Assembly (NCBI RefSeq): GCF_900114035.1
Contig: NZ_FORP01000011.1
Coordinates: forward strand, 1-64,000
Reading direction: 5' to 3'
DNA length: 64,000 nucleotides
Source: Amycolatopsis sacchari
Lineage (GTDB): Bacteria; Actinomycetota; Actinomycetes; Mycobacteriales; Pseudonocardiaceae
The number at the start of each line of letters is the position of its first letter. Position 1 is the first letter of the stretch. The notes beneath the pieces were generated by a model. The model was not told where the DNA came from and ran no database searches. It saw nothing but the letters and a program-made list of their open reading frames with translations. This document shows positions 1 to 64,000 of the stretch, one piece after another. The translations under genes and the position numbers were made by a program.

Positions 1-863
1 ACCACCTCGTCGTGCAGGCTCTCGTGCACATACAACCGCTTCAACGCCGCACACGTCTGCCCGGTGTTGATGAACGCACCCCAAAACAGATCCTCGGCGA
101 TCGCCGCGGGATCGGCGTCCGGCAGCACGATACCCGGGTCGTTACCCCCGAGTTCGAGCGTCAACCGCGGCAGGTTCCCCGCGCTGGCGGCCACGATCGC
201 CCGCCCGGTACGGGTGGAGCCGGTGAACATCAACTTCCCGAACCCGGGTTCGGCCACCACCGCCGCCCCCAACTCCCGGCCACCCGAGAGCACCGTCAAC
301 ACCCCCTCCGGCAGCACCCGCCCGACAATCTCCCCCAACGCGAGCACCGACAACGGGGTGTACTCCGAGGGCTTGAGCACCACCGTGTTGCCCATCCGCA
401 ACGCCCCCGCCAACTGCCAGCACGCGATCAACGCCGGCCAGTTCCACGGCCCGATCGCCCCCACCACCCCCACCGCCCGATACCGCAACACCGCCGACTC
501 CCCCACCTGCTCCGGCTCCAACGGGATATCCGCCGCCGCCCGCAACCACGCCGCCACACCACCCGCCTCAAACCGGCTCCCCGGCCCGTTCAACGGCTTA
601 CCCTGCTCCCGCGAAATCAACTCCGCCAACGCAGCCGACGCACCCTCCACCGCATCCGCCGCCACACGCAACAAACGGGACCGCTCCTCATGCCCCAGCG
701 CCTCCCACCCCGGCTGCGCCACCCGCGCCGCCGACACAGCACGACTCAAATCCTCCGCAGTGCGATCCGGCGCGTAACCGAGCACCTCACCCGTCGCCGG
801 ATCCCTTACCTCGAAGCCCTCTCGCGCGGCAACCGCGGCCAGCAATTCGTCGTAAGTCTGCAT
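1..863 (-). CDS. NAD(P)-dependent aldehyde dehydrogenase (C-terminus outside window)
   Basis: This gene encodes an aldehyde dehydrogenase that would oxidise an aldehyde to the carboxylic acid. About 287 N-terminal residues are visible and the rest runs off the left edge. Family motifs seen are the cofactor-site FTGSTRTGR, the ELGGND segment carrying the general-base Glu, and NTGQTCAALKR with the nucleophilic Cys near residue 271. Upstream of the ATG at 863 is GAGAGGA, a short-spaced ribosome site. The gene is the last of a co-directional run below the copper amine oxidase, 26 bp after an SDR. By context it probably removes the aldehyde released by amine oxidation, for example phenylacetaldehyde-type products. 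The family is certain; the substrate is inferred. Confidence 0.93.
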   Translation of the reverse strand, partial: MQTYDELLAAVAAREGFEVRDPATGEVLGYAPDRTAEDLSRAVSAARVAQPGWEALGHEERSRLLRVAADAVEGASAALAELISREQGKPLNGPGSRFEAGGVAAWLRAAADIPLEPEQVGESAVLRYRAVGVVGAIGPWNWPALIACWQLAGALRMGNTVVLKPSEYTPLSVLALGEIVGRVLPEGVLTVLSGGRELGAAVVAEPGFGKLMFTGSTRTGRAIVAASAGNLPRLTLELGGNDPGIVLPDADPAAIAEDLFWGAFINTGQTCAALKRLYVHESLHDEV

Positions 864-889
864 GTCCTCTCTCTTTCTGCATGAGCGGC

Positions 890-1624
890 TCAGGCCGGAA
901 AGGCCGACCGCGCCGAGTAGCCGAAGTCGGCCGTCAGGCTCGCGCCGGAGATCCCGGCGGCCAGTGGTGACGCCAGGAACAGCACGTGCGCGGCGATGTC
1001 CTCCGGCCGGTGCACGGGAAAGCCGTCGAACCCGCCCAGGTCGGCCCGGCTCATGGGAGTGTCCACAACGGACGGACAGAGTGCGTTCACCCGAACCGCT
1101 CCCGCCGTTTCGACGGACAACGCGCGGGCGAGCTGCACCACCGCGGCCTTGGACGCGCAGTACGGCACCATGCCCGGCGCGGCGACCAGCGCCGAGTCGC
1201 TGGCCAGCACCACCGCGGCACCCCGGCCGGAGGCGCGCAGTGCGGGCAGGGCGTGCTTGAGGGTGAGGAACGCGCCCAGCACGTTCACCGCGAACACGGC
1301 CTGCCAGTCCGCGAGCCCCACCGATTCCAGCGGTTCCCCCACCGGACCGGAAATCCCGGCACACGTGACGACGACGTCGATACCGCCGAACCGGTCGAGC
1401 GCCGTGCCCACAGCCGAGCGCACGGACTCCTCGTCGGTGACGTCGGTCCGGATCGCCAGCGCGGGCGGTCCCAACTTTTCCGCGGTACGTTCGACCGCCG
1501 GGCCGTCGCGATCGAGCAGCACCGGCCTGCCGCCGTGTTCCGCCACCGCCGCCGCGACCGCGGCACCGATGCCGCTCGCCGCTCCCGTCACGAGCACCAC
1601 CGCGTCGTCGAGACCGAGGTTCAT
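890..1624 (-). CDS. SDR family oxidoreductase
   Basis: A 244-residue classical short-chain dehydrogenase/reductase. The N-terminal TGAASGIG nucleotide-binding motif, a NVLGA segment and the YCASK catalytic Tyr/Lys are all visible, so it should be an active NAD(P)-dependent enzyme. Its ATG overlaps the TGA of the upstream SDR (ATGA at 1621-1624), which implies translational coupling. It sits between another SDR and the aldehyde dehydrogenase in the amine oxidase operon. In enterobacterial monoamine regulons an SDR (MoaE) accompanies MoaF and TynA, so one of the two SDRs here may be the counterpart. I cannot tell which, and the substrate is unknown. Confidence 0.9.
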   Translation of the reverse strand: MNLGLDDAVVLVTGAASGIGAAVAAAVAEHGGRPVLLDRDGPAVERTAEKLGPPALAIRTDVTDEESVRSAVGTALDRFGGIDVVVTCAGISGPVGEPLESVGLADWQAVFAVNVLGAFLTLKHALPALRASGRGAAVVLASDSALVAAPGMVPYCASKAAVVQLARALSVETAGAVRVNALCPSVVDTPMSRADLGGFDGFPVHRPEDIAAHVLFLASPLAAGISGASLTADFGYSARSAFPA

Positions 1625-2397
1625 GTGAACGCCAGGGTCGGGACGTCGACGACGTGCGCGCCGCCGTCCACGACGAGTGTCGCGCCGTGGACGTAAGCCG
1701 CGTCGGAGCCCAGCAGGAACGCGACCACGCCCGCGATCTCCGCGGCCTCCGCGGGACGGCCCAGCGGCACGTCCTTCGTCACGGTGGCGTAAGCGGATTC
1801 GACGTCGGCCGCGCCTCCTTCACGCACGAGGACCGCCATCTCCTCATCGGCCATCGGGGTCCGCACCCAGCCGGGGCACACCGCGTTGGCCCGCACACCG
1901 CGGCGGCCGTAGTCCCGCGCGATCGAGCGCATGAGTCCCAGCAGCGCGTGCTTGCCGACCGTGTACCCGGCCGTCTCCGGAGCCGCACGCAGGCCCGACA
2001 GCGACGACACGATCACCACGCTGCCACCGGACGCCGCGAGCAGTGGCAGCGACTCCCGCACGGTCACGAACGCCGTCGTCAGGTTCGCGTGGAGGCTCGC
2101 CTGCCACGCCTCGTCGCTCGTGTTCTCCACCTTGTCGTAGCCGTGCCCGCCCGCGTTCGCGACCACGCCGTCGAGCGAGCCGTACCGCTCGCGCACGGTT
2201 TCGACCAGTTTCCGCATCGCAGAGCCATTTCCGGCGTCCGCGGGGATCGCGGTGATGCGCTGGTGCGCCGCCGCGACCGCCTCCAGCGGTTCCCGGCGGC
2301 GACCCGAGATGACGACGTCGCCGCCGTCGTCCGCGAGGCGGGCCGCGACGGCGGCACCGATGCCGGTGCCGCCGCCGGTGACGAGGTACGTGCTCAC
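1621..2397 (-). CDS. SDR family oxidoreductase
   Basis: A 258-residue short-chain dehydrogenase with TGGGTGIG near the N-terminus, VANAG for the NNAG motif, and the YTVGK catalytic pair, ending in VVDGG as FabG-like SDRs do. The reading frame is open far upstream, but the real start is the GTG at 2397: it overlaps the permease stop (GTGA at 2394-2397) and places the Rossmann motif at residue 7 (VSTYLVTGGG). It lies in the monoamine operon between the APC permease and a second SDR. It probably oxidises or reduces an alcohol/aldehyde intermediate; the substrate is not evident. Confidence 0.9.
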   Translation of the reverse strand: MSTYLVTGGGTGIGAAVAARLADDGGDVVISGRRREPLEAVAAAHQRITAIPADAGNGSAMRKLVETVRERYGSLDGVVANAGGHGYDKVENTSDEAWQASLHANLTTAFVTVRESLPLLAASGGSVVIVSSLSGLRAAPETAGYTVGKHALLGLMRSIARDYGRRGVRANAVCPGWVRTPMADEEMAVLVREGGAADVESAYATVTKDVPLGRPAEAAEIAGVVAFLLGSDAAYVHGATLVVDGGAHVVDVPTLAFT

Positions 2398-3854
2398 TGC
2401 GGTGTCCTTTCCGCCGCCCGCTGCGCGACCCGGTCGAGGTCCTGCTCGAGCGAGTCCCAGATGTGCTTCTTCGCCGACCGGAACACGGCCGCCACGACGA
2501 CCGCGAGCACCGCGGCGACCGGCAGCAGCCAGGGCAGCAGCGTGATCACCGGGCTGTCGCTGCCCGCGAGCTGCGGGAAGTTCACGAACGCCAGCACCGT
2601 CACCGTCCACAAGCCGATGCCGCCGAGCAGCGGCAGGAGGAACGTCTTGCCCCACCGGGCGTCCCGCACCCGCCGGAAGTGCACGACGATGGCGGTGGCG
2701 GCGATCGCCTGCAGCACGATGATGCCGAGGGTGCCGATACCGGTGAACGCGGCGACCAGTGAGGTCACCGGGTTCGCGCCCGCCACGGCGTACGCCATGG
2801 CGATCACGGTCGCCAGCACGAGCTGGACCGTCGACGCGACCACGGGTGAGCCGTTCTTGCGCCGGGTGTGCGACAGCGGCTTCGGCAGCACGCCGACGCG
2901 GCCGAGCGCGTACAGGTACCGGGACGCGGAGTTGTGCAGCGCCAGCAACGCGGCGAACAGGCTCACCACCAGCAGGAGCCGCATGACGTCCGTGAGCGCG
3001 GTGCCGAGGTACTCCGCGGACACCGAGAACACCAGGTCACCGGTGGCCAGGTGGTCGGCCGCCGCCGCACCCGCGTTCCGCACTCCGAGCGCCGAGACGA
3101 TCGCCCAGGTGGTCACCGCCGCGAAGATCCCGATGAACACGATCGCCACGTACGTCGCGCGGGGGATCGTGCGTTTCGGGTCGCGTGCCTCCTCGCCGAA
3201 CAACCCGGTCGCTTCGAACCCGACAAAGGCGTTGGCGGCGAAGAGGAGTCCCAGGCCGACCGAACCGGTGGCGAACACCTCGGGCCGGAACACGTCGAAC
3301 GAGAACCCGGTGCGGAAGAGGATGACGACGTCGAGCACGAGCAGGATCGACACCTCGCACACGAGCGCGACCCCGAGCACCTTCGCCGAGAAATCGATGC
3401 CCGCCCTGGTCAGCAGCCACACGCCGGCGACCGACACCAGGCTCCAGATCCACCACGGCACGTTCAGCCCGAACACGCTGTCGAAGACCGCGGAGGTGAA
3501 GAACCCGCTCGTGCCGACCGCCCCGGCGACGAAGCAGTTGTAGCCGACGACCGCGACGAAGGCCGCGACGAGCCCGGCGGTGCGGCCGAGCCCGCGCACC
3601 ACGTAGGCGTAGAAACCCCCGGCGTTGACCAGTTTCTTCGCCATCTGCGCGTAACCGACCGCGAAGAGCAGGAAAACCACGGTCGCGATGAGGAACATGA
3701 CGGGGGTACCGCCGCCGGTGCCGACCGCGATGCCGATCCCGCCGATGACGATGATGCCGGTGAGCGGGGCCACGGCGGCGAGCACGAGGAAGACGATCCC
3801 GCTGACCCCGAGGTGCCCGCGAAGGCTGGTTTCGTTACCGGACAACGGAATCAC
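2394..3854 (-). CDS. APC family amino acid/amine permease
   Basis: A 486-residue polytopic membrane protein of the amino acid-polyamine-organocation superfamily. About twelve hydrophobic segments are evident. The first carries the glycine-rich GIIVIGGIGIAVGTGG unwound-helix region, and FEATGLFGEEARDPKRTIPRA is the characteristic APC loop after TM6. The start is taken as the GTG at 3854, which overlaps the moaF-like stop (GTGA at 3851-3854); an upstream in-frame extension is poorly hydrophobic and lies inside moaF. Its place beside a copper amine oxidase suggests import of a primary amine such as tyramine or phenethylamine (inference). Confidence 0.92.
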   Translation of the reverse strand: MIPLSGNETSLRGHLGVSGIVFLVLAAVAPLTGIIVIGGIGIAVGTGGGTPVMFLIATVVFLLFAVGYAQMAKKLVNAGGFYAYVVRGLGRTAGLVAAFVAVVGYNCFVAGAVGTSGFFTSAVFDSVFGLNVPWWIWSLVSVAGVWLLTRAGIDFSAKVLGVALVCEVSILLVLDVVILFRTGFSFDVFRPEVFATGSVGLGLLFAANAFVGFEATGLFGEEARDPKRTIPRATYVAIVFIGIFAAVTTWAIVSALGVRNAGAAAADHLATGDLVFSVSAEYLGTALTDVMRLLLVVSLFAALLALHNSASRYLYALGRVGVLPKPLSHTRRKNGSPVVASTVQLVLATVIAMAYAVAGANPVTSLVAAFTGIGTLGIIVLQAIAATAIVVHFRRVRDARWGKTFLLPLLGGIGLWTVTVLAFVNFPQLAGSDSPVITLLPWLLPVAAVLAVVVAAVFRSAKKHIWDSLEQDLDRVAQRAAERTPQ

Positions 3855-4630
3855 TCCTCGAAGGCGGAGCAGTCGGTCCTGTTGACGATCTCGGCCCCCG
3901 CCCCGACCGGGAAGTTCACCAGCGAGGAGGTGTCGAAGCCGTCGTTGCCGAAGATCTTGCCGTCGGTGTGCAGGGCTTCGAGGTCGATGAGGATGACCCC
4001 GAGGGTCGGCACGATCTTTTCCCGCCACACGAACAAGGTCAGCTTGTCGCGGACGGCGATGTGGTGGCAGGCGTCGGTGTCGGCGAGCCCCTGCTCGACG
4101 CCGCGGAGGCAGTGCCAGGTGTAGCGCCCGGGCGAGAGGTAGATGTGCTCGTAGACCTCGTTCGGCGAGTAGGTGTAGCGGTTGCGCAGGCCGACCAGCT
4201 CGCGGGTCGGCGCGTGCCGGGCCGCCGTGGAGCCGTCGATCGCGCCGTGCCTGATCCGCGCGGTGACACCGGTCGGCTCCTCACCGCGCTGCACCCGGGT
4301 GTACGCCGACTCGGCACGTGCCTCGGGGCCGGGCAGCCTGCCCTCGATGAGGGTGACGAGGCCGGCGTCGGTGTCGAGCACGAACGTCGTCGAGACCTCC
4401 CCGGCAACACCGTCCACAAGGTACAGACCGTCGCGGATCGACGTGACCCGCACCGGAACGTCCTCGTGCTCACCCCACGAAGCGACACCGTCGTTGATCG
4501 AAAGAGCACGCGGCCCGTCGAGGTCGAGCGCGAAACGCGTCCCGGAAAGATCCTTGACCGGTTCGAGCAGGTCGGCGTCCGGCGCGAAACCTTCGCCGAG
4601 GGCGCCGACCGGGATGAAAGCTTCGCCCAT
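3851..4630 (-). CDS. moaF: MoaF family protein of a monoamine regulon
   Basis: A 259-residue soluble protein that I recognise as the MoaF family, whose founding member lies in the enterobacterial monoamine (tyramine) regulon with TynA. It looks like two repeated calycin-like beta modules. The second half contains the conserved-looking region YTYSPNEVYEHIYLSPGRYTWHCLRG and a late hydrophobic patch LTLFVWREKIVPTLGVIL. Despite the old name 'molybdenum cofactor biosynthesis F', no cofactor role is established. A strong GGAGGAGA ribosome site precedes the ATG at 4630. It is separated from tynA by 100 bp holding a terminator-like hairpin, and its stop overlaps the permease start. It may bind the amine or aldehyde (inference). 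Confidence 0.85.
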   Translation of the reverse strand: MGEAFIPVGALGEGFAPDADLLEPVKDLSGTRFALDLDGPRALSINDGVASWGEHEDVPVRVTSIRDGLYLVDGVAGEVSTTFVLDTDAGLVTLIEGRLPGPEARAESAYTRVQRGEEPTGVTARIRHGAIDGSTAARHAPTRELVGLRNRYTYSPNEVYEHIYLSPGRYTWHCLRGVEQGLADTDACHHIAVRDKLTLFVWREKIVPTLGVILIDLEALHTDGKIFGNDGFDTSSLVNFPVGAGAEIVNRTDCSAFEE

Positions 4631-4670
4631 TTCTCCTCCACGTCGAGGGGGTTCTTTCGGAAAACCCTAG

Positions 4671-4719
4671 GGACTTGCGGCGAAAAACACCTAGGACGAG
4701 CGCGCACGGCGCTTGTCCT
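4671..4719 (-). terminator. Intrinsic terminator-like hairpin after tynA
   Basis: The arms at 4693-4703 and 4709-4719 form an 11-bp stem with one mismatch around a 5-nt loop. Read on the minus strand, the hairpin begins 11 nt after the amine oxidase stop and is followed by AGGTGTTTTTC. It may end or attenuate transcription between tynA and the moaF-permease-SDR genes. Confidence 0.65.
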
Positions 4720-4730
4720 CCCGTGGCGAT

Positions 4731-6608
4731 TCAGTGGCAGGAATGCGCTGACCGGTTCGGCGGGACGTCGAGCGTGGGGTTGCGGTCGAAGAAACCGACC
4801 GGTTTGAGCTTGAAACCGGTGTAGTCGACCGGCATGATCGGCCAGTCCTCCGGACGCGGGAAATGTGTGAGCCCGAAGGTGTGCCAGACGACGATTTCCT
4901 GCCCGTCGATGTCGCGATCGGCTGCGGCGTACGCGGGCAACCCGGCGCCGCCCGGATGCTGGTTGACGAGATCTCCCGCCGCGTACCGCTCGGCCGGGTC
5001 GTAACGGGTGACCCACAGGTGTTTCGTCGCGAAGGTGGCGCGGCGGGAAATGGAGGAATCCGGATCGGCGAGCAATTCCGGATTGCCTTCGGGAACCAGC
5101 GCGTAGGCCACGGGATCACCGAGCCGGTTGCGGGAACGGGGGTTCGTGATGTGCCAAACCCTGCCGACGCGGTTGTCGGCGAGGCGTTGCGCCTGCGATT
5201 CGGTGCGCAGTGGCGTGCGGCGCTGGGTGAAAGCGTTGCCGCGCGGGTTGTCCGGTCCCGCGGGGACGCGCTGGACCTCGACCTCCTCGACGAGGTTGGT
5301 GGGCCCGTCCACGGCCATGTGGAGGCGCGCGTTGAACAGGTGCTGGTGGTAGGGCGCGCCGAGGCCGGGCGCGAGTTCGGAGGCGTAGGCGTAGCCCTTG
5401 CCGGGGTGCGCGGAGGTGAACACGACCCCGGTGGCCTTGGCTTCACATTCGATGGTGCCGTCGAGGTAGAGGTACCAGTAGAAGCCGTAGTCGTAGTTTC
5501 CGATGGTGGTGAAGAAGGAGATCACCATGCGGCGCTGGCGGCGGGTCTCGGCCGAACCCGCCCAGAGATCGGTGTGCTTCCAGAGGATCCCGTAGTCCTC
5601 CTCGTGCAGGCAGATGGCGTTGTGCAGCACGCGGGGATGACCGAACTCGTCGGCCACGACGGCGTCGAGGTAGGTGATCTCGCCGAGGCAGTCGCAGCCG
5701 AGTTCGAGTGCGTTGGCGTAGCGGCCGATGAGGTACTCGCCGGTGTCGAAGTAGTTCTGCCACGACCGGACGGGCGAAGGATCGGCGTAGGGCACGACCA
5801 TCTCGGAGATCGACGCGCGCCGCACGACGGGCCGGTCGCGGTCGCCGTCCCGGAAGGAGATGTCGTGCAGGACAAGGCCTTCGCGGACGTCGAAACCGAT
5901 GCGCAGCGACCAGTTCTCCCACCGCAGCAGGTGGTCCTCCAGCGTGAAACTGGGTCCCTCGGGCTGGGTGATCACGATGGGTTTCTGGGTCGTCCTCAGT
6001 GGACCGGTGACGGCGGGGTCGTCGAAGTTGCCGGATTCGGCGGGCACCGGCACGGCGCCGAGGTCGATGACCTGGTCCACGGTCTTGTTCAGCACGTCCA
6101 CGTAGGCGACCAGCCCGTCCACCGGGTGCGCCCACGCGTGGTCGCGCGGGTGTTCCTGCACGAACGCCAGACCGCGCAGGATCCGCCGCCCGGTCTCCTC
6201 GGGGTACTCGAACACCCCGGCCGACAGCGGCGCGACCCGCACCTTCGCCACGTCGAGCCCGCGTGCCGCCAGCGCGGCCAGCCACCGCTCGTCGGCGGCC
6301 AGCACCTCCTCGACCAGCGCGAACTCCTCGTCCAGCACCGGCAGCTGCCCGTCGACGGCGGGGTCGAGCTTGCGTTCCTCGGACACTGTCCCGGCGGCGA
6401 GCGACACCAGCACGTCCCGGCCGCCGGGGTCCGCCAGGTCGTGCAGGAGGACGCGGACGGTCCGTTCGGGCGCGGCGTCTTCGAGGCCCAGGTAGGCCAC
6501 CCGCGCGCTCTCGGGCAGCAGGCCCGCGTCGGCGAGCACGTGCCGGACGCGGGTGATCTCGTCGGCGGTGAGGGGCGAAAGCGGATGCGGGGGTGGTGCG
6601 GCGGGCAT
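4731..6608 (-). CDS. tynA: Copper-containing primary-amine oxidase (TPQ enzyme)
   Basis: A 625-residue copper amine oxidase that would convert a primary amine, O2 and water to aldehyde, ammonia and H2O2. The NYDY motif is present and its first Tyr (about residue 372) is the expected precursor of the self-generated TPQ cofactor. Upstream, FDTGEYLIG carries the catalytic-base Asp. [12 protein letters not shown] supplies the His-x-His copper ligands, and [16 protein letters not shown] supplies the third. Length matches bacterial members of about 620-650 residues, with no signal peptide, like the Arthrobacter phenethylamine and histamine oxidases. The gene is divergent from a TetR regulator and followed by moaF, a permease, SDRs and an aldehyde dehydrogenase, giving a complete monoamine-to-acid route. 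Confidence 0.95.
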
Positions 6609-6696
6609 CGGCGACCTCCGTTTTTCTCCACGTGTAGACGAAAGGATGCGTCACCGCAGCGGGAAACGCAAGGGCCGACCGATTACGGTGGGAGCC
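6609..6696. promoter_or_regulatory. Divergent tynA / TetR promoter region
   Basis: This 88-bp gap separates the starts of tynA (minus) and the TetR regulator (plus), so both promoters and the operator should lie here. The segment around 6627-6640 is AT-richer than its surroundings, but I see no clean palindrome and call no -10 or -35 box. Confidence 0.5.
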
Positions 6697-7287
6697 GTGC
6701 CGAAGCAGGTTGACCACGACCGCCGCCGTGCCGAGATCGCCGAGGCGACGTGGCGGCTGATAGCCGAACGGGGCATCGACGGGACGACGATGCGGGCGAT
6801 CTCGGCCGCGCTCGGCATGGCCCACGGCGCGCTCAAGCACTACTTCCCGGACAAGAACTCGATCATCCGGACGGCGTTCACGCACGTCTTCGACAGCACG
6901 AACACGCGCATCCGGGAACGGCTCGGCGACGCGACCGGTTTGGCGGCGCTGCGCATCTTCTGCCTCGAAGCCGTCCCGGTCGAGGAGGTGACGATCCTCG
7001 AAGCCAGGGTCGTGCTCCCGTTCTGGCAACGCGCACTGGCCGACGCCGAGCTGGAGTCCGTCTTCGTCGACGCGATGTCCGTCTGGCGCGAGCAGATCCT
7101 CCGCTTCCTGCGCCAAGGCCGCGCGGACGGCTCGGTCCGCACGATGACGGACGACGAGGTCGTCACGGAGCAGCTGCTCGCCCTCCTCAACGGCGCCCAG
7201 GTGCTCGGCACCCTCACCCCCCGCGCGGCGACGCCGAAGCGGCAGCACCAGATGATCGACGCCTTCCTGGACGGCCTCCGCCGCTGA
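6697..7287 (+). CDS. TetR/AcrR family regulator of the amine oxidase operon
   Basis: A 196-residue TetR repressor. The N-terminal helix-turn-helix reads GTTMRAISAALGMAHGALKHYFPDKNSIIRTAF, of the BetI-like type. The C-terminal half is a helical ligand-binding domain with a typical WRxxxxxFLRQG element. An open frame extends upstream, but the GTG at 6697 (preceded by GTGGGAG) places the first helix properly; a GTG at 6688 is an alternative. It is divergent from tynA across 88 bp, so it most likely represses the amine oxidase operon and responds to the amine or the aldehyde (inference). Confidence 0.88.
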   Translation: MPKQVDHDRRRAEIAEATWRLIAERGIDGTTMRAISAALGMAHGALKHYFPDKNSIIRTAFTHVFDSTNTRIRERLGDATGLAALRIFCLEAVPVEEVTILEARVVLPFWQRALADAELESVFVDAMSVWREQILRFLRQGRADGSVRTMTDDEVVTEQLLALLNGAQVLGTLTPRAATPKRQHQMIDAFLDGLRR

Positions 7288-7358
7288 CGGCGCGGGTCGG
7301 CCGGTTCAGGACGAGCCAAAGCCGATGGCCCGTGGAAGGCACCCTCCGCCGCTGGACC

Positions 7359-7799
7359 TCACGCGCCGCCGCGCCTCCGGTTCGCCACGGCGGGAGGGAC
7401 CGGCGTGTCCTCGTCGTAGGTGGCTTGGGCCTCGTGGATCCGGTCGGTGTGCCGGTCGACCCACGCGACCAGGCCGACCAGGTGCGTCGCCAGATCGGCG
7501 CCCAGCGCGGTCAGTGAATAGGTGACCTGGATCGGCACGGTCGGGGTCACCGCGCGGTCGACGAGCCCGTCCCGGGTAAGCGCTTTCAGGGTCTGGGAAA
7601 GCATTTTCTCGCTGATGCCCCCGATGGCGGACGCGAGTTCCGAGAAGCGGTGCGGCCGGTTCGCCAGCAGGCCCACGACCAAGGTCGCCCACCGGCTGGT
7701 GATGTCGTCGAAGATCGGCCGGACCGGGCAGTCCGCAGCGAAGACGTCCCGCGAGTGCACCGGCCGTCCGCCGACGAGGATCTCTGGTCGCTGTCCCAC
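7359..7799 (-). CDS. HxlR family transcriptional regulator
   Basis: A 146-residue winged-helix protein of the HxlR/DUF24 family. The diagnostic sequence runs from CPVRPIFDDITSRWATLVVGLL through RFSELASAIGGISEKMLSQTLKALTRDGLVDR to VTYSLTALG. The Cys near residue 24 is in the position that senses electrophiles or oxidants in several family members. The start is a GTG at 7799. It is divergent from an SDR gene across a 99-bp gap that contains a good palindrome, so it probably controls itself and that SDR. Reactive carbonyl or quinone sensing is typical for the family but not shown here. Confidence 0.92.
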   Translation of the reverse strand: MGQRPEILVGGRPVHSRDVFAADCPVRPIFDDITSRWATLVVGLLANRPHRFSELASAIGGISEKMLSQTLKALTRDGLVDRAVTPTVPIQVTYSLTALGADLATHLVGLVAWVDRHTDRIHEAQATYDEDTPVPPAVANRRRGGA

Positions 7800-7814
7800 G
7801 AACGGAGCTTACCT

Positions 7815-7830
7815 GTAGGTATGTACTTAC
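7815..7830. promoter_or_regulatory. Candidate HxlR operator
   Basis: GTAGGTA at 7815-7821 and TACTTAC at 7824-7830 form an inverted repeat with a 2-bp spacer and one mismatched pair. It lies 15 bp upstream of the HxlR start in the divergent gap. A second element, GGCTAGC repeated at 7835-7841 and 7847-7853 (12-bp period), lies just beyond it toward the SDR. Confidence 0.6.
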
Positions 7831-7898
7831 GAATGGCTAGCCACCTGGCTAGCGTCGCCTCCGTTGGTGATCAACTGCCGCGAACGAGGAGCGCACTG

Positions 7899-8648
7899 AT
7901 GATCGATCTACACGGGCGTACCGCTCTGGTGACCGGAGGCGCCAAAGGCATCGGCCGCGGCATTTCCGTGGCGCTCGCCGCGGAAGGCGCCGCGGTCGCG
8001 GTCAACTACGCCACGGACCCGCAGGCCGCCGAACGGACCGTCGCCGAGATCGTCGGCCACGGCGGCAGGGCCGTGGCCCTGGCCGGGGATGTCGGCAGCC
8101 CCGCCGACGTCGAGCGGCTCTTCGACCAGGCCGGTGCCGCTCTCGGTCCGGTCGACACCCTGGTGAACAACGCCGCCCGTTACTCCTTCCAGCCGCTGGA
8201 AGAAATCACGCCGGACGAGTTCGAGCGGCAGTACCGGACGAACGTGCTCGGCGTGTTCCTCACCTGCCAGGCCTTCGTGCGGCAGGTGCCCGTGGCCGGT
8301 GGGTCGATCGTGAACATCTCGACCTCGGGCATCGCGAGCAACACGCCCGGCTCGGCCCTCCACACCTCGACCAAGGGCGCTGTGACCACGCTGACCCGGG
8401 TGCTGGCCAACGAGCTCGGCCCGCGGCACATCCGGGTCAACGCCGTCGCGGCCGGTGCCACCGACACCGAGGGCGCCCGGAACCTCGGGCTCATCAACGA
8501 CGAGAACGTCGCACGGGCCGTCGCAGCCACGCCGCTGGGCCGGCTCGGGCAGCCCCGTGACATCGGCCGCGTGGTCGCTTTCCTCGCTTCCGCCGAGGCC
8601 GCCTGGATCACCGGCGACGTCCTCTTCGCCTCGGGCGGCCTGCGCTGA
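7899..8648 (+). CDS. SDR family protein with catalytic Tyr replaced by His
   Basis: A 249-residue FabG-like [16 protein letters not shown] (an NADP-type second-strand pocket), NNAAR and NISTSG are present, and the protein ends in a normal VLFASGG. The catalytic YxxxK motif reads HTSTK: codon 155 is CAC (His) where Tyr is expected, while Lys159 is kept. The ATG at 7899 has GAGGAG upstream. It is divergent from HxlR, an arrangement common for stress-induced oxidoreductases. The Tyr-to-His change would impair standard SDR chemistry, so it may have altered or no activity. The frame is otherwise intact, and decayed gene fragments lie immediately downstream. Confidence 0.9.
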
Positions 8649-8651
8649 GCC

Positions 8652-8811
8652 TCAGGACCACCGAAGAAATCCACTCACCGCCGGACTTGATCACGTCCTT
8701 GGCGCGGTCCACGAGCGTGCGGAAGCCGTCCGGGGGAGATCCTCCCGATGTCCCCGGTGCGCAACCAGCCGTCGTGGAACGTCTCCGGATCGACAACCCG
8801 CCCCAGGCGAG
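8652..8811 (-). pseudogene. Acyl-CoA synthetase (AMP-forming) fragment
   Basis: Two minus-strand frames together show the C-terminal signature of AMP-dependent acyl-CoA ligases. One frame reads [22 protein letters not shown] and the next reads [23 protein letters not shown], so a frameshift near 8740 separates them. These are the A5-A8-type motifs of fatty-acyl/cyclohexanecarboxyl-CoA ligases. Both ends are missing. It is clearly a remnant of about 50 codons and cannot be functional. Confidence 0.8.
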
Positions 8812-8827
8812 TAGGAGGTAGCGGTGA

Positions 8828-9204
8828 CCCACGGGCCACCGCTACCTCGGCTACCGCTTCGCCGTGTTCCCCATGCGCAACACCTTCGGGCTGTCCCACG
8901 AGACCGTCAGGAGGAACACCCCGGGCAGGGCCGCGGCGCTCTACGCCGTGGGCGACGACGACGAGGTGCACGCCTTCCTGAACTTCGCCCTGCCGGAGCA
9001 GCCGTTCGCCGCGTTCCGCGATCCGGCCGCGCCGCCGGTTCCCTCGCGGGCCGGGGGCAAGGGCGGCGCCACGCTGTTCCCGGCGACCGCCGAGGCACTG
9101 GAACAGCGCAACGAACGCCTGCGCGGCTCAGCGCGATGCCACCCGCGCAGGGGCGGCCTGCCCACCCGGCCCTCACCCTGCCGGAGTTCGCGCTCACGAC
9201 GTGA
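8828..9204 (+). pseudogene. FAD-dependent monooxygenase C-terminal remnant
   Basis: The plus frame reads [20 protein letters not shown], continues through HETV, RRNTPGRAAALYAVGDDDEVHAFL and NFALPEQPFAAFRDP, and is preceded by an in-frame TGA at 8825. This resembles the substrate domain of PHBH-type flavoprotein monooxygenases. The sequence then shifts frame near 9120 to finish as LSAMPPAQGRPAHPALTLPEFALTT. The FAD-binding N-terminus is absent. It is a decayed fragment whose end overlaps the tail of the convergent arabinofuranosidase gene. I am less sure of the exact subfamily than of the decay. Confidence 0.65.
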
Positions 9205-10684
9205 CCCGGATCATGTTCCAGGACAACGGGGGCAGCGTGATCGCCAGCTCACCGGCGTCCACGCCGTGGCTTTCCCCGGCGCGGGGCACCACTCGCGCGG
9301 GATCGTCCGCCGTGTTGGCCGCCAGGGGATCTCCCCCGCCGAGGTAGGTGTGGGAGGCCCGGGACAAGCCTTGACAGGCACGAAGATCGACCGTCAGCGG
9401 CAGCGGCTCGTGCTGATCGCGGTTGACGGCGAAGATCGTGATCCCGTCCTCTCCCTGGACGGACACTGCGTCCAGCACCGGAACTTCGCCGAAGCGCTCG
9501 GTCTCGTACCGCGGCGACGTGATCGCGGGGCGCAGCACGGCACCGCGTCCGTAGCGGCTGGTCAGCGCGAACGGGTGGAAGATCGTCTGCCGCCAGGCGG
9601 GCCCGGCCGGTTCGGTGCGGATCGCGCCGATCGCGTTCACCAGCTGCGCCAGGCACGCGATCCGCACCCGGTCCGCGTGCCGCAGGAGGCTGATCAGCAT
9701 GTTCCCCACGACCACCGCGTCGACCACGTTGTACTGGTCCTCCAGCAGCCGCGGCGCCTGCTCCCAGTCCCGCTCCACGGACGTTCCCTGCGAGTACCAC
9801 ACGTTCCACTCGTCGAAGGCGAAGCCGAGCCGTTTCCGGTGGCGCCCCTTGGCCCGCACGTGGTCCGCGGTGGCGATGGCGGCGTCGAGGTAGGCGTCCA
9901 TGTCCGTGGCGCACGCCAGGAAACTCGCCCGGTCGCCGTCCCGCTCCTGGTAGTAGGAGTGCAGCGACAGGTGGTCCACGTGGTCGTAGCAGTGTTCGAG
10001 CACCGTCGCGTCCCACGCGGGGAACGTCGGCATCGCCGCACCCGACGACCCGCACGCGACGAGCTCGATGTCCGGGTCCACCAGCCGCATCGCCTGCGCC
10101 GTCCGCGACGCCAGCAGCCCGTACTCGTCGGCGGTCCGGTGCCCCACCTGCCACGGGCCGTCCATCTCGTTGCCGAGGCACCACAACCGGACCCCGTGCG
10201 GATCCGGCGTCCCGTTCTTCCGCCGCAGGTCCGACCAGTACGTCCCGCCGGGGTGGTTGCAGTACTCGACGAGGTCCGCCGCCGCGTCGGCGCCACGCGT
10301 GCCGAGGTTCACCGCGAGCATCGGCTCCGCGCCCACCCGCCGGCTCCACGCGCAGAACTCGTCCGTGCCCACGGCGTTGGTCTCGACCGACTTCCACGCG
10401 AGGTCGAGCCGGGTCGGCCGGGACTCCCGCGGGCCGACGCCGTCCTCCCAGCGGTAACCCGAGACGAAGTTCCCGCCCGGGTACCGCAGGACCGGCACCC
10501 CCAGCTCGGTGACGAGCTCCGCCACGTCGCCGCGGAAGCCGTGCTCGTCGGCGCTGGGGTGCTCCGGTTCGTAGATCCCGGTGTACACGCCGCGGCCGAG
10601 GTGCTCGACGAACGCCCCGTACAACCGCGGATCGACCTCGCCGACCGTGAACGCGGGATCGACGACCAGACGGGCCTGGGACAT
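9194..10684 (-). CDS. abfA: Alpha-L-arabinofuranosidase, GH51
   Basis: A 496-residue GH51 enzyme that would release terminal L-arabinofuranose from arabinoxylan or arabinan fragments. It has the family opening VDPRLYGAFVEHLGRGVYTGIYEP, then LRYPGGNF. The acid/base Glu lies in WCLGNEMDGPWQ and the nucleophile Glu in FAFDEWNVWYS. There is no signal peptide, so it acts in the cytoplasm on imported oligosaccharides. I use the ATG at 10684 (MSQARLVVD) because GAAAGGAAA lies just upstream; an in-frame ATG at 10711 would only add a short tail. It is the last gene of the ABC importer-GH39-GH51 operon, 28 bp after the xylosidase. Confidence 0.95.
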   Translation of the reverse strand: MSQARLVVDPAFTVGEVDPRLYGAFVEHLGRGVYTGIYEPEHPSADEHGFRGDVAELVTELGVPVLRYPGGNFVSGYRWEDGVGPRESRPTRLDLAWKSVETNAVGTDEFCAWSRRVGAEPMLAVNLGTRGADAAADLVEYCNHPGGTYWSDLRRKNGTPDPHGVRLWCLGNEMDGPWQVGHRTADEYGLLASRTAQAMRLVDPDIELVACGSSGAAMPTFPAWDATVLEHCYDHVDHLSLHSYYQERDGDRASFLACATDMDAYLDAAIATADHVRAKGRHRKRLGFAFDEWNVWYSQGTSVERDWEQAPRLLEDQYNVVDAVVVGNMLISLLRHADRVRIACLAQLVNAIGAIRTEPAGPAWRQTIFHPFALTSRYGRGAVLRPAITSPRYETERFGEVPVLDAVSVQGEDGITIFAVNRDQHEPLPLTVDLRACQGLSRASHTYLGGGDPLAANTADDPARVVPRAGESHGVDAGELAITLPPLSWNMIRVTS

Positions 10685-10712
10685 GGTGGTTTCCTTTCGC
10701 GGGAGGGACACC

Positions 10713-12320
10713 TCAGTCAGCTTGCCGCACCGACATCACGGCCCACGGCGGAAGCTCCACATCGATCTCGAGCGTGCCGTCGCCGGTGACCGTGAGCGTG
10801 AACCTCCGGAGCGCGTCGGCGACGCCGCTGAGGTACTCGCTCTGCGCGCGGGAGAGGTTCAGCGGGGAACCGAGCTGGTACCAGGCCTCGGCGACGTTCC
10901 CGTGCTCCCAGTCCAGGACCTCGGCCAGGAACGTGGTGCCCGGTTCGAGGCCGCTGATCGTGTGCCGGACCCGCCGGTGCGGTCCCGCTTCGGCCAGTGC
11001 CCGCGTCTCGGGGTACGAACCGGTGGACTTCAGTGCCAGCTTGCCCGGGTAGTTGAAGAACACCGCGGACAGCGCCGAGGTCCGGCTGTCCCGGGTCACG
11101 ACGCCCTCGTCCGTCGCGAGCAGCAGCCGGTCGCCGAGCCCGTTCAGCATCCGGAACGCGTGGAACGTCGGCTTGTGGATACCGCTCTCGTTCACCAGGC
11201 CGAAGCCGCCGTGGAAAGGCCCGAGCCCGGCGCCGCCCTCCTCGAACACGTCGGTGAAGGTCCAGTAGGAGATCGAGTCCGCGAGCCCGACGCACTTCAG
11301 GTACGCCCGCGTGATGTAGGTGGCCGCGAACACCGTGTCGTGGATGAAGTCCCGCGCCGACGGCGAGGTGGACCACTCGGTGATGTGGACCTCCGCGTCC
11401 GGGTACTGGCTGTCCGCCAGGAGTTGACGCAGGACGGTCAGGTCGTCGAACGTGGCGTCGGCGTACCGGGCGATCTGCACCGCCTCGCCGTCGGCGCCGT
11501 AGGCGAAGTCCGTCGGGTACAGGTGGGTCGACACGAAGTCGACCGGCAGGTCGCGCTTGGCGCACCAGCCGAGGAAGTCCTCGATCCACACCGGACGCCA
11601 GTCGAGAGCGTCCACATCGGACGCACTGGCCGTCGCGTGCATCGCGGAGCGGTCCTCGACCTCGCCGCGGTACCGGTCGTCGGGCACGAAGACGCTCGTC
11701 GCGGGCCCGCCCACCTTCAGCCCGGCGTCGATCGCCTTGATCGCCGTCACGGTCCGCTCGTAGAGCTCGAAGTACTCCGTCTTGGTGCCGGTCCAGAAGT
11801 GCGGGACCAGGTTCGGTTCGTTCCACACCTCGAACCGCCACTGGCGCACCTCGTCGAGCCCGTACCGGCCGATCCAGTGTTCGACCGCGCGCGCCACCAG
11901 CTCCGCCCAGCGCCCCATGTCGTTGGGCGGGCTGCAGTGCGCACCCCACCAGAACACGGTCTCCTGTTTCGTCGCCAGCTCACGCGGCATGAACCCGAGC
12001 TCGACAAACGGGCGGGCGCCGGACTCCACGATGAAGTCGAACACCTTGTCGACGTAGCTGAAGGTGTGCACGGGGGCGGCGAGGGGCGAGTTCCGGCCGA
12101 ACCCGTGGCCGTAGCTTTCCCGGTACACGAACATGTCGTCGTGGAACACGCCGTGGAAGCGGACCGCGCGGAAGCCGCAGGCGGCCACGGCCTCGGTGAA
12201 CTGCCGCTGCCAGTCCGCCCGCAGCGCCTCGTTCGCCCGTCCGGCGCCGACGCACGCCGCCCAGCTGTGCGGGAGCGGGGTCTCGCGGGGGAGGTCGCCG
12301 TCGATTCGGAGGTTGTTCAT
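10713..12320 (-). CDS. Beta-xylosidase-like glycoside hydrolase, GH39
   Basis: A 535-residue clan GH-A (beta/alpha)8 enzyme of GH39 type. FEVWNEPN carries the acid/base Glu and VHITEWSTS the nucleophile Glu. VRFHGVFHDDM near the N-terminus is a typical GH39 segment, and a C-terminal beta-sandwich follows the barrel. No signal peptide is present, so the enzyme is cytoplasmic and would split xylo-oligosaccharides brought in by the neighbouring importer. It lies 30 bp after the permease gene and 28 bp before the GH51 gene in one operon. GH39 also includes iduronidases and other activities; xylosidase is inferred from the arabinofuranosidase next door. Confidence 0.9.
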   Translation of the reverse strand: MNNLRIDGDLPRETPLPHSWAACVGAGRANEALRADWQRQFTEAVAACGFRAVRFHGVFHDDMFVYRESYGHGFGRNSPLAAPVHTFSYVDKVFDFIVESGARPFVELGFMPRELATKQETVFWWGAHCSPPNDMGRWAELVARAVEHWIGRYGLDEVRQWRFEVWNEPNLVPHFWTGTKTEYFELYERTVTAIKAIDAGLKVGGPATSVFVPDDRYRGEVEDRSAMHATASASDVDALDWRPVWIEDFLGWCAKRDLPVDFVSTHLYPTDFAYGADGEAVQIARYADATFDDLTVLRQLLADSQYPDAEVHITEWSTSPSARDFIHDTVFAATYITRAYLKCVGLADSISYWTFTDVFEEGGAGLGPFHGGFGLVNESGIHKPTFHAFRMLNGLGDRLLLATDEGVVTRDSRTSALSAVFFNYPGKLALKSTGSYPETRALAEAGPHRRVRHTISGLEPGTTFLAEVLDWEHGNVAEAWYQLGSPLNLSRAQSEYLSGVADALRRFTLTVTGDGTLEIDVELPPWAVMSVRQAD

Positions 12321-12350
12321 TCCTTCACTTTCTGCTCGGAGTCGAATGCC

Positions 12351-13247
12351 CTACCCCTTGACGGCGCCGAGCGCCACGCCCGACTGCCAGTACCGTTGCA
12401 GGCTCAGGAAGGCGACGATCAGGGGGATGATCGTCAGCAGCGCGGCGGTGAGCACGAGGTTCTGGATCAGCGCGCCGTTGCCCGCGGTCGAGCCGAGCTT
12501 GTTCCACTCGTTGAGCCCGATGGTCAGCGGGTACCAGTCCGGGTCCTTGAGCATGATCAGGGGCAGGAAGTAGTTGTTCCAGATCGAGACGAACGAGAAG
12601 AGCAGGACCGTCACGCTCGCCGGCGCGAGCAGCGGCAGCGCGATCCGCACGAAGGTCCGGAACTCCCCCGCGCCGTCGACCTTCGCGGCTTCGAGCAGCT
12701 CCGTGGGCACGGCCTCCGCCGCGAAGACCCACATCAGGTACAGCCCGAACGGGTTGACGAAACTCGGGATCAGCACCGCCCACGGCGTGTTGGTGAGGCC
12801 GAGCCGCGCGAAGAGCAGGAACTGCGGGATCGCCAGCGCGATGCCGGGCACCGCGATCGAGCCCAGTACCACGAACAGGAGCAGCCGCTTGCCGCTGAAC
12901 CGGAGTTTCGCCAGCGCGTACCCGCCGAGTGCGGCCAGGAAGGTCGAGACCACCGCACCGACGACGACGTACAGCACCGTGTTGAGCAGCCACCGCGAGA
13001 AGATCCCGTGCTGGTAGCGGAAAACCGCGACGACGTTGTCCCACAGGCGGAACCCGTGGCCGGGCGCGAGCCCGAACGTGGAGACGAAGTCGGCCTGCGA
13101 CTTCGTCGCGTTGACGACCAGCCAGACCAGCGGCAACAGGCAGTACAGGGCGAACAGCCCCGTCATCACGGTGAGCGTGACGCTCTTCCTCGGGTTGTCC
13201 ACTGTGTACAGCCGCGGGCGGGCCGCCGGGCTAGCTGTCGAAGGCAT
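12351..13247 (-). CDS. Sugar ABC transporter permease (MalG/CUT1 type)
   Basis: A 298-residue inner-membrane permease with six predicted membrane spans. The EAA loop reads ELLEAAKVDGAGEFRTFVRIALPLLAP, which contacts the ATPase. It ends in the WQSGVALGAVKG tail typical of MalG-like subunits. It overlaps the end of the MalF-like gene by 17 bp. With the upstream permease and binding lipoprotein it forms a CUT1 importer for oligosaccharides. No ATPase gene is in the operon, so a shared MsiK-type ATPase elsewhere is presumably used, as is usual in actinomycetes (established for the family, inferred here). Confidence 0.95.
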   Translation of the reverse strand: MPSTASPAARPRLYTVDNPRKSVTLTVMTGLFALYCLLPLVWLVVNATKSQADFVSTFGLAPGHGFRLWDNVVAVFRYQHGIFSRWLLNTVLYVVVGAVVSTFLAALGGYALAKLRFSGKRLLLFVVLGSIAVPGIALAIPQFLLFARLGLTNTPWAVLIPSFVNPFGLYLMWVFAAEAVPTELLEAAKVDGAGEFRTFVRIALPLLAPASVTVLLFSFVSIWNNYFLPLIMLKDPDWYPLTIGLNEWNKLGSTAGNGALIQNLVLTAALLTIIPLIVAFLSLQRYWQSGVALGAVKG

Positions 13248-14160
13248 TCTTCAGTCCCCTGATCTGGACGGCGTAGGCCACCGCGATCGTGATCGCCGCC
13301 ATGACGAGCGCGAGAGCGGCCGCATAGCCCTGCTGCGAGCCGGTGAACGCGAGGTTGTAGGCGTAGAGGTTGGGCGTGTAGTGGGTGGTGATACCGCTGT
13401 TGGCCACCATCGACGGCAGGATCTGCGGCTCGTTGAAGATCTGGAACGTGCCGATGATCGAGAAGATCACCGCGATGACCAGCGACCGGCGCAGGGCAGG
13501 CAGTTTGATCCGCCACACCACCTGGAACTCGTTCGCCCCGTCGAGCGCGGCGGCCTCGTACAGCTCACGCGGGACGGCTTTGAGCACCGCGTAGAAGATC
13601 AGCATGTTGAAACCGGTGAACGCCCACGTGACCATCACCCCGATCGACACCAGCGTGGTGCCCGGCGCGAAGGGGTCGAAGTCCGTGCCCACGGCCTTGT
13701 TCAAGCTGCCGAACAGGCCGTACTTGACGCCCAGCAGGAAGCCCCACATCAGCGTGGACACGACGGCGGGCACGGCGTACGGGAGGAAGATCGACACCCG
13801 CAGGAACCGGGCCCCGTGCAGCCGCCGGGAGTCCAGCGCCAGCGCGAGCGCCATCGCGAGGACCAGCATGACCGGCACCTGGACGAGCGTGAACGCCAGC
13901 ACCCGCCGCACGCTGTCCCAGAACTGGGCGTCGTGGAACAGCTTGGCGTAGTTGGCGAAACCGGTGAACCTGGTGCCCCCGATCAGTTTCTGCTGGAACA
14001 GGCTGAGGTAGGCGGCGAAGCCCACCGGCACGACGTACACGAGCGTGAACAACAGCGCGAACGGCGCGATGAACACCAGCCCGATCTGGCGCCCGCGGCG
14101 CTTCCGGCGCCGCGTGGTGGCCGGGGCCGCCGTGGCCGGCAAGGTGGCTGTGTGGACCAT
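13231..14160 (-). CDS. Sugar ABC transporter permease (MalF/CUT1 type)
   Basis: A 309-residue permease. A basic N-terminus (TTRRRKRRGRQ) precedes the first span, followed by about five more, with the EAA loop ELYEAAALDGANEFQVVWRIKLPAL. FTGFANYAKLF after TM1 is the usual MalF-like periplasmic motif. The ATG at 14160 follows the lipoprotein stop by 31 bp, and the 3' end overlaps the MalG-like start. It is one half of the importer channel serving the GH39/GH51 module; xylo- or arabino-oligosaccharide is the likely cargo by context. Confidence 0.95.
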   Translation of the reverse strand: MVHTATLPATAAPATTRRRKRRGRQIGLVFIAPFALLFTLVYVVPVGFAAYLSLFQQKLIGGTRFTGFANYAKLFHDAQFWDSVRRVLAFTLVQVPVMLVLAMALALALDSRRLHGARFLRVSIFLPYAVPAVVSTLMWGFLLGVKYGLFGSLNKAVGTDFDPFAPGTTLVSIGVMVTWAFTGFNMLIFYAVLKAVPRELYEAAALDGANEFQVVWRIKLPALRRSLVIAVIFSIIGTFQIFNEPQILPSMVANSGITTHYTPNLYAYNLAFTGSQQGYAAALALVMAAITIAVAYAVQIRGLKNAFDS

Positions 14161-14191
14161 GGTCGCGGTGCTCCTTCCTGCCGGGGAACCG

Positions 14192-15496
14192 TCAGTCCAC
14201 CTGGAAGCCCTGCTCGTTGCCGTAGGCGATCATCCGCTGCTTCCACTGTTCGAGGATCGCGGCGAGCGAGCCCTTCCCCGTGCTGTAGAGCTGCGAGACG
14301 AGGTCGCCGTAGACCGACCGGGCCCACTCGAAGAACGGCGGGTACTGCCAGCCGCCCGCGACGATTTCCGAGGCTTCCGCGAGCACGGGGCCGGTCTTCT
14401 GGCCGCCGAAGTACTCGTCGGCCTTGCTCTGCGTGTCGGCGCTTTCCAGCACGGACTTGTTCGGCACGAACGCGCCCGCCTCGACACGGGACGAAAGCCC
14501 GCCGCCGTGCGTGAAGTACTCCAGGAACTTGTACGCCGCGTCCTTGTGCCCGGACGCGGCCGGGATGCCGAAGGCGCTGCCCCCGTTCTCGGCCCCGACC
14601 TTGGCGCCCGGCTGCCACTGCGGCATCAGCGCGACGCGGAAGTCGCCGGCGGCCTGGGGCGCGCGCTGCGGCAGCGACGACTTCAGCCAGCCGCCCATGA
14701 TCTGGGAGGCGAGGCTGCCGTCGTTGAGCGTGCGGTTCCAGTCGTCGGACCACGCGGTGACCTTGGTGTTGAGCAGCCCCTCGTCGAGCATCTTCTGCCA
14801 GAACGCGACGGCCCTGGTCGTGGCGGGCTCGGTGAAGTCGATGTGCACCTTGTTGCCGTCCACTTTGAACGGCCGCCCGCCGGCCTGCCAGATCAGCGAC
14901 AGCAGGAAGAACAGGTCGCCGGTGTCCTGGGCGATGTAGTGCTCACCGCCGAGCGCGCGGATCTTCTTGGCGTCGGCGTAGTACTCGTCCCACGTCGCGG
15001 GCGGCTGGGTGATCCCGGCCTTCTTGAAGCTCTCCTCGTTGTAGAACATGACCGAGGGGCCGTAGTCGGACGGCAGCGCGAAGACCTTGCCGTCGACCGT
15101 CACGTCGTTCCAGGCCGCCTCGACGTAGTCCGCCTTGAGCTTGTCGGCGCCGTGCCCCCCGAGGTCCTCGAGCTTGCCGGGGATGGCGAAGTAGGGCACC
15201 GCGAAGTACTCGAACATCGCGACGTCGGGTACGCCGGAGCCGGCCTGGATCGCGTTGTCGAGAGCGGTGTACTCGTCGTACGACGAGCCCGCGTTGACCA
15301 CCTCGACCTTGATGTCCGGGTTCGCGGCCTCGAAGCCGGGCACGGCCTTCGCGACGGTGTCGTCCCAGCTCCAGACCGTCAGTTTCACCGGGCCGTCACC
15401 GCCTCCGCTGTCCGAGGGCCCGCTGGCGCAGGCCGCCAGCGCGAGCACGGGCACGAGCGCCGCGGCGAGGAACCTTGCTTTTCCGGGGAGCCTCAT
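14192..15496 (-). CDS. Sugar ABC transporter substrate-binding lipoprotein
   Basis: A 434-residue extracellular solute-binding protein (family 1). The signal sequence MRLPGKARFLAAALVPVLALAAC ends in a clear lipobox, so the mature protein is a lipid-anchored receptor. The mature start is rich in Gly/Ser and leads into VKLTVWSWDD. The frame is open upstream, but the ATG at 15496 follows AAGGAGGAGG and starts the signal peptide. It heads the importer-GH39-GH51 operon and is divergent from the LacI regulator, whose candidate operators lie just upstream of this start. Confidence 0.95.
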   Translation of the reverse strand: MRLPGKARFLAAALVPVLALAACASGPSDSGGGDGPVKLTVWSWDDTVAKAVPGFEAANPDIKVEVVNAGSSYDEYTALDNAIQAGSGVPDVAMFEYFAVPYFAIPGKLEDLGGHGADKLKADYVEAAWNDVTVDGKVFALPSDYGPSVMFYNEESFKKAGITQPPATWDEYYADAKKIRALGGEHYIAQDTGDLFFLLSLIWQAGGRPFKVDGNKVHIDFTEPATTRAVAFWQKMLDEGLLNTKVTAWSDDWNRTLNDGSLASQIMGGWLKSSLPQRAPQAAGDFRVALMPQWQPGAKVGAENGGSAFGIPAASGHKDAAYKFLEYFTHGGGLSSRVEAGAFVPNKSVLESADTQSKADEYFGGQKTGPVLAEASEIVAGGWQYPPFFEWARSVYGDLVSQLYSTGKGSLAAILEQWKQRMIAYGNEQGFQVD

Positions 15497-15520
15497 GAGC
15501 CGCCTCCTCCTTGAGATGAC

Positions 15521-15546
15521 TCGAAACTGTTTCGAAGCTTTTTCGA
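15521..15546. promoter_or_regulatory. Two overlapping LacI-type operators upstream of the importer operon
   Basis: TCGAAACTGTTTCGA at 15521-15535 is a perfect palindrome apart from its central base. TCGAAGCTTTTTCGA at 15532-15546 matches it at 13 of 15 positions and overlaps it by 4 bp. Both lie 25-50 bp upstream of the lipoprotein ATG, where binding of the divergent LacI protein would block transcription. Confidence 0.8.
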
Positions 15547-15642
15547 ACGCTGGTGGCAAGTTACTGGGCTCTCTCGCCGGGCGTCAAGGACTTCGAGGGC
15601 GGGAGGCGGCAACCTTGTGCGCTGTGTAACCTGAGGCCGGGT

Positions 15643-15657
15643 TCGAAAAAGTTTCGG
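15643..15657. promoter_or_regulatory. Third LacI-type operator upstream of the regulator
   Basis: TCGAAAAAGTTTCGG matches the palindrome at 15521 at 12 of 15 positions. It lies 10 bp before the LacI start codon, so it is a likely autoregulatory site. The wide spacing to the first site (about 120 bp) could allow looping. Confidence 0.7.
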
Positions 15658-15667
15658 GAAGAACGGA

Positions 15668-16714
15668 GTGCCGATGACTCGGCGATCTCGGTCCGGGCGG
15701 GCCACGCTCGCGGACGTCGCCCGGCTGGCCGGTGTCTCGCCGGCGACCGCGTCGAAGGTCCTCAACGGCCGCAGCGACGTGGGGGCCGGCACGCGGGACC
15801 TCGTCCTCGGCGCCATCGCCGAGCTCGGCTACAAGCCGACGACGGGGCGGCGCGACCCGCAGCGGGAGCGGACCCTCGTCACCGTGCTCGACATCGTGGA
15901 ATCCCGTTACGCGGGCACGGTTCTCCAGGGCATCCTCGTCGCCGCGACCGCCGCGAGCGCCGAGCTCCTGCTGCGGCTGCCGCCGCCGGACTGGACCGCG
16001 ACGAGCCGTACGGCGGCCCGCGCGTGGGTCGCCGAGGCGCAGGCGTCGGGCGTCTCCGGCATCATCGCGCTCGCCATCGCCGTGCCCGACGCCGTTCTCC
16101 TCGCCGCGGAGGAGGCGGCGCTGCCGGTGGTCACGATCGACCCGATCGACACCACCGACTCACGGATCATCAGCATCGGCTCCACCAACTGGGCAGGCGG
16201 GCGCTCGGCGACCGAGCACGTGCTGAAACTGGGGCACCGCAGGATCGGCTGGATCGGCGGGCCACTGGGCTCCGCCCCTTCGGCGGAACGCTTCCACGGC
16301 TACCAGGCCGCGCTGCACGCGGCGGGCGTCACGCCGGACCGCGCGCTCATCCGCCACGACACGTTCTCCGTCGAAGCCGGGCTCGAGCACGGCCGCACCA
16401 TGCTGGCGCTCGAGGACCGGCCGACCGCGATCGTCGCCGGGAACGACGAGATCGCCGTCGGTGTGCTCGCGGCGGCCGGCGAACTCGGCATCCCCGTGCC
16501 GGCCCAGCTGTCGGTCACCGGCTTCGACGACACCCCGCAGGCCCAGTGGACCACGCCCCGGCTGACCTCCGTCGGCCAGCCACTCGTCGGCATGGGGCGG
16601 ATGGCCGTCGAGACCGTCCTCGGCATGGCCGACGGCGTGCAGCCCGCCTCCCGCCACCTCGAACTCGCGACGACGCTCAACGTCCGCGACTCCACGGGGC
16701 CGGTGGCGGGCTGA
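15668..16714 (+). CDS. LacI family transcriptional regulator
   Basis: A 348-residue LacI/GalR regulator. The DNA-binding domain reads ATLADVARLAGVSPATASKVLNGRSDVG and is followed by the hinge and a periplasmic-binding-protein-like sensor domain with AIVAGNDEIAVGVLAAA and SVTGFDDTPQA. The start is a GTG at 15668 or the ATG at 15674; CGGAG favours the latter slightly. It is divergent from the sugar importer operon, with three TCGAAA-N-TTTCGA-type operators in between. It should repress the GH39/GH51 import operon until a pentose-containing inducer binds (inference from placement). Confidence 0.94.
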   Translation: MPMTRRSRSGRATLADVARLAGVSPATASKVLNGRSDVGAGTRDLVLGAIAELGYKPTTGRRDPQRERTLVTVLDIVESRYAGTVLQGILVAATAASAELLLRLPPPDWTATSRTAARAWVAEAQASGVSGIIALAIAVPDAVLLAAEEAALPVVTIDPIDTTDSRIISIGSTNWAGGRSATEHVLKLGHRRIGWIGGPLGSAPSAERFHGYQAALHAAGVTPDRALIRHDTFSVEAGLEHGRTMLALEDRPTAIVAGNDEIAVGVLAAAGELGIPVPAQLSVTGFDDTPQAQWTTPRLTSVGQPLVGMGRMAVETVLGMADGVQPASRHLELATTLNVRDSTGPVAG

Positions 16715-16733
16715 CCCGGAAGCCGGGTGTCAG
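16711..16733. terminator. Bidirectional terminator hairpin between convergent genes
   Basis: CTGA-CCCGG and CCGGG-TG-TCAG pair around a 3-nt AAG loop with a 2-nt bulge. The hairpin spans the 15-bp gap between the LacI stop and the convergent beta-helix protein stop, so it can serve both. No long T-run follows, as is common in GC-rich actinomycetes. Confidence 0.55.
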
Positions 16734-18718
16734 GACGGGTCCCTTCCCGGCTCGATGCCGGCCTGGCGCATCACCTCCCGCGCCTCCGCCGGCCAGTTCC
16801 CGTCAGCGACCTGCACGTTGCCGTCGAGGACGTTGTGGTGCGGCTCGCCGGTCACGACGCGCGTCAGCCCGGTGTCGTACCAGTTCCCCCGGAAGGTGTT
16901 GTCGTTCGTGTTGTTGGTGGCACTCGCGTTGGTGAACGCCCAGACGCCGGAGTCCTGGATCACGTTGCCCGTCAGGCTCACGTAACGCGAACCTTCGTCG
17001 AGGTACAGCCCGACGGTCTCGTGGTTGTCGTAGACGTAGTTTCGGTCGATGACGGCACCCGGGTTCGCCGAGAGGTTGTAGATGCTGCCACCGTCGTGGA
17101 AGACCTTCTTCGTGCCGTGCACGAGGTTGTAGCGGACGACGGTGTCCTTGAGCGTGGTGGGCGTCGAGTACACCGGCTGGTAGTCGTACAGCCCGCGGTC
17201 GCGGTAGTCCTGGCTGCCCCCGGGGTCGTTGGCGCCCCAGCCCCAGCCCACGTCGATGCCGTCGTAGGCGAGGTCGGACACCTCGTTGTGCTCGATGACG
17301 GCGTGGGTGACGTAGGTGGTCAGGACGCCCGCCATGTCCTTGTAGTCCCGCGCGACGTCCGTGACCAGGTTGTCGGTGATGGTGATGTCCCGGTCGGCCA
17401 TCGCGGGATCGGCGGGGTGGTGGGCGTCGGGCTGGACGCCGCCGGCGACGATGCCGGAACCGGCGTCGTCCCGGAAGGTGTTGCGGTGCACCGTGATCCG
17501 GGAGGCACCCAGCCCGGCACCGGAGGCGTGGGCGTTCGCGTCGTTGCCGATGCCGAGCGCCACCTGCCCGAGGTGGGCGAAGGTGTTGCCGGTGAACGAG
17601 ATGTCGCGGGCGGCCGAAACCTGGACCGCGGCGGGCACCTGGTGCCAGCTGTTGCGCGCGGCCTCGAACAGCGGGCAGCCCAGCTGGCACGAGGTGAGGA
17701 AGTCGGCGGGCTGCGGGTAGGCGCCGGCGAGGAACGTGCCGCTCTGCTGGTTGGCGTAACCGACCGAGGTGCCGGGCTGGAGCCACGTGGTGTGCTCGAA
17801 GTGGAGACCGCGGAACGCGAGGTCGTGGACCGGCCGGGTGCGGGTGCCGCTCACCTGGACCAGCGAGGACAGGCGCGGCAGCTCGACGTCGCTGTGTGCC
17901 GGGTCCCACCCGGCGGGCGCCTTGTAGTACACCTTCCCGGCGTCCGGGTCGAGGTACCACTGCCCGGTCTGCAGGAACGCGTAGGAGTTCTCCAGCAGCA
18001 GCGTGCCACCCGCGAAGGGGTGGGCGAGGGTGTCATACCCCCAGTTGTTGTTGTTCCAGGCCGGTTGCCGCATCGTGATCGTGGTCCCGGTGATGCTCTC
18101 CACCGGCGCGTACCGGTCCGTGAAGGAGTTCTGGCTCTCCACCTCGATCCGGTCCTGGTCGGGCAGAGTGGCCAGGTAGCCGAGCGCCGGGTTCACAATG
18201 GACAATCCCGTCGGCGTGACCTGGACGTCGGTCCGGGCGATGGGAATCGCCGCTCGCGGGGCCGACACACCGTCCACGTAGAGCTGGCGGGAGTCCACGC
18301 CCTTCGGCACGTCCGCGACGTAGATGCCGGCCGCCGGGTCGTGCTGTTCCCAGCCGGTCACCGGCAGCCCGCCGGACAGGACGGGTGTCTGCCCCGGCAG
18401 GGCCTGCCAGGTGATGGTGTGGCCGTTGCGGCCGGAGTCCTCGCTGGTGAACTTCAACGGGGAGGCCAGCCGGTAGGTGCCGCCCGCGAGCGCGACCGTG
18501 ACGTTCCCCCGCGCGGACAGGCCGCGGGCCAGCTCGCGTGCCTTCTCCAGGGTGGCCACCGGCCTGCCGGGAGTGCCCCGGTCGTGGTCGTCCCCGCCGG
18601 GGGCGACGAAGATCGTGAACCCGGGAGTCCCGGTGGCTTGCGCCGGGGCCGTGGTCAGTGCCACCACCGCTGCCGCGACGGCCAGCGCCGCCAGCGCTTT
18701 TCTGCCGGTGTACCGCAT
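16730..18718 (-). CDS. Secreted right-handed beta-helix glycosidase, GH141-like
   Basis: A 662-residue exported protein. The N-terminus is a classical signal peptide (basic MRYTGRK, hydrophobic core, APAQATG cleavage region). The mature start FTIFVAPGGDDHDRGTPGRPVATLEKARELARG, with PVLSGGLPVTGW and RQLYVDGVSAPRAAIP, is typical of the parallel beta-helix family that includes GH141. It is followed by many N-rich beta-helix turns (ITVHRNTFRDD, AVIEHNEVSDLAYDGIDVG). Characterised GH141 members are alpha-L-fucosidases or xylanases. Next to sugar dehydrogenase and lactonase genes of deoxysugar type, an alpha-L-fucosidase role is plausible but unproven. It is the most downstream gene of the second sugar operon. 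Confidence 0.75.
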   Translation of the reverse strand: MRYTGRKALAALAVAAAVVALTTAPAQATGTPGFTIFVAPGGDDHDRGTPGRPVATLEKARELARGLSARGNVTVALAGGTYRLASPLKFTSEDSGRNGHTITWQALPGQTPVLSGGLPVTGWEQHDPAAGIYVADVPKGVDSRQLYVDGVSAPRAAIPIARTDVQVTPTGLSIVNPALGYLATLPDQDRIEVESQNSFTDRYAPVESITGTTITMRQPAWNNNNWGYDTLAHPFAGGTLLLENSYAFLQTGQWYLDPDAGKVYYKAPAGWDPAHSDVELPRLSSLVQVSGTRTRPVHDLAFRGLHFEHTTWLQPGTSVGYANQQSGTFLAGAYPQPADFLTSCQLGCPLFEAARNSWHQVPAAVQVSAARDISFTGNTFAHLGQVALGIGNDANAHASGAGLGASRITVHRNTFRDDAGSGIVAGGVQPDAHHPADPAMADRDITITDNLVTDVARDYKDMAGVLTTYVTHAVIEHNEVSDLAYDGIDVGWGWGANDPGGSQDYRDRGLYDYQPVYSTPTTLKDTVVRYNLVHGTKKVFHDGGSIYNLSANPGAVIDRNYVYDNHETVGLYLDEGSRYVSLTGNVIQDSGVWAFTNASATNNTNDNTFRGNWYDTGLTRVVTGEPHHNVLDGNVQVADGNWPAEAREVMRQAGIEPGRDPS

Positions 18719-18757
18719 GGTGCAGTGTCCTTTCCGGAGGTTTGGTGCCGGCCGGGT

Positions 18758-19522
18758 TCAGCGCCCGAGCCAGCCGCCGTCGACGGGGATCAGCGCGCCG
18801 TGCACGTAGTCGGAGGCGGCCGAGGCCAGGAAGACGGCCACGCCGCCGAAGTCCTCGGGGCGGGCCCACCGGCCGGCCGGGATGCGCTCGAGGATCGCCC
18901 GGAACCGGGCGGGATCCTCGCGCAGGGCCAGGGTGTTGTCCGTCTCGACGTAACCGGGGACGATCGCGTTGACGTTCACCCCGCGCCCCGCCCATTCGTT
19001 GGCCAGCGCGCGGGTCAGGCCCGCGATGCCGGATTTCGCCGCCGCGTACCCGGGAACGTTGATCCCGCCCTGGAAACTGAGCAGCGACGCGGTGAACACG
19101 ATCTTGCCGCGGCCGCGTTCGAGCATCCGCCCGCCCACCTCGCGGGTCAGCGTGAACTGGCTCGACAGGTCCACGCTGATGACGCGGTCCCAGTCCTCAT
19201 CGGAGTGTTCCGCGGCGGGCGCGCGGGCGATGGTGCCCGCGTTGTTGACGAGGATGTCGATCGGCCGCCCCAGATCGGCCAGGCCGGCCGCGAGTTCCGC
19301 CACCGCGGCCCGGTCCGAGAAGTCGGCGGTGAGCGCGGTGCACCGGCGGCCGAGCGCGGTGACGCGCGCTTCGACCTCGCTGCCCGAGGTCTCCTGGTGC
19401 GCGCTGACGGCGACGATGTCCGCGCCCGCGGCGGCCAGCGCCTCGGCGATCCCGAGCCCGATCCCCCGGCGGGCGCCGGTGACGACCGCGAGTTTCCCGG
19501 TGAGGTCGAACATCCCGGTCAC
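18758..19522 (-). CDS. SDR family oxidoreductase (KduD-like)
   Basis: A 254-residue SDR with TGARRGIG, LVNNAGTI and a GYAAAKSGI catalytic motif. The HTDFS- and VPGYVETD-type segments and overall length resemble 2-deoxy-D-gluconate/2-keto-3-deoxy-sugar-acid dehydrogenases. The GTG at 19522 overlaps the Zn-dehydrogenase stop (GTGA at 19519-19522); an ATG at 19513 is possible. In a non-phosphorylative deoxysugar pathway it could oxidise a 2-keto-3-deoxy acid (inference). Confidence 0.88.
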   Translation of the reverse strand: MTGMFDLTGKLAVVTGARRGIGLGIAEALAAAGADIVAVSAHQETSGSEVEARVTALGRRCTALTADFSDRAAVAELAAGLADLGRPIDILVNNAGTIARAPAAEHSDEDWDRVISVDLSSQFTLTREVGGRMLERGRGKIVFTASLLSFQGGINVPGYAAAKSGIAGLTRALANEWAGRGVNVNAIVPGYVETDNTLALREDPARFRAILERIPAGRWARPEDFGGVAVFLASAASDYVHGALIPVDGGWLGR

Positions 19523-20562
19523 CGTGCCTCCCCCGCCCCACCGGACTGGCAGTCGATCAGGACCTTGACCACGTTCGCACCACTTTCCAACGCCACGAAG
19601 GCTTCCGTGGCCCGGCCGAACGGTTCCACCCGCGAGATCAGGGTCGCGGCCGGGATCACGCCCTCGGTGAGGAGGTCGACCGCCGCGGTGAAGTCCTCGC
19701 GGTCGTACAGGCGCGCGCCGAGCAACGTCAGCTCACGCCAGAAGAACCGGTGCAGGTCCACCTCGCGGGGCGCAGGGTGGATCGCCACCTGGACCAGCCT
19801 GCCCCGCGTCGCCAGCGCGGCGACCGCGGTCGACACCCCGGCCGCCGCACCGGAGACCTCGAAGGCCACCGCCGCCCCGGCGCCGTCCGTCCACTCGTCC
19901 ACCGTCGCGGTGAAGCCGTCGTCGCGGGGATCGAGCGCGGTCAGGCCCAGCCCCTCCCCGATCGACCTGCGGTAGCGGTCCGGCTCGGCCAGCAGGACCT
20001 CCGCTCCGGACCGCCGTGCGAAGACCGCGATGAGCAGCCCGATCGGCCCTCCGCCCACGACGAGCGCCCGTTCGCCGGGCCGCAGTTCCGCCCGCCGCAC
20101 GTCGTGCACCGCGACGGCGGTGGGTTCGACCAGCGCGGCGTGGTCGAGCGGGAGGTCCGCGGGCAGCCGCACCAGGGTGTCCGCCGGCACCGTCCAGCTG
20201 GTCTGCATCGAGCCGGGCGCGTCGATGCCCAGGAACACCAGCCGGTGGCAGATCGACGTGTGCCCGGCCCGGCACGCCGGGCACTCGCCGCACCACCGCA
20301 GGGGCATCACCGTGACCGGATCACCGACCTGCCAGCCTTCGACCCCGCTGCCGATTTCCGCGATCCGCCCGGACATCTCGTGCCCGAGCACGCCCGGCGG
20401 GCGGACCCTGCCGTCCATGTCGCCGTGGAAGATGTGCAGATCGGTGCCGCAGATCCCGGTGTAGGCCACCGCGATCCGCACCTGCCCCGGCGGCGGTGGC
20501 ACGGCGTCGGCTGTTTCGACGACGAGTGTCCGGGCGCCGGAGTAGGCGACGTGGGAACTCAT
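19519..20562 (-). CDS. Zinc-dependent alcohol/polyol dehydrogenase (MDR)
   Basis: A 347-residue medium-chain dehydrogenase. The catalytic zinc site is seen in GICGTDLH and GHEMSGR, and the structural zinc Cys cluster in CGECPACRAGHTSIC. The Rossmann motif reads VVGGGPIGLL. The start ATG at 20562 overlaps the lactonase stop (ATGA), and the 3' end overlaps the SDR start. Similar enzymes oxidise sugar alcohols, sugar acids or L-threonine. Between a lactonase and an SDR it most likely acts on a sugar acid or its keto derivative (inference). Confidence 0.92.
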   Translation of the reverse strand: MSSHVAYSGARTLVVETADAVPPPPGQVRIAVAYTGICGTDLHIFHGDMDGRVRPPGVLGHEMSGRIAEIGSGVEGWQVGDPVTVMPLRWCGECPACRAGHTSICHRLVFLGIDAPGSMQTSWTVPADTLVRLPADLPLDHAALVEPTAVAVHDVRRAELRPGERALVVGGGPIGLLIAVFARRSGAEVLLAEPDRYRRSIGEGLGLTALDPRDDGFTATVDEWTDGAGAAVAFEVSGAAAGVSTAVAALATRGRLVQVAIHPAPREVDLHRFFWRELTLLGARLYDREDFTAAVDLLTEGVIPAATLISRVEPFGRATEAFVALESGANVVKVLIDCQSGGAGEAR

Positions 20563-21395
20563 TGCGGGTCCTTTCGTGCGTGGTACGTCCGCGCCGCGTT
20601 GCCGTGCAGGACGGCGTCGGCCGGAAACCCGGCGAGCGCCTCGCGGACGAGGTCGAGCCAGGCGTCGTGGTCGGTGGCCAGGGTCAGCACGGGCCAGTCG
20701 CTGCCGTACAGGCACCGCTCCGGCCCGAACACGTCCAGCGCCTCGCGCAGCGTGTCGCGCAGGACGGCGCGGGTCGTGCCCGGTCTCGTCTCCGTCGCCA
20801 GGCCCGACAGCTTGCAGAGCACGTTGCCGTGCCGCGCGAGCCGGTACAGGTCCTCGCGCCAGCGGCCGTACTCCGGGCCGCCGGGAGACGGTTTTCCGAG
20901 GTGGTCCAGGACGAGGGTCGTCTCCGGGCAGGCGGCGGCCAGGTCGGTCAGCTCCGGCAACTGGTGCGCGCGGACGCACGCGTCGAACGGCAATCCCGCC
21001 TGTCCCAGCAGGCTCACGCCGGTCCGGAACTCGCGTCCGCCGAGGAAGCCGGGGCCCTCGTCCTGCACGTTGCGCCGCACGCCGAGCACGAACGGATCGT
21101 CGGCGTACTCCGCGAGAAACCGTTGTGTGGCAACGGGATCTCCGAGTTCGGCGTGGGCGACGACGCCGCGGATCCACGGGTGCCGCTCCGCTTCCCGCCG
21201 GAGCCACCCGATCTCGGCGTCGGCGTCGCCCCGGCTCCTTCCCGCTTCGACGAAGACGACGTCGGCTCCACGCCCCGGAAAGTCTTCCGGCAGAAAAGGC
21301 CGGTTGAGCTGCGGCACTTCGTCCAGCCACGGGTAACGCAACCGCCGTGGATCCCAGAAGTGCACGTGGGTGTCGATGAGGTCCGGACCACTCAC
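20559..21395 (-). CDS. Amidohydrolase-2 family sugar lactonase (L-fuconolactonase-like)
   Basis: A 278-residue metal-dependent hydrolase of the amidohydrolase-2 family. The metal-binding opening is IDTHVHFWDPRRLRYPWL. DHLGKP lies mid-protein and CLYGSDWPV near the C-terminus carries the catalytic Asp. The opening (THVHFWDP...YPWL) and length match L-fuconolactonase/L-rhamnonolactonase-type enzymes that open 1,4-lactones. The GTG at 21395 overlaps the aldo/keto reductase stop (GTGA), placing it directly after the enzyme that would make the lactone. Confidence 0.85.
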   Translation of the reverse strand: MSGPDLIDTHVHFWDPRRLRYPWLDEVPQLNRPFLPEDFPGRGADVVFVEAGRSRGDADAEIGWLRREAERHPWIRGVVAHAELGDPVATQRFLAEYADDPFVLGVRRNVQDEGPGFLGGREFRTGVSLLGQAGLPFDACVRAHQLPELTDLAAACPETTLVLDHLGKPSPGGPEYGRWREDLYRLARHGNVLCKLSGLATETRPGTTRAVLRDTLREALDVFGPERCLYGSDWPVLTLATDHDAWLDLVREALAGFPADAVLHGNAARTYHARKDPQ

Positions 21396-22336
21396 GGCTC
21401 TCCCCCGGGGTTCTGGTTTTCCGGGCGCCCGTTGGGCCACGAAACGTCCCGCACGGGCTCCAGGCACGCCTCGACCTCCCGCAGCAGTTCCTCGTCACGC
21501 GGCTCGGAAAGCCAACGGACGTTCCGCCGCACTTCCTCCGGGTCGGCGGCGCCGACGAGCGTGGTGGGGAAATCCCCGGTGCTCACCGCGAACTGCAGCG
21601 CGACACGGGCCAGCTCCTCGCCGCGCGCCCCGCACAACGCACCCGCCTCCGCGCAACACTTCAGGATTTCCGCCGGCGCCGGATGCCAGGACGGCGCTCC
21701 GCGATTGGTCAGCGCGCCCATCGCCAGCGGTGACGCGTTGATCACGGCCGTGCCCCGGCGCGCGAACCGGTCCCGCCACGCGGCCAGCCGCCGGTTCTGC
21801 AGGGTGTAGTGGCAGTAGGAGATGATCGTGTCGACCGGGGCGCGTTCGACGACATACGCGAGCGCGGGCAGGGGGTACCCCGTCACGCCGACCGCGCCGA
21901 TCACGCCGTCCTCCTGCAGCGCGCGCAGGGCCGGGATCGTTTCGCGCACCACCTGGTCGAGGTCGCCGAACTCGACGTCGTGGCACTGGACCAGGTCGAG
22001 GTGGTCGGTGCCCAGCCGGTCGAGGCTCTCCCGCACGCTGCGGGTCACCCGCTCCGCGCTGAAGTCGAACTCCGTGTCGCTGTACCGGCCGACCTTGGTC
22101 GCCAGCACGTAGGCCGAGCGGTCGACGCCGCGCAAAGCCTTGCCCAGTACCGTTTCCGCAACCGTCTCGCCGTAGTACGGGGATACGTCGAAGAACGTGA
22201 TGCCGAGTTCGAGCGCGGTGTGGACGGCCTCGATGCCCCGTCGTTCACCGCCCCGCGGCAACCGTCCCAGCGGAGAGGCGCCGAAACCGAGCTCCGAGAC
22301 CTCCAGCCCGGTCCCGCCGAGTGGACGGCGCTTCAC
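21392..22336 (-). CDS. Aldo/keto reductase, L-galactose/L-fucose dehydrogenase-like
   Basis: A 314-residue aldo/keto reductase. It opens RRPLGGTGLEVSELGFGASPLG, has FFDVSPYYGETVAE with the catalytic Tyr, and ATKVGRY with the catalytic Lys. DLVQCHDVEFGD carries the active-site His and is typical of the L-galactose/D-threo-aldose (L-fucose) 1-dehydrogenase group. The GTG at 22336 overlaps the preceding stop. With the lactonase immediately downstream it would make a sugar lactone from an aldose, the first step of non-phosphorylative catabolism. The sugar is inferred as L-fucose-like; direct evidence is lacking. Confidence 0.87.
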   Translation of the reverse strand: MKRRPLGGTGLEVSELGFGASPLGRLPRGGERRGIEAVHTALELGITFFDVSPYYGETVAETVLGKALRGVDRSAYVLATKVGRYSDTEFDFSAERVTRSVRESLDRLGTDHLDLVQCHDVEFGDLDQVVRETIPALRALQEDGVIGAVGVTGYPLPALAYVVERAPVDTIISYCHYTLQNRRLAAWRDRFARRGTAVINASPLAMGALTNRGAPSWHPAPAEILKCCAEAGALCGARGEELARVALQFAVSTGDFPTTLVGAADPEEVRRNVRWLSEPRDEELLREVEACLEPVRDVSWPNGRPENQNPGGEP

Positions 22337-24249
22337 GCGGCACCTCCGGACCGGTCGAACGGCGTCGCGTAGGAGGGGGTGCGCGCCCGCAGCGCGAGCC
22401 GCAACGTCAACCGGACGCGGGTGGACGGCGGCAGGTCCACGCGCAGCCAGGGGCCGCCGACGTGGACCGGCGCGGAGGTCACGACCGGCTCGCTGTGACC
22501 GTAGTCGTAGAGATCGCCGACCCACGACGGGTCCTCGCACACGGTGTGCTCCACGGTCTCGATGTGGTGCTCGGCGAACGCCCCCGCCTGCACGATCACC
22601 GGGCGCGCGGCCTCCGGGTCGAGGTTGACCAGGTCGACCACGGTCGCCTCGGGCTCGATCCCGGACACCAGCGCCGCGACCGAGGGAGGCAGGCCGGGAC
22701 GGCGCGCGGTCGCGTCGTAGTAGCGCACGCGGGCCTGTTGCAGTCCCCCGTTGTACACGACCTGCGGGGCGCCCCAGGTGAGCTGGACCAGTGCCTCGGT
22801 GACCACCGGGTTCGACTGCTGCCACAGGTGGATGTCCGCCTCGGGGACGTCGCGGCCGCGGTACCGCTCCATCCGCGCCAGCCGGTGCCGCACCTGCGCC
22901 TGCGCGGCCGCCAGGATCCGCTCGGGGTAACCCGGGTTGTCGCCCGCGAGGTAGGCGAACCACGGCTCCTCGTGCCCCGCCTCCTCCTTGCTGCGGAAGG
23001 GCCGCACCGTGCGCCAGTCGTGCCCGCTCGCGGCGCGGAGGCGTTCGATGCGCTCCCGGTCCTCCGGGGACGCGGTGTGGTGCCACAACGCCGCGGGCAC
23101 GCCCATCAGCATCGGGTTGTAGTCGAACCAGCCCCGGTCGTCGTACCGGAAGGGGACGTGCAGCGTCGGCGTGTGCACGTCTTCGCGCAGCTGCACCGTC
23201 CACTTCGACTGGAGGCTGGAATCCGCCTCGGTGAACGCCATGACCTTGCCGTGGCCGATGATCTCGTCCAGCGCCGGGCGCACCAGGTCGGTGAACGAGT
23301 CGTCGCCCGTGACCAGTGCCGCCGCCAGCGCGGCCACCACGGCCGCGTGCCCCACGCTGTACCAGCCGTGCGGCCAGGACCAGCCGTAGTGCCCGCCGTA
23401 CCAGCGGCCGTCGAGCAGCCCGCCCACGGTGCCGTCCGGGGCGACGTTGTCGGGGACGATGCCATTGTTGGCGCGGGCGCGCTCCCGCCACGCTCCCACG
23501 TACTCGGCGAGCCAGTCGCGGTAACGCCCGTCGCCGGTCAGCAGGAACGCGTTGAGCACGAGCCCGGACGTGGCCAGGTTGACGGCGGTGTCGCCCACCC
23601 CCATCCGGCGCCGCATTTCCTCGCCCAGCCGCGGATCCCGGCCCGGCGGGTGCTCCCTGCTCGTCAGCCACTCCAGCGGATAGCCGTACATCCTCGCTTC
23701 CTGCGGCAGCCAGGGATAGGCGTCCCCGTCGAAAAGCCCCTCGCGCGAAGGGTCGCTGCCGTTGTGGGGACGCCGGATGATGCGGTGCGCGGGGTCGTAG
23801 TTGCCGTGGGCGGGATCGACGTAGAGCTCGGCGAACCGCACCGCCCGCTCCCGCCACCGCTCCGGCGCCGCCATGCACAGGAAGTACAGCAGCAGCAGGC
23901 TTTCGCCCTGGTGGAACCAGTCGTACCCGCGTTCGTACTCCTCGCGCAGCATGCCCAGCCCGGTCAGCTGCCGGGTGACGCCCTCCCAGTGCCGCTCCGA
24001 CTCGGCGAGCAGGTCGTCGGCGCCGCCGAGCAGGTAGAGCTGCGGCCAGTTGAAGAACGTCTCGTAGAAGTCGTCCACCCCGTCCCGCGTGCTCAGGCGG
24101 CCGCCGTACCGCAGGCGCCCGTCGGGCTCGGTGAAGTCCCGCCCGAACCGGCGCCAGGCGTGGTCGAGCAGGTCGAACAGCTCGCGCTGCGCGATCGCCC
24201 AGCCCGGCGGTTCGAGCAGCGGGACCGAGGCCGTGAGGGCGGGAAGCAT
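22333..24249 (-). CDS. Putative alpha/alpha-toroid glycosidase of uncertain family
   Basis: A 638-residue cytoplasmic protein without a signal peptide. I cannot assign it to a numbered family. The first 450 residues are rich in paired helices with Trp/Tyr/His-rich turns (ETFFNWPQLYLLGG, YDWFHQGESLLLLYFLCMA, RWYGGHYGWSWPHGWYSVGHAAVVAALAAAL), as in (alpha/alpha)6 barrels. The last part is beta-rich, from EALVQLTWGAPQVVYNGGLQQARVRYYD onward, like a jelly-roll. It sits 39 bp after the importer permease and overlaps the sugar dehydrogenase start, so a role in trimming the imported glycan is likely. Candidate acidic catalytic residues cannot be chosen from sequence alone. Confidence 0.6.
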   Translation of the reverse strand: MLPALTASVPLLEPPGWAIAQRELFDLLDHAWRRFGRDFTEPDGRLRYGGRLSTRDGVDDFYETFFNWPQLYLLGGADDLLAESERHWEGVTRQLTGLGMLREEYERGYDWFHQGESLLLLYFLCMAAPERWRERAVRFAELYVDPAHGNYDPAHRIIRRPHNGSDPSREGLFDGDAYPWLPQEARMYGYPLEWLTSREHPPGRDPRLGEEMRRRMGVGDTAVNLATSGLVLNAFLLTGDGRYRDWLAEYVGAWRERARANNGIVPDNVAPDGTVGGLLDGRWYGGHYGWSWPHGWYSVGHAAVVAALAAALVTGDDSFTDLVRPALDEIIGHGKVMAFTEADSSLQSKWTVQLREDVHTPTLHVPFRYDDRGWFDYNPMLMGVPAALWHHTASPEDRERIERLRAASGHDWRTVRPFRSKEEAGHEEPWFAYLAGDNPGYPERILAAAQAQVRHRLARMERYRGRDVPEADIHLWQQSNPVVTEALVQLTWGAPQVVYNGGLQQARVRYYDATARRPGLPPSVAALVSGIEPEATVVDLVNLDPEAARPVIVQAGAFAEHHIETVEHTVCEDPSWVGDLYDYGHSEPVVTSAPVHVGGPWLRVDLPPSTRVRLTLRLALRARTPSYATPFDRSGGAA

Positions 24250-24288
24250 CAGGGGAGTTCTCCGTTCCGGGGCGGTGGCGCGGCGAGG

Positions 24289-25236
24289 TCACTCCTTGGT
24301 CGCGCCGGCGAGCATGCCGGCGACCAGGAAGCGCTGGGAGAAGAGGAAGACGAGGAGGACAGGGGTGATCGCCACGAGCGTGGCGAGCGCGAGCTCCGGC
24401 CGTTGCACGGCGGCGGTGCCGACGGTGGGGTTGAACTGCGGCACCGCGTTCAGCAGGGTGCCGAGCCCCACCTGCACGGGGAACTGGTCGCTCTCGGGCA
24501 GCAGGACGTAGGGCAGGAAGTAGTTGGTCCAGTTGGCCACGAAGCTGAAGAACCCGACCAGTGCCACGACCGGGGCGGCCAGCGGCAGCGCGATGTGCCG
24601 GAACACGCCGAACTGCGAGCAGCCGTCGAGCTTCGCCGCGGCGATGAGGTCCCGCGGCAGCGAGGTGGTGAAGTAGATGTAGGTCAGGTACACGCCGAAC
24701 GGGTAGAACGCGTACGGCAGGATGACCGACCACATCGAGCCGATCAGGTGCACCGCGTTCACCTCCAGGAACAGCGGCACCACCAGCGTCGCGTTGGGCA
24801 TCAGCATCACCACGAGCGTCGCGACGAGCAGCGTGCGCCGGCCGCGGAACTCGATCATCGCCAGTGCGTAGCCCGCGGGGACCGCCACGCACAACGTGAT
24901 CACGAGCGCGACGGACGAGTACACCGCGGAGTTGCCCAGCCACGAGAAGATCGCGTTGTCCTGGAACGAGGTGAGCGCGTGCCAGTTGTCGGCGAGCGCC
25001 CGCCACGAACCGAACGACAGCGGGCTGCCGTGCACGAGCTGGTCGTCGGTCTTCGTCGCGGCCAGCAGCAGCCACACCACCGGCAGCACGAAGAGGACGA
25101 GGAACAACGCGAGCACCAGTGCCGACAGCGGGTTCGGCAGTCCCCTCGCGCCGTGCCTCCGCGGGCGCGCGGGCACCGGGCGCCCGCCGCTCCTCGCCTC
25201 CGCCGCCCGGGTCGGCACCCTGGTGTCAGTCGGCAT
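24289..25236 (-). CDS. Sugar ABC transporter permease (MalG/CUT1 type)
   Basis: A 315-residue permease with a long basic N-terminus (RPVPARPRRHGARG), six spans and an EAA-type loop reading DLIAAAKLDGCSQFGVFRHIALPLAAP. The C-terminus FLVAGMLAGATKE is typical of MalG subunits. The ATG at 25236 overlaps the MalF-like 3' end by 11 bp. It pairs with the upstream permease and lipoprotein as a second CUT1 importer, again without its own ATPase gene. Confidence 0.94.
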   Translation of the reverse strand: MPTDTRVPTRAAEARSGGRPVPARPRRHGARGLPNPLSALVLALFLVLFVLPVVWLLLAATKTDDQLVHGSPLSFGSWRALADNWHALTSFQDNAIFSWLGNSAVYSSVALVITLCVAVPAGYALAMIEFRGRRTLLVATLVVMLMPNATLVVPLFLEVNAVHLIGSMWSVILPYAFYPFGVYLTYIYFTTSLPRDLIAAAKLDGCSQFGVFRHIALPLAAPVVALVGFFSFVANWTNYFLPYVLLPESDQFPVQVGLGTLLNAVPQFNPTVGTAAVQRPELALATLVAITPVLLVFLFSQRFLVAGMLAGATKE

Positions 25237-26137
25237 CGAAGAACCCCGATCGTGCGACGAACACACCGGCGACGGCGAGCCCGATCACCAGCAGCTCCAC
25301 CGAGATGGCCGCGGCCGTGTTCACGTTGTTGTTCTGGAAGGCGAAGTCGTACGAGAGCTGGTTGAGCGAGTAGTCGTGCCCGGCGACGCCCACACTCGCC
25401 TGCGACAGCAGCTGCGGTTCGACGAACAGCTGGGTGCCGCCGGCGAAGGCGAGGATGACCATGTAGACGATCCACTTGCGCAGCAAGGGGATCTGGATGC
25501 GCCACGCGGTCTGCCAGACCCCCGCGCCGTCGATCCGCGCCGCCTCCAGCAGGTCCGGCGAGATGTTGTTCAGCGCGCCGTACATCACCACGATCCAGCC
25601 GCCCGCGCCGGTCCAGAACGCGATCAGCGTGAACAGGACCGGCAGGTTCCCCGGCGCCACGACCTGGCCGAACGCGTCGAAACCCAGTGCCCGCAACAGG
25701 AAGCTCACCGGGCTCACCGACGGGTCCAGCATGAACAGCCACACCAGCACGCTCGCGGAACCCGCCAGCGCACCCGGGATGTAGTACAGGAAGCGCAAGG
25801 TCCGGCTGGCCGCGCCCGAGCGCAGGCGGTGCAGCAGCAACGCCAGCCCGACCACGAACACCACCAGCGAGGCCAGCCAGAACACCAGGTAGAGCGCGAC
25901 GTGCCCGACCGCGGACAGGTACCGGAAGTCGCTCGCCGCCTCGGCGAAGTTCGCGAAGCCGGCGAAGTTGTCGCCCGCGTCGGTGAACGCGAAGTACACC
26001 GCGTAGAGCGTGGGCACGACCCCGAACGCGATCAACAGGACGACGTACGCGAAGACGAAGAGGTGCCCGGCCCGGCCCGGCCATCGCGTCCGCCGCCGGG
26101 ACGTCCTGGCCGGGCGGGCCACCGTGGCCGTGCTCAC
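25226..26137 (-). CDS. Sugar ABC transporter permease (MalF/CUT1 type)
   Basis: A 303-residue permease with six spans. A basic N-terminus (RTSRRRTRWPGR) precedes TM1, then FAGFANFAEAAS follows it, and the EAA loop is DLLEAARIDGAGVWQTAWRIQIPLL. The start is the GTG at 26137, which overlaps the binding-protein stop (GTGA at 26134-26137); upstream sequence in the frame is antisense to that gene. It forms the importer channel of the GntR-flanked sugar operon. Confidence 0.93.
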   Translation of the reverse strand: MSTATVARPARTSRRRTRWPGRAGHLFVFAYVVLLIAFGVVPTLYAVYFAFTDAGDNFAGFANFAEAASDFRYLSAVGHVALYLVFWLASLVVFVVGLALLLHRLRSGAASRTLRFLYYIPGALAGSASVLVWLFMLDPSVSPVSFLLRALGFDAFGQVVAPGNLPVLFTLIAFWTGAGGWIVVMYGALNNISPDLLEAARIDGAGVWQTAWRIQIPLLRKWIVYMVILAFAGGTQLFVEPQLLSQASVGVAGHDYSLNQLSYDFAFQNNNVNTAAAISVELLVIGLAVAGVFVARSGFFDAD

Positions 26138-27501
26138 TGCCCGACCTCGTACCCGTTGGACCGCGCGTAGTTGACGATCGCGTTCTGCCAGTCGGGCAGC
26201 AGGGACACGATCGACCTGCCCGAGGTCATCCCCGGCGTGACGGTCGCGGCCCAGATCGCCTCCTGGCTGAACTGCCCGTACCCCCAGCCCGGCCACACCT
26301 GCTTCGCGGCCGTCTGGAGCGGTTCCGCGATGTCACCCACGTAGTACCCGGCGGCGTTCTGCTTCGCGAGCCAGGTCTTCGCCGCCGGGGCGTAGGCCGG
26401 GTAGCCCGGCGCGAGCTGCCCCTGGTAGGCGTCCGAAGTGGTCACCCAGGTGAGGAAGTCGGTGGCGTCCTTGAGGTTCGCGCTGTGCGCGGACAGCAGC
26501 CACGTACCGCCGCCGACGTTGCCCACGGACGGTTCCGGGTCGCCCGCCCACTGAGGCAACGGGGCCACCGCGATCTGCCCCTGCGGCGTCTTGAACGACT
26601 CCTGGAACACCGAGCCGCCGAACCACGACGGTCCCGGCATCATGAGGACCTTGTCGGCGGCGTTCTTGTCGAAGTCGGAGCTGAACACGCTGCTGGTGGC
26701 CATCGTGTGGTTGGCGATCAGCGTGTCCAGCAGCGAGGCCATCCTCGTGCAGTTCGCGCTCGTGGTGTTCACCTTGACCGCCTTCGGGCCGGTGATCTCG
26801 TTGGCGCCGCACTTGGCGGACCACAGGTAGATCTCCGGGGCGAAGCTGTCACCCGCCGTGCCGACGAGGTAGCCGGGGTGCTCGGTGGCCACCCGCTGCC
26901 CCAGCGCCTGGTACTCCTCCCAGGTCTTCGGCACCTGGTAGCCCCACTCCCGCATGAGCGGGGCGTTGTACCAGAGCACGGTCTGGGCGAGGTCGTTGCG
27001 CAGGCAGTACAGCGTACCGTCCACAGTGCACGGATCGTTCGAGCCGGGAGCCCAGTTCGCCAGCGTCGCCTCCGGCACGAGCCCCTTGTTCAGCGGCGCG
27101 GTGAACCCCGCCTGCACCGCCCACGAGACCTCGTTGTTCTGCGAGCTGAACACCACGTCCGGCCACCCGCTCCGGGTGCGGTTGAACAGGCTGACCTTGG
27201 TCTGCAGGTAGTTCGAGCCGTTGGCGTCGCCGTCGTAGGTGACGATGTCCATCTGCACCGACGGGTGTTCCTTCTGGTACAGCTGGGCGGCCGGCAACCG
27301 GGTCGAGTCCACCCAGACCGTGATCGTCCCGCCCTTCTGGTCCACCGGCCGGAACTCGCCCTGTGCGCCGGTCCCGCTCCCGCCGTTCCCGCAGGCCGTG
27401 ACCGCGGCGAGCACGGCCGCGGCCGCGAGGACCACCCCCGCGTACCACCCGCGCCGCCGGGGCGTTCTCCTGCCGCGGGTCGCGTCGGCAACAGGTGTCA
27501 T
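26134..27501 (-). CDS. Sugar ABC transporter substrate-binding lipoprotein
   Basis: A 455-residue extracellular binding protein. A twin-basic n-region (RGRRTPRRRGWYAG), a hydrophobic stretch and the lipobox AAVTAC mark it as a lipoprotein. It continues as a family-1 solute-binding fold (GGTITVWVDSTRLPAAQLYQKEHP, PDVVFSSQNNEVSWAVQAGF). The ATG at 27501 has GTGGAG upstream. It heads the second sugar operon and is divergent from a FadR-type GntR regulator across 223 bp. The ligand is probably the oligosaccharide processed by the downstream enzymes. Confidence 0.94.
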   Translation of the reverse strand: MTPVADATRGRRTPRRRGWYAGVVLAAAAVLAAVTACGNGGSGTGAQGEFRPVDQKGGTITVWVDSTRLPAAQLYQKEHPSVQMDIVTYDGDANGSNYLQTKVSLFNRTRSGWPDVVFSSQNNEVSWAVQAGFTAPLNKGLVPEATLANWAPGSNDPCTVDGTLYCLRNDLAQTVLWYNAPLMREWGYQVPKTWEEYQALGQRVATEHPGYLVGTAGDSFAPEIYLWSAKCGANEITGPKAVKVNTTSANCTRMASLLDTLIANHTMATSSVFSSDFDKNAADKVLMMPGPSWFGGSVFQESFKTPQGQIAVAPLPQWAGDPEPSVGNVGGGTWLLSAHSANLKDATDFLTWVTTSDAYQGQLAPGYPAYAPAAKTWLAKQNAAGYYVGDIAEPLQTAAKQVWPGWGYGQFSQEAIWAATVTPGMTSGRSIVSLLPDWQNAIVNYARSNGYEVGQ

Positions 27502-27724
27502 CAGCTACTCCACTTCGTCGTGGCACCGGAAGGTCTGACTGATCGGACAAGGTTTCCCAGGATGTATGCGACACATTCGTGATGTCGCGCTGGCGTGTCC
27601 ATGAAAACCGGTGCGCATCGGCACGTCAAGAGAGGAGCGTGAGAAAAATAAGTCATACACATTGTGCCGTCGGTATCGGGGATGTATGTTTCTCGGGATG
27701 TCCGACGACGAAGGAGGCGAGTGG
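27502..27724. promoter_or_regulatory. Divergent regulatory region with repeated ATGTATG/CATACA motifs
   Basis: This 223-bp gap between the binding-protein gene and the GntR start carries several related elements. ATGTATGCGACACAT near 27562 is an imperfect palindrome, TCATACAC lies at 27653-27660, and GATGTATG lies near 27681. The same octamer TCATACAC recurs at 28512-28519 downstream of the GntR gene. They are candidate sites for the adjacent GntR protein. Confidence 0.5.
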
Positions 27725-28489
27725 GTGGACGGCGTGCCCGCTCCGGCCGGTCCCGGCCCTGACGAGAACCGGCAGGCGGCCCCCTACCGGCCCGGCTACG
27801 AACTGGTGGCCGAGCAGATCCTCCGGCTCATCGCGGAGCTCGACCTGCGCGCCGGTGACCGCATGCCGACCGAGAACGAGCTGGCCGCCCGCCTCGGCGC
27901 GTCGCGGACCGTGGTGCGGGAGGCGATCAAGATCCTGTCCGCGCTCGGGCGCGTCCGCGCGCAGAAGGGCCGGGGCCTCTACGTGGCCGACGACGAGGGG
28001 ATGCTCGGCTCGGCGCGGTGGTCGGGCTTCTTCCTGCCGACCGACCTGGACCACGTCTACATGCTGTTCGAGTTCCGGCGGGTGCAGGAGATGACCGCCA
28101 GCCGCCTCGCGGCGACGCGGGCCACCCCCGTCGAACTGCGGGCGATCGAAGCGGCCGCGGAGACCTGCCGCCAGGGACACCTCACCGGCGAAGCGGCCCT
28201 GTTCGACCGCGGGGACGAGGAGTTCCACCTCGGGATCGCGGCCGCGTCCCACAACCAGTTCCTGCTCGCCGCGGTACGGGAAGCGCGGCGGCTGCAGCAC
28301 CAGTCCAGCACCATCGGGCTCCACGGCACGGTCGGCGGCCACGCCGCCGAGGCGGTCGAGGAGCACGCCGCGATCTACCAGGCGATCCGGGACGGTGACC
28401 CGGAAGCCGCCGCACACGCCGCCGCGGTCCACCTCGACAATACCCTGGAGGACTACCGCCGCGAGATCCAGCGGCGGGTCTTCGGCTGA
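27725..28489 (+). CDS. GntR family regulator, FadR/FCD subfamily
   Basis: A 254-residue GntR regulator. The winged helix reads YELVAEQILRLIAELDLRAGDRMPTENELAARLGASRTVVREAIKILSALGRV. The all-helical FCD ligand domain follows, with DRGDEEFHLGIAAASHN and HAAIYQAIRDGD supplying the usual Asp/His metal ligands. Several in-frame starts exist, but the GTG at 27725 is chosen because GAAGGAGG lies 7-8 bp upstream. It is divergent from the sugar importer operon and probably represses it in response to a sugar acid or aldonate, the typical FCD ligands (inference). Confidence 0.92.
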   Translation: MDGVPAPAGPGPDENRQAAPYRPGYELVAEQILRLIAELDLRAGDRMPTENELAARLGASRTVVREAIKILSALGRVRAQKGRGLYVADDEGMLGSARWSGFFLPTDLDHVYMLFEFRRVQEMTASRLAATRATPVELRAIEAAAETCRQGHLTGEAALFDRGDEEFHLGIAAASHNQFLLAAVREARRLQHQSSTIGLHGTVGGHAAEAVEEHAAIYQAIRDGDPEAAAHAAAVHLDNTLEDYRREIQRRVFG

Positions 28490-28631
28490 CCGGCGTCGCG
28501 CGCCTGCCTTTTCATACACGATCACCGAGCCGTTCAGTCAGACCTGCCCGGCAATCGGGGGACGGGTACTTGTCCCGGGCCCGCACGGCTTTCACGCTGC
28601 TGTTGTTGGAAAACGACCGATTGGAGGCAGG
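28490..28631 (+). promoter_or_regulatory. Upstream region of the RiPP precursor gene
   Basis: A 142-bp gap between the GntR stop and the small peptide gene. It contains TCATACAC (28512-28519), identical to an element upstream of the GntR gene, a weak GGGAC/GTCCC hairpin near 28560, and TTGGAGG just before the ATG at 28632. A promoter for the peptide/P450 pair is expected here, but I cannot fix its boxes. Confidence 0.45.
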
Positions 28632-28712
28632 ATGAGCAAAATCATCTCCCGTGCGACCAAACGGATCTTCGGTATGGGCCGGATGGCGGGCCGCTACGTC
28701 TGGTACCACTGA
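28632..28712 (+). CDS. RiPP precursor peptide, atropopeptide/tryptorubin-like
   Basis: A 26-residue peptide. The N-terminal 20 residues are basic and helical-looking, with the segment ATKRIFGMGRMAG. The last six, RYVWYH, are almost all aromatic and end at the stop codon. TTGGAGG lies 5 bp before the ATG. A 14-bp perfect stem-loop and then a cytochrome P450 follow within 81 bp. A short basic leader, a C-terminal Trp/Tyr-rich hexapeptide and one P450 are the hallmark of atropopeptides (tryptorubin core AWYIWY), in which the P450 cross-links aromatic side chains. Here the core has Tyr-Val-Trp-Tyr and an unusual terminal His. No peptidase or exporter is adjacent. The product is inferred. Confidence 0.85.
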   Translation: MSKIISRATKRIFGMGRMAGRYVWYH

Positions 28713-28717
28713 CCGAC

Positions 28718-28759
28718 CGGCACGGGCCGGCTCGCCGTGCGGTGGGCCGGCCCGTGCCG
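28718..28759 (+). terminator. Attenuator stem-loop between precursor and P450
   Basis: CGGCACGGGCCGGC at 28718-28731 and GCCGGCCCGTGCCG at 28746-28759 are perfect complements, giving a 14-bp GC-rich stem with a 14-nt loop. It begins 6 bp after the peptide stop and ends 35 bp before the P450 start. No T-run follows, so partial termination or mRNA 3'-end protection is likely, giving more peptide than enzyme. Confidence 0.8.
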
Positions 28760-28793
28760 CGGGCCGTATATCCACTTCGGACAGGAGGCGGCG

Positions 28794-30119
28794 TTGACCG
28801 AGCACCTACCACCGGGACCGCGGGGACACCGGCTGCGGGGCAACCTCCCCCGCTACGAAGCCGACCGGCTCGGGTTCCTCCGGCGCTGCCAAGAGGAGTA
28901 CGGCGATTTCTGTTCCTTCGACGGGAACACGGTGGTCGTCAGCGATCCGGCGACGGTGCACGAGATCCTCGGCAAGACCAACGCGGAGTACCTCGCGGAG
29001 GGCACGCTGTTCGCCGGAGGGGACGACCTCGACGAGGCCGCGGAGCGCGCCGCGGTGTGGATGGCCGCCCGCCGCAAGGGATCGCGGGGTTTCAACCGCA
29101 GGGTCGCCACCGCGCACGCCGAACGCATGATCGGCATGCTCGACGAGCAGCTCGGCCGGGCCGGTTCGCAGACGGTCGACGTGCAGCCGCTGATGGCCCG
29201 CGTTTCCGGGTGCATGGTCGCGGACTACTGCTTCAGCGGCGAGGGCAGCGAACTGGTCGAGACCATCGAAGCCCAGGTGGCGGCCGCGATCCCCATCATG
29301 TCGGCGGCACGCGTGCTGCCCCGGTGGATGCCCGCGGCGAGGAACCGGCGTTTCGCCGCCGCCCGCCGCAGGACGATGGCCGCGATCGGCGGGATCGTCG
29401 ACCGGCGCCGCGCCCGCCCCGCCCCCGAGTCGCCCCGCGACCTGCTCGACGTCCTGCTGGCCGCCCGCGACCCCGAACTCACCCAGCACCAGATCGAAGA
29501 AGTGCTCAGGGTGACGTTGCTGGCTTCCTACGGCGTGCCCGGCACGACGCTCGCCTGGATCGTGCGCGAGCTGTCCTTCCGCCCGGACATCCAGGCCCGC
29601 GTCCAGGACGAGGCGACCGCGTGGGACGGGCGGGAAACCCCGCCGGAACTGGCGGAACTCCCTTACACGGAAGCGTTGGTGAAGGAGATCCTGCGCGCGT
29701 ACACGCCGACCTGGCTGATGGGGCGGACGGTGCGGGAGGAAGTTCGGGTCGGCTCGTGGACGCTGGCGCCGGGACGGCAGATCATGTTCTGCCCCTACCT
29801 CATCCACCGCGATCCGCGGTGGTGGGACGAGCCGGAGAAGATCGATCCCGGGCGCTGGCTCGGCGAGAAGGCGCCCCACGCACGCCACGCGTACTTCCCT
29901 TTCGGCGCCGGGCCTCGGACGTGTCTCGGTACCCACCTGGGCATGCTGCAGCTGACGCTCGTCACGTCGTGGCTGGCGCGGCGCTACGCCATCGCCGTCG
30001 AGACGCCGGGCACCGTTCCCGCCAGTCCCGCGGCCCTGCTGTCGCCGGCGGGCCTGCGTGCCTCGTTCGCCGTGCGGGAGCACGAGGACGCGGGGTTCGT
30101 CTCAGCGGGCGGCCGGTGA
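28794..30119 (+). CDS. Cytochrome P450, putative RiPP cross-linking enzyme
   Basis: A 441-residue soluble P450. The heme-binding loop is FGAGPRTCLGTH with the thiolate Cys near residue 377, the K-helix is KEILRAYTP (ExxR), and the I-helix reads ASYGVPGTTLAW. In that I-helix the usual acidic residue before Thr is Gly, which hints at non-hydroxylating radical coupling (inference). I choose the TTG at 28794 because AGGAGG lies 5 bp upstream and it gives the normal proline-rich LPPGPRGHRLRGNL start. It follows the aromatic-core peptide gene and the attenuator. No ferredoxin or reductase gene is adjacent, so redox partners must be shared. The likely role is C-C/C-N cross-linking of the Tyr/Trp side chains. 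Confidence 0.9.
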   Translation: MTEHLPPGPRGHRLRGNLPRYEADRLGFLRRCQEEYGDFCSFDGNTVVVSDPATVHEILGKTNAEYLAEGTLFAGGDDLDEAAERAAVWMAARRKGSRGFNRRVATAHAERMIGMLDEQLGRAGSQTVDVQPLMARVSGCMVADYCFSGEGSELVETIEAQVAAAIPIMSAARVLPRWMPAARNRRFAAARRRTMAAIGGIVDRRRARPAPESPRDLLDVLLAARDPELTQHQIEEVLRVTLLASYGVPGTTLAWIVRELSFRPDIQARVQDEATAWDGRETPPELAELPYTEALVKEILRAYTPTWLMGRTVREEVRVGSWTLAPGRQIMFCPYLIHRDPRWWDEPEKIDPGRWLGEKAPHARHAYFPFGAGPRTCLGTHLGMLQLTLVTSWLARRYAIAVETPGTVPASPAALLSPAGLRASFAVREHEDAGFVSAGGR

Positions 30120-30455
30120 GTCCGTCGGGCCGGATTTCCGCCACGGCGCCGAGCAACGCGGTGACGAACGCCGTGGTCGCGGGCGGGTCCGGCGGCTCGC
30201 CGTGGGCGGCCAGGTAGACGTGCCGCCGGAACTCCCCCACCTCGCTGGCTTCGATCCCCGGCGTGCGGTGGGTGCGCAGGGCGAGCCCCGCCATCGTGGT
30301 CACGCCCATGCCGGCCGCGACGAGCGCCTGCTGCACGATGGGGTCGTCGCCGGTGCAGGCGATGGACGGGACGAAGCCCGCCTTCGCACAGGCGCCCAGG
30401 AACTCGCGGCGGCAGTTCTCGCAGCCCGCGATCCGCGCCGCGTCGCGGTTGCCTC
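30118..30455 (-). pseudogene. LysR regulator C-terminal fragment
   Basis: The minus frame reads AGCENCRREFLGACAKAGFVP, then SIACTGDDPIVQQALVAAGMGV and LAAHGEPPDPPATTAFVTALL. This is the effector-domain end of a LysR-type regulator. An in-frame TGA lies just upstream at about 30455, and the HTH half is missing. The frame runs past the expected end into DNA antisense to the P450. It is a non-functional remnant. Confidence 0.75.
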
Positions 30456-30470
30456 ATCGACTAACAGGCG

Positions 30471-31005
30471 ATGTACGACGTCCTCCGCGACGCCCGTGAT
30501 GCGCTGGCCGGACGTGTCGTCGTCAACCTGAGTTCGGACACCCCGGCGCGGACACGGGAGGCCGCCGCGTGGCTCGCCGAGTGCGGGGTGTTCTACAGTG
30601 GACCGAGGGAGGCTTTCGAGGTCCACGAGCGGTGCTGCGGCACCTCGGCAGGCCGGAGTACCTGGGCGCGACCACGCGCTGGCGCAGCTGTTCTACCGGG
30701 CGCAGTTGACGATTTTCCTCACCGCGCTTTGCGCGTACCTGCAGGCGTTCGCCCTGCTGGACGCCGGGGGCACCGACCCGGCGCGGCTCGCGCCGTTCGC
30801 AAGGAGGTCACGCTACCCCGGCTACCTCAGCACGGCGACGATGATGGGCGCGACGGCGGCGCACATCGTGGGGACGTCCCGTGACCTCGGGGTGGACGCG
30901 GCGCTGCCCGAGGCGGTGAAGTCCTTGTACGGCAGGGCGATCAGCGCGGGGCATGGCGTGGAGAACTGGACCAGCCCATGGGAGGCGGTCGCGAAGCGGC
31001 GGTGA
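30471..31005 (+). pseudogene. NAD(P)-dependent imine reductase/6PGDH-like remnant
   Basis: The first frame shows MYDVLRDARDALAGRVVVNLSSDTPARTREAAAWLAECG, the end of a Rossmann domain of the beta-hydroxyacid dehydrogenase/imine reductase family. After shifts near 30600 and 30670, another frame gives DHALAQLFYRAQLTIFLTALCAYLQAFALLDAGG, and further on a C-terminal HGVENWTSPWEAVAKRR. The N-terminal dinucleotide motif is absent and at least two frameshifts are present, so this is decayed. Confidence 0.7.
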
Positions 31006-31068
31006 GGATCGCGCGCTGGCCAGCGCCGGGTCTCGGCAGGCGGCGCGTCACGGCCGTCAGGCCCCCCG

Positions 31069-31938
31069 TTACGCGTTCGGCATCTCCGAGGCCGACACCA
31101 GGCTTTCCTGATCCACGCTGGGAGCAACACCCGCTTCCGCCAGCTGAGTGGTGAGAAACTCCACCACCGGCGCGCGTGTGCCCGGCGCGCTGTGCCCGAC
31201 GCCGGGCACCACGACCATGCGGACCGGGGATCCGTGCTGCGCAAGGCTTTCACGCAGGCGGGAGAGCTCCTCCGGGCGGCTGCGGCCGGCCCGGCCCATC
31301 GCGGCCAGGTCGGCCCTGCCGTCGTCCTCGGAGCCGACGACCAGCAGGACCGGGATCCGCGCAACCGCGGCGGGATCGACGGGAATCCCGAACCGCCGCT
31401 CGGTGTCGGCGATGCCCTCTGGCCAGTCGAGGGCCTCGTCGAGGACGGTGACGCTGCCCGGCGCGCCCACGGCGACGGCGATGACCCGGTCCGGGTGGAG
31501 GAAGAGGAAGCGGTTCGCGAACTGGCCGCCCCCGGAGTGCCCGCACAGCAGCACGCGGTCGGTCCGCGCGTGCCACCGGTGCCGGACCTCCTCCAGGATG
31601 TCCAGCACAACCAGGTCGAACCGGACGCCGCCGGAGTCGATCGTCTTGTAGTTGTCCACGTCGTCGGGGCCGTTGAGGCCGACCGGGAACAGCGGGACCA
31701 CGACGATGACGCCGTGCTCTTCCGCGAACGGGATGAACCCCTCACGCAGCTCCCCCACGCTGCGGCCCGTGCCGTGCACCGCCACCAGCACGGGCAGCTC
31801 GCTGTCCGGGGTCCAGCTCGTCGGGACGTAGACGCTGTAGCTGCACCGCGGATCCCGTGGCGCCACGAAGAACGGCGAACGCTTGGTCAGCAACCGCCGG
31901 CCGGGGTGGGTGGCGGGCAGGTCGGCGACGCGGATCAC
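31069..31938 (-). CDS. Alpha/beta hydrolase (esterase/PHB-depolymerase-like)
   Basis: A 289-residue alpha/beta hydrolase. The nucleophile elbow is LLCGHSGGGQFANRF. VLVAVHGTGRSVGELREGF holds the oxyanion-hole region, and the Asp (VVGSEDDGR) and His (VPGVGHSAPG) of the triad follow. There is no signal peptide. The GTG at 31938 overlaps the DUF4387 stop (GTGA at 31935-31938), so it is the last gene of the AtuA operon. It may hydrolyse an ester or thioester intermediate; the substrate is unknown. Confidence 0.88.
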   Translation of the reverse strand: MIRVADLPATHPGRRLLTKRSPFFVAPRDPRCSYSVYVPTSWTPDSELPVLVAVHGTGRSVGELREGFIPFAEEHGVIVVVPLFPVGLNGPDDVDNYKTIDSGGVRFDLVVLDILEEVRHRWHARTDRVLLCGHSGGGQFANRFLFLHPDRVIAVAVGAPGSVTVLDEALDWPEGIADTERRFGIPVDPAAVARIPVLLVVGSEDDGRADLAAMGRAGRSRPEELSRLRESLAQHGSPVRMVVVPGVGHSAPGTRAPVVEFLTTQLAEAGVAPSVDQESLVSASEMPNA

Positions 31939-32273
31939 GAGGCTTCTCCCCCGGCTCGGCCGGGCACGGACAGGCGCGCCAGGGGCACGTGGTGCTGGCC
32001 CGCGTGCACGTCGCGGTCCCGCAGCGAACCCTGGCTCACCGGACGCGGGAAGGAGATCTTCACGACGTTGAGCGACGGGATCCGGAACAGCTGCACCGAA
32101 TCCGCGTCGACGCGGTAGAGGTCCGCGACCACGCGTTCGTTCAAAAAGGACTCGTCCGCCGCGATCCGGTACCCCTCCTCGTCACGCAGGAACACCTCCA
32201 TCGTGACCCAGAACGGCCCGGCGTTTTTCGAACGGACCTCGTGGGCGAGGTCCGCGAGGGTGGTCTCAGGCAC
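31935..32273 (-). CDS. DUF4387 domain protein
   Basis: A 112-residue protein of the DUF4387 family, recognisable by LADLAHEVRSKNAGPFWVTMEVFL near the N-terminus and FNVVKISFPRP-like text (here LNVVKISFPRPVSQGSLRDRDVHAGQ). DUF4387 genes typically follow AtuA/DUF1446 genes or are fused to them, and that is the case here. The GTG start overlaps the AtuA 3' end by 8 bp. It probably acts as a small subunit of the same enzyme. No catalytic function is established. Confidence 0.85.
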   Translation of the reverse strand: MPETTLADLAHEVRSKNAGPFWVTMEVFLRDEEGYRIAADESFLNERVVADLYRVDADSVQLFRIPSLNVVKISFPRPVSQGSLRDRDVHAGQHHVPLARLSVPGRAGGEAS

Positions 32274-33654
32274 CGGTGCTCTCCATCTCGATCCGGAACA
32301 GTTCGGTGGGGTTGTCGCAGTCCACGACGTGGTTCAGCACGAACTCGTAGGCCGCGCCGCGCTCGACCTCGGCGGGTGACGACGCGAACGCCAGGCTCGG
32401 CAGATAGTCCATCCCGGGCGCGGGCAGGTGCAGCATCAACGGGTTGGCGACCTTCGCGACGGCCGTCGCGGTCGCCTGGTCGGGCGCGTTCACGAGCAGC
32501 ATCACGCCGACCTCGCGCGGCGGCCCGCTTTCGGGTTCCAGCTCGTCCAGCACCGCGTTGTACCCGTAGAGGCGGAGGTCGAAGGCGTACTCGTCGTCGG
32601 CCAGCCCCAGCGTCTGGCTCACGCGCTGCCGGAGGATCGTGTGCATCAGCTCCGCCCACGCGTCGAGGTCGGCGAGGATGAGCGGGTCCCGGATCGCGGA
32701 GAACGACATCGTTTCGTAGCCGGTGATCCGGGCGCCTTCCAGCTTGATCGTGTACTGGTCGGCCGCGTGGAACTTCGAGCCCTCGACCCGCACGATCCGG
32801 TCGTCGACCGCCGTGTAGCGCGCGTCGCGGACGTCGAGGGTGCCATCGGGTTCCCGCATTTCGAACGGGTTCACCGTCTCGTACAGCATGTGTGCGGCCA
32901 CGGTGGTCGGCGTGCAGGACACCGCCGGGTCCAACGGCTCGATGGTGAACCCGTCGGCGTCGATGGTCGCCAGCACCCCGCCCGCGCGCGGGTTGGTGGT
33001 GCACTGCCCACCGCACTCGACGATCTTCGCGGCGTGCCACGTGGGCCCCGGCGGCATCCCCTTCATCAGCGGGTACGCGGCCGCCAGCGCGGTGTCGGTG
33101 GCGCGGCCCGCGAGCACGACCTGCGCACCCGCGCGGAGTGCCTCGACGATCGGCTCGTGCCCCATCGCGCCGACGATGTGGGTGCAGCTTTCCAGCGTCT
33201 CCGCCCGCAGCTCCCCCAACGGCGGCAACGGGTGCACGCGGCCGGAGTCGAGGTATTCCTTCAGCACGGCCGAGTTCTGCTCGCTGTAGATCCGCGCGAC
33301 CTTGAGGTCCAGCCCCGCCTCCGCCATCACCTCCGCGACGATGCCGGCCACCCAGTCGACACCGCTGTCGGTCCCGCTCGTGCCGCAGGACCCCACGATC
33401 ACGGGGATGCCGGCCGCCGCGGCCGCCGTCAGCGCGCTGCGCAGGTCGCGCTTCACCGCCTTGGCGGTCGTCTTGGGGGACGCCGACCCGAGGTAGTGGG
33501 GGCCGGAGTCCGTGGACCCGCCGTCGATGCTGATCACGTCGGCGCCCAGCGCGATGCCGCGCTCGACCGTCGCGTGGTCCCAGCCCGCGCCGAGCATGCC
33601 GCTCGGCGTCAGCACGCGGACGGACTCCACCGGTTCGTTGTCCATGGTCCTCAT
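32266..33654 (-). CDS. AtuA-like acyclic terpene utilization family protein (DUF1446)
   Basis: A 462-residue protein of the AtuA/DUF1446 family. Family features are ADVISIDGGSTDSGPHYLG near the N-terminus, PVIVGSCGTSGTDSGVDW, LAGRATDTALAA and CGGQCTTNPRAGG. In pseudomonads AtuA belongs to citronellol/geraniol degradation, but many homologues lie in unrelated acid-degradation operons. Its ATG overlaps the hydroxyacid dehydrogenase stop (ATGA at 33651-33654). With the downstream DUF4387 gene it likely forms one enzyme. The reaction is unknown. Confidence 0.87.
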   Translation of the reverse strand: MRTMDNEPVESVRVLTPSGMLGAGWDHATVERGIALGADVISIDGGSTDSGPHYLGSASPKTTAKAVKRDLRSALTAAAAAGIPVIVGSCGTSGTDSGVDWVAGIVAEVMAEAGLDLKVARIYSEQNSAVLKEYLDSGRVHPLPPLGELRAETLESCTHIVGAMGHEPIVEALRAGAQVVLAGRATDTALAAAYPLMKGMPPGPTWHAAKIVECGGQCTTNPRAGGVLATIDADGFTIEPLDPAVSCTPTTVAAHMLYETVNPFEMREPDGTLDVRDARYTAVDDRIVRVEGSKFHAADQYTIKLEGARITGYETMSFSAIRDPLILADLDAWAELMHTILRQRVSQTLGLADDEYAFDLRLYGYNAVLDELEPESGPPREVGVMLLVNAPDQATATAVAKVANPLMLHLPAPGMDYLPSLAFASSPAEVERGAAYEFVLNHVVDCDNPTELFRIEMESTGA

Positions 33655-34622
33655 TTCTTTCCCTCGGCGATCAGGTCGGCGTTCACCGCGAACCGGGGAC
33701 GGCCCGCGAGTGCTGCCAGCAGTTCCTCCGCGCCCTGGAGTCCCGCCGTGGCACGGGCTTCGGCGGTCTGGCCCGCCAGGTGCGAGTAGACGACGATGCC
33801 GTCCACGCCCCGGAGCGGGCTGCCGGGCGGCAACGGCTCCTCGCGCGCGACGTCGAGCGCGGCACCCGCGATCTCGCCCGACCGCACCGCGGCGGCGAGC
33901 GCGTCCTCGTCGACGATGGCCCCGCGCGCGGTGTTGACGAGCAGCGCGGTCGGCTTCATCTGCTTGAAAGCGCTTTCGTCCAGCAGGCCCCTCGTCCGGT
34001 CCGTGAGCGACGTGTGGACGGAGACGTAGTCGGAAACGGCCAGCAGTTCCGGCAACTCCACGAACCGCACCTCGGCGCTGTCCCGCAGCTCCGGCGGCAC
34101 GGAGGTGGTACAGACCATGTGCATCCCGAAGGCTCGTGCCAACGGCACCACCGCCCGCGCCGCCGCGCCGTAGCCGATGAGGCCGAGCGTCGCGCCCCGC
34201 AGTTCGTGCCCGTCCTCGCGGGGCCAGATCCCGTTCGCCACGCCCTGCGCGGACTGCACCAGCCGCCGCGCCCCGGCGAGCAACAGGCCCATCGTGTACT
34301 CGGCGACGGCGTTGGCGTTGACACCGGGCAGGTTGCTCACGCTGATGCCCAGCTTCGCCGCGGCGACGGTGTCGATCGAGTCGTACCCGACGCCGGTGCG
34401 CACGATGGCGCGCAGCCGCGGCGCGCGGGCGAGGACGTCGGCCGTGAAGGGGTCGTGGCCCACCAGCGCGGCGTCGATCCCGTCCAGCGCCGCCTCGAGC
34501 TGTTCGGGGTCGCGGCGCCCGCTCGGGGGCTTGTGGACGGTGTCCAGGCCTGCCCGTCGCAGCAGCCGGTCGACCTCGTCGCCGGGGCGCAGGTAGTCCG
34601 TGGTGATGAGAACGCGGGGCAC
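33651..34622 (-). CDS. D-isomer-specific 2-hydroxyacid dehydrogenase
   Basis: A 323-residue NAD-dependent dehydrogenase of the phosphoglycerate/glyoxylate reductase family. The Rossmann loop is GLIGYGAAARAV. Catalytic residues appear as Arg in NTARGAIVDE, Glu in DVAREEPLPPGSPL and His in YSHLAGQT. A 2-hydroxyacid/2-ketoacid conversion fits an organic-acid operon with a tartrate/malate-type dehydrogenase and a transporter. It starts 13 bp after the MFS stop and overlaps AtuA. The exact substrate is unknown. Confidence 0.92.
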   Translation of the reverse strand: MPRVLITTDYLRPGDEVDRLLRRAGLDTVHKPPSGRRDPEQLEAALDGIDAALVGHDPFTADVLARAPRLRAIVRTGVGYDSIDTVAAAKLGISVSNLPGVNANAVAEYTMGLLLAGARRLVQSAQGVANGIWPREDGHELRGATLGLIGYGAAARAVVPLARAFGMHMVCTTSVPPELRDSAEVRFVELPELLAVSDYVSVHTSLTDRTRGLLDESAFKQMKPTALLVNTARGAIVDEDALAAAVRSGEIAGAALDVAREEPLPPGSPLRGVDGIVVYSHLAGQTAEARATAGLQGAEELLAALAGRPRFAVNADLIAEGKK

Positions 34623-34635
34623 GTCTTCCTCTCCC

Positions 34636-35907
34636 TCAAAGCGCCCGGCCGGTGGCGGACCGGCGCTGCAGCGCGCTGACCCGGGCGACGCCGAGCACCG
34701 CTACGAGCGCGACGATCGCGACGTCCAGCAGCATCAGGGGCCAGCCGGTCACGTCGACCATCGCGCCGACCAGTGCGGGCCCGAGGAACCCGCCGCTCGC
34801 CCAGCCCACGGTGTACAGCCCGGTGTAGGTCCCGACGACGCGGTCCGACGGGGCGAGGTTCCACAGCACGACGACCGCGTTGACCAGGAACGCGGACGCG
34901 GAGGCGGCCGCGAGGCACAGCGCGACCATGGCGCCGGTGGGGGTCCGGATCACCGTGCCCAGCACCATGGCCGCCGCGAACGCCGCCATCCCGATCATCA
35001 TCACGCGGAGCCGGCCGAAGCGTTCCGCGAGCATCGCGACCGGGTAGGCGGCGACGATGAAGGCCACGCCGCTGGGCAGCGTCAGCCCGCCCGCCTCCCC
35101 CGCGGACATGCCCAGCGCCTCCATGCCGTAGGGCGTGATGAGCGACCGCGAGGCGGCCCACGCGCCGCCGAAGAACAGGATGGACAGGATGAGCAGCAGC
35201 CTGCTCCGGTCGGAGTCCTTGATGATGTCGGGCACGATGTCCCGCACGCGGACGCGCACCCGCGACTCGGCGTGCTGCTCGCGGTCCTCGGCCAGCGCCG
35301 CCTGGTAGGCCGGGGACCGGCTGTCCCGCACCTTCAGCGCGAGCACGAGCACGGACACCACCATCAGGATCGACGGGATGGCGAACGACAGCCCCGGGTG
35401 GTCGTCGATCAGGAGGATGCTGATCAGCGCCGCCACGATCGCCGTGACGCTCGACGCGATCTTGACCGCCGCGTTGGCCCGGCTCCGCCGTTCGGGCGCG
35501 ATGAAGTCCGGCAGCAGCGCTTCGGCGATCGGCTTGAACGAGTTCGCGATCAGCGCGTAGGCGAACATCACCGCCACCAGCAGCGGCAGCGACGCCGCCA
35601 CGTGCGGGATGACGAGGAACAGCAGCGCCGCCACCGGCATCCCCACGACGAGGTAGGGCATCCGGCGGCCCCACGACGTCCGGGTGTTGTCCGACCGGTT
35701 GCCCATCCACGGCTGCACGAAGATGCCGAGCAGGTTGTCCATGCCCATCAGCAGGCCGATGAGCGCGGCGCTGGTGAGGTGCTGCCGCAGCAGCGGCGGG
35801 ACCTGGGACTCGTAGAGGTTCCAGGTCGACTCCTGGGCGAACACCGCCAGTGCCACGAAGAACGTGATCCGCCCCGTGCGGACGCGCTGAACGGTCGCTG
35901 TCGTCAT
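34636..35907 (-). CDS. MFS transporter
   Basis: A 423-residue major facilitator with twelve spans. The loop 2-3 motif appears as GNRSDNTRTSWGRRMPYL, which resembles the GPH/sugar-cation symporter or SLC45-like branch. The ATG at 35907 follows GGAGGAAAGG, and upstream MAGGKVAP is dropped. It is the first gene of the transcript after a 75-bp promoter gap that contains a GCTATAGC palindrome. It likely imports the acid or lactam used by this locus. Confidence 0.88.
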   Translation of the reverse strand: MTTATVQRVRTGRITFFVALAVFAQESTWNLYESQVPPLLRQHLTSAALIGLLMGMDNLLGIFVQPWMGNRSDNTRTSWGRRMPYLVVGMPVAALLFLVIPHVAASLPLLVAVMFAYALIANSFKPIAEALLPDFIAPERRSRANAAVKIASSVTAIVAALISILLIDDHPGLSFAIPSILMVVSVLVLALKVRDSRSPAYQAALAEDREQHAESRVRVRVRDIVPDIIKDSDRSRLLLILSILFFGGAWAASRSLITPYGMEALGMSAGEAGGLTLPSGVAFIVAAYPVAMLAERFGRLRVMMIGMAAFAAAMVLGTVIRTPTGAMVALCLAAASASAFLVNAVVVLWNLAPSDRVVGTYTGLYTVGWASGGFLGPALVGAMVDVTGWPLMLLDVAIVALVAVLGVARVSALQRRSATGRAL

Positions 35908-35982
35908 TGGCGCAACCTTTCCTCCCGCCACCGCCGAGGGTGGCGCTTACGCTATAGCAAAAGACTCATAGATTGCAATTAG
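35908..35982 (-). promoter_or_regulatory. Promoter gap with GCTATAGCAAA operator
   Basis: This AT-rich 75-bp gap lies between the hydantoinase stop and the MFS start. It contains the perfect palindrome GCTATAGC at 35951-35958 within GCTATAGCAAA (35951-35961). The identical 11-mer lies 27 bp upstream of the GntR gene at 45403, so that regulator is the best candidate to bind here and control the MFS-to-hydrolase genes. Confidence 0.65.
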
Positions 35983-38049
35983 CTATGCCATGGCAGATTC
36001 GAACTCGACCAGGAGCGTCAGGTCGTCGTCGACACGGATCCGGCACTCGGGCCCGAAGCAGCACGAGGACTCGCGCTCCTCGAAGACCGCGGGCCCGGTG
36101 ATCTCCGTGCCCGGTCGCAGCCGGTACCGGTCCCAGACTGTGGCCCGCAGCCAGCCGTGCCCGGGGATCCACACCTCACGCGTGCCCCGCCGCGGATCGC
36201 CGTCGAGCGGTTCGCACGCCAGGGAGACGTCGTGCCCCGGCAGCTGGGCCGAAAGCCGCCAGTTGACGACCTCCGCGGGGCCGCCGAGCGAACGCCCGAA
36301 CGTCGCGCGGTACGCCTGCTCGAAGGCGGCGTGCAGGTGGTCGAGGTCCAGCTCCCCGTCCGGCAGTGCGACCTCGATCTCAGACCCCTGCCCCAGGTAG
36401 CGCAGGTCGGCCGAGCGGCGGAACCGCACCTCCTCCGGCTTCTCGGGCCGCAGCACCGCGAGGGCCTGTGCGGCCATCTCCTCGTACGCGGCCGCGACCC
36501 TCGCGTCGTCCACTTCGGACAGTGCGGAGGGCAGGCTGCGTGCCTGGTCCACCGTCGGCGCGGCGACGAGGAAGCCGTAGGCCGACATGACCCCGGCCCG
36601 CATCGGCACGACGATCCGCCGGATCTTCAGCTGCTTCGCCAGACCGTAGGCGTGCACGGGGCCGGCCCCGCCGAACGCCACCAGCGCGAAGGCGGCGGGA
36701 TCCCGGCCCTGCTCGGACAGGTGCATCCGGGCGGCGGCGGCCATGCTCGCGGTCGCGACCTCGACGATCCCCGACGCGGCACCGACCCGGTCGAGCCCGA
36801 GCGGCTCCGCCACGTCCCGGTCCACCGCCTTGTGCACCTCCGCCGTCCGCAGCCGCATCTCGCCGCCGAGGAACGCGGCGGGGTCGAGGTAGCCGAGGAC
36901 GAGGTCCGCGTCCGTCACCGTGGGCCGTTCCCCGCCGCGGCCGTAGGCGACGGGCCCCGGCACGGAACCGGCGCTCCGCGGGCCGACCTTGAGCAGGCCC
37001 AGCGGATCGGGCGCGGCGATCGACCCGCCGCCCGAGCCGATCTCGATCATGTCCACGACCGTCAGCCGGACCGGCAGCCCCGAGCCCGGTTTGAACTTGT
37101 CGACGCGGCCCGCTTCGAAATCGTGCTTGCGGCGGGGTTCCCCACCGCTGACGACCGCGATCTTCGCCGTCGTGCCGCCCATGTCGAACGAGAGGACGTC
37201 GCTTTCGCCGAGGCGCCGTGCCACCGCCGCGGCCGCGATCGCGCCCGCCGCCGGCCCGGATTCGAGCAGGCGGACGGGGAACTCCTTCGCGTCCTCCACG
37301 GTCGTGATCCCGCCTGAAGACAACACGATGTGCAGCGGCGCGTCGATCCCCATCGCCAGCAGGTCGTCCCGCAGCGCGTCGAGGTACCGCGACATCAACG
37401 GCTGCACGTAGGCGTTGAGGCACGCGGTGCTCGCGCGCTCGTACTCGCCGAGCACGGGGGCGACCGCGCTGGACAGCGTGACCGGCAGCCCGGGGTGGGC
37501 CCGCGCCAGCAGCTCCCGCACGCGTCGTTCGTGGCGGCCGTCGCGGTAGGAGTGCAGGAACGCCACCGCCACCGCCTCGACGCCCCGCTCCAGCAGGTCC
37601 GCCACCTCCGCCAGCACCCCCGCCTCGTCCAGCGGTTCCAGCTCGGTGCCGTCGGAGCCGATGCGGCCGCCCACCCCGCGGCACAGGTGCCGGGGCACGA
37701 GCGGTTCGGCGGGACGGGCCAGGAGATCGGTGGTGTCGAACCTGATCTCCCTGGCCATCTCCAGGGTGTCGCGGAAGCCGCTCGTGGTAAGCAGGCCCAC
37801 GACCGCGCCAGTGCGTTCGAGCAGGGTGTTGGTCACCAGCGTCGTGCCGTGCACGACCGCGGCGACGGCCCCGGCGGGCGTGCCGGTTTCGGCCAGCAGC
37901 CGCGTGATCCCGGCGGTGATCGCCTCGTTGGGGGCGTCCGGGGTGGTGGGCAGCTTGCCGGGCCAGGTCAGGCCGCGAGCCGGGTCGTGCAGCAGCAGGT
38001 CGGTGAACGTGCCGCCCACGTCCACTCCGATGCGGACGGTGCGCTTCAT
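35983..38049 (-). CDS. hyuA: Hydantoinase/oxoprolinase subunit A (HyuA family)
   Basis: A 688-residue ATP-dependent hydantoinase A/5-oxoprolinase-N domain protein. It has the ASKHA-type nucleotide-binding segments IGVDVGGTFTDLLL, VVHGTTLVTNTLLER, SFDMGGTTAKIAVV and AFGGAGPVHAYGLAK, with the C-terminal hydantoinase domain. The ATG at 38049 overlaps the HyuB stop (ATGA at 38046-38049), so the two subunits are co-translated. Family members open lactam/hydantoin rings or carboxylate ketones with ATP. The substrate here is unknown; the operon's other enzymes point to an organic acid or lactam. Confidence 0.93.
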   Translation of the reverse strand: MKRTVRIGVDVGGTFTDLLLHDPARGLTWPGKLPTTPDAPNEAITAGITRLLAETGTPAGAVAAVVHGTTLVTNTLLERTGAVVGLLTTSGFRDTLEMAREIRFDTTDLLARPAEPLVPRHLCRGVGGRIGSDGTELEPLDEAGVLAEVADLLERGVEAVAVAFLHSYRDGRHERRVRELLARAHPGLPVTLSSAVAPVLGEYERASTACLNAYVQPLMSRYLDALRDDLLAMGIDAPLHIVLSSGGITTVEDAKEFPVRLLESGPAAGAIAAAAVARRLGESDVLSFDMGGTTAKIAVVSGGEPRRKHDFEAGRVDKFKPGSGLPVRLTVVDMIEIGSGGGSIAAPDPLGLLKVGPRSAGSVPGPVAYGRGGERPTVTDADLVLGYLDPAAFLGGEMRLRTAEVHKAVDRDVAEPLGLDRVGAASGIVEVATASMAAAARMHLSEQGRDPAAFALVAFGGAGPVHAYGLAKQLKIRRIVVPMRAGVMSAYGFLVAAPTVDQARSLPSALSEVDDARVAAAYEEMAAQALAVLRPEKPEEVRFRRSADLRYLGQGSEIEVALPDGELDLDHLHAAFEQAYRATFGRSLGGPAEVVNWRLSAQLPGHDVSLACEPLDGDPRRGTREVWIPGHGWLRATVWDRYRLRPGTEITGPAVFEERESSCCFGPECRIRVDDDLTLLVEFESAMA

Positions 38050-39656
38050 CGGACGTACCCACCGATCTCGTCGGCCAGCACGAGTTCCGGCTCGCGGTCC
38101 TCCGGCGCGCCGTAGCCCCCGCCGCCGGGGAAGGAGATCACGACGGAAGCACCGGGCGCGAGCTGCGAGATCGACTTCAGCGGCACGCGTTTGCCGTTGT
38201 CGAGCACCACCTGCGCGGTGGCGCCGGGTTCGCCGCCGGCGAGCCCGAGCGCGGGGTGCCGTTCGCGGTCGCCGAGCAGCACCAGCTGCACCGGGCGGCT
38301 CGTCGGGTTGTGCACCTCGATCTCCTGCCCCAGCCCGCCGCGGCGCCGCCCGCGGCCGCCGGATCCGGCCCGGAGTTCCTTGCGTGCGAACCGGAGCGGC
38401 GAAGCGACCTCCATCGCCTCGACACTGCCGCTGCCGGAGTTGGTCGGGAAGGCCGTGGCCGACAGGCCGTCCTTCTCCTTGGACGCGCCCATACCGCCGT
38501 TGGCGAAGAGCATCTGGGCGAACGGGCGCCCGGCGTCGTCGACCCCGGCGAAGCGGACCCGCAACGCGGGCGCTCCCCCGCTGTCGGCGATGACCCGGTC
38601 GGGCAGCACCGGCGCGAGCGCCTGGTAGATCGCACACGAGAGCAGGTGCCCGGTCAGGTGGCGCGCGACGACGGGCGCGGGGAACCGCGGGTTGACGATG
38701 CTGCCTTCGGGGGCCGTCACGCTGATGGCCCGGTAGGAGCCCCAGTTCGTGCGCGTCGCCGGGTCCAGCAGGATCTTCAGCGGGTACATCGAGTACGCGC
38801 GGGTGTAGTTCAGCGTGGAGTTCGTGGAGAACGGCACCTGGCCCGAGGTTCCCGTGTAGTCGATCTCGATGCGGTCGCCGCGCACGGTGACCGCGCATTC
38901 GATGCGCGTCGGATGGCCTTCGACGCCGTCGGCGTCCAGGCCCGCCCGGTACACCCCGTCCGGCAGCTCGCGGATCGCCGCGCGCATCGCCGCGTCGGTC
39001 ATCGCGTGCACCTGCGCCGCGAACTCCTCGAAGTCCGCTTCGCCGAAGTCGTCGAGGAACTCCCGCGCCCGGCGTCCGCACACGGCGTGCGCGGCGGCCT
39101 GCGCCTCCAGGTCACCCCACAGGTCGTCAGCGAGGCGGACGTTGGCCAGCAGCAGATCCTTGACCCCCTGTTCGAGCCGGCCCGCGCGGTACAGCCGCAC
39201 GGGCGGGATCAGCAGGCCCTCGGACATCAGGTCCGTGGCCCCCATCGACGGGCTGCCGCCGATGTCGGGCGAATGCGCCGCGGTACCGGCGAAAGCGACG
39301 AGCGCACCGCGGTGGAAGACCGGGGTGATCATGGCGATGTCGGGCAGGTGGCCGGTGGCGATCCACGGGTCGTTGGTGATGACGCAGTCGCCGTCCTGCC
39401 ACTCCTCGTGCGGGAACCGGTCCAGGATCACGGCGGTCAGCGAGCTCATGAGCGCGGCGAACCCCGGGATGCCCGCACGGGACTCGGCCATCGTGCGGCC
39501 CTGGCGGTCCATCAGGACGACGGTGTAGTCGTTCGACTCGCGGATGATGGTGGAGAACGCGGTGCGCAGCATGGTCGACGCCGCCTCGTCGGTGGCGGCG
39601 GCCAGCCGGTCCCACCGTACTTCGAGCCCCACCGGGTCGGGCACGGGCGCGTTCAC
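38046..39656 (-). CDS. hyuB: Hydantoinase/oxoprolinase subunit B (HyuB family)
   Basis: A 536-residue hydantoinase-B/oxoprolinase domain. Typical text is FSTIIRESNDYTVVLMDRQGRTMAES, DGDCVITNDPWIATGHLPDIAM, and the C-terminal VISFPGGGGYGAPEDRE. A poly-Gly/Arg stretch (GSGGRGRRRGGLG) lies before the last domain. The GTG at 39656 overlaps the dehydrogenase stop (GTGA). It forms the second subunit of the HyuAB enzyme with the next gene. Confidence 0.93.
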   Translation of the reverse strand: MNAPVPDPVGLEVRWDRLAAATDEAASTMLRTAFSTIIRESNDYTVVLMDRQGRTMAESRAGIPGFAALMSSLTAVILDRFPHEEWQDGDCVITNDPWIATGHLPDIAMITPVFHRGALVAFAGTAAHSPDIGGSPSMGATDLMSEGLLIPPVRLYRAGRLEQGVKDLLLANVRLADDLWGDLEAQAAAHAVCGRRAREFLDDFGEADFEEFAAQVHAMTDAAMRAAIRELPDGVYRAGLDADGVEGHPTRIECAVTVRGDRIEIDYTGTSGQVPFSTNSTLNYTRAYSMYPLKILLDPATRTNWGSYRAISVTAPEGSIVNPRFPAPVVARHLTGHLLSCAIYQALAPVLPDRVIADSGGAPALRVRFAGVDDAGRPFAQMLFANGGMGASKEKDGLSATAFPTNSGSGSVEAMEVASPLRFARKELRAGSGGRGRRRGGLGQEIEVHNPTSRPVQLVLLGDRERHPALGLAGGEPGATAQVVLDNGKRVPLKSISQLAPGASVVISFPGGGGYGAPEDREPELVLADEIGGYVR

Positions 39657-40735
39657 GACGCCGCCCCGATCGCCGTGGCGATGGCCTTGCCGAGGCCCTC
39701 GGTCGTCCCGGCACCGCCGAGGTCCGGGGTGAGCACGCCCGGCTGCTCGTCGAGCACGCTCTCGATCGCGGCCACGATCCCCGCCGCCGCCGTGGTCTCC
39801 CCCAGGTGCTCCAGCATCATGGCGCCGCTCCAGATCTGCCCGACCGGGTTGGCGATGCCGCGCCCGGCGATGTCCGGTGCCGACCCGTGCACGGGCTCGA
39901 ACAGGCTCGGCCACGTGCGGTCCGGGTTGATGTTGGCGCTCGGCGCGATCCCGATCGTCCCGGCGCACGCGGGGCCGAGGTCGGACAGGATGTCGCCGAA
40001 CAGGTTGCTCGCGACGACCACGTCGTAGGAGTCGGGCCGCAGCACGAACTTGGCGGTGAGGATGTCGATGTGGTCCTTGTCCGCGGCCACCTGCGGGTAC
40101 TGCCGCGCCATCGCTTCGGCGCGCTCGTCCCAGTACGGCATGGAGATGGAGATGCCGTTGCTCTTGGTCGCCCACGTCAGGTGCCTGCGCGGGCGGGCGG
40201 CGGCGAGTTCGAACGCGTACCGCAGCACCCGGTCCACGCCGGTGCGGGTCATCACCGTCTCCTGCAGCACGGTCTCGCGGTCGGTGCCGTCGAAGATCCG
40301 GCCGCCGATGCTGGAGTACTCGCCCTCGGTGTTCTCGCGGACGACGAGGAAGTCGATGTCGCCGGGCTCGCGGTCGCGCAGCGGGCTGCGCACCCCGCGC
40401 AGCAGCCGGACTGGCCGCAGGTTGACGTACTGGTCGAAGCCGCGCCGGAACCGCAGCAGGCTGCCCCACAGGGAAACGTGGTCGGGCACCACCTCGGGCC
40501 AGCCGACCGCGCCGAAGAAGATCGCGTCGAAACCGCCGAGCACGTCCCGCCAGTCCGGCGGCAGCATCTCCCCGTGGCGGACCCAGTACTCGGCGCTGGC
40601 GAAGCCGAACTCGGCCGTCTCCAGCTCGAACCCGTGGAGATCGGCGGCGGCCCGCAGGCACCGCAGCCCCTCCGGGACCACTTCACGACCGATGCCATCC
40701 CCCGGGATGACCGCGACACGATAACGGCGCGACAC
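39653..40735 (-). CDS. Tartrate/D-malate-type beta-decarboxylating dehydrogenase
   Basis: A 360-residue member of the isocitrate/isopropylmalate dehydrogenase family. YRVAVIPGDGIGREVVPEG opens the protein, and VVRENTEGEYSSIGGR is the substrate-loop signature of the tartrate dehydrogenase/D-malate branch. The metal-binding NLFGDILSDLGPACAGTIG and the NAD-site FEPVHGSAPDIAG follow. AAGGAG abuts the ATG at 40741, so the GTG at 40735 with 6-bp spacing is the better start. It heads the HyuB-HyuA operon and is divergent from a LysR regulator. It would oxidatively decarboxylate D-malate, tartrate or a relative. Confidence 0.9.
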   Translation of the reverse strand: MSRRYRVAVIPGDGIGREVVPEGLRCLRAAADLHGFELETAEFGFASAEYWVRHGEMLPPDWRDVLGGFDAIFFGAVGWPEVVPDHVSLWGSLLRFRRGFDQYVNLRPVRLLRGVRSPLRDREPGDIDFLVVRENTEGEYSSIGGRIFDGTDRETVLQETVMTRTGVDRVLRYAFELAAARPRRHLTWATKSNGISISMPYWDERAEAMARQYPQVAADKDHIDILTAKFVLRPDSYDVVVASNLFGDILSDLGPACAGTIGIAPSANINPDRTWPSLFEPVHGSAPDIAGRGIANPVGQIWSGAMMLEHLGETTAAAGIVAAIESVLDEQPGVLTPDLGGAGTTEGLGKAIATAIGAAS

Positions 40736-40831
40736 CACCATCTCCTTCGACGCCGGAGCTGTTCCGCGCTCCACTGTGGTCCGCGCCGGGTACCGCGGCA
40801 AGACGCTCGGCGGCAACCTATCCTTTCTCCC

Positions 40832-40864
40832 ATGGAAACCCTCAGCGCCGGGGTGACGTCGTGA
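40832..40864 (+). other. Ten-codon upstream ORF before LysR
   Basis: ATG at 40832 starts a 10-residue frame (METLSAGVTS) whose TGA overlaps the GTG start of the LysR gene (GTGA at 40861-40864). It could be a leader peptide coupling translation, or the 5' region could simply contain it by chance. Its own ribosome site is weak (TTTCTCCC precedes it). Confidence 0.35.
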
Positions 40865-41763
40865 CGAACTCGATGGACGACCTGCACTTCTTCCACGTGG
40901 TCGCGTCCAACGAGACGCTCACCGCCGCCGCCCGGGAGCTCGGCTGGTCGCTCCCCGCGGTGAGCAAACGACTGAAAGCCCTGGAACAGCGGCTGGACGT
41001 GCGCCTGGTGCACCGCGGCACGCGGCGTCTCGTGCTGACTTCGGAGGGTGAGCTCTACGCGTCCCACCTGGAGGCGATCCTCGACCGGCTCCGGGAGCTG
41101 GAGGACCTGATCACCCACGGCTCCGGCGAGCTGCGGGGGTCCATTGTGGTCCAGTCCACGCTCGGCCTCGGCCGCGCGCACATCGCCCCGCTGCTGGGCG
41201 AGTTCACCGCGCGGCACCCGCAGGTCGGCATCCAGCTGCGCACGTCGGCACTCCCCCTGCGCCCGCACCGGCACGAGTTCGACCTGGCCGTGCACGTGGG
41301 GCTGCCGCCGGACTCGACGCTGCGGATGCGGCGGCTGGCGAAGAACCGTCGCGTGCCGTGCGCCGCACCGTCCTATGTGGAGCAACGCGGGATGCCGGAG
41401 CGGATCGAGGACCTCGCGGAGCACGACTGCATCGTGCTCCGCGAGAACGAGGGCGACTTCGACCTGTGGCGCTTCGGCGACGCCCGCCACCCGCGTCAGG
41501 TGCGGGTGCGCGGGCGCCTGTCGAGCAACGACGGCGACGTGGTGACCGACTGGGCGCTCCAGGGCCGCGGGGTGATCATGCGGTCGGAGTGGCAGGTGCG
41601 GTCCCACCTCGACAGCGGCGCGCTGGTGCGGGTGCTGCCCGGCGTCCCGACTCCGCCGGCCGACATCTACGCGCTCCTGTCCGACGACGTGCACGTGCCC
41701 CGGCGCGTCAGCGAGCTGATCAAGTACCTCGCCGCCCACCTGCCCCGGCGGATCGGTCCCTGA
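40861..41763 (+). CDS. LysR family regulator of the dehydrogenase/HyuBA operon
   Basis: A 300-residue LysR-type activator/repressor. The winged HTH reads FFHVVASNETLTAAARELGWSLPAVSKRLKALEQRLDVRLVHRGTRRLVLTSEG, with the usual periplasmic-binding-protein-like effector domain after it. The GTG start at 40861 overlaps a 10-codon upstream frame. It is divergent from the tartrate/malate-type dehydrogenase across 125 bp, the classic placement for a TtuA/DmlR-like regulator of that enzyme. The inducer is probably the acid substrate (inference). Confidence 0.92.
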   Translation: MTNSMDDLHFFHVVASNETLTAAARELGWSLPAVSKRLKALEQRLDVRLVHRGTRRLVLTSEGELYASHLEAILDRLRELEDLITHGSGELRGSIVVQSTLGLGRAHIAPLLGEFTARHPQVGIQLRTSALPLRPHRHEFDLAVHVGLPPDSTLRMRRLAKNRRVPCAAPSYVEQRGMPERIEDLAEHDCIVLRENEGDFDLWRFGDARHPRQVRVRGRLSSNDGDVVTDWALQGRGVIMRSEWQVRSHLDSGALVRVLPGVPTPPADIYALLSDDVHVPRRVSELIKYLAAHLPRRIGP

Positions 41764-41773
41764 GGGAGCAGCC

Positions 41774-42976
41774 TCAGCGGACCTTGACGCCGTCCTTGAA
41801 AACCGCTCGAACCCGCTGCTTCAGCTCTGCGAATTCCAGCGCGTCCCCGTCGACGAGGACGAGGTCGGCCCGTTTGCCGGGGGTGAGGGTGCCGAGTTCG
41901 GCATCCACGCCCAGCAGTGCCGCGGCCGACGAGGTGGCGGCCACGAGCGCGCCGGCCGGACTGAGCCCTCCCTCCACCATCAGCGCCAGCTCGCTCAGAT
42001 TGGCTCCGTGCGGGAAGACGCCGCTGTCGGTCCCCATCGCGATCTTGACACCCGCATCCACCGCACGCGTCATCGCGTCCCGGTGGATCTCGACTATCTC
42101 CTCCGCGTACTCCAGGGTGCTCGCCGACACACCGGCGCCCGACGCCCCGGCACTCACGATCGCGCGCGGCGCGGCCAGCGTCGGCACCAGCCACGTTCCG
42201 CGTTCGACCATCAGGTCGATGGCCTCCTCGTCGAGGAAGATCCCGTGTTCGATGGACCGCACCCCGGCGCGCACTGCCGCCTTGATGCCCTTGGCCCCGT
42301 GTGCGTGTGCCATCACCGGGAGCCCCACGGCTTCGGCCTCGGCCACGACCACGGCGATCTCGTCGTCCTGGAACTGCGAGTGCTCCGGACTGTCCGTGTG
42401 GGACATGACCCCGCCGGTCGTGCAGATCTTGAGCACGTCCGCGCCGGCCCGGATGATTTCGCGCGCCCTCTGGCGCACCGCGTCCGGTCCGTCGACGACA
42501 CCATCCGGCCGGCCCGGGTGGGGCAGCAACGGGGTCAGGTGGAGACCCGACGGCAGCCAGCTGTCGCAGTGACCGCCGGTCTGGGACAACGCGGTGATGG
42601 AGATCTGCATCCACGGGCCGTCGATCAGCCCGTTCTCGATGGCCCGCACCATGCCCAGGTCCGCACCGCACGCGTCGCGCACGGTCGTGATCCCGCAGTC
42701 GAGCGTGCCGGACAGGTTCCGGGCGGCTTCGTAGAACTGGTAGGAGAACGGACGAGCCGCCGTGCTGAACACGCCCGTCCCGCTCACCGTGACGTGCACG
42801 TGGCAGTCGAACATGCCGGGGATGACCGACGTGCCGGCCGCGTCGATCGCGACATCCCCGTCGAGCCCACTGCCGACTTCGACGATCCTGCCGTCCTCGA
42901 ACGTCACGTCGGCTTCCGCCGGGGCCGAGCCGGTGCCGTCGAAGACGCGGCCGTTGCGTACGACCGTGCGTACCAT
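41774..42976 (-). CDS. Metal-dependent amidohydrolase (imidazolonepropionase/prolidase-like)
   Basis: A 400-residue amidohydrolase-superfamily enzyme. Metal and catalytic residues appear in order: FDCHVHVT (HxH), LKICTTGGVMSH (bridging Lys candidate), MAHAHGAKGI and RSIEHGIFLD (His ligands), and AMGTDSGVFPHG (catalytic Asp). TPGKRADLVLVDG near the end is the composite beta-sandwich typical of dipeptidase/hydantoinase-type members. It lies 6 bp after the crotonase-type hydrolase and is presumably co-transcribed with it. It likely hydrolyses an amide or lactam; the substrate is unknown. Confidence 0.9.
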   Translation of the reverse strand: MVRTVVRNGRVFDGTGSAPAEADVTFEDGRIVEVGSGLDGDVAIDAAGTSVIPGMFDCHVHVTVSGTGVFSTAARPFSYQFYEAARNLSGTLDCGITTVRDACGADLGMVRAIENGLIDGPWMQISITALSQTGGHCDSWLPSGLHLTPLLPHPGRPDGVVDGPDAVRQRAREIIRAGADVLKICTTGGVMSHTDSPEHSQFQDDEIAVVVAEAEAVGLPVMAHAHGAKGIKAAVRAGVRSIEHGIFLDEEAIDLMVERGTWLVPTLAAPRAIVSAGASGAGVSASTLEYAEEIVEIHRDAMTRAVDAGVKIAMGTDSGVFPHGANLSELALMVEGGLSPAGALVAATSSAAALLGVDAELGTLTPGKRADLVLVDGDALEFAELKQRVRAVFKDGVKVR

Positions 42977-42982
42977 GGGACC

Positions 42983-43855
42983 TCACCAGGCCTTGCGTTG
43001 GTTGCCCTCTTCGACGGTTTTCGCGGCCATCCCCTGTTTCTTGCCGCCCAGCATGCTCAGGCCCTGGTGCGAGACGTGGAAGCCCAGGTCCTCGCTGACG
43101 AGCTTCTTCCACGGTCGCGAGAGGATCGAGTGGGTCATGCGCCGGGCGTAGCGCGGTCGCTCCATGATCATCTCGGCCAGCTCCCAGGCCCTCGCCAGGA
43201 GCGAGTCGTGCGGCACGACCTCGTTGACGAGCCCGAACTCGAGCGCCTTCCGCGCCGGGATCGACTGTCCTGTGTAGATGTGGTGGGCGGCGCGTTTCGT
43301 CCCCATCAACGCCTGCAGGGCCAGCCCCAGCCCGTCACCCGGGGCCGTACCGGCGAGGAAGTGCGGATCCATGAGGTCCGCGTCCTCCGTCGCGAGGGTG
43401 ATGTCGCACAGCAGGGCGAACTCCGTGTGGACGCCGGGCCCGTTGATGGCGGCGATGGTGGGGATCTCCAGCGCCGTCACGAAGTTCTCGATCAGCTTGG
43501 TGCCGTCGTAGAACTGCTGGTAGATGTAGTCGGGGTCCTCCTCGTACAGCGGCTTCTGCCACACGTCGCGCGGCGCGCCGCTGAACCACCGGTCGCCGGT
43601 GCCGGTCAGGATGAGCACCTCGTTGTCCGGATCGTTCCCGACGTCCTGCCACACCCGGTTCCACGCGTTGTGGGCGGCCCAGTTGTGGACGTAAGTGCCG
43701 CCGTCGGTGTGCATCCGCAACTCGAGGATGCCGTCACGCCGTCGCATGACGAAGGAGTCTTCGTACTTCTTCGCGTACTCCTCCAGGGACGGCGGTGGCA
43801 CGTATCCCGGCCACCGCGCGGCCAGATCCTCTCGGGACATGGGCAGCTCCTTCAT
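42983..43855 (-). CDS. Crotonase-fold beta-diketone hydrolase, 6-oxocamphor hydrolase-like
   Basis: A 290-residue enoyl-CoA hydratase-superfamily protein. It aligns by eye with 6-oxocamphor hydrolase: EYAKKYEDS, VLILTGTGDRWFSG, AINGPGVHTEFALLCDITLA, then PHFLAGTAPGDG. The His in GVHTE, the His in PHFLAG and the Asp in PGDG fall where that enzyme has catalytic His122, His145 and Asp154. The crotonase CoA-hydratase Glu pair is not obvious. It may therefore cleave a C-C bond in a beta-diketone rather than act on CoA esters. AAGGAG precedes the ATG at 43855. It is divergent from a TetR regulator, with a strong palindrome between. Confidence 0.8.
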   Translation of the reverse strand: MKELPMSREDLAARWPGYVPPPSLEEYAKKYEDSFVMRRRDGILELRMHTDGGTYVHNWAAHNAWNRVWQDVGNDPDNEVLILTGTGDRWFSGAPRDVWQKPLYEEDPDYIYQQFYDGTKLIENFVTALEIPTIAAINGPGVHTEFALLCDITLATEDADLMDPHFLAGTAPGDGLGLALQALMGTKRAAHHIYTGQSIPARKALEFGLVNEVVPHDSLLARAWELAEMIMERPRYARRMTHSILSRPWKKLVSEDLGFHVSHQGLSMLGGKKQGMAAKTVEEGNQRKAW

Positions 43856-43864
43856 CGTCGAACT

Positions 43865-43894
43865 CCTTAAAGCAACACGAGTCTTGCATTAAGG
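43865..43894. promoter_or_regulatory. Candidate TetR operator
   Basis: CCTTAAAGCAA (43865-43875) and TTGCATTAAGG (43884-43894) form an 11-bp inverted repeat with one mismatch and an 8-bp spacer. It overlaps the ribosome site of the crotonase gene and sits 68 bp before the TetR start, an ideal position for the TetR protein to repress both. Confidence 0.78.
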
Positions 43895-43961
43895 CTGCGG
43901 GGAGTCAACCCGGTATCGTCAGGGCGGATCCGTACCGCACCGACTGGAGAGCGACCCGACG

Positions 43962-44588
43962 ATGGCGGAGCAGCCAAAACGAGCACGTCCCGGCGGCCGC
44001 ACCGCGGCCGTGCGGCAGCGCATCCTCCGCGCGACGATCGAACTCGTGGCGAAGCACGGCACGGAACACCTGAACTACGAGGAGATCGCCCGGACCGCCG
44101 GGGTGAACAGGGTGACGCTCCACCGCAACTGGCCGTCGCGCAACGACCTGCTGCGCGACGCCCTCGCCGAGTTCGCGAGCGAGTCGATCCCGTTGCGGGA
44201 CACCGGAAACCTCGTCGCGGACCTCACCGACTACCTCTGCACGATGGCCCGCACCGGACAGTCCACGGTCGGACGGGCACTGCTGCAGGCGGCCATGCAC
44301 TCGGGCGACGAGCCGGTCATCCGCGAACTGGGCCTGCAGCTGCTGGACAACCGGCTCCCCGAAGTACAGGCACTGCTCGACCGGGCCACCGCACGCGGCG
44401 AGATCCCGCGGGTCGACGCGGTCTTCATCAACCAGATGCTGTCCGGACCGGTGCACCTGCACCTCACCAGGGGCCGGACACCGTTCGAACGCGCGGACGC
44501 GCAACGCATCGTCGACTTCGTCCTGGCGGGAGCGCGGGCCACGGCAACCGAGCCGGACGTCCACAAAGGACGAACACGAGCCACGTGA
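43962..44588 (+). CDS. TetR/AcrR family regulator
   Basis: A 208-residue TetR protein. After a basic tail (KRARPGGRTAAVRQRILRATIELVAKHGTEHLNYEEIARTAG) the recognition helix VNRVTLHRNWPSRNDLLRDAL follows, with the helical C-terminal domain behind. It starts with an ATG and is divergent from the beta-diketone hydrolase gene across 106 bp containing an 11-bp inverted repeat. It likely represses the hydrolase/amidohydrolase pair. The C-terminal tail is short of ligand clues. Confidence 0.9.
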   Translation: MAEQPKRARPGGRTAAVRQRILRATIELVAKHGTEHLNYEEIARTAGVNRVTLHRNWPSRNDLLRDALAEFASESIPLRDTGNLVADLTDYLCTMARTGQSTVGRALLQAAMHSGDEPVIRELGLQLLDNRLPEVQALLDRATARGEIPRVDAVFINQMLSGPVHLHLTRGRTPFERADAQRIVDFVLAGARATATEPDVHKGRTRAT

Positions 44589-44644
44589 CGGGGGCGCAGC
44601 TCCCAGGGGATGGTGCCGGACAGGACCGCGCGTGGATCGTGCTG

Positions 44645-44935
44645 TCAGTGATCAGGGCGCGGATCTGCAGCGTCGCCGCGCGCGGAGAGCTCTGGCTGAT
44701 GAGGATGCCGCCCTCGCCGCGTTCGCGCATCTCCCCCAGTTGCGCGGCCCCCGGGGTCAAGTCGGCGGCGGACTGGAAGTCCGCTGTGTTCAGCGGCGCG
44801 CAGGACACCACCTCGATCCTGCCGAAGCGGTCCCGGATCGCGCCGGCCAGCGCGGGGATCTCTCACCGGCCAGTGCCGTGAGCCGGTCGCGGTTGCGGGC
44901 GACGAGGGCGACCCGGAACCCCTCCCGGCCGAAGG
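44645..44935 (-). pseudogene. SDR fragment with frameshift
   Basis: Minus-strand text FGREGFRVALVARNRDRLTAL is the second half of an SDR Rossmann motif. It is followed, after a shift near 44858, by LAGAIRDRFGRIEVVSCAPL, then by MRERGEGGILISQSSPRAATLQI. The nucleotide-binding start and most of the middle and C-terminus are gone. It abuts the truncated TetR gene on the opposite strand at about 44930. Confidence 0.7.
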
Positions 44936-45372
44936 CCGCGACCGAGGTGTTCCGGGAGAAGGGCCTGGGGGTACCGCTGGAGGAGATCGCGCAGCGGGCG
45001 GGCGTCAGCGCCGGGACGCTCTACAACCGGTTCGGCGGCCGGGAGGCGCTGATCGACGCGGTGATGCCCGCGCTGGTCGCCGAGCGGATGGGCGAGGCGC
45101 TGAGCCGTGCGGAGGCGCTCGCCGATCCGTGGGGCTCGCTGGTCACCTACGTGACCGTGCTGTGCGAGCAGCAGGCCGGGGACCCGGCTTTCCGCGACGT
45201 CGTCAGCAGGCAGCTCGCGGGCAGGCCCGAGCTGACCGCGAAGTGCGAGGCCGAACTCGGCAAGTCGGTCCCCTTGTTCGAGCGCGCGCGGCGGGCCGGG
45301 CTGCACGCCGGCGCGACGCACCCACTGCCCGCGCCCGCTCCGGACGCGGACCAGATCCGGCGGATGCTATAG
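44929..45372 (+). pseudogene. TetR regulator truncated at its N-terminus
   Basis: From about 44929 the plus frame reads AATEVFREKGLGVPLEEIAQR, then AGVSAGTLYNRFGGREALID and a normal C-terminal domain to 45372. The first 15-20 residues with the start codon are missing and replaced by antisense SDR sequence. The C-terminal frame is intact, so decay is recent or a fused product might still be made from an upstream ATG at 44632. Confidence 0.72.
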
Positions 45373-45376
45373 CAAA
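45366..45376 (+). promoter_or_regulatory. GCTATAGCAAA operator upstream of GntR
   Basis: GCTATAGCAAA is identical to the element at 35951-35961 and contains the palindrome GCTATAGC. It lies 26 bp before the GTG of the GntR gene, overlapping the end of the TetR remnant. It is likely the autoregulatory site of that GntR. Confidence 0.65.
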
Positions 45377-45402
45377 CCGGCGGGGAGCGGTACGATGAGC
45401 GT

Positions 45403-46116
45403 GTGACCGAGGATCTTCTCGCGACGCTGAAGAGCGACACGCTCGCCGATCGCGCGTACAAGGCCATCCGTGACGCCATCGCGACGGGAGGCCTGCGCAG
45501 CGGGGAGAAGGTCACCGAGCGCGGCCTGGCCGCACAGCTGTCGGTCAGTCCGACGCCGGTCCGCGAGGCGATCCGCCGTCTGGAACAGGACGGTCTCCTG
45601 GTGCGCAAGGGCCCGCGCACGGTCATGGTCTCCGAGATGGGCGACGCGGCGCTGGAGGACCTCGCCGAAGTGGAGGTGGGCCTACGTGGCATGGTCGCGC
45701 GGTTCGCCGCCCGCCGCGCAACGCCGGAGCAGCTCGACAGCCTCGACGCGATCCTGGACGAGGCCGACGACCTGCTGATCCTGATCGTCCAGCGGAAGCA
45801 GGCGGGACAGCACCCGCAGCGGCACCTCGACCAGCTGATGGACACCATGCAGCGGTTCAACGACGCGCTGGAGGCGTGCGCGGGAAACCCCGTGCTGACC
45901 CGCCTGCTGGACCAGGCCAGGGTGTTCTCCCGCGCCGAAAGCCGGGCCCGCCGCCTCGAACGCATCGCCCACGACCCGACCTTCGGGCTCGACCGCTACT
46001 CCGGCCACCGCGCACTCGTCCGAGCCCTCCGGGCGGGCGACGCGGAAACCGCGGAAGCCCTCGTCACCGCCGACGTGCGCGGTGGTCTGGACGACCTCCT
46101 CCACCCACCCCGCTGA
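45403..46116 (+). CDS. GntR family regulator, FCD subfamily
   Basis: A 237-residue GntR regulator. The winged helix reads LADRAYKAIRDAIATGGLRSGEKVTERGLAAQLSVSPTPVREAIRRLEQDGLLVRKG. An FCD helical domain of VanR/FadR type follows (LAEVEVGLRGMVARFAARRA, YSGHRALVRALRAGD with a metal-binding His). The start is a GTG at 45403, with GGGGAGCGGT upstream. A perfect 11-bp match between its own promoter and the MFS operon promoter at 35.9 kb suggests that this is its target, with an organic acid as effector (inference). Confidence 0.92.
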   Translation: MTEDLLATLKSDTLADRAYKAIRDAIATGGLRSGEKVTERGLAAQLSVSPTPVREAIRRLEQDGLLVRKGPRTVMVSEMGDAALEDLAEVEVGLRGMVARFAARRATPEQLDSLDAILDEADDLLILIVQRKQAGQHPQRHLDQLMDTMQRFNDALEACAGNPVLTRLLDQARVFSRAESRARRLERIAHDPTFGLDRYSGHRALVRALRAGDAETAEALVTADVRGGLDDLLHPPR

Positions 46117-46134
46117 GCCTTCCCGCGTCAGCGG
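46110..46134 (+). terminator. Terminator hairpin after GntR
   Basis: CCGCTGA (46110-46116) and TCAGCGG (46128-46134) pair as a 7-bp stem around an 11-nt loop directly at the GntR stop codon. No T-run follows. The downstream arm also lies in the repeat unit described for 46116-46209. Confidence 0.5.
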
Positions 46135-46209
46135 CGCCAAGCCAGCTGCCGCCCCACTCCAGCCCGGCGCGGCGGAAGCACCCCCAGCCTTCCCGCGTCA
46201 GCGGCGCCA
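46116..46209. repeat. Direct repeat of 24 bp, 70-bp period
   Basis: A 24-bp sequence beginning AGCCTTCCCGCGTCAGCGG occurs at 46116-46139 and again at 46186-46209. The second copy contains the stop and last codons of the methyltransferase. The first copy probably arose by duplication of that gene end. Confidence 0.8.
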
Positions 46210-46764
46210 GCCGAGGTGCAGGCCCTTGCCGACGGGCACGGTCGCGGCGACGAACGCTGAATCGACGGCGATGAGCGCCAGCACGTCGGCCACCTCCGCG
46301 GGGTGGGACAGGACGTTGTCGATCGCGAGGACGCCGCCCGGCCGCAGGACCCGTGCGGGGTGAGGCCACCAGCCCGCGTACCGGGTGCGCTCGGCGTCGA
46401 GGAAGAGCAGGTCCACGGAAGCGCTTTCCCGCCGCGCCAGGTACGCGCCGCCGTCCTCGATCACCCGCGTCACGCCCAGACCCGCCAGGTTCTCGGCCAC
46501 GCCGGGCCACTCCGCCACGTCCACGGTCGTCACGCGGCCACCCGTGTCGCGGGCGGCGTCGGCGAGCCACATCGCCGAGTAGCCGTTCGACGTCCCGATT
46601 TCGACGACCTCCCTCGCCCCCGCGATCCGCAGCACGAGCGTGAGCAGCTCGGCCGTCGCCGGTTCGAGGTTGCGCAGGCGCCGCAGCCGGTCCGGCTCGG
46701 CCGCGTCCTGTGCCGCGCCCCGCTCGAACAACCCGGCCAGCCGCCGGCGGAATTCCTCGTCCAC
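46198..46764 (-). CDS. Class I SAM-dependent O-methyltransferase
   Basis: A 188-residue small-molecule methyltransferase of the cation-dependent COMT/CCoAOMT-like family. The SAM motif is AREVVEIGTSNGYSAMWLADAA, the acidic ribose-binding position is VTTVDV, and VDLLFLDAERTRYAGWW carries the metal-binding Asp. The GTG at 46764 is chosen because upstream sequence belongs to antisense of the protease gene. It stands alone between GntR and the divergently oriented protease. It probably methylates a catechol or similar (inference). Confidence 0.85.
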   Translation of the reverse strand: MDEEFRRRLAGLFERGAAQDAAEPDRLRRLRNLEPATAELLTLVLRIAGAREVVEIGTSNGYSAMWLADAARDTGGRVTTVDVAEWPGVAENLAGLGVTRVIEDGGAYLARRESASVDLLFLDAERTRYAGWWPHPARVLRPGGVLAIDNVLSHPAEVADVLALIAVDSAFVAATVPVGKGLHLGWRR

Positions 46765-46849
46765 GCCGACAGTATCCCGTTCGCCGGGACGGAACCTTCG
46801 GAGGGAGCCGAACGGAGCAGCGCCGGACAGGAATCGGACAGAGCGGCGG

Positions 46850-46865
46850 AAAAGTCTAGACCACT
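46850..46865. promoter_or_regulatory. DasR-like (dre) site upstream of protease
   Basis: AAAAGTCTAGACCACT matches the DasR consensus AGTGGTCTAGACCACT at 13 of 16 positions, with the core GTCTAGACCACT intact. It lies 68 bp before the protease start. DasR couples N-acetylglucosamine availability to secreted enzymes in actinomycetes, so control of this exported protease would be sensible. Confidence 0.5.
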
Positions 46866-46932
46866 GACGGCGATCGCTCGCACACTGCCCGCACGGTGTG
46901 TTTTTTCCGGTCCCCCCAGGAGGTGTATCCCC

Positions 46933-48066
46933 TTGCGCCGACGAATCGCGATCGCACTCGGTGGTGCGGCAGCTCTCGTCCTCGGTGTCACCACCGCCGC
47001 ACTGACCCCGGCCACCGCCGCGCAGGCCGCTCCCGGCCTGATTTCGGCTCTGCAGCGCGACTTCGGCCTCACCGCCGAACAGGTCCAGACCAGGTTGACC
47101 CAGGAGAAGGCGGCGACCGAAGCCCTGCCGGCCGCCGAACGCGCCGCCGGCACGGCCTTCGCCGGCGCGTGGTTCGACGCGGCGCGGGGCAAGCTCGTCG
47201 TCGGGGTGACCGACCCCGCCGCGGCCCCCGCCGTCGAGCGGACGGGTGCCGTGACGGTGCCCGCCAAGGTCAGCGCGGCGAGCCTGGACGCCGCGAAGGC
47301 CAAGCTCGACGACTCGGTGCGGGCGCAGGCCGCACCGGCGTCGGTGACCAGCTGGCGCACGGATCCCCGTCACGGCAACCTCGTCGTGGCGGTGCAGCCC
47401 GGCGCGCAGGGGGCCGACGTCGACGCGTTCCTCGCGCGGGCGCGGCAGACCGGGGTGCCCGTGACGGTGGAAACGGCGGCACGTCCGCAAACCGTCGCGG
47501 CCGGCACCGTCGGCGGCGATCCTTACTACATCAACGGCAACGTCCGGTGTTCCATCGGGTTCTCGGTGCGGGGCGGGTTCGTCAGCGCCGGGCACTGCGG
47601 GCAGCCGGGCGCGTCGGTGACCGGCTGGGACGGCTCGGCCATGGGTTCGTTCGCAGGCTCGTCCTTCCCCGGCGACGACTACTCCTACATCACCATCGGC
47701 AACGGCTGGTGGACCACGCCGGTCGTGCTCGGCTGGGGCACCGTGAGCGACCAGCTGGTGCGCGGTTCCGCGGTCGCGGCCCCCGGCACGTCGATCTGCC
47801 GCTCGGGCTCGACGACGCACTGGCACTGCGGCGTGGTGGAAGCGCTCAACGAGACCGTGAACTACCAGCAGGGCACGGTGTTCCAGCTGACGAAGACCAC
47901 GGTGTGCGCGGAGCCCGGCGACTCGGGTGGCTCGTTCATCTCCGGTGACCAGGCGCAGGGCGTCACCTCGGGGACGACGGGCAACTGCAGCACCGGCGGG
48001 CACACGTGGTTCCAGCCGGTGAACGAGATCCTGCAGCGGTACGGACTCTCACTCGTGACGGCCTGA
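46933..48066 (+). CDS. Secreted S1 family serine protease, streptogrisin/alpha-lytic type
   Basis: A 377-residue preproprotease. A signal peptide (RRRIAIALGGAAALVLGV...AAQAAPG) leads to a roughly 160-residue pro-region (ISALQRDFGLTAEQVQTRLTQEK). The mature domain starts near IGG-like DPYYINGNVRCSIGFSV. The catalytic triad is seen as His in FVSAGHCG, Asp in PGDDYSYI and Ser in EPGDSGGSF, with paired Cys residues. I choose the TTG at 46933 because AGGAGGTG lies 7 bp upstream. It would degrade extracellular protein. A DasR-like site lies in its promoter. Confidence 0.92.
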   Translation: MRRRIAIALGGAAALVLGVTTAALTPATAAQAAPGLISALQRDFGLTAEQVQTRLTQEKAATEALPAAERAAGTAFAGAWFDAARGKLVVGVTDPAAAPAVERTGAVTVPAKVSAASLDAAKAKLDDSVRAQAAPASVTSWRTDPRHGNLVVAVQPGAQGADVDAFLARARQTGVPVTVETAARPQTVAAGTVGGDPYYINGNVRCSIGFSVRGGFVSAGHCGQPGASVTGWDGSAMGSFAGSSFPGDDYSYITIGNGWWTTPVVLGWGTVSDQLVRGSAVAAPGTSICRSGSTTHWHCGVVEALNETVNYQQGTVFQLTKTTVCAEPGDSGGSFISGDQAQGVTSGTTGNCSTGGHTWFQPVNEILQRYGLSLVTA

Positions 48067-48137
48067 CCGGTACCGGCCGGGCGCTCCGCGTAGAACTACT
48101 CATGCGCGGGGCCCCGGCCGGCCCCCACACTGGGGCC

Positions 48138-48482
48138 ATGACCGGAACGCGACGTCCCGGCGTGGCCCTGGCCGGGTTCGCGCTGTGTGTGGCCTTGCTG
48201 GTGGTGGACGTGGTCGCACTGGCCGGGGACGCCTTCGGGGCTTTCGGCTGGCACGCCGGTGAGTACACCTACACCTTCGTCGCCATCACCCTCGCCGCGA
48301 TCCTGGCCGGCTGCCTGCTGAAGCTCGCCCGGCCACCGTGGCCGTCGTTCGGCACGGGGCTGATCCTGGGCGCGACGCTCGGTGCCGTGGCCCTCGCCGC
48401 GGTGGGCGCACTGCTCCTCATCGGACTGTCGCAGTGGTCCAGCGCGGCCGCGGTCAGTGGAATTCCAGCCAGTCGAGGTTGA
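48138..48482 (+). CDS. Small multi-span membrane protein, unknown function
   Basis: A 114-residue hydrophobic protein with three likely spans (VALAGFALCVALLVVDVVALA, YTFVAITLAAILAGCLL, GLILGATLGAVALAAVGALLLIGL). I do not recognise a family. Its 3' end overlaps the convergent glycosidase gene by 29 bp. The start is an ATG at 48138; an ATG at 48102 is possible. The hydrophobic pattern makes it a plausible real gene, but with no function inferred. Confidence 0.6.
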   Translation: MTGTRRPGVALAGFALCVALLVVDVVALAGDAFGAFGWHAGEYTYTFVAITLAAILAGCLLKLARPPWPSFGTGLILGATLGAVALAAVGALLLIGLSQWSSAAAVSGIPASRG

Positions 48483-50499
48483 GGGCGCCCGTGTCGCCGG
48501 ACTCGTAGGACAGCGTCACCACGGGGTTCGGCCCACTCACCGGGATGTCGCCGAACGTCACGGTGCCCCAGGCGTCCCAGCTGTCGGAGACCCTCGGGAA
48601 CGCCACCTGCCGCACCTTCCGCCCGTCGACGGACAGCGTCATCGTGCGGCTGTCGCTGTTGGCGTTGGCGTACCGCAGGGTGATCGCGCCCGTGCCCGCG
48701 GCCGCCGTCGCGCGGTGCACGGTGAACGACGACGACGCGCCCTGCGCCCACAGCCCGTCGAGGAAGGCGCGGCCGGAATAACCGGTGTGGTTGACGTTCG
48801 TCTTCACGCCGCCGGTGTTGAGCGCGTCCTCGGCTTCGATGTGGGCCGGATCGGGGCAGCCACGCAGCGCCGCGACGCCCGGCGTGTCGGGGCACGCGTC
48901 CCGCGCGTCGGTCACCCCGTCGTCGTCCCGGTCGCCGTTCGTGGCGCCGGTGAGCACGATGTTGACGGTGTGCTCGCCACGCAGCGACGCGGGAACCGAG
49001 TTCCCCGGCACCCTCCTGCCGTCGAGCGTGAACGACCGGATGCGGGTCCCCGCGCCGTGCAGCGCGACGGTCAAGTCGGCGTCGCGGTAGTGCAGGTTCC
49101 GCAGCGTCACGTCACCCCAGCCCGCCGGGAGCACCGGGCTGAACGCCAGCCCGGCGTCGGTGAAGTCCATGCCGAACAGTCCGTTGTGGATCATGCTGAG
49201 GAACGCCGTGGCGGACCAGGTCTGGTCCGGTTCCGAGCCCCAGTGGAACTTCACGGTGTCCCCGAGGCGTTGCCAGCCTCCGTCGACGACGCCCGTGTTG
49301 CCGTTGTAGATCTCCCAGAACCCGCTGTTGCTGTTCGCGAGTTTGGCCAGCCGGGCGGTTTCCGAGGCGAACGCGTCCTGCTCCCCCTGCTGCGCGAGCG
49401 CCTTGGCCCACAATCCCTGGACGAGCGGCCACACGATCGCGTTGTGCCTGCCGGGCTGCTCGTCGGAGTACCGCGCCCAGTTCGGGTAAGTGTCGGGCAT
49501 CCCCCACGGCATCTCGGCCGCGTGCGAGACGATCGAACGGGCCTGCGCCGGGTTCGCGATCCCGAAGAGCAGCGCGAACGCGAGACCGGTGCCTTCCTGG
49601 TAGGCGCCGTGGGTGCCGTCGGCGAGCACCATGTAGTCGTAGAGCCCGGTCCGCTGGTTCCAGAAGTGCCGGTTGATCGCGGACTTCAACGCGGCGGCCT
49701 TGGCCCGGTACCCGGCGACCTCCCCGCCGGGCCGTCCGAGCCGCTCGGCCATGTTGGCCAGGTTGACGTACGCGGCGTAGTAGACCTCGTTGGTGCTCAA
49801 GAACATCCCGTTCGCCACGCCGGGCCATGGCATGCTCCCGGTGCTCACCGACTCGGTGGCGTCGGCGGGCGGCGCGGGGTATCCGGCGATGCCGTCGTTG
49901 AAGAACGAGGCGCCGGTGAACAGCCCGTAGCCCGGGTTGAACCCGGGAGCCGCGCTGTGCTCACGGATCGCGACGGTGTCCGCCGCCGTGCGGTAGGCGT
50001 TGTCCAGGAACGTCCGGTCGCCCGTGACGAGGTAGTGGTTCCACGCGGCGGTCACCCAGATGACCTGGTCCCACTGCTGGTCGTCCTGCTGCACGCGCAG
50101 GTTGCCCGCGGCGTCCTTGTCGACGACCGACCACAGCGTGTTCTCCGCCTGCGCCGGGGAAAGCAGGCTTGCCGCGTTCCAGCTGTTGACCGACGCGTCC
50201 CGGGTCCAGGGCTGGTCGTACCCGCCGCCCGCGCGGATGATGCCGACGTCCGGATCGAGCAGGCCGCTCTTGCCGTAGCGGACGGGATCCGCGGCGATCG
50301 TGTTGGTGCGCAGCAGGTTGTCCAGCGCCGCGCGGTACGCGTTGCCGTACAGCGCCTGGCTGTCGGGGCTGGCGAACTCGAGTGAGGGCGCCGGGGGCGC
50401 CGTGCTGCCGCTCGCGCCGGGTGTGAAAACGGTCGCGCACAACGCGGTGATCAACGCGGCGACCGCTCCACGGCGGCGCCCGGTCAGCCGGTACTTCAC
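48454..50499 (-). CDS. Secreted alpha/alpha-toroid glycoside hydrolase with C-terminal carbohydrate-binding module
   Basis: A roughly 681-residue exported protein. A signal peptide (GRRRGAVAALITALCATVFTPGASG) precedes an (alpha/alpha)6 barrel with GYDQPWTRDASVNSWNAASL and QQWDQVIWVTAAWNHYLVTGD, resembling MGH1/GH63-like hydrolases. Its Trp/Glu-rich loops probably form the catalytic pocket. A thrombospondin type-3-like calcium segment (NGDRDDDGVTDARDACPDTPG) follows, and a C-terminal CBM35-like domain (HIEAEDALNTGGVKTNVNHTGYSG ... GALNLDWLEF) ends the protein. The start is taken as the GTG at 50499; the GTG at 50520 is an alternative. The polysaccharide target is unknown. Confidence 0.75.
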   Translation of the reverse strand: MKYRLTGRRRGAVAALITALCATVFTPGASGSTAPPAPSLEFASPDSQALYGNAYRAALDNLLRTNTIAADPVRYGKSGLLDPDVGIIRAGGGYDQPWTRDASVNSWNAASLLSPAQAENTLWSVVDKDAAGNLRVQQDDQQWDQVIWVTAAWNHYLVTGDRTFLDNAYRTAADTVAIREHSAAPGFNPGYGLFTGASFFNDGIAGYPAPPADATESVSTGSMPWPGVANGMFLSTNEVYYAAYVNLANMAERLGRPGGEVAGYRAKAAALKSAINRHFWNQRTGLYDYMVLADGTHGAYQEGTGLAFALLFGIANPAQARSIVSHAAEMPWGMPDTYPNWARYSDEQPGRHNAIVWPLVQGLWAKALAQQGEQDAFASETARLAKLANSNSGFWEIYNGNTGVVDGGWQRLGDTVKFHWGSEPDQTWSATAFLSMIHNGLFGMDFTDAGLAFSPVLPAGWGDVTLRNLHYRDADLTVALHGAGTRIRSFTLDGRRVPGNSVPASLRGEHTVNIVLTGATNGDRDDDGVTDARDACPDTPGVAALRGCPDPAHIEAEDALNTGGVKTNVNHTGYSGRAFLDGLWAQGASSSFTVHRATAAAGTGAITLRYANANSDSRTMTLSVDGRKVRQVAFPRVSDSWDAWGTVTFGDIPVSGPNPVVTLSYESGDTGALNLDWLEFH

Positions 50500-50750
50500 C
50501 TGATCATTCCACCACGGCACCCGGTTTTCGCCGCCGTGGAAGGGAAAACCTGTCCGCTTCTGTCACCCGCCGCTCAGGGCGGCCTGCTCACCGCGATGAG
50601 GTCGACGACCATGACGACGGGCTCGTCGGCGCCGCGGTGACCGATCAACATGCGCGGCTAGATGCCGGGGGCCCAGTCCGACCAGGCCACGAGGGCGACC
50701 GGAGCCGCACACCCTGCGGGGCTGTGATGGCAGGCCGCTCCCCGCATGCG
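50500..50750. other. Intergenic region, short possible gene fragment
   Basis: These 250 bp hold the promoter and start of the glycosidase at the left. On the minus strand at about 50579-50660 a short open stretch ends EPVVMVVDLIAVSRPP and stops at 50579. It faintly resembles a peptidyl-prolyl isomerase C-terminus, but it is too short to call. Confidence 0.3.
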
Positions 50751-50785
50751 CGGAGCCGCCCGTCCACCGGGGACGGGCGGCTCCG
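50751..50785. terminator. Strong terminator hairpin after GH31 gene
   Basis: CGGAGCCGCCCGTCC (50751-50765) and GGACGGGCGGCTCCG (50771-50785) form a perfect 15-bp stem with a 5-nt loop. It lies 13 bp beyond the GH31 stop on the minus strand, an ideal terminator for that gene. Confidence 0.85.
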
Positions 50786-50798
50786 GCGTACCGGTTGC

Positions 50799-53700
50799 TC
50801 AGCCCAGCAGCTGCACCGTGAGCGGCCGGGCGGTCGGCTGGGCCGCCACCCGCGTGGTCACGGTCTTCGTCGCCGGGTCCCAGCTCCACGTGCCGCGCGC
50901 GGCCGGCACGCCGTTGACCAGCACCGCCGCCGGTGCGGTCGCGTTGGTGACGCGGACCGTCCAGCTGCGCTGCGCCGGACGACCCGGGTAGGTGCCGTGG
51001 GGCGCGTCGATCGACAGCGTGCCGAAGTGGGGCAGCTGGGTGTACCGGATGTCGGTCGTCGCGCTCTTCGGCTGGGCCGACGTGCCGTCGTCCTCGTACA
51101 GCGTGGTCGCCCCGTTGGCACCGGCCGCCACGGTGACCGTGACGTCGGTGAGCGGGTTCTTCACGTCCCCGCTGACGTCACCGGTCCGCGTCGTCACGAT
51201 GCCGCCCGAGCGCAGGAACACCGGCATGGTGTCCCAGCCCGTCGTGACCTGGGCGGTCGTGCCGCCGTGGTAGGTCCGGCCGGTGAACCAGTCCGTCCAC
51301 TCGCTGCCCGGCGGGAACCACACCGTCGTCGTCGCGGTGGCACCCGGGCTCGTCACCGGCGCGACCAGCACGTCGGGGCCGTACAGGTACTCGCCGCCGG
51401 CCTGCGCGTAGGCCTCCTGCTCACCCGGGTACTGCAGGTACAGCGGCCGCGTGATCGGCAGGCCCGTCACGGTGGCCTGCTGCGCCAGCGAGTAGGTGTA
51501 GGGCACCAGCTTTTCCCGCAGGTTCAGGAACTTCGTGGCCGACGCGTCGGCCTCCGGGCCGTACTGCCACGGCAGCCGGTCGCTGTGGTTGGAGTGCAGC
51601 CGGTCGATCGGCTGGAACGTGCCGAACTGCACCCACCGGGCGTACAGGTCGTCGGGCAGCTTCGTGCTACCGGGCTCGGTGCCCGGCTGCTGCAGGCCGT
51701 TCGTGTGCCCACCGATGTCGTGGCTCACCGACGGCAGCCCCGTCGCGGCGGACTCGCCCGGCGTGTACCCGACCTCGAACGCCAGCGTGGCCCAGTCGGA
51801 GGTCGTGTCACCGGTGAAGTGCAGCGTGGTGCGCTTGTCGGCCCACGGCCCCGTCGGCACCGGGGTCGGCGAGCCGTAGCCACCCGCCTGCAACGAGCCG
51901 TACGCGCGGGAGAACGCGAACCCGCGGCCCAGAGTCGCATCGGCGTTGTTGGCGTACTGCTGGTTGATCCACGAATCGCCGGTGACGCCCTGGAGGCTGG
52001 ACACCGAGCCGTCGCAGCACCAGTCGAGCCACCAGAAGTCGTTGCCCTGCTGCTCGATCGGCCGGTGCAGGTCGAGGTAGGCGCGCAGCTGGTCGGGATC
52101 GCCGAAGTCGAACACGTAGCAGTCACCGCCACCGCCGCAGCCACCGGGCTGCAGCTTGCCCTTCGCCGTCGCCTGCGCCGCCGCGAACTGCGGGTCGGAG
52201 GCGAGGATGCTGGGGTGGATGTTCAGCGTCGTGTGCAGCCCCTGGTCGTGCGCCCAGGCGAAGAACGCCGTGGGATCGGGGATGCGCGTCGCGTCGATCT
52301 CCCAGCCGTTCCAGCGGTTGGGCGACTTGTAGTCGGTGTCGACGACGAGGACGTCCAGCGGCACCTTCTCGTCGCGGAAGCGCTGCACGATGTTCTGGAA
52401 GTCCGTGGCGGTGCGGTCGTAGTACTCGGAGTACCAGACGCCGTAGGCCCAGCGCGGCAGCAGCGTGGCCGGTCCCGTCAGCTTGGCCAGGTCGCCCAGC
52501 GCCTGTGCGTAGTCCTGCCCGTAGCCGAAGACATAGCCGTCCTGGTAAGGCTTTCCGCCGTGCGAGGGCCGCTGGGTGACCTTCTGCGTGCGGGGGTCGT
52601 ACAGCGCCGACGCGGTGTCGTCGAGCAGCGACCAGCCGTCCTGGTACAGGATGCCGGGTGCGGTGGTCGTCGTGCCGTCCACGCCGTCGAGGCCGCGCCG
52701 GTAGCCGCCGAGCGCCGCGTGCGGCGCCAGCAGCGGGGACCGCGCCGGGGTGACCGCGGCGGTGTCGAGGTTGACGTGGCAGCTGGTGGCGTCGGGGCAG
52801 CCTAGCGTCACGGTGTTGGTGCCCGCCTTGAGCGTGACCGGGACGGCCACGGTGCGCCACGAGTTCCAGCTGCTCGTCGGGGCGAGCGTGACGGTGGTGG
52901 CCGCGGCGCCGCCCACGGCGACGGACATCGTGCGCGGCTGGGCCGGCTGCGAGCCCGTCGCGTTGGCGTAGCGCAGCTGCAGGTCGTACTTCCCGTTCGC
53001 GGGCACGCCGGTCACGGTGAGCGTGTCGGCCGCGCCGGCCTGCTCCAGCCCGGCGACGAAGCCGTGCGCGGAGTAGTCGTCGTGGTCGTTGGCCGTGCGG
53101 GCACCGCCGGTCAGCGCGCCCTGCTCGGCCTCGCACACCACGCCGAACGCACACGGCGTGGGCGCGGGCGGGGCGGGCTGCGGGTACGCGGCTCCCTGCG
53201 GGACAACGGCGAGGCTGTCGATGTTGACGTTGCCGGAGTCACCGGCGCCGCGCTCGACCGTCACCTCGTGCCGTCCGGCCGTCAGCGCCACGGACGTGGT
53301 GGCCAGCGCCCAGGTGTCCCAGTCGGCGGTCGGCGGCAGGGTCACGGTGTGCGCGTCCCCGCCGTCCACGCGCACCGTCAGCGTGCGGGTGGTGTGCTGC
53401 CCGTCGCCGCCGGTCGCGTTGGCGTAGCGCAGGTCGAGCTCGTAGTTGCCCGCGGTCTGGACCTCTGTGCGGAAGGTCAGCCGGTCACCGGTGTTCTGGA
53501 ACCCCGCGGCGAAACCACGGCCGGTGTAGCCCCGGTGGTCGGTGGCGATGCCGGGCCCGGCCAGCTGCAGGTCCTCGGCCTCGCACAGCACGCCGACGGC
53601 ACACGTCGGCGCCACCCGGTCGGCCCACGGGCGGGCGGTGACGGTCTGGGCACCCGTCCGCAGCTGCACGGTGAGGTTGTCGTCGGCGAAGGCGCCGGAG

Positions 53701-54029
53701 CCCAGCTTGTAGCGCAGCTTGACGGCGCTGGTCTCGATCGTCAGCCAGCCGTCGCTCGTCCTTGTGGTGTAAGGGGTCCGGCCGAAGTCCCGGCGGCCGA
53801 CGGCGTTGAACGTGCCGGAGTCCACAAAGGCGGAGTCACCGGCGTACTCGGTGCGGATGAGCGTCGGGGACAGCACCTCGAACCGCGCCTGCCCCGCGAC
53901 CACGGCCTGTCCCCCCGGCGACGGGACCGCCGTCGCCTCGGTGGCCGCCGCCGTCGTCCCGACCAGCCCGGCCACCGCGGCCAGCACCGTCACTACCCGT
54001 CTGCGGAAAACCCTTGCCCGCACCGCCAT
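50799..54029 (-). CDS. Secreted GH31 glycosidase with two internal CBM35-like domains
   Basis: A 1076-residue exported enzyme. The signal peptide is ARVFRRRVVTVLAAVAGLVGTTAAATEA. An N-terminal beta-sandwich is interrupted by two CBM35-like modules (CEAEDLQLAGPGIATDHRGYTGRG and CEAEQGALTGGARTANDHDDYSAHG, each ending in a GNVNIDSL or VNLDTAAV motif). A GH31 (beta/alpha)8 barrel follows, with LPRWAYGVWYSEYYD, the nucleophile Asp in WWLDWCCDG, and the late SHDIGGH and TLHFTGDTTSDW motifs. The ATG at 54029 follows AAGGAGG. It would release alpha-linked sugars outside the cell (alpha-glucosidase, alpha-galactosidase or alpha-xylosidase). Confidence 0.92.
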   Translation of the reverse strand: MAVRARVFRRRVVTVLAAVAGLVGTTAAATEATAVPSPGGQAVVAGQARFEVLSPTLIRTEYAGDSAFVDSGTFNAVGRRDFGRTPYTTRTSDGWLTIETSAVKLRYKLGSGAFADDNLTVQLRTGAQTVTARPWADRVAPTCAVGVLCEAEDLQLAGPGIATDHRGYTGRGFAAGFQNTGDRLTFRTEVQTAGNYELDLRYANATGGDGQHTTRTLTVRVDGGDAHTVTLPPTADWDTWALATTSVALTAGRHEVTVERGAGDSGNVNIDSLAVVPQGAAYPQPAPPAPTPCAFGVVCEAEQGALTGGARTANDHDDYSAHGFVAGLEQAGAADTLTVTGVPANGKYDLQLRYANATGSQPAQPRTMSVAVGGAAATTVTLAPTSSWNSWRTVAVPVTLKAGTNTVTLGCPDATSCHVNLDTAAVTPARSPLLAPHAALGGYRRGLDGVDGTTTTAPGILYQDGWSLLDDTASALYDPRTQKVTQRPSHGGKPYQDGYVFGYGQDYAQALGDLAKLTGPATLLPRWAYGVWYSEYYDRTATDFQNIVQRFRDEKVPLDVLVVDTDYKSPNRWNGWEIDATRIPDPTAFFAWAHDQGLHTTLNIHPSILASDPQFAAAQATAKGKLQPGGCGGGGDCYVFDFGDPDQLRAYLDLHRPIEQQGNDFWWLDWCCDGSVSSLQGVTGDSWINQQYANNADATLGRGFAFSRAYGSLQAGGYGSPTPVPTGPWADKRTTLHFTGDTTSDWATLAFEVGYTPGESAATGLPSVSHDIGGHTNGLQQPGTEPGSTKLPDDLYARWVQFGTFQPIDRLHSNHSDRLPWQYGPEADASATKFLNLREKLVPYTYSLAQQATVTGLPITRPLYLQYPGEQEAYAQAGGEYLYGPDVLVAPVTSPGATATTTVWFPPGSEWTDWFTGRTYHGGTTAQVTTGWDTMPVFLRSGGIVTTRTGDVSGDVKNPLTDVTVTVAAGANGATTLYEDDGTSAQPKSATTDIRYTQLPHFGTLSIDAPHGTYPGRPAQRSWTVRVTNATAPAAVLVNGVPAARGTWSWDPATKTVTTRVAAQPTARPLTVQLLG

Positions 54030-54132
54030 CGCGCCTCCTTGCCCGATCACTCGCGGGGAAACGTACCTCCGCGGGTAACTGAACCGAGCAAGATCGCGCA
54101 AAGCTGTCCGGTGTTCTGTCCGGTCCCCGGCT

Positions 54133-55017
54133 TTACTTCGACTCGAGTCGTCCGAACGGATTCACCTTGTCCGCCAACGCCTCCCAGCCGCTGTGGTCGA
54201 TGTCCAGCGCGTGGCGGAGGTAGGCGAGGGTGGCGCGCTGGACCAGTGCGACCCGCGCCGGGTCCTCGTCCGTCGTCTCCCTGACCCCGTAGCCGGAGAT
54301 CCCGCCGAGGAAGTGCTCCGCGCCGGACAGCGTGAGCAGGCTCTTGGGGCCGGGGCTCAGGTGGTAGGGGTCGGTCGTCCAGTCCGGACCGAGGACGGTG
54401 AGCGGCAGGTCGTCCTTGTCGCCCGCCACCACCAGCGCGGGCCGCGTCAGCTGCGTGAAGTCGACGTGCCGCAGCCACGGCAGGTTCTCGGCGGCGAACG
54501 GGGTCAGCGCGTCGCCGCCGCGCCCGGCCGTGGCCAGCAGGACGCCGGCCTTGACCCGCGGGTCGGACAGGTCCTCCGCCTCCCCCGTCTCCGGATCCCC
54601 GACCCGCAGGCCGAGCAGGATACCCGCGGTCTGCCCGCCGAACGAGTGCCCGGCGACGGCGATGCGGCTCCGGTCGAGCCGCCCCGGCAGGCCGGGCACG
54701 GCGGCCGCGAGGTCGTCGAGCCGGTCGAGGACGCGCTTGTCGTCCTCCACGCGGTAGCGCCAGAACCTTGGGGCGCGGGGATCGTCCGGTGGGATGCCGA
54801 GCGTGGTGGAGTCGAGGTGGGTGGGCTGGATGACGACGAAGCCGTGGGCCGCCCAGTAGTCCGCGAGCGGCGCGTAGCCCTCCAGGGAGGACCCGAAGCC
54901 GTGCGAGAAGACGACCACCGGCAGGTCTTCCCCGGTCAGCGGCGCGGAGATCCGCACTTCGAGGTCGTGGCCGCGGCCCGGAGCGGGCAGCACGACGGGC
55001 TTCACGGAAACGATCAT
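54133..55017 (-). CDS. Alpha/beta hydrolase (chlorophyllase/PAF-acetylhydrolase-like)
   Basis: A 294-residue hydrolase. LPVVVFSHGFGSSLEGYAPLADYWAAHGF is the oxyanion/early strand region, RSRIAVAGHSFGGQTAGILLG the nucleophile elbow, and SGAEHFLGG probably holds the catalytic His. No signal peptide is present. The ATG at 55017 has GGGGAAGGAC upstream. It is divergent from a TetR regulator, with two near-identical palindromes between them, so its expression is almost certainly repressed by that protein. The substrate is unknown, perhaps an ester antibiotic or lipid. Confidence 0.87.
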   Translation of the reverse strand: MIVSVKPVVLPAPGRGHDLEVRISAPLTGEDLPVVVFSHGFGSSLEGYAPLADYWAAHGFVVIQPTHLDSTTLGIPPDDPRAPRFWRYRVEDDKRVLDRLDDLAAAVPGLPGRLDRSRIAVAGHSFGGQTAGILLGLRVGDPETGEAEDLSDPRVKAGVLLATAGRGGDALTPFAAENLPWLRHVDFTQLTRPALVVAGDKDDLPLTVLGPDWTTDPYHLSPGPKSLLTLSGAEHFLGGISGYGVRETTDEDPARVALVQRATLAYLRHALDIDHSGWEALADKVNPFGRLESK

Positions 55018-55053
55018 GGTTGTCCTTCCCCAGCGGGACTGGCAGGATGAGAG

Positions 55054-55098
55054 AAACGGGACAGTGTCCCGTTTGACGATACGGGACACTGTCCCGGT
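55054..55098. promoter_or_regulatory. Tandem TetR operators
   Basis: AAACGGGACA-G-TGTCCCGTTT (55054-55074) is a perfect 10-bp-arm palindrome. ACGGGACA-C-TGTCCCGGT (55081-55098) is a second copy with one mismatch. Their centres are 25 bp apart and they fill the gap between the hydrolase and TetR starts, so both are strong operator candidates. Confidence 0.88.
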
Positions 55099-55121
55099 TA
55101 GCAACGAGGGTGGTGGACGTC

Positions 55122-55688
55122 ATGACGCGCAGCGGGGAACGGCCCAAACGGGCGGACGCACTGCGCAACCAGGCCGCGCTGCTCGACGCGGCGGCCGCGG
55201 TCTTCGTGGAATCGGGCGTGGAAGCGCCGATCCGCGACATCGCGGCGAAGGCCGGCGTCGGCACGGCCACGATCTACCGCCACTTCCCGACGCGGGCGGA
55301 CCTCATCGTGGCCGTGTACCGGCACCAGGTCGAGTCACTCGCCGAGGAGGGGCCGGCGCTGCTCGCGGCCGCCCCCGGCCCGTACGCCGCGCTGCGGAAC
55401 TGGATCGACCACTTCGTGGATTTCGTGGTGACCAAACAGGGTCTCGCGACGGTGCTGCAGTCCGACGACCCGTGCTACGACCCGCTGCACTCGTACTTCC
55501 TGGACCGGCTGCTGCCGGTGTGCAAGCGCTTGCTCGAGGCCGCGGTGGCCGCGGGAGAGATCGTCGAGGGGCAGGACGCGCACGAACTGCTGCGCGGCGT
55601 GGCGAGCCTTTGTGCAGGGGCGGGCGGCAATTCCCGCTTCGACGCCCGCCGCATGGTCCGGTTGTTGATCGCGGGGCTGCGCCGGTAG
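55122..55688 (+). CDS. TetR/AcrR family regulator
   Basis: A 188-residue TetR repressor. RPKRADALRNQAALLDAAAAVFVESGVEAPIRDIAAKAG leads to VGTATIYRHFPTRADLIVAVY (recognition helix), followed by a helical sensor domain. It belongs to the group with a LLPxxxxLLEAAVAAGEI element. I take the ATG at 55122 because GAGGGTG lies 9 bp upstream; the GTG at 55110 would add four residues. It sits beside a divergent alpha/beta hydrolase with tandem palindromes that it surely binds. Confidence 0.93.
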   Translation: MTRSGERPKRADALRNQAALLDAAAAVFVESGVEAPIRDIAAKAGVGTATIYRHFPTRADLIVAVYRHQVESLAEEGPALLAAAPGPYAALRNWIDHFVDFVVTKQGLATVLQSDDPCYDPLHSYFLDRLLPVCKRLLEAAVAAGEIVEGQDAHELLRGVASLCAGAGGNSRFDARRMVRLLIAGLRR

Positions 55689-55723
55689 CTCACCCGCCAC
55701 CGGTCGGACAACCCGTGCAGCGC

Positions 55724-55893
55724 TCATCGCCAGCGGACCCGCGCCCGGATCGCCAGCGTCGCCTGCTGCAGCCACTCCCCCGCCTCCGGCACGGTCGCGC
55801 TGACCGGCGCGTCCGTCGCGACGAGCAGTTTCTCGCCACGGAGTTCCCCGCCGTCGAGCGTGAGCACGTAGTCCGCGCCCTCGCGTCCAGCCC
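55724..55893 (-). pseudogene. Flavoprotein disulfide oxidoreductase fragment
   Basis: Minus-strand text AGREGADYVLTLDGGELRGEKLLVAT resembles the NAD(P)/FAD-disulfide reductase (MerA/Lpd-like) mid-region. It jumps directly to EAGEWLQQATLAIRARV, a C-terminal segment of the same family, and ends at 55724. An internal deletion is evident and the N-terminus is lost. It is a remnant. Confidence 0.6.
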
Positions 55894-56080
55894 GGCGACT
55901 ACCGCAACCTCGGGCTGTGGCAGGCGGAAGGACCTTCGTGGAAGGCGGGGGCCACCACGGCAGCCAGCGACCGCCTCAGGCCCGCAGGCTTTCCGCCGCC
56001 GGTCACTGTCATCGACCCGGCACCGCCCGCAGCCGCGGTCGCCGATGCGATGGCAGGCGGGCCCGCGCTGACGACGGGAC
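55894..56080. other. Unassigned region before the Fe-dehydrogenase stop
   Basis: About 190 bp with short open frames on both strands and no recognisable domain. It is probably residual sequence of the adjacent decayed flavoprotein gene. No promoter or hairpin stands out. Confidence 0.3.
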
Positions 56081-57280
56081 CTACGCCCCGGCGTGCGCGC
56101 GGCCGAGGACGTCGAGCAGGAGTTCCCGGGACGGTTCGACCGGGGCGATCGCCAGCAACCGCGCGGATCGCAGTGCCAGGTCGGCGATCCGCGGCAGCTG
56201 GTCGCGGCCGAGGCCGACCTCGGCGAGCGTGGCGGGCACGCCGATCGCGCGGTTGATCCCGGCCACGTGCGCGACCGTCCGTTCCGCCGACTCCCCCGCC
56301 GCCGGGTCCAGCGCGGCACCGAACCGGGCGATCCGCAGGGCGACAACAGGATCCGCACGCAGTGTGTCGAGGACGTATGGCAGCAGCAGTCCCGTGCCGA
56401 GCCCGTGCGGGGTCTTGGTCAGCGCGCCGATCGGGTACTGGAGCGCGTGGCACAGGTGTGTTCCGGTGGAGCCGAACGCGATCCCGCCCAGCAACGCCCC
56501 CAGCGCCACCTCGCTCCTCGCCCGCCGGTCGCCGGGGTCCCGCACGGCGACCGGCAGCCACGGCCCCAGCTTTTCCGCGGCCCGCAACGAGATCGGCTCG
56601 GTGAGCGCGTTGCGCCCCGTGAACACCGGCAGCGCCGCGGCCCACTCCGTATCGAGCGGCCGCGCGGTGTAGGACTCGGCCGCGTGCACGAGCGCGTCGA
56701 TGCCGGAGAACGCGGTCACCTGGCGCGGGGCGGCCAGGGTGAACTCCGGGTCCACGACCGCGGCGGCCGGGACCAGGAACGGGCTGGAGATCCCCACCTT
56801 GAGCTCGCGGTCCGGATCGGACACGACGGCCACCGGCGTCACCTCCGAGCCGGTGCCCGCCGTGGTCGGTACCGCCACCAGCGGCAGGACCGCGCCCGGC
56901 ACGAGGTTTTCGCCGTAGTACCGGCTCAGCGGCCCGTCGTGGACGGCGAGCAGTGCGATCAGCTTCGCCGCGTCGAGCGCGCTGCCCCCGCCGATCGCGA
57001 GCACGACCTCCGCCGCGTGCTCCCGCGCCGCCGACGCACCCTCGTCCAGCGTGCCCAGCGGCAGCTCCGGGGTGACGCCGGACCACTTCCGCACCTCGCA
57101 CCCGTGCCGCGTCAGGGCCCCGGTGAGCTCAGCCAGCAGCGGCGTGCCTTCGAGGAACGGGTCGACGACCGCGAGCACCCGTTTGCCGTGCGCCGCCACG
57201 ATCTCCGGCAGCTGGGCCCGTGCGCCGTAACCGAAGTGCACCCGGGCCGGCAGCCGGAGAGTCCCCACGTCTTCAGGCAA
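56081..57280 (-). CDS. Iron-containing alcohol dehydrogenase (maleylacetate reductase-like)
   Basis: A 399-residue group III dehydrogenase. The NAD-binding GGGSALDAAK is clear, and TTAGTGSEVTPVAVV is typical. The metal site is supplied by DALVHAAESYT, CHALQYPIGALTKTPHGLGTG (two His) and neighbours. The ATG/TTG choice is uncertain: the TTG at 57280 overlaps the SDR stop by 8 bp, whereas a GTG at 57268 is possible. It is the last gene of the BKACE operon and may reduce a maleylacetate-like or aldehyde intermediate. Confidence 0.88.
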   Translation of the reverse strand: MPEDVGTLRLPARVHFGYGARAQLPEIVAAHGKRVLAVVDPFLEGTPLLAELTGALTRHGCEVRKWSGVTPELPLGTLDEGASAAREHAAEVVLAIGGGSALDAAKLIALLAVHDGPLSRYYGENLVPGAVLPLVAVPTTAGTGSEVTPVAVVSDPDRELKVGISSPFLVPAAAVVDPEFTLAAPRQVTAFSGIDALVHAAESYTARPLDTEWAAALPVFTGRNALTEPISLRAAEKLGPWLPVAVRDPGDRRARSEVALGALLGGIAFGSTGTHLCHALQYPIGALTKTPHGLGTGLLLPYVLDTLRADPVVALRIARFGAALDPAAGESAERTVAHVAGINRAIGVPATLAEVGLGRDQLPRIADLALRSARLLAIAPVEPSRELLLDVLGRAHAGA

Positions 57281-58028
57281 GGAAGCCCCCGTCGACCGGC
57301 AGGATGACGCCGCTGAGGTGGCTCGCGCGGTCGCTGAGCAGGAACGCCGCCACCGCACCGACCTCCGCGCCCGTGCCCGCCTTGCGCAGTGGCGTGGCGG
57401 CGATCCGCGCCTCCACCCCGCCCGGGATCGCCTGGCGCAGCTGGTCGAGCATCGCGGTCTCGGTCGGCCCGGGAGCCAGCACGTTCACGCGGATGCCGAG
57501 CGGTCCGAAGTCGTGTGCCGCGGTGCGCGTCAACCCGATGACCGCGTGCTTGGTGGCCTGGTAGGCGCCGCTGCCCGAACTGCCGCGCAGGCCGCCGATG
57601 CTGCTCACGTTGACGATCGACCCCGCGCCGAGCGGCTCCATCACCCGCACCTCCTCGCGGAGGCACAGCCACGTGCCCTTGACGTTCACCGCCATGATGC
57701 GGTCGAAGTCCTCCTCGGACACCTTGTCGAGGCGCCCGGCCCCGCCCATGGCCGCGTTGTTGAACGCGCCGTCGAGCCGCCCGAACCGCTCCACGGTGGC
57801 GTCGACGAACGCGGTCACGCTGTCCGCGGAGGCGATGTCGCCGACCGTGTAGGCCACGTCGTGCCCGGCGTCGGTGAGTTCCTTGGTGAGCGCGGCCAAC
57901 GGTTCCTCGCTGCGGGCCACGAGCATCACCTTCGCGCCATCCTGGGCGAACACCCGGGCGGCATCGGCACCGATCCCCGCGCTGGCCCCGACGACGAGGA
58001 CGACCTTGCCTGCCAGTGGCGCGCTCAT
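57273..58028 (-). CDS. SDR family oxidoreductase
   Basis: A 251-residue SDR with VGASAGIG, FNNAAMGG, NVSSIGGL and GAYQATKHAVIGLT (Tyr/Lys intact), ending SGVILPVDGGFLA. The start is the ATG at 58028, which overlaps the BKACE stop (ATGA at 58025-58028). Within the operon it probably interconverts a hydroxy and keto intermediate for the following Fe-dehydrogenase or the preceding BKACE. The substrate is unknown. Confidence 0.9.
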   Translation of the reverse strand: MSAPLAGKVVLVVGASAGIGADAARVFAQDGAKVMLVARSEEPLAALTKELTDAGHDVAYTVGDIASADSVTAFVDATVERFGRLDGAFNNAAMGGAGRLDKVSEEDFDRIMAVNVKGTWLCLREEVRVMEPLGAGSIVNVSSIGGLRGSSGSGAYQATKHAVIGLTRTAAHDFGPLGIRVNVLAPGPTETAMLDQLRQAIPGGVEARIAATPLRKAGTGAEVGAVAAFLLSDRASHLSGVILPVDGGFLA

Positions 58029-58954
58029 GCGCTCTCCTTGTCGTTGCCGCGCAGCGCGAGCATCGCGCGCGCTTCCGCGGGGGTGGCGATCTCCTTGCCG
58101 AGGTCCTCGACCACGCCCCGGATCTTCCTCACCTGCTGGGCGTTGCTCTCCGCCAGCTTGCCCCTGCCGATCCACAGGCTGTCCTCCAGCCCCACCCGCA
58201 CGTGCCCGCCGAGCCACGCGCTGTGGGTGCCGAACTGGAGCTGGTCGCGCCCGGCGGCGAACGCCGAGAACGAGTAGTCGTCACCGAAGAGCTTGTCGGC
58301 GATGCGCACCATGTGCTCCAGGTTCGCGTGGTCGGCGCCGATGCCGCCGAGGACGCCGAACACGCCCTGGATCAGCAGCGGCGGCTTCGCGAGTCCTTTT
58401 CGGACGAAGTAGTCGAGCGTGTACAGGTGGCCGATGTCGTAGCACTCGTACTCGAACCGCGTGCCCGCTTCGCCGAGCGTGCGCAGGGTCCGTTCGATCG
58501 AGTCGAAGGTGTTGACGAACGGGTGCGAGTACGTGTTGAGCACGTAGGGTTTTTCCCAGTCGTGCTTCCACTCGGTCACCTTGTCGGCGATGCCCGAGTA
58601 GACGAAGTTCATCGAGCCCATGTTCAGCGACGCGAGTTCCGGCCGCAGCCGCAGCGCGGCGGCGAGCCGCTGTTCCATCGTCATCGATGTCGCGCCGCCG
58701 GTGGTGATGTTGATGACCGCGTCGGTCTCGGCGGTGATGCGCCCGACGATCTTCTCGAACACCTCCGGGTCGGCGGTGGGACGGCCATCGGGCTCGCGGG
58801 CGTGCAGGTGCACGACGGCGGAACCGGCCGCGATCGCCCCGAGTGCGGCCTCGGCGACCTCGTCCGCCGAAAGCGGCAGGTAGGGGCTCTGGGACGGGAC
58901 GTTGACCGATCCCGTGACGGCGGTCGTGATGATGACCTTTTCGGCTGCGCGCAT
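58025..58954 (-). CDS. BKACE family beta-keto acid cleavage enzyme (DUF849)
   Basis: A 309-residue TIM-barrel protein of the BKACE/Kce family. IITTAVTGSVN near the start and AVVHLHAREPDG (zinc-binding HxH) are family marks, with INITTGGATSM, LASLNMGSMNF and HANLEHMVRIAD further on. BKACEs transfer the keto fragment of a beta-keto acid to acetyl-CoA. The ATG at 58954 shares its A with the luciferase-like stop (TGATG). It probably performs the carbon-skeleton cleavage of this operon; the beta-keto acid substrate is unknown. Confidence 0.93.
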   Translation of the reverse strand: MRAAEKVIITTAVTGSVNVPSQSPYLPLSADEVAEAALGAIAAGSAVVHLHAREPDGRPTADPEVFEKIVGRITAETDAVINITTGGATSMTMEQRLAAALRLRPELASLNMGSMNFVYSGIADKVTEWKHDWEKPYVLNTYSHPFVNTFDSIERTLRTLGEAGTRFEYECYDIGHLYTLDYFVRKGLAKPPLLIQGVFGVLGGIGADHANLEHMVRIADKLFGDDYSFSAFAAGRDQLQFGTHSAWLGGHVRVGLEDSLWIGRGKLAESNAQQVRKIRGVVEDLGKEIATPAEARAMLALRGNDKESA

Positions 58955-59817
58955 CAGTTCTCCAACTCGGTGAGGGCGCGGTAGGCGTCGAGCTTGGCGT
59001 CGTCGAGCGGGCCGACCAGGCTCAGTGCGACCTGCGTGGCGCCCGCGTCGTACTGCCTCCGGACGGCTTCGCGCACCTGCTCGGGGGTGCCATAGGCGAC
59101 GAGGGCGTCGACGAGGCGGTCGGACCCCGGCGGGGCGAGGTCGGCCTCGGTGAACCCGAGCCGCGCCAGCTTGGCGAGCTGGTGCGGCAACGTCAGGTAG
59201 TAGGCGAGCCGCTTGCGGGCGACCTCGCGGGCGGCCGCCCGGTCGCGGCCGACCACCGCCCACTGCACGACGGACAGGAACAGCTCGCTCCCGATCGTCT
59301 CGCGCGCCCAGCGGGTGTGCTCTGGTGTGACCAGGAACGTGATCAACCCGTCGGCGCGCTCGGCGGCGAGCCGCGTGATCCCGGACGAGTACGCCCCGAG
59401 CACGCGCGGCACGTCGCTGCTCTTGCCACCGCGGCGTTCGAGGGTCGCGTCGATCTCGTCGAGGTAGTTCCGCAGGAACGGCAACGGGCCCATGCCGCGC
59501 TCGCGGGCCGCGCCGCTGGCGCCCAAGCCCAGCACGTAGCGCCCGGGATAGCCGGCGGCGAGGTCCCGTGCCGCGGACGCGGCCGACTTCGGCACGCGTT
59601 CGAGCGCGCGGGCCACGCCGTTGCCGACCACGAGCCGTCCGGTCGAGGCGAGCACGAGTGCCGCCGTGGTGAAAGCCTCCCGGCCGGCGACCTCGGGGAT
59701 CCACACCATGCGGTGCCCGCTGTCCTCCAGGAAACGGACGAAGCGCACGACGCCGTCGTGGTCGAGCTCGTCCAGCTCGGCCACCGACAACGCCGTGCGG
59801 GGCAGGGAAAGCGTCAT
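58954..59817 (-). CDS. Luciferase-like (LLM) flavin-dependent oxidoreductase
   Basis: A 287-residue LLM-type flavoprotein, F420- or FMN-dependent. It opens VAELDELDHDGVVRFVRFLEDSG and MVWIPEVAGREAFTTAALVLASTGRLVVGNGVAR, then shows YPGRYVLGLGASG. These are marks of the N5,N10-methylene-H4MPT reductase/F420 subfamily. Its ATG overlaps the HpcH stop (ATGA at 59814-59817) and its stop touches BKACE. In an operon of small enzymes it may oxidise or reduce a pathway intermediate. Confidence 0.9.
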   Translation of the reverse strand: MTLSLPRTALSVAELDELDHDGVVRFVRFLEDSGHRMVWIPEVAGREAFTTAALVLASTGRLVVGNGVARALERVPKSAASAARDLAAGYPGRYVLGLGASGAARERGMGPLPFLRNYLDEIDATLERRGGKSSDVPRVLGAYSSGITRLAAERADGLITFLVTPEHTRWARETIGSELFLSVVQWAVVGRDRAAAREVARKRLAYYLTLPHQLAKLARLGFTEADLAPPGSDRLVDALVAYGTPEQVREAVRRQYDAGATQVALSLVGPLDDAKLDAYRALTELEN

Positions 59818-60584
59818 CCCACCGCTTCCCGGAACGCCGACACCAGCCGGCTCGCCGCCTCGGCGAGCATCGTGGTGTCGTTGCTGAGCAGGACGAAGTC
59901 GCAGCCGTCGCGCACCGCCTGCGCGGCCCGCGCCGGCGCACCGCCGAACGCCAGCCCGCACCGTTTCCCGGCGGCGTGGGCGGCGTCGATCGCCGAAGCG
60001 ACCAGCTCGAGCACCTCCGGTGCCGCGGGCGTGGTGCCCATCGACATCGACAGGTCCGCCGCGCCGACGAACACGGCGTCCACGGTGTCCAGCGCCAGCA
60101 TCTCGGGCGCGGCCTTGATCGCCTCGACGCTTTCCAGCTGCGCGATGCACAGCACGTCGTCGTTGCCGGTGGCGAGGTACTCGGCGGTCGGGCGCAGTCC
60201 CCACGCCCCAGCGCGGCTCGTGCCGCCCGCGCCGCGGATGCCGTGGGGTGGGAACCGGCACGCCTGCCCGACGGCCTCGGCCTGCTCGACGGTGTCCACG
60301 TGGGGCACGAGGATGCCCATCGCCCCCGCGTCCAGGATCTTCTGGATGGTCGACGGCGTCTTGTCCGGCACCCGCACCAGGGGCACGACACCGAGCGCGG
60401 CGGCGGAGTTGATCAGCCGGTACGCGGTCTGCAGGTCGAGCGGTGCGTGCTCCAGGTCGATCACGACGAAGTCGAACCCCGCGTACGCCATGATCTCCGC
60501 CGGCTCGGTCGAGGCGATCTTGAGCCACGTGCCGACCGGGGTGTGCTCGCGGGTGAACAGCCCGCCGCCCGTGCGCGTGCTCAT
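59814..60584 (-). CDS. HpcH/HpaI family aldolase
   Basis: A 256-residue class II aldolase of the HpcH/HpaI family. VGTWLKIASTEPAEIMAYAGFDFVVIDLEHAPLD leads in. LVRVPD carries the Arg, GAMGILVPHVDT the mid-strand, and QLESVEAIKAAPEML and VGAADLSMSMG supply the metal-binding Glu and Asp. The ATG at 60584 overlaps the cupin stop (ATGA). It would split a 2-keto-4-hydroxy acid into pyruvate (or a relative) and an aldehyde, complementing the BKACE and dehydrogenases. Confidence 0.93.
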   Translation of the reverse strand: MSTRTGGGLFTREHTPVGTWLKIASTEPAEIMAYAGFDFVVIDLEHAPLDLQTAYRLINSAAALGVVPLVRVPDKTPSTIQKILDAGAMGILVPHVDTVEQAEAVGQACRFPPHGIRGAGGTSRAGAWGLRPTAEYLATGNDDVLCIAQLESVEAIKAAPEMLALDTVDAVFVGAADLSMSMGTTPAAPEVLELVASAIDAAHAAGKRCGLAFGGAPARAAQAVRDGCDFVLLSNDTTMLAEAASRLVSAFREAVG

Positions 60585-61447
60585 GGCATCGGGTATTCGT
60601 CGGCGTTGAGCACCCAGCCGGGTTTCTCGGAGAAGTCCGTGCGGGGCGGGCTGAAGATGTCGATCAGCTGGTTCACGCCGGGGTCGCTCGCCTCGGAGGT
60701 GTGCACGGTGGGCGGCGGGATGATCGTGACGGACGGGCTGCCGATGCGCACGTGCTCGTCCTCGCGCCACGTCGTGCTGTCGGTGAGCCAGGGCGTGCGG
60801 ATGTGGTGGACGTACTCCCCTTGCACCGCGAGGGAAAGCTGCTCGAAGTCGTCGTGGTGGTGCGGCGAGAGCTTGCGCGGGTCGCGCGGGCCGTGCTGCT
60901 CGGGCAGGAAGTTCACCATGAACGAGCGGGTGCGGAAGATGCGGCCGAAGCGGCCGGGTTCGTCCGGCACCTGGGACAGCGGGTAGAACCGCACGCGCGG
61001 TTTCCCGGCGGGTTCCGGCCACCGCCGCAGCAGCGCGACGCGGGGGTGGTCCTGCGCGTAGGCGTCGGCGTTGGCGGGGCGGTCCCGCCAGGCGGGTTCA
61101 GTCGCCTCGACGAGGCGGACGAGCGGCCCGTCGCCCCGCACGCTGATCCGGGAGGCGCCGGGCGGCACCACGACGAGGCCCGGTTCGTCGACGTTGGTCG
61201 CGCCGTCCTCGGTGACGACGGTGAAGGCGGGCGAAGCGCCGGTGACGATGATCGCGAGTTCGCCCTCCAGCGTGCCGTTGTCCAGGTCGTCCCCGGCGCG
61301 GGCCTCGGTGTGCACCAGAATCACGTTCTGCGCCCGCACGACGGGGTTCTCCCGCAGGTCGAAGTACTGCGGCGCCGCGATGGCGTCCCCGGTGTCAGGC
61401 CGCGCCGCCGTCGCCAGCGACGAGCGTGGATCGTCCTTTTCGTACAC
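60581..61447 (-). CDS. Cupin-domain protein
   Basis: A 288-residue double-stranded beta-helix protein. The metal-binding His cluster lies in PRKLSPHHHDDFEQLSLAVQGEYVHHIRT, and a second motif IIPPPTVHTSEASD supplies the late His. The first half also looks like a beta-barrel, so it may be bicupin-like. The GTG at 61447 has AAAGGACC upstream; upstream open frame belongs to antisense of the DUF6282 gene. Its role, dioxygenase or isomerase, is unknown. Confidence 0.8.
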   Translation of the reverse strand: MYEKDDPRSSLATAARPDTGDAIAAPQYFDLRENPVVRAQNVILVHTEARAGDDLDNGTLEGELAIIVTGASPAFTVVTEDGATNVDEPGLVVVPPGASRISVRGDGPLVRLVEATEPAWRDRPANADAYAQDHPRVALLRRWPEPAGKPRVRFYPLSQVPDEPGRFGRIFRTRSFMVNFLPEQHGPRDPRKLSPHHHDDFEQLSLAVQGEYVHHIRTPWLTDSTTWREDEHVRIGSPSVTIIPPPTVHTSEASDPGVNQLIDIFSPPRTDFSEKPGWVLNADEYPMP

Positions 61448-61458
61448 GGTGGGTCCTT

Positions 61459-62349
61459 TCAGGCGTCCAGGTTCAGCAGGTAGCTGGGGTTGTCGCGGAC
61501 CATGCGGCGGAGGTCCTTCTCCGGGACGCCGAGGTCGAGCAGCGCCTCGCCGACCCGCAGCCACGCGTCCACCGGCTTGGGGTTGGCCTTCTGCCCGAAG
61601 TCCGACGCCAGCACGATGTGCTCGGGGCCCAGCTGCTCGATCCAGTTCGCCAGCTGCTTCGGGTCCCACTTCTGCGTACCCTCCGGGTCGTACATGCCGA
61701 CCTCGTGCTCGACGAACGCGCCGAGTTCGATCAGCTCGCGGCACAGCGCCGGGTCGGCGCCGATGACGAAGTCCGGGTGGCTCACGACCATCCGCTTGAT
61801 GCCGCGTTCCTTCGCCTCCTGGAACAGCGTGCGGATGTACTCCGGGTACATGTGCCCGCCGTTGACGACGGCCCCCTGCTCCTTGATCTCGTCGAGGATC
61901 TCGCCCGCCTCCGGCTTCAGCGCGCCGCTGGAGTCGACGATGTCGATGCGCTCCAGCGTCAGCGGCACCGTCGTGGTCGGGAACGCGCCGTCCTCGGGGT
62001 GGCAGTCGATGTGCCTGCCCGAGGAGATCGTCGGGAACCACACGACCTTGCCGCCCATCCGCAGGCACATGCGCACGGCGTGCACGTTGAGCCCGCCGAC
62101 GGTGCTGTTGAGCGCGATCCCGCCGAACACGGTGGCGGCGACGTCCGCCAGCCGCCCCTTCATCGCGAGGACGTCCATCTGCGTGTTGTGGTGGTGGGAT
62201 TTCGCGACCATGGCGCGCATGCCGATCCTGGCGCCGTCCTGCGCGGCCTCGACGTGGTCGAAGCGCCGGGGGAACGGGCTGGGGCCGGAGTGGACGTGCA
62301 TGTCGACCAGACCGTCCAGGACGGCGGCGATGGCGGGACGCTGGCTCAT
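61459..62349 (-). CDS. DUF6282 family metal-dependent hydrolase-like protein
   Basis: A 296-residue TIM-barrel-like protein. GLVDMHVHSGPSPFPRRFD at the start is an amidohydrolase-type HxH, followed by HHHNTQMD and WFPTISSGRHIDCHPEDG. MVVSHPDFVIGAD and IVLASDFGQKANP carry further metal-binding His and Asp. I recognise it as the family annotated DUF6282. It is the first gene of the operon read toward 57 kb, divergent from the transporter, and likely hydrolyses the imported substrate. GAAGGCGAG precedes the ATG. Confidence 0.82.
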   Translation of the reverse strand: MSQRPAIAAVLDGLVDMHVHSGPSPFPRRFDHVEAAQDGARIGMRAMVAKSHHHNTQMDVLAMKGRLADVAATVFGGIALNSTVGGLNVHAVRMCLRMGGKVVWFPTISSGRHIDCHPEDGAFPTTTVPLTLERIDIVDSSGALKPEAGEILDEIKEQGAVVNGGHMYPEYIRTLFQEAKERGIKRMVVSHPDFVIGADPALCRELIELGAFVEHEVGMYDPEGTQKWDPKQLANWIEQLGPEHIVLASDFGQKANPKPVDAWLRVGEALLDLGVPEKDLRRMVRDNPSYLLNLDA

Positions 62350-62372
62350 GAGGGCTCGCCTTCGTTCGTATT

Positions 62373-62481
62373 GTGAATTCAAAGTTCACTATAAGACCAC
62401 GTGTCAACCCTCCCTTCGCTCTTGTGCTGCTTCGTTTGCCTGTTTACGGTATGGGCTGTTCACTTCGCGAACTGGAAGTTC
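62373..62481. promoter_or_regulatory. Divergent promoter region with inverted repeats
   Basis: Three symmetric elements lie between the DUF6282 and transporter starts: GTGAATTCAAAGTTCAC (62373-62389), GTTCACTTCGCGAAC (62458-62472) and GAACTGGAAGTTC (62469-62481). All contain GTTC/GAAC half-sites, suggesting one unlinked regulator, for example of the IclR or LysR type. Confidence 0.55.
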
Positions 62482-62492
62482 GGAGGACGATG

Positions 62493-63869
62493 ATGTCCAC
62501 ACCGCCCGAAGCCGCGGAACCCCCTGCGGCCCTGGACGCTCCCCGTGCCGGCACCCCGCACGGCCCCGACCCCGCCAAGGTGCGTGCCGCGGTCCGCGGC
62601 GGCACGCTCGCCTACTTCGTCGACCAGTTCGACATCTACCTGCCGATCGTGGTGCTGGCGCCCGCCACGATGTACTTCCAGGCGGCCAACCTGAGCGCGG
62701 CCACGACGGCGCTGCTGTCGTCGCTGGTGTTCGCCTCGACGCTGATCGGCCGCCCGCTCGGCGCCGTGATCTTCGGCCACTTCGCCGACACGGTCGGCCG
62801 CAAGCGCACGACGCTCGTCGCGGTCGGCGGCTTCGGCACGATCACGCTCCTGACCGCGTGCCTGCCCGGCCACGAGACGATCGGCATGTGGTCGGTCGGG
62901 GTGCTGATCGCCCTGCGTTTCCTCGACGGGATCTTCCTCGGCGGCGAGTACACGACCGCGGTCCCGCTGGCGATGGAGTGGAGCCCGAAGCACAAACGCG
63001 GCCTCTACGCCTCGATCATCACCTCGACCTCGCCCGCGGCCTACGCCGTGATCGCCGCGATCACGCTGCTGCTGCTCCAGCTGCTGCCCTCCGCCGGCCT
63101 GCACAGCGCGTACGTGCAGTGGGGCTGGCGCATCCCGTTCATCGTCGGGGCGCTGCTCGCGGCGGTGCTGTTCCGCTACTACCTCACGCAGGTGCACGAG
63201 CCGCCCGCGGAACTGACCGGCGAGAAGCACAAGCTGCCGTTCGTCCGGCTGCTCGTGCGCTACCCGAAGGCGCTGGCCCAGGTGTTCGTGCTGATGACCG
63301 GCACGTGGCTGGCGACCAACATGGAGGCCGCCGTGACGCCCGCGCAGCTCAAGGCGCACCTGGAGCTGTCGAGCAAGCAGATCACGCTGATCATGCTCGT
63401 GATCAACGCGTCCGCCGCGCTGTCCTACCCGCTGTTCGGGATGCTGTCCCAGCGCATCGGGCGGCGCCGGTTCTACATCGGCTACGGGCTGTCGGTCTCG
63501 GTGCTCGGCGCCGGGGCCTACACGCTGCTGATGGTGTCCCACAGCGGTTTCGGCGCGGCGCTGGGCTGGGCGGTGCTGATCGGCGTGTTCACCGTCGGCA
63601 CGTTCGGCCCGATCGCGGCCTACCTGACGGAGCGGTTCCCGGCGAGCATCCGGTCCACCGGCTACGGTGTCGGCTACAGCCTCGCGCTCATCGCACCGGC
63701 GTTCTACCAGTTCTACCTGCAGCAGCTCGACGGCCTGATGGCCCCGCACCTCGCCCCCGCCGTGCTGATCGTGCTCGCCGGGCTGCTCATCAGCCTCGGT
63801 GGTTTCCTCGGCCCGGAGACGAAGGACGTGGACATGGCCGACGACCGCACGATCCCGGCACTGTCCTGA
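62493..63869 (+). CDS. MHS-family MFS transporter (metabolite:proton symporter)
   Basis: A 458-residue major facilitator of the MHS branch (ShiA/ProP/KgtP-like). The loop 2-3 motif GHFADTVGRKRTT is exact, GGEYTTAVPLAMEWSPKHKRGL is the MHS-specific signature, and TERFPASIRSTGYGVGYS is the C-half counterpart. The ATG at 62493 follows GGAGG by 6 bp; an ATG at 62490 is possible. It is divergent from the DUF6282-BKACE operon and probably imports the carboxylate that operon degrades. Confidence 0.93.
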   Translation: MSTPPEAAEPPAALDAPRAGTPHGPDPAKVRAAVRGGTLAYFVDQFDIYLPIVVLAPATMYFQAANLSAATTALLSSLVFASTLIGRPLGAVIFGHFADTVGRKRTTLVAVGGFGTITLLTACLPGHETIGMWSVGVLIALRFLDGIFLGGEYTTAVPLAMEWSPKHKRGLYASIITSTSPAAYAVIAAITLLLLQLLPSAGLHSAYVQWGWRIPFIVGALLAAVLFRYYLTQVHEPPAELTGEKHKLPFVRLLVRYPKALAQVFVLMTGTWLATNMEAAVTPAQLKAHLELSSKQITLIMLVINASAALSYPLFGMLSQRIGRRRFYIGYGLSVSVLGAGAYTLLMVSHSGFGAALGWAVLIGVFTVGTFGPIAAYLTERFPASIRSTGYGVGYSLALIAPAFYQFYLQQLDGLMAPHLAPAVLIVLAGLLISLGGFLGPETKDVDMADDRTIPALS

Positions 63870-64000
63870 GTGGACGTCGCGGGACTGGTCACCGCCAACC
63901 CGGTCTGGGTCGGATCCTCCGAACTGACCATGACCCCGGCCGGGTTGGCCGCCTGCGTGGACGCGGGCGCGGGAGCCGTCGTGGCGAAGTCGGTGAACGA
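63870..64000 (+). CDS. Dihydroorotate dehydrogenase-like protein, N-terminal part only
   Basis: A GTG at 63870 begins right after the transporter stop and opens a frame of at least 43 residues (VDVAGLVTANPVWVGSSELTM ... GAVVAKSVN) cut by the window end. AGLVTANPVWVGSSELT and DAGAGAVVAKS resemble the start of the dihydroorotate/dihydropyrimidine dehydrogenase TIM-barrel flavoproteins. It is coupled to the transporter, so it likely belongs to the same pathway. Confidence 0.6.
   Translation, partial: MDVAGLVTANPVWVGSSELTMTPAGLAACVDAGAGAVVAKSVN

Follow-up and report, generated by a model that had tools for sequence, protein, structure and literature searches.

A 64,000-nucleotide stretch of the Amycolatopsis sacchari genome (hereafter the window) carries a 26-codon peptide gene followed by a lone cytochrome P450 gene, which together probably constitute a two-gene P450-modified RiPP cassette of the cyptide kind, with a predicted biaryl link between Tyr22 and Trp24 of the peptide (an i,i+2 link) and a possible second coupling. 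The gene pair is real and conserved; it is related to systems already known and introduces no new principle. P450-cross-linked peptides are prized as compact, rigid peptide scaffolds, and the locus brings to this class a leader type, a core (RYVWYH) and a clade of P450s whose active site is unusual.

A short peptide gene and its P450 partner

The locus comprises the following features, with the evidence for each in brackets.
28623..28627, + strand: ribosome-binding site GGAGG of the precursor gene (sequence)
28632..28712, + strand: precursor gene, 26 codons, encoding MSKIISRATKRIFGMGRMAGRYVWYH (sequence, relatives, selection)
28692..28709, + strand: codons for R21-Y22-V23-W24-Y25-H26, with Y22 and W24 as the aromatic pair conserved in the family (alignment)
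28718..28759, + strand: 19-bp GC-rich stem-loop between precursor and P450, 28718-28736 pairing with 28741-28759 (folding; also a self-inverted match)
28784..28788, + strand: ribosome-binding site GGAGG of the P450 gene (sequence)
28794..30119, + strand: cytochrome P450 gene, 441 aa, TTG start, with ExxR E298/R301, heme Cys377 and I-helix G247-V248-P249 (sequence, Pfam, ortholog, alignment)

The first-pass annotation of this DNA had described a small gene with a good ribosome-binding site, a basic leader and an aromatic C-terminal hexapeptide, immediately followed by a lone cytochrome P450, and both parts of this description are borne out. The precursor divides, by prediction, into a leader of residues 1-20, which is basic and ends in R-M-A-G, and a C-terminal RYVWYH at residues 21-26. 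It matched no family in Pfam or NCBIfam, and a promoter scan of 28480-28800 detected no sigma-70-type promoter.

Short frames are common, and a chance reading beside an ordinary P450 would therefore be the simplest dismissal of the peptide. We searched both strands of the 64 kb for frames of 15-45 aa with a ribosome-binding-site match and at least three W, Y or H among the last five residues, and the precursor was the only one; at a stricter threshold of at least four of five, such frames numbered zero in each of 20 first-order Markov shuffles. Moreover, the peptide is under purifying selection, with pN/pS of 0.00-0.46, below 0.5 in all 8 ortholog pairs (picked among 10 sequences, several pairs having a sequence in common). 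Together with the conservation of the peptide at orthologs and the linkage of precursor-only matches to family P450s, presented below, these results refute the chance reading, which we find hardly credible.

The second gene matches the Pfam p450 family (E=2.6e-52) and ends at 30119, as had been claimed. TTG 28794 is its most plausible start, because a GGAGG stands at 28784-28788 and because a 70% identical ortholog has its TTG start at the same place, behind AGGAGG; an alternative start from the open reading frame list, GTG 28737, would fall inside the intergenic hairpin. Both the heme Cys377 and the ExxR motif (E298, R301) are intact. Sequence and fold searches of the PDB returned general P450s among the matches listed, with CYP184A1 the best of these, and an AlphaFold model of the protein was of moderate quality (pLDDT 70.8), such that we argue no mechanism from it.

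Between the precursor gene and TTG 28794 lie 81 bases, which contain the stem-loop (-49.4 kcal/mol, z -4.9). We examined the corresponding region in 16 of 18 loci, leaving out L168 and L169 because precursor and P450 almost touch there. Folding z-scores were negative in 12/16 loci (-1.0 to -5.4), falling below -3.6 in 5 of these, with L034, L067, L068 and L144 as the loci without negative z. Hairpins between precursor and enzyme genes are common in RiPP operons. The stem-loop likely serves as a partial terminator or as an mRNA stabiliser, and it probably maintains the precursor in excess, such that more precursor than enzyme would be made.

The surroundings of the pair vary between genomes. 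In the window, an ABC transporter (two permeases and a binding protein) and a GntR/FCD regulator lie upstream, and remnants of a LysR regulator and a reductive-aminase-like gene lie downstream, followed further on by DUF4387, AtuA, 2-hydroxyacid dehydrogenase, MFS and hydantoinase A genes and a weakly matched alpha/beta hydrolase (31069-31938; top match Peptidase_S9, under the Pfam cut-off). There was no clear protease gene among the neighbouring genes scanned, and for this reason a host protease is proposed to remove the leader. The relatives' pairs adjoin an allantoicase and an amidohydrolase (G159), or are flanked by HAD hydrolase and TetR regulator genes (S. shandongensis) or by MFS and glutamine synthetase genes (Dactylosporangium); a MauE-like gene adjoins the pair in Nonomuraea and a methyltransferase in Streptomyces sp. 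SID13031. Among the relatives compared (ten proteins of five loci and one of L067), no recurrent neighbour gene was found.

Conservation of the pair across actinobacteria

To chart where the pair occurs, we searched for the P450 at increasing taxonomic distance. The 18 other genomes of the same genus held no close homolog (best 27% identity, E=6.3e-33). Across 390 genomes of the window's family, 53 passed E<=1e-45, the window's own genome included, of which only about a dozen are close P450s; the series starts with one at 70% identity, seven at 45-49% and a broken copy at 50% over part of its length, and continues from 41% downwards. Of 298 genomes sampled from the order, four passed E<=1e-58, and of 394 sampled from the class, two passed E<=1e-55, with one new case in each (G458 and G755, respectively). 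A genome-contig search with the single P450 sequence gave no match. The same kind of search with a P450 alignment (A1) gave at least 80 loci, eight of them (L063-L070) close kin among the matches listed, and plasmid searches returned only distant P450s, in 3 records each.

P450 orthologs with matching precursors were found in Saccharopolyspora, Dactylosporangium, Nonomuraea, Catellatospora and others, so that similar peptides adjoin orthologous P450s across several actinobacterial families; a scan of named genomes contributed Streptomyces sp. SID13031, Dactylosporangium sucinum, Nonomuraea cavernae, Catellatospora sp. KI3 and Streptomycetaceae MP113-05 as additional members. Thus the peptide frame is kept beside P450 genes in relatives, a check that the first-pass annotation had proposed. 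The small frame neighbouring the 70% ortholog is MSRFFSRMSKRFFGAGRMAGRYPYY, frames upstream of other close P450s include MKSYLRHITARLFGKTRMGGFYTYWISTN and MKHLRHLAARVLGSTRMGGFYTYWDIAN, the Nonomuraea cavernae precursor is MRKLAYRTATLIGLNNGKMGGRYWWFH, and that of Dactylosporangium sucinum ends in RYIWIP. Counting weak candidates, a candidate precursor lies beside 23/26 family P450s; for the remaining three (L046, L049 and L051) none was found.

The pairing was also examined from the side of the peptide. A profile of 13 precursors recovered those of L068 (E=1.1e-8), L144 (3.7e-8) and L146 (9.1e-7), none of which is in the profile, and it found nothing below E=0.7 across the 72 loci with other P450s (L071-L142). 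The scores of the 13 members themselves are circular, because those precursors came from P450 neighbourhoods. In 150 genomes of G755's family, a precursor-only search with the precursor alignment (A2) returned three strong matches (E from 1.7e-11 to 3.2e-9) together with five weak matches (E from 0.006 to 0.031). All three strong matches adjoin a family P450, two of these P450s being new (about 39% identity; L160 and L161 are absent from the profile that detected them) and the third that of G755 (48%, its peptide being in the query), and tblastn detected no P450 at any of the five weak-match loci. Across 297 genomes from the family to which the window belongs, 9/9 matches at E<=1e-3 lay, by their coordinates, within 1.2 kb of a family P450. 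Seven of these nine peptides are in the query, the G347 peptide is the same as that of G362, and the G372 peptide differs from that of G373 at a single residue (G362 and G373 both being in the query), and the informative part of this search is that there were no matches elsewhere; it lists matching genomes only, and G159, G117, G182, G240, G173 and G106 are not among the nine. A precursor profile search of 40 genomes of genus g134 gave no match.

Precursors from 16 loci were aligned (A2, with rows chosen by us, omitting the near-duplicates L038/L039 as well as L042, L043, L047 and L069). Met1, Gly20 and Tyr22 do not vary among them, and 16/16 have Trp or Tyr at residue 24, giving the pattern G20-x-Y22-x-[W/Y]24. 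Residue 25 is aromatic in 12/16 (exceptions L053, L065, L146 and L048), and residue 21 may be R, F, L or S, so that Arg21 is no defining core residue. The i,i+2 pattern fails in four divergent precursors from the margin of the clade, all outside the alignment: those of L043 and L069 end in AYTGPYAVQSKCG (AYTGPY), that of L047 ends in GVYIPVWYW and that of L042 in VYHHYIY. The L048 candidate, MARTVLRKIRRTLRMGGRYTWTCAH (ending RYTWTCAH), is located downstream of its P450 and is weak, scoring E=0.24 in a profile scan built without it. Outside the family, the P450 of L050 has a candidate frame ending in APYVYY.

A P450 clade with an altered I-helix

We placed the window P450 in two trees. The first comprised 61 P450s chosen by us from the loci found, omitting the broken P450 (L045/L070) and near-duplicates, and was built by a quick method with SH-aLRT support only. 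In this tree, 25 rows including the window form one branch (SH-aLRT 99) that holds 18 of the 19 strong-precursor rows, its other seven rows being labelled weak (three) or none (four); the label of L044 is 'none' although the same locus (L069) carries a candidate precursor. The remaining strong-precursor row, L053, sits on a long branch just outside, with a support of 42 for joining it to those 25. The second tree omits eight long or divergent rows (L147_neighbour, L048, L053, L050, L046, L008, L010 and L013), and there all 23 family rows fall on one side of a branch with support 95 and all 29 ordinary rows on one side of a branch with support 92. A grouping with ordinary hydroxylases had been named earlier as a result that would refute the reading; in both trees, the window P450 stands apart from the ordinary P450s sampled.

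The family is further set apart in the I-helix, which mostly reads AGHETT in ordinary P450s and ASYGVP or similar in the family. The acid position is Glu in 29/34 other rows and Gly in 22/26 family rows, the alcohol position is Thr in 34/34 other rows and Val in 21/26 family rows, and the residue that follows is Pro in 26/26 family P450s and in 0/34 others (the latter counting L050, which lies outside the family). The window P450 has Gly-Val in place of the acid-alcohol pair, then Pro249. Within the family, L043 and L044 retain the Thr and L049 retains Glu at the acid position. An I-helix that has lost the acid-alcohol pair would be expected to steer the enzyme towards radical coupling and away from oxygen transfer. 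The absent pair thus fits coupling and is no proof of it.

These data bear on a second alternative, namely that the P450 carries out a hydroxylation or another oxidation, of the peptide or of a small molecule, and forms no cross-link, and that its pairing with the peptide is regulatory. P450s are mostly monooxygenases, three family members retain half of the acid-alcohol pair, and the roseovertin P450 also hydroxylates Trp (PMC11002830). Nevertheless, the window I-helix is devoid of the pair used for oxygen transfer, paired aromatic residues are conserved in the peptide, and no gene travels with the pair among the neighbours compared, all of which render this alternative distinctly improbable. 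Conversely, the Gly-Val-Pro I-helix makes the avoidance of oxygen transfer by coupling P450s directly testable.

Predicted chemistry and relation to known P450-modified peptides

Combining these results, we propose a model for the preferred reading, a cyptide-kind cassette with a Tyr22-Trp24 link. The basic leader (residues 1-20) would bind the P450 and thread the C-terminus into the heme pocket, where the enzyme would oxidise Tyr22 and couple it to Trp24, yielding a strained Tyr-Val-Trp biaryl ring with loss of 2 H. A second coupling, with loss of 4 H, may involve Tyr25 and His26, and a host protease would then remove the leader. Since Tyr22 is invariant and residue 24 aromatic in the aligned precursors, the reaction common to the family should join residues 22 and 24. 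Furthermore, the variants found beside this one P450 clade (YVWYH, YPYY, YTYW, YIWIP, YWWFH, YPYWFYNYQ and YTGPYAVQSKCG) provide a natural panel for the choice of partner residue.

A different main link, through His26 (from Trp24, Tyr25 or Tyr22), would leave the Tyr22-Trp24 ring absent or secondary, as in a biarylitide- or roseovertin-like product. A C-terminal His also occurs in the distant Nonomuraea core RYWWFH, at the same place, and in the L048 candidate RYTWTCAH, and Tyr-x-His and Trp-His links are known (PMC13417212, PMC11002830). However, the 70% ortholog ends in RYPYY, and the family conserves Tyr22 and the aromatic residue 24 but not His; we therefore regard a His26-centred product as unlikely. 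The first-pass annotation had seen in this His a new coupling site, which is not new in kind, given the Tyr-His coupling of biarylitides and the Trp-His coupling of roseovertin (PMC11450843, PMC11002830).

Cyptides are a proposed superfamily that takes in the atropopeptides (PMC11450843); its authors are credited in a review with 19 novel gene clusters (PMC12299652), and 787 P450s of their other classes are cited elsewhere (PMC13417212). In keeping with this kind, the present family has a short precursor conserved beside a P450 and conserved aromatic core residues (16/16 aligned, the four divergent precursors excepted). We tentatively raise, at a rather low probability, a more specific version, in which the loci would form an uncatalogued, separate cyptide family with a leader whose end reads (R/K/Q)-M-(A/G)-G or R-V-S-G, a core of the form Y-x-(W/Y), and a P450 I-helix that mostly has G-V-P where the oxygen-activating pair would stand, and in which one enzyme would make the window product bicyclic through Tyr22-Trp24 and a second bond via Tyr25 or His26.

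The locus had first been taken to match the minimal atropopeptide architecture. The arrangement of precursor and lone P450, most likely that of a cross-linked RiPP, stands, but the assignment to the atropopeptide family is not supported. The two share a two-gene cassette, a basic leader and an aromatic C-terminal core, here a hexapeptide. Atropopeptides are tied to a KSLK-type leader motif and Trp2 is their only conserved core residue, whereas the window leader has neither KSLK nor a listed variant and core position 2 is Tyr22, not Trp (PMC11450843). A control locus with the tryptorubin core AWYIWY (L147, found in 1/394 genomes) has a precursor, KSLKASAWYIWY, with the KSLK-type motif. Its P450, our single reference of this type, matches the window P450 at 30% identity over 90 residues (48 bits, with only one of 60 other rows scoring lower), and neither tree places it within the family branch (99, 95). 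This single reference sits on a very long branch (about 5.36-5.6) that falls on the family's side of a fork in the first tree (SH-aLRT 94), and the shortest path from it in the second tree leads, by a small margin, to the window (7.16, versus 7.31 to the nearest ordinary P450). With one long-branched reference, these placements would be compatible with a deep common origin of the window clade and the tryptorubin-type P450. Membership among the atropopeptides was rejected on motif and core position, the single reference P450 being not close, and a true atropopeptide, with two or three links put into RYVWYH by a tryptorubin-type P450, is very improbable.

The preferred Tyr22-Trp24 link has counterparts elsewhere. 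The P450 MpoB reportedly links YPW. Tyr(i)-Trp(i+2) links are described for pseudosporamide (Ac-Tyr-Pro-Trp; PMC7277628) as well as for micitide and lapparbin (PMC11002830, PMC13250620, PMC13383641, PMC12352619). The window core shares the Tyr-x-Trp spacing with the tripeptide pseudosporamide, and both this spacing and the pairing of precursor and P450 with micitide 982 (MciB) and lapparbin (SlpB); it is unlike all three in having Tyr25-His26 after Tyr-Val-Trp.

For His26, the nearest parallels are biarylitides, whose precursors, such as MRYVH, undergo Tyr-His coupling (PMC13417212, PMC11450843), and roseovertin, whose P450 SroB couples Trp to the N-tau of His (PMC11002830). The window core resembles biarylitides in its R-Y-x-aromatic logic and in having His, their coupling partner; however, their precursor has 5 residues with a 2-residue leader and that of the window has 26 (PMC13417212). 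With roseovertin it shares a P450 and a core containing Trp and His, a Trp-His coupling being a possibility in the window, and the spacing differs, from Trp(i)-His(i+3) there to i,i+2 for Trp24-His26.

Since both Tyr(i)-Trp(i+2) and His couplings are known, the predicted chemistry has precedent. The strings RYVWYH, YVWYH, FYTYW, FYVYW, RMGGFY and RMAGRY occurred in no relevant article among the open-licence main texts searched. Compared with these known systems, the new part of the locus, as far as the literature searched reaches, is its leader type together with the core RYVWYH.

Sequence around the P450 gene

A long, GC-rich hairpin (28718-28759) separates the precursor gene from the P450 gene in the window, and a hairpin was detected at the equivalent position in most of the relatives' loci tested, with a negative folding z-score in 12/16. 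The segment directly 3' of the P450 consists of gene debris with broken frames (30120-31005), and the features identified in this downstream DNA are as follows:

within 30120-31005, minus strand: LysR substrate-binding domain fragment (E=1.2e-9)
within 30120-31005, plus strand: reductive-aminase-like enzyme, C-terminal part only (E=1e-31)
31069-39081, minus strand: gene set of an alpha/beta hydrolase (weak match), DUF4387, AtuA, 2-hydroxyacid dehydrogenase, MFS and hydantoinase A

Apparently decaying and variant loci in relatives

In Saccharopolyspora subtropica (L045 / L070), the P450 of the window kind is partial and interrupted by stops, and the scans detected no precursor there; the cassette is apparently undergoing decay in this species.

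At another locus (L152, genome G218), the candidate precursor MARTVLRKIRRTLRMGGRYTWTCAH lies ~1.2 kb downstream of its P450, not upstream. Genome G107 (L050 / L157) carries the frame MRKALLAVAVFAGVARKDRLTAPYVYY upstream of a P450 that falls outside the family; the two may form a further P450-RiPP pair, distinct in kind from that of the window.

Core endings of related precursors

Divergent precursors located upstream of the P450 in two genomes (L153 and L069) have the C-terminal end RMAGAYTGPYAVQSKCG, with Y-x-x-x-Y spacing and a Cys-Gly tail at the C-terminus common to both. The Nonomuraea cavernae precursor (L066, 4819-4902) ends in RYWWFH, and the P450 of this locus was placed in a different sub-branch of the P450 tree from the window P450. 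A Y-x-W-aromatic-H ending is common to the N. cavernae and window precursors.
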